Shown here piece after piece: positions 1 through 11,428 of a stretch of DNA of 11,428 nt. This DNA is from Solobacterium sp. Lineage in GTDB: Bacteria > Bacillota_I > Bacilli_A > Erysipelotrichales > Erysipelotrichaceae. The notes under the pieces are model-generated. The model was not told the DNA's origin. It did not search any database and was given only the letters and a program-made list of their open reading frames with translations. The first letter of the stretch is position 1; each line of letters starts with the position of its first letter. Both the position numbers and the translations under genes were made by a program. The stretch is taken from the NCBI GenBank assembly GCA_017475415.1, contig JAFVFM010000169.1, positions 1 to 11,428 on the forward strand, read 5' to 3'.

Positions 1-1938
1 CTTTATCTTGAAATATTACTTAAATTTCATACAGCTTCTAAAGCTTGGTTACCTGAATTATTTTTCATCTTTCTCTTCACTTTATTACATGCAAGTTTAC
101 TGTATTTACTTACTTCCTTTATTCCTGAAAAATTTAGAATCAAAACCAACATCCTTCTTATGATTCTTTTTTCAACCCTATTTATTGCGATTGATTTTAT
201 CTATGCTCAATTCAAAGTATTTTATGATCCGACTACCATACTCGCTGGTACAGCCGATTTATTTACCCATTTCTTTCATGCCACTTATACATTAGTTTTT
301 TCTCATAATGGCATACGTAAATTACTCCTCTATTTTTCACCTATTGTTTTCTATGCCTTATTCTCTAAACGTATCCAACAAATAGACTTCCTTCCTAAAA
401 GACGTTTATTCCTATCCTTAATAGCCATTACAAGCTATTTATCTGCTTATCTTTTTATTCAAAGCCAGCCTTTATATGCTCGCCCTTACACAACAGAATA
501 TAATTACGCAACAGCTGTTGAAGATTTTGGTTTGTTTACTGCTATGCGTTTAGATTTAGAACATGTTCAAAAGAATAAAAATATTACCTTCGAAACAATA
601 GAAGAAACACCTACCCCAGCCCCAGTGATAGAAGAAACAATAGAAGAAAAAGAAGAAATTGTTTATGTAGAAAACAAATTAGATATAGACTTTAAAAAAA
701 AGAAAGAAAACGCAAATGAATTAGAAAGACAATTGGATGATTATGTAGCTTCCCTAACACCTACATTAACCAATGACTTTACAGGTAAATTCGAAGATAA
801 GAATTTAATCTTAATTACTGCCGAAGCCTTTAGTGCAGAATTAATTGATCCAACATTAACTCCTACTCTTTATCGCTTAGCGAATAAGGGCATACAGTTT
901 ACAGATTATTATCAGCCAGCTAGTGCAGGTACTACAGGTGGGGAATATGAAATACTATTTGGTTCTTTGCCAATGAATGGTGGTATGGCCTTAAAAAATA
1001 CACAATATTTTCATAATCAGATGACAATCGCATCTTTGCTTTCCAAAAAAGGTTATACAGGCTATGCCTTTCATAATAATGACTATACCTTCTATGACCG
1101 TAATATAACCCACAATAATCTAGGCTATAGTGAAGGCTTTATGGGTTATGGGAATGGTATGGAGGAATATGTAGAAGACCATTGGCCACAAAGTGATTTA
1201 GAAATGTTTCAAGGTACCTTTCCTTTATATAGCGATGAAGAGAAATTTAATGTGTATTATATGACTGTTAGTGGCCACAATGGCTATAGTATAGGCGAAA
1301 ACTATTTGGTTGAAAAACATTGGGATAGAGTAAGTGAATTACCTTATTCTGATATTGTAAAAGGTTATATAGCTGCCAATCTAGATCTAGAAGATGCCTT
1401 AACTTGGCTAGTAGATGCCTTAGAAGAAAAAGGAATAGCAGATGATACATTAATTGTATTATCCGCTGACCATTTCCCTTATGGCTTAGATGATGGTGAT
1501 TCCTTACAAGAAAGTACCTATCTTTCTGAATTATATGGTTATGCCGTAAACAATTATTTAGAAAGAGATCATAATCGTTTAATTATGTGGTCTGCTTCTT
1601 TAGAAAAAGAAGAACCAATGATCATTAACACACCTACCTTCTCTTTAGATATCTTACCTACTTTAGCTAATCTATTTGGTTGTGAATGGGATTCCCGTTT
1701 ATTTATTGGTAGAGATATCTTTAGTACGGCAGAACCATTAGTTTTCAATACCGGTTATGACTGGAAAACAAATCAAGGTACATATCTTTCTTCTACTGGC
1801 CTATTCTATCCAAATGAAGGAATAGAAGTAGATGAAGCATATGTGGAAAGAATGCGTACGATAGTGCGCAATAAAATGAATTATGCCCAAGGAATAGAAG
1901 ATACAGATTATTTTTATCATCTATTCCCTAATGAATAG
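1..1938 (+). CDS. LTA synthase family membrane sulfatase (5' end outside window)
   Basis: This reading frame is open from base 1, so the gene is truncated at the left edge; the first in-frame ATG at 160 is internal. The N-terminal part shows four to five hydrophobic segments (window codons about 16-40, 51-70, 107-124 and 140-158). An acidic then lysine-rich stretch follows (about 586-720), then an extracellular alkaline-phosphatase/sulfatase domain. Visible family motifs are the metal site in ILITAEAFSAE, the nucleophile threonine in AGTTGGEYE (codon at 931), TVSGHNGYS, and the metal-binding pair in LSADHFPYG. Family members transfer glycerophosphate from phosphatidylglycerol, or cleave related groups, on the outer membrane face to build lipoteichoic acid or a similar polymer. 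Which of these this paralogue does cannot be read from the sequence. It is probably a separate unit from the GTPase genes, because a promoter-like -10 lies between them. Confidence 0.9.
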   Translation, partial: LYLEILLKFHTASKAWLPELFFIFLFTLLHASLLYLLTSFIPEKFRIKTNILLMILFSTLFIAIDFIYAQFKVFYDPTTILAGTADLFTHFFHATYTLVFSHNGIRKLLLYFSPIVFYALFSKRIQQIDFLPKRRLFLSLIAITSYLSAYLFIQSQPLYARPYTTEYNYATAVEDFGLFTAMRLDLEHVQKNKNITFETIEETPTPAPVIEETIEEKEEIVYVENKLDIDFKKKKENANELERQLDDYVASLTPTLTNDFTGKFEDKNLILITAEAFSAELIDPTLTPTLYRLANKGIQFTDYYQPASAGTTGGEYEILFGSLPMNGGMALKNTQYFHNQMTIASLLSKKGYTGYAFHNNDYTFYDRNITHNNLGYSEGFMGYGNGMEEYVEDHWPQSDLEMFQGTFPLYSDEEKFNVYYMTVSGHNGYSIGENYLVEKHWDRVSELPYSDIVKGYIAANLDLEDALTWLVDALEEKGIADDTLIVLSADHFPYGLDDGDSLQESTYLSELYGYAVNNYLERDHNRLIMWSASLEKEEPMIINTPTFSLDILPTLANLFGCEWDSRLFIGRDIFSTAEPLVFNTGYDWKTNQGTYLSSTGLFYPNEGIEVDEAYVERMRTIVRNKMNYAQGIEDTDYFYHLFPNE

Positions 1939-1945
1939 AGCATTT

Positions 1946-1976
1946 TTAACGATGAAATACAAGACTGCGTTATAAT
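1946..1976 (+). promoter_or_regulatory. Putative promoter of the GTPase pair
   Basis: A perfect TATAAT lies at 1971-1976, with a weak -35 candidate TTAACG at 1946-1951 and a long 19-base spacer. The predicted start of transcription would leave a leader of only about 18 bases before the ATG at 2001. No palindrome resembling a Zur box (TCGTAATnATTACGA type) is visible here. Confidence 0.5.
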
Positions 1977-1985
1977 AGGATGGTT

Positions 1986-1993
1986 AAAAGAGG
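1986..1993 (+). promoter_or_regulatory. Ribosome binding site fixing the first GTPase start
   Basis: AAAAGAGG ends 7 bases before the ATG at 2001. This favours that ATG over the in-frame upstream ATG at 1980, which would overlap the site and add seven residues before the conserved N-terminal strand. Confidence 0.65.
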
Positions 1994-2000
1994 TATAGAC

Positions 2001-3065
2001 ATGACAAAAGTAGATATTATTTCAGGCTTTTTAGGAGCTGGTAAAACAACATTAATTCAAAAATTATTAAAAGATGTATACCAAAATCAACAAATCGTAC
2101 TCGTAGAGAATGAATTTGGTGAAATTGGTATAGATGGTGGCTTTTTAAAAGAAGCTGGTATAGAAATTAGAGAAATCAATGGTGGTTGTGTATGTTGTAC
2201 ACTACAAGGTGATTTCCAAGTAGCCTTAACTAAAGTTGTAGAAGATTACCACCCAGATACTATTGTGATTGAACCATCAGGTGTAGGTAAGTTATCCGAT
2301 ATTTTAGCTATAGTACAATCTGTAGAAGGCTTAGAATTAAACAGTTATAGTACGGTAGTAGACGCTAAACGTTGTGCTATCTATCATAAGAATTTCAAAG
2401 AGTTCTTTAATGATCAAATTGAACATGCAGCTTGTGTAATCCTATCGAGAACACAAGAAGTAGATGATACCAAATTACAAGAAGCTGTAGATATCATTCA
2501 CGAACTAAACAGTGATGTACGTATTATCACTACCCCATGGGATGAATTAAGTGCTGAAAGTATCTACCAGGCTATGGAGGGCTCTTCTAATGGTTTTGTA
2601 GAGCTAGAAGAACATGAGCACGATCACGAGCATCATCATGATCATGAACATCATCACGAACATGAGCATGAACATGAACATGATCATCATCATCATCACG
2701 AACATGAAGATCCAAATGCAGGCTTATCTGAAGGTAATCGTATTCATTTGCCAGATCATGATCATGAGCATCACCATCATCACCACGGAGAACATGATGC
2801 AGATGAAGTATTCGATACAATAGGTATTGAAACCATTAATCGTTATAGCATCGAAGAAATTGAAAGTGCCCTTTCCAAATTAGGGAATCATATTGTACGA
2901 GCTAAAGGTATCGTACCTAACCATGATAGTTCTTGGATTTATTTCGATTATGTACCAGGTGATATTGATGTTCGTTCCGGGTCCCCTGCTTATACTGGCT
3001 TAATTACAGTTATAGGCCAAGAGATTAATATTGAAGAGATTAAAGAAATCTTTGGAGTACATTAA
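2001..3065 (+). CDS. G3E (CobW/COG0523) GTPase with His-rich metal-binding loop
   Basis: This 354-residue protein has a P-loop GFLGAGKTT at residues 9-17, the VENEFGEIGID switch region, the family metal-binding CxCC motif as CVCC at 63-66, and EPSG at 91-94. The usual guanine-specificity NKxD motif appears degenerate: SRTQ at about 149-152 sits in its place. Residues 205-265 hold 30 histidines in two clusters mixed with Asp and Glu. A CobW_C-type domain follows at about 270-354. Family members use GTP hydrolysis to insert or deliver metal ions; His-rich members are mostly tied to zinc, sometimes nickel or cobalt. Its stop codon is one base from the start of the second GTPase, so the two are almost certainly co-transcribed. 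The metal is inferred, not shown. Confidence 0.92.
   Translation: MTKVDIISGFLGAGKTTLIQKLLKDVYQNQQIVLVENEFGEIGIDGGFLKEAGIEIREINGGCVCCTLQGDFQVALTKVVEDYHPDTIVIEPSGVGKLSDILAIVQSVEGLELNSYSTVVDAKRCAIYHKNFKEFFNDQIEHAACVILSRTQEVDDTKLQEAVDIIHELNSDVRIITTPWDELSAESIYQAMEGSSNGFVELEEHEHDHEHHHDHEHHHEHEHEHEHDHHHHHEHEDPNAGLSEGNRIHLPDHDHEHHHHHHGEHDADEVFDTIGIETINRYSIEEIESALSKLGNHIVRAKGIVPNHDSSWIYFDYVPGDIDVRSGSPAYTGLITVIGQEINIEEIKEIFGVH
2613..2795 (+). repeat. Low-complexity CAT/CAC-rich tract encoding histidine clusters
   Basis: The tract inside the first GTPase encodes 20 histidines at 2613-2705 and 10 more at 2745-2795, alternating with GAA, GAG and GAT codons. Both CAT and CAC are used irregularly, so it looks like a selected protein region rather than a pure microsatellite. 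It could still change length by slippage. Confidence 0.85.
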
Positions 3066-3066
3066 T

Positions 3067-4008
3067 ATGGCCTGCCCTGTATATTTGTTTACTGGTTTCT
3101 TAGATAGTGGTAAAACCACATTAATTAAAGATACCTTAAATGACCCTAGCTTCATGAATGAGGGGGATCGCACTTTAATTCTTTGTTTTGAACAGGGTGA
3201 GGAAGCCTATGATGAACAATTTTTAGATGAACATAATGCCTTCATTGAATTCTTTCAAGCTAGTACGGAATTAACATTAGATAAAATCAAGGAATTAGAT
3301 GCTATATATCATCCTAATCAAGTATTTATTGAATATAATGGTACAGAATCCATTTCCCCTATTCTATTAGAAGAAATGCCATCTTACTGGCCATTAGTAC
3401 AAATCTTAACAACAGTAGATGCCACAACGTTTGAAATCTATATTAACGCAATGCGTTCCCTTCTCTTTGAACAATTACGTTACTCTGATACCATCATTGT
3501 GAATCGCTGTACAGAAGATATGTCTGGTTCTATGTTACGCGGTAATATTAAAGCCATTAACCGTAAGGCTCAAATTTATTATGAAGGTAAATTCGGTGAG
3601 GCTGCGAATTTAAAAAGTGGTTTATTACCATTTGATATCAATGCAGATATAATTGATATTAAAGATGATGATTTTGGCTTATGGTATATGGATGCAGTAG
3701 AAAATCCAGATAAATATAATGAAAAAGAAATCATCTTACGAGGCGCATATGCAGAAGATATTCCTGGCTATACACAAACCTTTGTCTTAGGTAGAAGAGC
3801 CATGGTATGTTGTGCGCAGGATACTAGCCTTTGTGGTATTACAGTAACTGGTGTAAAGATAGAAGAATTAAAGAAAGGTCAATGGGTAGAAGTACAAGGT
3901 ATATTACGTACTGTACCATTTGAAGATGGCACAAAGACGGTTGTCCTTTACGCAAATCGCGTTGCCCTATATCAAGCTCCACAAGATGAATTTGTTTATT
4001 TCAGTTAA
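3067..4008 (+). CDS. CobW-like GTPase fused to a YcgQ/DUF1980-type C-terminal domain
   Basis: This 313-residue protein starts at the ATG one base after the previous stop, with GGAG at 3054-3057 inside the upstream gene, so translation is probably coupled. The N-terminal part is a G3E-type NTPase: TGFLDSGKTTL at residues 9-19, IEYNG at 88-92 in place of IEPSG, and NRCTED at 146-151 in the guanine-specificity position. The CxCC motif is absent; the region near 60-70 reads EFFQASTELT. From about residue 193 to the end it resembles the C-terminal domain of YcgQ/TIGR03943 proteins: DDDF, a FVLGRRAMVCCAQD segment with CC at 248-249, WVEVQGIL, and a closing P-x-D-x-FVYF. YcgQ-type proteins pair with YcgR permeases and often sit near CobW proteins in zinc-limitation regulons. 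No permease lies in the window. Confidence 0.88.
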   Translation: MACPVYLFTGFLDSGKTTLIKDTLNDPSFMNEGDRTLILCFEQGEEAYDEQFLDEHNAFIEFFQASTELTLDKIKELDAIYHPNQVFIEYNGTESISPILLEEMPSYWPLVQILTTVDATTFEIYINAMRSLLFEQLRYSDTIIVNRCTEDMSGSMLRGNIKAINRKAQIYYEGKFGEAANLKSGLLPFDINADIIDIKDDDFGLWYMDAVENPDKYNEKEIILRGAYAEDIPGYTQTFVLGRRAMVCCAQDTSLCGITVTGVKIEELKKGQWVEVQGILRTVPFEDGTKTVVLYANRVALYQAPQDEFVYFS

Positions 4009-4033
4009 AAAGAATCCCGTAGGATTCTTTTTT
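4007..4033. terminator. Bidirectional intrinsic terminator between convergent genes
   Basis: The arms AAAAAGAATCC (4007-4017) and GGATTCTTTTT (4022-4032) enclose the loop CGTA. Each strand gives a hairpin followed by a T-run. The element overlaps the stop codon of the second GTPase (4006-4008) and that of the esterase on the other strand (4034-4032), so one hairpin serves both transcripts. Confidence 0.85.
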
Positions 4034-5336
4034 AAATATATCTTCTTAGAAATTCACCTTTTTCTGTATAAGCTTGCCAGCCTCCACCCGGATTACCTGT
4101 TTTAAAGAAATTTGTCCATTCATCGATCATCGTTCGACTTAATATATAATCTCTTCTTTCCATAGGCCTCCAACAGCGCTCTAATGTACCAAACATATAC
4201 CATAATTCACAAGAGTGAAAGGCCCCTGCACCATCTTCTCCAGGTAGCTTCCTTGAAAAATAATATACATAAGTTGGCTGACTAGTAAACTCAACACGAG
4301 CTAAGGCTAAACCAATTGCACCTTTATATAATGGGCCATCTTTTGCGAGGCCACCTTCAGGTATAGCGATATCGTTAGCGTTACTACCAATGATTAGAGG
4401 AATAGGATGAATTTTATTCTTTTCTACACAAACATTTAAATCTTCCTCTAATACCCATTGATCTACTACTGGTCCAAAACAAAGATAGCCCATTTCTTCA
4501 TACAACTTAGGTAAGATTTCAACGAATTTATCGGCTGGTAGATTACGCAATTCTCTTGCATAACTAACGCCTAATAATTCTAATACTTTATTACCAACAC
4601 GATAGGCTTCTTCTACTGTTTTTCCTTTACTTAAACCATTTGGATAACCGCCTCCACTTTGCATAATCGCACCAACTACCATGCCTCTCGTTAATGGACT
4701 AGATATAAGTGTCTGTACACTAATCGCACCTGCGCTTTGGCCGAATAAACTAATTTTATCTGGATTGCCCCCAAAGGCATCAATATTCTTTCTTACCCAT
4801 TTTAAAGCTGCAATTTGGTCTAATATGCCATAATTACCTACACTTTTATTTACATCTTCTCTACGTAATTCTTCTAAAGCCAAAAAACCAAAAGCACCTA
4901 CGCGATAATTTACTGTTACAACAACTACATCTCTTCGTGCTATCGCTTCTCCATCAAATTCCATTTCGTTTGCATAACCATGATCAAAGGCTCCACCATG
5001 TAACCATAAAGCTACAGGATAACCGCCACTAATTTTCTTTTCAGGTGCCCATATATTTAAATATAAACAGTCTTCATCCATCATTGGCGTTGGATAATTT
5101 AAATCTGAATGAAATTCCCTACCATAGAAGCCTTCCCCTGGTTCTTTTTGTGGGCACATATTACCAAAACTTGTTGCATAACGTACACCTACCCAACTCT
5201 CTGGTCTTTGGGGAGCCTTAAATCTTAAATCTGCAACAGGAGCTTTGGCATAAGGTACTCCTCTGAATATTGCACAAGAATTCTTCACTTCACCTCTCAG
5301 TGTTCCTTGTTCTACCCTAACTTGCATTGTATTCAT
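4032..5336 (-). CDS. Carboxylesterase type B family hydrolase, short form
   Basis: This 434-residue alpha/beta hydrolase has the family motifs EDCLYLNIW (residues 88-96), the oxyanion-hole HGGAF (113-117), the nucleophile elbow FGQSAG with Ser201, and the catalytic histidine in AFHSCELWYMFG (His374). The catalytic acid is probably Asp322 in GSNAND, where most relatives have Glu. No signal peptide is seen, so it is likely cytoplasmic and would cleave carboxylic esters of unknown identity. It is shorter than the usual 480-550 residues, and the acid-to-histidine segment is only about 50 residues. I chose the ATG at 5336 over one 11 codons upstream because AGGAG lies at 5350-5346 and a TATAAT-like -10 overlaps the upstream extension. 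Confidence 0.9.
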   Translation of the reverse strand: MNTMQVRVEQGTLRGEVKNSCAIFRGVPYAKAPVADLRFKAPQRPESWVGVRYATSFGNMCPQKEPGEGFYGREFHSDLNYPTPMMDEDCLYLNIWAPEKKISGGYPVALWLHGGAFDHGYANEMEFDGEAIARRDVVVVTVNYRVGAFGFLALEELRREDVNKSVGNYGILDQIAALKWVRKNIDAFGGNPDKISLFGQSAGAISVQTLISSPLTRGMVVGAIMQSGGGYPNGLSKGKTVEEAYRVGNKVLELLGVSYARELRNLPADKFVEILPKLYEEMGYLCFGPVVDQWVLEEDLNVCVEKNKIHPIPLIIGSNANDIAIPEGGLAKDGPLYKGAIGLALARVEFTSQPTYVYYFSRKLPGEDGAGAFHSCELWYMFGTLERCWRPMERRDYILSRTMIDEWTNFFKTGNPGGGWQAYTEKGEFLRRYI

Positions 5337-5345
5337 ATCACTATT

Positions 5346-5350
5346 CTCCT
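5346..5350 (-). promoter_or_regulatory. Ribosome binding site of the esterase
   Basis: AGGAG on the - strand lies nine bases before the ATG at 5336 and decides the start. The upstream ATG at 5369 has no comparable site. Confidence 0.75.
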
Positions 5351-5357
5351 GAAAAAA

Positions 5358-5363
5358 ATTATA
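5358..5363 (-). promoter_or_regulatory. Possible -10 element for the esterase
   Basis: A perfect TATAAT (- strand) lies between the upstream terminator and the esterase ribosome binding site. No convincing -35 is present 16-18 bases upstream, and the distance to the ribosome binding site is short, so this is tentative. Confidence 0.35.
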
Positions 5364-5397
5364 CAACAAATTCTTCTATTTCCTATTTTTTAGACAG

Positions 5398-5429
5398 AAA
5401 AAAGAGCCTGCTGGCACAGACCCTCTTTT
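5398..5429 (-). terminator. Intrinsic terminator downstream of the carboxypeptidase operon
   Basis: On the - strand AAAAGAG (from 5429) pairs with CTCTTTT near 5406-5400. A GC-rich centre contains a smaller GCC/GGC helix, and a run of six T follows. It probably ends the T-box operon transcript. The C/T-rich stretch at 5445-5456 could pair with the GAGGG of the left arm as an alternative fold. Confidence 0.65.
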
Positions 5430-5498
5430 CTCTCTAATTTCTAGGGAGGGAAAGAAATAACATGTCTTTTAAGACACTTTTATAGTACAAAATAGCTG

Positions 5499-5535
5499 TG
5501 TAAATATTATGTAAGAATTGTGAAAGATTTGTGAA
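5499..5535 (-). promoter_or_regulatory. Four spaced YTYACA repeats, Pho-box-like, before a -10-like sequence
   Basis: Reading the - strand, TTCACA (5535-5530), TTCACA (5524-5519), CTTACA (5515-5510) and TTTACA (5504-5499) are spaced 11, 9 and 11 bases apart. TACTATAAA follows at 5487-5479. This layout resembles response-regulator sites of the PhoP type (TT[ATC]ACA direct repeats with 11-base periodicity). It sits just after the carboxypeptidase stop codon and upstream of the terminator-containing leader before the esterase. Function is inferred from pattern only. Confidence 0.3.
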
Positions 5536-5544
5536 AACTTTTCT

Positions 5545-7221
5545 TTATAAGATTATTTCCTTCTCCACCTTACCTGCTTTTTCCTGTTTTAGGCATATTT
5601 TTAGCGTATCGCCTTTCTTTCCTTGTATAAGCCAAGTAACCTTTTTCTTCGCTTCAGCATTTTGCACTGTAGCATAATTCCCATAAAAATATGCACCAGT
5701 AATTGTCTGGCTATAACCAGCTAAATCCTTAATTTTGATTGTAGAATTTCCTTGTATTACATCTGCGTTTTCTAAAGTTACTTCTACTTCCTTAGCGACC
5801 TTAATCTTTTTAGCTGTATCCGTTAAATTCGTAGGCAAATAACCTCGATTACCAACAATAGCATTTACTAAGAAAGTATTCTCTGTAATTTCTTTTACTT
5901 CTATATCTTCTATCACTAATTTAGGCATAGCCTGCATAAAGCGTAAATAGAATTTTGTGGAATGTTCTATTTCTTCTAATAGATATGTTTCAGGAGGATT
6001 TTGCCATGTATGTTTATAATTAAAACCTCCTATTTCTACTTTGCCTAGGGTTGGATGATCAAATTCTTTCCATTCACTATAGTATTCTGGTGCATTTTCT
6101 TTTACCCATTTCATGCATGCATTAAAGCGTTCAATCGATTCTAATGGATGAGTATCCTTTTTGTGCCAATCGATAGGTTTACCTGCCTTTTTTGGTAAGT
6201 CCCAAAATTCTACTGTATAACAAGGTATACCTTGTGTTTCATACATCCAATCATCCAAGGCTCCACTATCTACTTCTTCTTGATCACTTAAGAAGGAATC
6301 AAAGATATTCAATGGCTCATATCCCATTTCTTCTTCGCCCATTTTCGCAATAGCTTTTAATATCTTCATATCAAAGCTAGGCGCGCTAGTAGAGGCCTTT
6401 GTGCCTGGTGGATAAAGCAATAAGCCGCCACTTGTATGGCCAATAGCAGCTCCGCCAATATTGGGATGAGCTAATACAAAATCTACGATAGCTTTGGTTT
6501 CTACATTACTTAAAGGATAAATACCCGCACCACTTTGTTTACCTTCCATCTTCCAACCATAAGGGAAATTTCGATTGAAGTCTAAGCCCCAAGAACTCTT
6601 TTTTCTTTTTAAATTTTCGCCATCCATTTCTTCAATTACGCCTTCACAGTAGATATCATAGAATTCTCCTTCTACATCACTTGGCTCTCTTAAAGTCATT
6701 ACCGATTTATCGTTAGAATCTTTCTTCCAAGCTCCATATGGTGTAACAAAGCGCATCATACGAATTACGCCGTCTCCGTCTATATCTTCTTCCTTTACAC
6801 CACCTTCTTCAACAATATAATCGCGATTAACAGATCTTAAACTATAAGGTGTTTGTAGGTAAGTTTCCGCACCGTCTACTGATACACGTGGAATAATATA
6901 GATAGTCATTGTATCTAATATTCTCGTTACTGTTTCCTCTTCTCCGTAATTCGTTAATAAATAATCTAATGTATGTAAAGCAGCCATAGAAGAAGTTACT
7001 TCACCTGCATGTATATTTCCATCTAAATACCATCCCGGTTTATCTAAAGCATTACCAGTCTTTTTATTCGTTAATATCGCAACATATTGATTCCGTTTTT
7101 CTTCACTAATACAATTGACTTCTAAGTCCATTAGTTCGCTATACTTTTTCGCTAAACCTTCTAGCATATCTTTCATTTCTTCATATGCATAATAATGGTC
7201 ATAAATATAACTTGTTTTCAT
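5545..7221 (-). CDS. M14 family zinc carboxypeptidase
   Basis: This 558-residue enzyme has the M14 zinc site HAGE (His71, Glu74) with a later histidine in GHTSGG (His262). It also has the substrate-carboxylate Arg region DFNRNFP (Arg217) and the catalytic glutamate in YTVEFWD (Glu338). A DIDGDG loop followed by MMRF (about 147-158) is typical of one bacterial M14 subgroup. The region from about 430 to the end is a separate beta-rich-looking extension of unknown role. No signal peptide or membrane segment is seen, so it probably removes C-terminal amino acids from peptides in the cytoplasm. Its ribosome binding site overlaps the stop codon of the ATPase gene eight bases upstream, making it the last cistron of the transporter operon. 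Confidence 0.9.
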   Translation of the reverse strand: MKTSYIYDHYYAYEEMKDMLEGLAKKYSELMDLEVNCISEEKRNQYVAILTNKKTGNALDKPGWYLDGNIHAGEVTSSMAALHTLDYLLTNYGEEETVTRILDTMTIYIIPRVSVDGAETYLQTPYSLRSVNRDYIVEEGGVKEEDIDGDGVIRMMRFVTPYGAWKKDSNDKSVMTLREPSDVEGEFYDIYCEGVIEEMDGENLKRKKSSWGLDFNRNFPYGWKMEGKQSGAGIYPLSNVETKAIVDFVLAHPNIGGAAIGHTSGGLLLYPPGTKASTSAPSFDMKILKAIAKMGEEEMGYEPLNIFDSFLSDQEEVDSGALDDWMYETQGIPCYTVEFWDLPKKAGKPIDWHKKDTHPLESIERFNACMKWVKENAPEYYSEWKEFDHPTLGKVEIGGFNYKHTWQNPPETYLLEEIEHSTKFYLRFMQAMPKLVIEDIEVKEITENTFLVNAIVGNRGYLPTNLTDTAKKIKVAKEVEVTLENADVIQGNSTIKIKDLAGYSQTITGAYFYGNYATVQNAEAKKKVTWLIQGKKGDTLKICLKQEKAGKVEKEIIL

Positions 7222-7229
7222 AAATACTC

Positions 7230-7973
7230 CTACAACACTTGGGATAAGAATTCTTTCGTTCTTTCATTTTTAGGGTTAGAGAAGAACTCTTCAGGTGTTC
7301 CTTCTTCTGCAATTATGCCTTCATCAATAAAGAGTATACGATCGCTGATTTCTCTAGCGAAATTCATTTCATGTGTAACAATCACACACGTCATGCCTGT
7401 TTCTGCTAATTGTTTAATGACTTCTAATACACCTTTTACCATTTCTGGATCTAAGGCGGATGTTGGCTCATCAAATAACATCACATCTGGCTCCATTGCC
7501 ATAGCCCGAACTATCGCAAGTCTTTGTTTTTGACCACCGGAGAGCTTACGTGGATATTCATTCGCCTTGTCTTCTAAGCCTACTTGTTTCAATAATTCCA
7601 TCGCCTTAGCTTTCGCATCTGCTTCTGCTACTTTCTTTTCCAGCATCGGTGCTAAAGTAATATTATCTAGTACCGTTAAATGTGGGAATACATTAAATTG
7701 CTGGAATACCATACCTATCTTCTGCCTATGTACATCTAAATCTGTACTTTTGGCATCCAATACATTTCCTTCAAAAATAACTTCTCCACTAGTAGGTTCT
7801 TCTAATAAATTTAAACAACGTAAGAAAGTTGACTTACCACCACCAGAAGGGCCGATGATGGAAACCACTTCACCTTTATATATTGTTTCACTAATCCCTT
7901 TTAATACTTCGAGATCATTGAAATTCTTTTTTAAATTCTTCGTTTCAATTAATGGTATCTTTTGATCAGTCAC
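7230..7973 (-). CDS. Amino-acid ABC transporter ATP-binding protein (HisP/GlnQ type)
   Basis: This 247-residue nucleotide-binding subunit shows all ABC motifs: Walker [10 protein letters not shown] (residues 41-49), Q-loop at VFQQF (89-93), signature LSGGQKQR (144-151), Walker [14 protein letters not shown] (164-176) and the H-loop VTHEM (199-203). It would form a dimer on the inner membrane face and power the permease encoded just upstream. The start codon is GTG at 7973. It overlaps the end of the permease gene by 8 bases, with AAAGAGG upstream inside that gene, so translation is probably coupled. Its TAG stop overlaps the ribosome binding site of the carboxypeptidase gene. Confidence 0.96.
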
Positions 7974-8631
7974 TTACAGCCAACCTCTTTTCTAATCGTT
8001 TTACTAAGAAAGATAATACAATCGTCAAAAACAAATAGATCCCTGCAATAATGAATAATGGTTGCCAAGAAAGATATTTGTTCGCAAGAATTGTTCGTGT
8101 ATACATTAGTTCATATAACATTAGTGTACCAGCCAAGGAAGTCTCTTTAATCATCGCTATATATTCATTCGCTAAAGCAGGAAGAATATTCTTAATCGCT
8201 TGTGGTAAGATAATCTTCGTCATTGTATGTTTCGCACTTAATCCTAATGAGCGAGCAGCTTCACTTTGGCCTGGATCTACAGAATTAATTCCACCCCTAA
8301 TGATTTCTGCTACATATGCACTAGAGTTTAAGATTAGCGCTAATACTACTGTTCCTTCTTTACCAATTACATCTAAAGCAGGAAATACTAATGGTAAAAA
8401 GAAGTAAGCAATATAGAGTTGTACTAATAAAGGTGTTCCTCTTAATACATTGACATAGATTAGCGACAAAGTATGTAATATTTTATTCTTAGATAATTGT
8501 AATAAAGCAATTAAAGCGCCTAATATCGTACCACCTGAAACAGCTATAAAAGCATATTTCAAGGTACCAAACATACCTTGTAGGAAGATTGGCCAATATT
8601 CAAGTAATACTTCAATAATCCCTGGTCCCAT
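7966..8631 (-). CDS. Amino-acid ABC transporter permease (HisM/GlnP type)
   Basis: This 221-residue polytopic membrane protein has about five hydrophobic segments. It has the polar amino-acid permease signature RGTPLLVQL near residue 64 and the cytoplasmic EAA loop [20 protein letters not shown] that contacts the ATPase. Length and motifs fit the HisM/GlnP family; only one permease gene is present, so it would act as a homodimer. It starts 2 bases after the binding-protein stop, with AAGGGAA at the end of that gene as ribosome binding site. Substrate is inferred to be a polar amino acid; the T-box specifier hints at arginine. Confidence 0.95.
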
Positions 8632-8633
8632 TA

Positions 8634-9596
8634 TTATTTCCCTTCTAATGTAAGAATTTGATCTTCTACATACATTTGTTGAAGAGAAGAAGCTTGCGCA
8701 ACAATATGCTTACCAACAAAGTCCTTTAATTCTTTATATTCATTAACCTTATCACTAGGAACAATTAAAGTATGGAATGTTACTTCATCATCCCCTCTAT
8801 AGCCAGTAGATAATTCAAATGTTTCTGCTCTATCTTTTTTCCAGCCAAAGCCCGAGAATGCAATATCTACCTTGCCTGTATCTACAGCTGTTAATACAGC
8901 ATTGAAATCCATTGTTTCTATCTTTAATTTCACACCTAAGCTATCCGCTACATATTTCGCTAACATCATTTCACAGCCATATACTGTACCATCTTCGGTA
9001 ATGAATTCATTGGCTGGGTAGTCAGGGGATGTCGCTATGACTAATTCACCCTTTTCTAATACAGACTTTAATACACCCTCTGCCTTACTTGTATCAATAG
9101 TAGGCATATTTAAATCACTTGTATCCAACAAATAAAGATAAGTATCATCGATTTTAGCATCAGAGAATACAGGTGTATCTCCTACAATTTCTTTTGCCTT
9201 ATCGTCATCTGTTCCAGCTTGTATTTTGGCTATCGCAGTCCATAAAGTATAGTAATCATTTTCTACAGCTGTTTTAATACTTGTATTCACTGCTTCAATT
9301 AAGCTTGCTTCACCTTTTTTCGCAATGGCTACATTACCTTCAAAGTCACCATATTGGCTTAAATCAAAATTGATACCAGACATAGCAAACTTACCTTCAG
9401 ATTGATCAACATAATTCTGTGCTGTCGTTCCATCTAACGCCACAGCATCACATTTACCAGTAGCTAAAGATAAGATGGCTTGATCTAAGCTCGTTACTAA
9501 TTCAAAGTTAGTCTTTGTAGAAGAAGTAGCATTACCACATCCTACTAGAAGTATTGCCATTAAACTTACAGCTATTTTTGTATATAATTTTTTCAT
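8634..9596 (-). CDS. Amino-acid-binding lipoprotein with circularly permuted SBP_bac_3 fold
   Basis: This 320-residue protein starts with a lipoprotein signal peptide (lipobox LVGC, Cys20). Residues about 31-127 match the C-terminal half of an SBP_bac_3 protein: a TSLDQAILSLATGKCDAVALD strand-helix pattern, then GNVAIAKKG and the closing helix with Trp119. A linker follows (128-180). Residues 181-314 match the N-terminal half: GELVIATSPDYPANEF, MDFNAVL, GKVDIAFSG, the ligand-carboxylate arginine in KKDRAETFELS, and VGKHIVAQASSLQQ. The two halves add up to one complete domain of usual size in swapped order, with both ligand-binding halves kept. It should deliver an amino acid to the downstream permease and ATPase. 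It begins at an ATGA overlap with the small upstream ORF and also has its own AAAGAGG site. Confidence 0.9.
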   Translation of the reverse strand: MKKLYTKIAVSLMAILLVGCGNATSSTKTNFELVTSLDQAILSLATGKCDAVALDGTTAQNYVDQSEGKFAMSGINFDLSQYGDFEGNVAIAKKGEASLIEAVNTSIKTAVENDYYTLWTAIAKIQAGTDDDKAKEIVGDTPVFSDAKIDDTYLYLLDTSDLNMPTIDTSKAEGVLKSVLEKGELVIATSPDYPANEFITEDGTVYGCEMMLAKYVADSLGVKLKIETMDFNAVLTAVDTGKVDIAFSGFGWKKDRAETFELSTGYRGDDEVTFHTLIVPSDKVNEYKELKDFVGKHIVAQASSLQQMYVEDQILTLEGK

Positions 9597-9670
9597 TTCT
9601 TATTCCTCTTTCTTTCTCTTTCTTTTTTTGTTACTGCATCTTGTACTACTTCAATTCGTCGGACTTTCAT
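9593..9670 (-). CDS. Small basic ORF (25 aa) leading the transporter operon
   Basis: A 25-codon ORF starts ATG at 9670 and begins MKVRRIEVVQDAVTKK; the rest is Arg, Lys, Glu and Asn. It contains five arginine and six lysine codons. Its ribosome binding site AAGGAGGG (9686-9679, 8 bases before ATG) is the best in the window. Its TGA stop overlaps the ATG of the binding-protein gene as ATGA. It lies directly after the T-box terminator, so it is the first translated cistron when the leader reads through. I do not recognise the peptide. It may be a leader peptide that couples translation, or a small regulatory or RNA-binding protein. Confidence 0.6.
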   Translation of the reverse strand: MKVRRIEVVQDAVTKKERERKRNKK

Positions 9671-9678
9671 CAGCTATT

Positions 9679-9686
9679 CCCTCCTT
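9679..9686 (-). promoter_or_regulatory. Strong ribosome binding site for the small ORF
   Basis: AAGGAGGG closely matches the anti-Shine-Dalgarno sequence at ideal spacing to the ATG at 9670. It lies only a few bases beyond the terminator T-run of the T-box. It is the main evidence that the small ORF is translated. Confidence 0.75.
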
Positions 9687-9690
9687 AAAC

Positions 9691-9719
9691 AAAAAAGCCG
9701 TCTCCATTCCAGAGACGAC
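9691..9719 (-). terminator. T-box-controlled terminator hairpin
   Basis: On the - strand GTCGTCTC (9719-9712) pairs with GAGACGGC (9704-9697) around a seven-base loop, with one G-U pair, followed by six T. It is mutually exclusive with the antiterminator formed by the adjacent T-box core. Confidence 0.9.
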
Positions 9720-9915
9720 ATAATCGCGGTACCACACTGGTTATTATGAAAAATCATAATCACTCTTATCCTTAACGCAGAATATACGTCTTATCCTACT
9801 TAGGTTCAGATAAGCATCTCCCAAATGCGCTTCTTCGTAACTGTTGCCGCTAGACTTCCACTCTGTTCTAGCTCGCTAATGGACTATTACGAATACTCTT
9901 TCGTTCATTGATTTT
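9691..9915 (-). promoter_or_regulatory. T-box riboswitch leader (tRNA-sensing)
   Basis: The 14-base T-box core AGTGTGGTACCGCG is present at 9738-9725 on the - strand, followed by a terminator. Upstream, Stem I is recognisable: AGTA of the specifier-loop E motif (9897-9894), a perfect TTCGTAA/TTACGAA helix (9893-9887 with 9840-9834), AGCGAG of the AG-bulge type (9877-9872), and a distal CTAGA/TCTAG hairpin with a GTGGAAG-containing loop. On the 3' side of the specifier loop the sequence reads GAAGCGCA. A TTATGA/TCATAA hairpin (9759-9744) lies before the antiterminator. Uncharged cognate tRNA would stabilise the antiterminator and switch on the transporter operon. CGC (Arg, 9829-9827), followed by the expected purine, is the best specifier; GCG (Ala) one base earlier is the alternative. 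Confidence 0.93.
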
Positions 9916-9920
9916 TAAAC

Positions 9921-9949
9921 ATCATATTGTAACAAGTACTCATTGTCAA
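9921..9949 (-). promoter_or_regulatory. Promoter of the T-box operon
   Basis: A consensus TTGACA (9949-9944) and TATGAT (9926-9921) are separated by exactly 17 bases, and transcription should start near 9915. This is the best sigma-A-type promoter in the window. The AT-rich sequence upstream could act as an UP element. Confidence 0.88.
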
Positions 9950-9970
9950 GAAAATATTTACATTTTATTT

Positions 9971-9986
9971 ATGAAAATATTTTCAT
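9971..9986. promoter_or_regulatory. 16-bp perfect palindrome between divergent promoters
   Basis: ATGAAAATATTTTCAT is its own reverse complement. It lies about 22 bases upstream of the T-box operon -35 and about 35 bases upstream of the tRNA -10. The motif GAAAATATTT inside it also occurs at 9950-9959, 23 bases away, close to two helical turns. It may be an operator or only AT-rich promoter DNA. Confidence 0.35.
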
Positions 9987-10017
9987 AGCATCTACTCTAC
10001 GCACCCTCTCTGTTTTG

Positions 10018-10029
10018 TGCTAGTATAAT
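10018..10029 (+). promoter_or_regulatory. Putative -10 region of the tRNA-Arg gene
   Basis: TATAAT lies at 10024-10029, with an overlapping extended -10 pattern TGCTAGTAT at 10018-10026, 12-15 bases before the tRNA. No clear -35 is visible. Confidence 0.5.
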
Positions 10030-10040
10030 AAAGTTCCTAT

Positions 10041-10117
10041 CTCCCGGTACCTCAGATGGATAGAGGGTTCGCCTCCTAAGCGAAACGCCAGCGGTTCGAA
10101 TCCGCTCCGGGAGGCCA
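10041..10117 (+). tRNA. tRNA-Arg (anticodon CCT)
   Basis: A full cloverleaf can be drawn by hand. The acceptor is CTCCCGG/CCGGGAG and the D stem CCTC/GAGG. The anticodon stem TTCGC/GCGAA carries the loop CTCCTAA, with anticodon CCT at 10075-10077. The variable loop has five bases, and the T arm is AGCGG-TTCGAAT-CCGCT. Discriminator G and an encoded CCA end at 10117. It reads AGG codons. A promoter-like -10 lies upstream and a terminator downstream, so it is a single-gene unit, divergent from the T-box operon. Confidence 0.97.
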
Positions 10118-10126
10118 TGTAAGATA

Positions 10127-10160
10127 CGCTGTAAGCCCGATAAGGTTTTACAGCGTTTTT
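10127..10160 (+). terminator. Intrinsic terminator after tRNA-Arg
   Basis: CGCTGTAA (10127-10134) pairs perfectly with TTACAGCG (10148-10155) around a 13-base loop, followed by TTTTTCTT. The right arm is also the last codons and stop of the ORF6N fragment on the other strand. Confidence 0.85.
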
Positions 10161-10366
10161 CTTCCTCTGTGACTTGATGTTGAAATATTCAACATCAAAT
10201 TGGAGTATTCCTCTTTTGTAAGTTGAAACATGAAATCATCTGGAAAGCGATTGATATTGTTTTTCACCTGCAAGTTTAGATACCTTGTTTCATACCCATA
10301 TATAGCTGCCAGGTCGCTATCCAGCATGACTTGCACGCCACGAATTGTGTAGACTTTATCACGCAA
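10148..10366 (-). pseudogene. ORF6N-domain (phage antirepressor-like) fragment
   Basis: The 72 codons match the start of an ORF6N DNA-binding domain: [20 protein letters not shown], then [15 protein letters not shown], then a SSHRGRKTL segment. Intact relatives continue there with a P-Y-x-F-T-E-x-G stretch and a further 60-200 residues. Here the frame stops at once, in the terminator arm of the tRNA gene. The only upstream start is TTG at 10366, with an in-frame stop three codons before it and no good ribosome binding site. Such domains are found in prophages and mobile islands as antirepressor-like or accessory proteins. I read it as a gene cut at its 3' end, and perhaps also at its start, by recombination beside the tRNA. 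Confidence 0.75.
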
Positions 10367-10823
10367 TGAAACCTATAGCCACAAATGCAGATGACCGCAT
10401 TCCATCTGAATTTAGCAGACGCTTCTGCCAAATTACAGGATGCTGTACATCTGTATTCATTTTGGCAGATGTATCTGCCAAAACAGGTTTATCCACTTCT
10501 GCGTCCTTGTTATCAAGGGGCGCCCACTCTTCATAGAACATGCGCATATTTCTAAGGTTTCTCGCCGAGAATCCTCTTTAGCCAGGTAATTCCTTTTGGA
10601 GCCTATCGCTTATTGCATCAATAGCACCTGTCCCCCAATATCCAGCTCTGGAATTCTCGGAAATATATTTCCCAATGCCATAATAAAGCATTAGCTGCTT
10701 TTCGTTTGCAGACTTTGCAGCATCATACTGGCTTTGAAGGATTGCTGTTTTAATTACAGAAACTGCTTCTCTGTAATTAGTAATCTCGTTCGTTTTATCT
10801 ATTTTTATCTCATTCTTATTCAT
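10359..10823 (-). pseudogene. DUF1016/YhcG N-terminal-type gene, interrupted and truncated
   Basis: From ATG 10823 (GAGG eight bases upstream) the frame encodes a helical DUF1016_N-like region: VIKTAILQSQYDAAKSANEK, LYYGIGKYISENSRAGYWG, AIDAISDRLQKELPG. An in-frame TAA at 10580-10578 then interrupts it. Translation of the same frame past the stop gives RGFSARNLRNMRMFYEEWAP, exactly what normally follows in this family, so a single T-to-A change of a TTA Leu codon would explain the stop. The frame ends at 10359 after AFVAIGF, where relatives go on to a PD-(D/E)XK nuclease domain. Family members occur in mobile elements and some transposase-like or defence contexts. The gene is inactive as written. 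Confidence 0.78.
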
Positions 10824-10910
10824 ACTAGCTACCTCAACGCTAGGATACTCGCCATTTCTGCGTATAAAAACCCATTTTTTTATATCAGTTCGATGGGCTT
10901 AATTCTATCG

Positions 10911-11102
10911 TCATCGTTCCAAATCCCTCGATGCTCTTTGAGGCACATTCCTTTGTCGCGGCTGTTCCTGCGCTTCTTTTTTAAGCCTCGTCAGCTGCTC
11001 TATAATGCTTTCTTTCTGAGGCCTTGGGGATATTTTTTCTGGAGGCTTCTTGCCGACCTTGATTGCCGGGTTTTCGACAGTTTGAAATACAGAAATGTTC
11101 AC
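10911..11102 (-). CDS. Unrecognised basic ORF in the mobile-element debris
   Basis: A 63-codon frame starts only at GTG (11102), without a convincing ribosome binding site. It is rich in Pro, Lys, Arg, Glu and Gln: a KKPPEKISPRPQKESIIEQL segment is followed by a charged helix-like LTRLKKEAQEQ. This style recalls C-terminal tails of relaxases and small accessory proteins of clostridial conjugative elements, but I cannot name a family. Another - strand frame continues open past its stop to about 10870 (ending IKPIELI), so a frameshifted longer gene is possible. Its GC content is clearly above that of the core genes. It may be a fragment rather than a gene. Confidence 0.3.
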   Translation of the reverse strand: MNISVFQTVENPAIKVGKKPPEKISPRPQKESIIEQLTRLKKEAQEQPRQRNVPQRASRDLER

Positions 11103-11428
11103 AAAGGCGCATAAATAGCGCTTTTTTTGTCAAATCAAAAATTTTTATGTAGCGATATATGTTGTAATGTTTCTGGAGGTTATACCACTATGAAACTTGA
11201 TTATTCTAGAAAAGCTAAAGATCCTACTTATTCTATTGCCACTACTGTTAGGGATGGTAATAGAGTTTCTACTATTAAAGTGGCTGTTATCGGTAAGCAT
11301 TCTGATCTGCTCAAAATCACGAATGACCCTCTTACCTACGCTAAAAAACAAGTAAAGGAATTTAACCAAAAATTAAAAACACAGATTATTACCTGCACCA
11401 CTCAAATTAACCTTGCCGAAAAACTTGA
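11103..11428 (+). mobile_element. Left part of an IS1634-like insertion sequence (ends not resolved)
   Basis: The transposase start and the AT-rich 90-base leader in front of it mark an insertion sequence entering from the right. I could not define its terminal inverted repeat, because the other end is not in the window. The left boundary given here is therefore only the end of the neighbouring ORF. Confidence 0.5.
11190..11428 (+). CDS. IS1634-type transposase, N-terminal part (runs off right edge)
   Basis: ATG at 11190 follows GGAGG at 11175-11179, and the frame stays open to the window end (79 codons). The start MKLDYSRKAKDPTYSI, then VRDGNRVSTIKVAVIGKHSDLL and DPLTYAKKQV, resembles the N-terminus of IS1634/IS4-like transposases. 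In these the DDE catalytic core comes later. That core, the gene's intactness and the right end of the element are outside the window. Confidence 0.8.
   Translation, partial: MKLDYSRKAKDPTYSIATTVRDGNRVSTIKVAVIGKHSDLLKITNDPLTYAKKQVKEFNQKLKTQIITCTTQINLAEKL

Follow-up and report, generated by a model that had tools for sequence, protein, structure and literature searches.

Evidence for a natural, conserved circular permutation of an SBP_bac_3 lipoprotein in an amino-acid ABC importer operon of Solobacterium and its relatives

We analyzed an 11,428-nucleotide stretch (the window) of contig JAFVFM010000169.1 from a Solobacterium sp. assembly (GCA_017475415.1), in which the gene for a substrate-binding protein (SBP) of the SBP_bac_3 type is genetically linked to those for an amino acid permease and an ATPase, and is preceded by a T-box with a short leader ORF between the two (Table 1). 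The SBP ORF opens with an ATG; a preliminary description, made from the letters of the window, had its strand and coordinates right and held that the two halves of its domain lie in reverse order.

Table 1. Features of the permuted SBP gene and its operon in the window.
Feature	Coordinates	Strand	Details
T-box leader RF00230	9708..9917	(-)	125 bits; specifier read CGC (Arg)
Short leader ORF MKVRRIEVVQDAVTKKERERKRNKK	9593..9670	(-)	strong ribosome binding site; stop overlaps SBP start (ATGA)
Circularly permuted SBP_bac_3 lipoprotein gene	8634..9596	(-)	320 aa; ORF, Pfam, profile match
Signal peptide and lipobox	9537..9596	(-)	residues 1-20, MKKLYTKIAVSLMAILLVGC
Former C-terminal half	9201..9518	(-)	residues 27-132, with Asp55; profile positions 188-294
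New linker	9147..9200	(-)	~residues 133-150, within conserved predicted helix; limits by eye
Old N-terminal tail (DTYLYLLDTSDLNMPTID) and former N-terminal half	8643..9146	(-)	residues 151-318
ABC permease (BPD_transp_1; HEQRo_perm_3TM)	7966..8631	(-)	two bases after SBP stop
ABC ATPase	7230..7973	(-)	closest to amino-acid ABC ATPases
M14 zinc carboxypeptidase	5545..7221	(-)	next gene in window and many relatives

The Pfam SBP_bac_3 model (PF00497), which detects only part of such permuted proteins, covers residues 185-268 alone of the window protein (E 8.3e-20; 71.3 bits, above the curated cut-off of 26.4). A profile built from 30 normal-order relatives matches it in two pieces: residues 26-132 correspond to profile positions 188-294 (137 bits) and residues 146-318 to positions 12-186 (287 bits). 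As the preliminary description had it, these pieces are complementary, do not overlap and come in swapped order; rearranged to the normal order they merge into a single match over positions 12-294, scoring 437 bits versus a total of 418.6 for the two. Thus, almost no part of the domain is missing and none is doubled. The same swapped pair, with the normal along-chain order absent, was recovered in each of the 34 permuted mature proteins submitted to the profile, which carries the earlier observation over to the homologues; the test comprised all the distinct permuted sequences save L032 (contig end) and L013 and L037 (missed by the lipobox pattern). The 30 normal-order proteins are colinear with the profile, as expected given that it was built from them. 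A profile of the permuted family likewise matches PDB chain 4h5f twice in swapped fashion (positions 158-296 to chain 5-142 and 6-107 to chain 140-237). Both halves of SBP_bac_3 are present in the window protein, as seen from both comparisons, and their swapping makes it a permuted variant rather than a regular member of the family. Judged by sequence, the mature part of the encoded lipoprotein is an amino-acid-binding protein of the SBP_bac_3 type in circularly permuted form.

A scan of 84,980 species genomes yielded 59 loci, to which whole genomes of relatives added more; after 12 duplicate fetches had been removed, the ORFs of 82 loci sorted by the order of their halves into 37 permuted and 31 normal-order sequences, all distinct. 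The records carry labels such as Solobacterium, Erysipelotrichaceae, Clostridiales and the like, and the named ones in the species-genome scan are all MAGs or uncultured assemblies, many from the ruminant gut. Within the genus, 17 of 70 genomes have a full-length permuted match and an eighteenth (G017) has one cut by a contig end; across the order the count is 32 of 315, plus two cut by contig ends, all within three genera (g1, g33 and g59) of one family, and a draw of 392 genomes from the phylum returned a permuted match in the window's own genome only. That genome is a fragmented MAG (339 contigs, 70% complete), which would be compatible with the halves having been joined in the wrong order in a chimeric contig. 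This artefact, foreseen in the preliminary description, is refuted by the 37 distinct permuted sequences from many separate assembly records, each in one open frame; moreover, between the window protein and each of the 33 other aligned permuted proteins 17-37% of positions differ, and dN/dS is well below 1 in the usable pairs, leaving it practically no credence.

We built trees of 67 sequences from the joined halves in normal order, the N half alone and the C half alone; in these quick reconstructions, with normal-order outgroups and SH-aLRT support in place of bootstrap, 36 permuted rows formed one clade with a support of 99 in all three alike. The normal-order orthologues share 59-69% identity with the permuted proteins over the N half and hold the same slot before the permease and ATPase genes, so that the operon position of the permuted gene is kept, as had been claimed. 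The permease directly follows the SBP in 34 of the 37 permuted and all 17 near normal-order loci, and the full order of SBP, permease, ATPase and M14 peptidase is seen in 26/37 and 9/17, respectively, the denominators including loci that end too early for the full order to be judged (among them L030, L038, L071 and seven normal-order ones). No M14 gene was found within the fetched stretch of L005, L015, L034, L036 and L037, and the permuted genes of L010, L033 and L035 depart from the usual gene arrangement. A weak point is that in the permease tree the permuted operons do not form one clade (two changes are needed, with many forks open), so that exchange of subunits may have taken place. In the genus, a normal-order match of at least 60% at E 1e-20 is absent from all 17 permuted genomes; the same slot coupled with no co-occurring orthologue is what replacement by a permuted descendant would leave.

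The near normal-order relatives proceed from the lipobox through a spacer to the N half, then to a loop in lobe 2 (for example EDQIIALDPNGGTELEMV), the C half and finally a tail (for example WYAEAKKQAGIE), with KTGxxS and TYAYLLDTTDLxKPELDL or similar after the spacer in 13 of 17. The permuted proteins pass from the lipobox and a short spacer directly into KTELELV or similar; their C-tail continues with QSGTEDE and about 18 new residues that lie in a predicted helix, followed by TYLYLLDTTDL and the N half, and they stop after EDQILALEGE or similar. The good signal peptide and lipobox noted earlier hold up: the window protein has LVGC with Cys20, and the lipobox pattern recurs in 34 of the 36 permuted ORFs tested, the remaining two, L013 and L037, reading YACS and FGCA. 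With the junctions between old and new segments placed by eye, the folded halves are separated by the end of the old C-terminal tail, the ~18 new residues (~133-150) and the old N-terminal tail (DTYLYLLDTSDL in the window). Thus, a stretch like the ~50-residue linker of the preliminary description does separate the halves, but it is not wholly new, since it holds parts of both old tails; the stop position given there needs correction, the chain in fact ending in EDQILTLEGK, ten residues beyond ...QQMYV. That description had also reckoned with relatives having the normal order and a longer gene: normal-order relatives do exist, but their mature length is ordinary (277-321 residues versus 299-319 in the permuted proteins).

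The median dN/dS of 0.17 in usable pairs indicates that the permuted gene is under purifying selection, in keeping with the earlier impression that it looks functional. The ligand Arg, which had been picked out in the motif KKDRAETFELS, is Arg256 of the former N-terminal half; both it and the ligand Asp are invariant in 34 aligned permuted proteins, and they align, respectively, with an Arg of TmArgBP and the Asp of its DAVVLD motif. Presumably, the Arg contacts the ligand carboxylate and the Asp the ligand amino group. One could alternatively picture a decayed or idle remnant, transcribed but making a protein that neither binds nor transports, all the more as a normal-order paralogue at a greater distance (54-57%) accompanies the permuted gene in 7 of the 17 genomes; it lies near the permuted gene in L033 and is the very next gene in L010. 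Yet, nine of the other ten genomes (MAGs, hence incomplete) lack a normal-order match at E 1e-20, the tenth (G029) having one at 38%, and such a remnant would hardly display the above dN/dS, the invariant ligand residues and a mean column identity of 76% over 34 permuted sequences. We consider it very improbable.

In the single-chain AlphaFold prediction, based on 34 related sequences, the permuted protein is modelled with confidence as a two-lobed fold in which the elements of the normal form come in rotated order, as the preliminary description would have led one to expect (pTM 0.82; mean pLDDT of one of the five models, 69). Elements are assigned to lobes from their order and the general knowledge of the fold. 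On this predicted structure, the chain would begin with the signal peptide and lipid anchor, followed by the strands and helices of the former second half; the linker would then connect the original C- and N-termini, which both lie in lobe 1, and the last residues would reach the lobe-2 loop, where the chain was newly opened. The two-lobe clamp and ligand residues would thereby be retained, and, with the opening in lobe 2 and closure in lobe 1, the lipid anchor would be shifted from lobe 1 to lobe 2. Domain swapping, in which each N half would pair with the C half of a different molecule in a dimer or larger assembly, has a precedent in the swapped elements of circularly permuted ribose-binding protein constructs described in PMC10601554; nevertheless, the pTM of the single-chain model and its block mean pLDDT of 87-96 across residues 101-160, including the linker, speak for closure within one chain and make the swap improbable.

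As to origin, the preliminary description proposed a tandem duplication whose outer halves were later lost; with fusion of the copies as a further step, this route is plausible, though no duplication intermediate (tandem or C-N-C) was seen in the loci examined. The one odd candidate, L092, turned out to be an ordinary normal-order gene. One of the deletions may have occurred between similar Lys-Thr stretches of the N-tail (KTGxxSTYAYL) and the lobe-2 loop (KTELE): of ten near normal-order genes compared, three (L046, L075 and L076) have Lys-Thr codons and a following G in both spacer and loop, a hint that an in-frame deletion between short repeats is possible. The missing intermediates would suit an origin without tandem duplication, in which the gene was split at the lobe-2 loop and re-fused in reverse, or an excised circle was re-inserted. 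Against this, no split forms were seen among the 82 loci: leaving aside L002, which is a distant SBP, the only N-only pieces are L040 and L073, each truncated by the end of its contig; the two halves have the same normal-order relatives as neighbours in the trees; and the clusters with two SBPs of the family in L010 and L033 indicate that material for duplication exists. We hold such an origin to be rather unlikely and prefer, as the probable route, tandem duplication with loss of the outer halves.

The upstream region offers a clue to the ligand. A T-box precedes the SBP in 15 of the 17 permuted and 11 of the 19 normal-order loci scanned, and its specifier region reads GAA-N-CGC-A, with N variable, in 11/15 and 10/11 of these, respectively, CGC being an arginine codon. 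The other four permuted T-boxes have GAACGTGC, where the codon can be read as CGU (Arg) or GUG (Val); these different-looking elements, found in L011, L027, L037 and L039, appear as if the leader had been exchanged. The placing of the specifier codon is supported by L033, where a T-box before a gene that we take from its translation to be a seryl-tRNA synthetase reads GAA-A-UCC-A, a serine codon. Given the CGC specifier and the presence of arginine-binding proteins among the nearest solved structures, arginine is the likeliest putative ligand of the permuted SBP. The short leader ORF, with its ribosome binding site, occurs in 26/33 permuted, 9/17 near normal-order and 4/5 paralogue loci but in 0/8 far ones, this count leaving out L014 (too little upstream sequence), L013, L032 and L037. 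The gene that follows it is a permuted one in L005-L012, L015-L019, L021-L031 and L071, and one of normal order in L033, L043, L047, L048, L051-L054, L077-L079, L081 and L082. Among its first eight codons, two to four consecutive ones encode Arg and include CGA CGA; the overlap of its stop with the SBP start codon (ATGA) is found in ten loci. Together, the T-box and the arginine leader peptide would be a candidate double arginine sensor, unless the CGACGA might be kept for RNA pairing instead. A gene for tRNA-Arg (10041-10117 (+), anticodon CCT) lies close to this seemingly tRNA-Arg-responsive operon. 

A second, normal-order SBP paralogue is encoded in L010 (4902-5903), L033 (1285-2304) and L052-L054. 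It has LATSCS instead of ALDGTT and hence lacks the ligand Asp, so that it may bind something else.

The preliminary description knew of no natural permutation in this transporter class; this is contradicted by TpMglB-2 (Tp0684) of Treponema pallidum and by certain glycine-betaine-binding proteins, whose PDB entries we take to be OpuAC and ProX, and natural SBP permutation is thus not new as a kind. PMC4990184 describes TpMglB-2 as a crystallized natural permutation of a lipid-anchored cluster B SBP, with relatives sharing its topology ("cluster Bc"). It differs from the present case in its type I sugar-binding fold with a permuted N lobe, and its identity to EcMglB is 26% and 13% in two parts (PMC4990184), as against 59-69% in the N half and the same operon slot here. 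The glycine-betaine-binding proteins, reported to be circular permutants of one another in PMC2395249, serve another ligand family and are less than 24% identical to each other. Compared with normal-order SBP_bac_3 proteins (TmArgBP, 4h5f, HisJ and LAO), the window protein has the same strands and helices, the ligand Arg and Asp and an amino acid permease/ATPase operon, whereas its halves are reversed and, by prediction, its opening and lipid anchor are on lobe 2. As far as the literature searched goes, it is a new and rather recent case in amino-acid family 3, confined to a single clade whose close normal-order orthologues occupy the same operon slot.

Altogether, we assign a probability of roughly 0.93 to the reading that the circular permutation of this SBP_bac_3 lipoprotein is real, inherited and of single origin, and that the protein acts as the substrate-binding subunit of the adjacent ABC importer: the permutation, its conservation, the single clade, the shared operon slot and purifying selection are established at the level of sequence, and the fold and lobe assignment are predicted. 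A bolder reading, which we offer tentatively and think on balance doubtful, is that a young single permutation of an arginine-binding lipoprotein in a working operon shifted the anchor from lobe 1 onto lobe 2; that, as this tethering geometry favours delivery to the permease, the permuted gene has since taken the place of the normal-order one in part of the bacterial family; and that it would be the first in family 3 SBPs and the first SBP case with close normal-order orthologues. The natural SBP permutations found in print are too diverged from the normal order to allow a reconstruction of the event or a measurement of its effect. In the present family, orthologues of both orders, 59-69% identical in the N half and with the same slot and partners, make the effects of the permutation and anchor shift on folding, ligand affinity and transport directly testable. 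Likewise, a lobe-2 loop that tolerates new chain ends in nature would be useful for SBP-based biosensors.

Elsewhere in the window, an 81-residue ORF (10578-10823 (-)) matches only positions 2-61 of the 137 of DUF1016_N and is probably a fragment. Two adjacent genes at 1980-4008 (+) code for CobW-like GTPases, the first with a very His-rich stretch and the second ending in a TIGR03943-like part; their NCBIfam matches all fall under the curated cut-offs.
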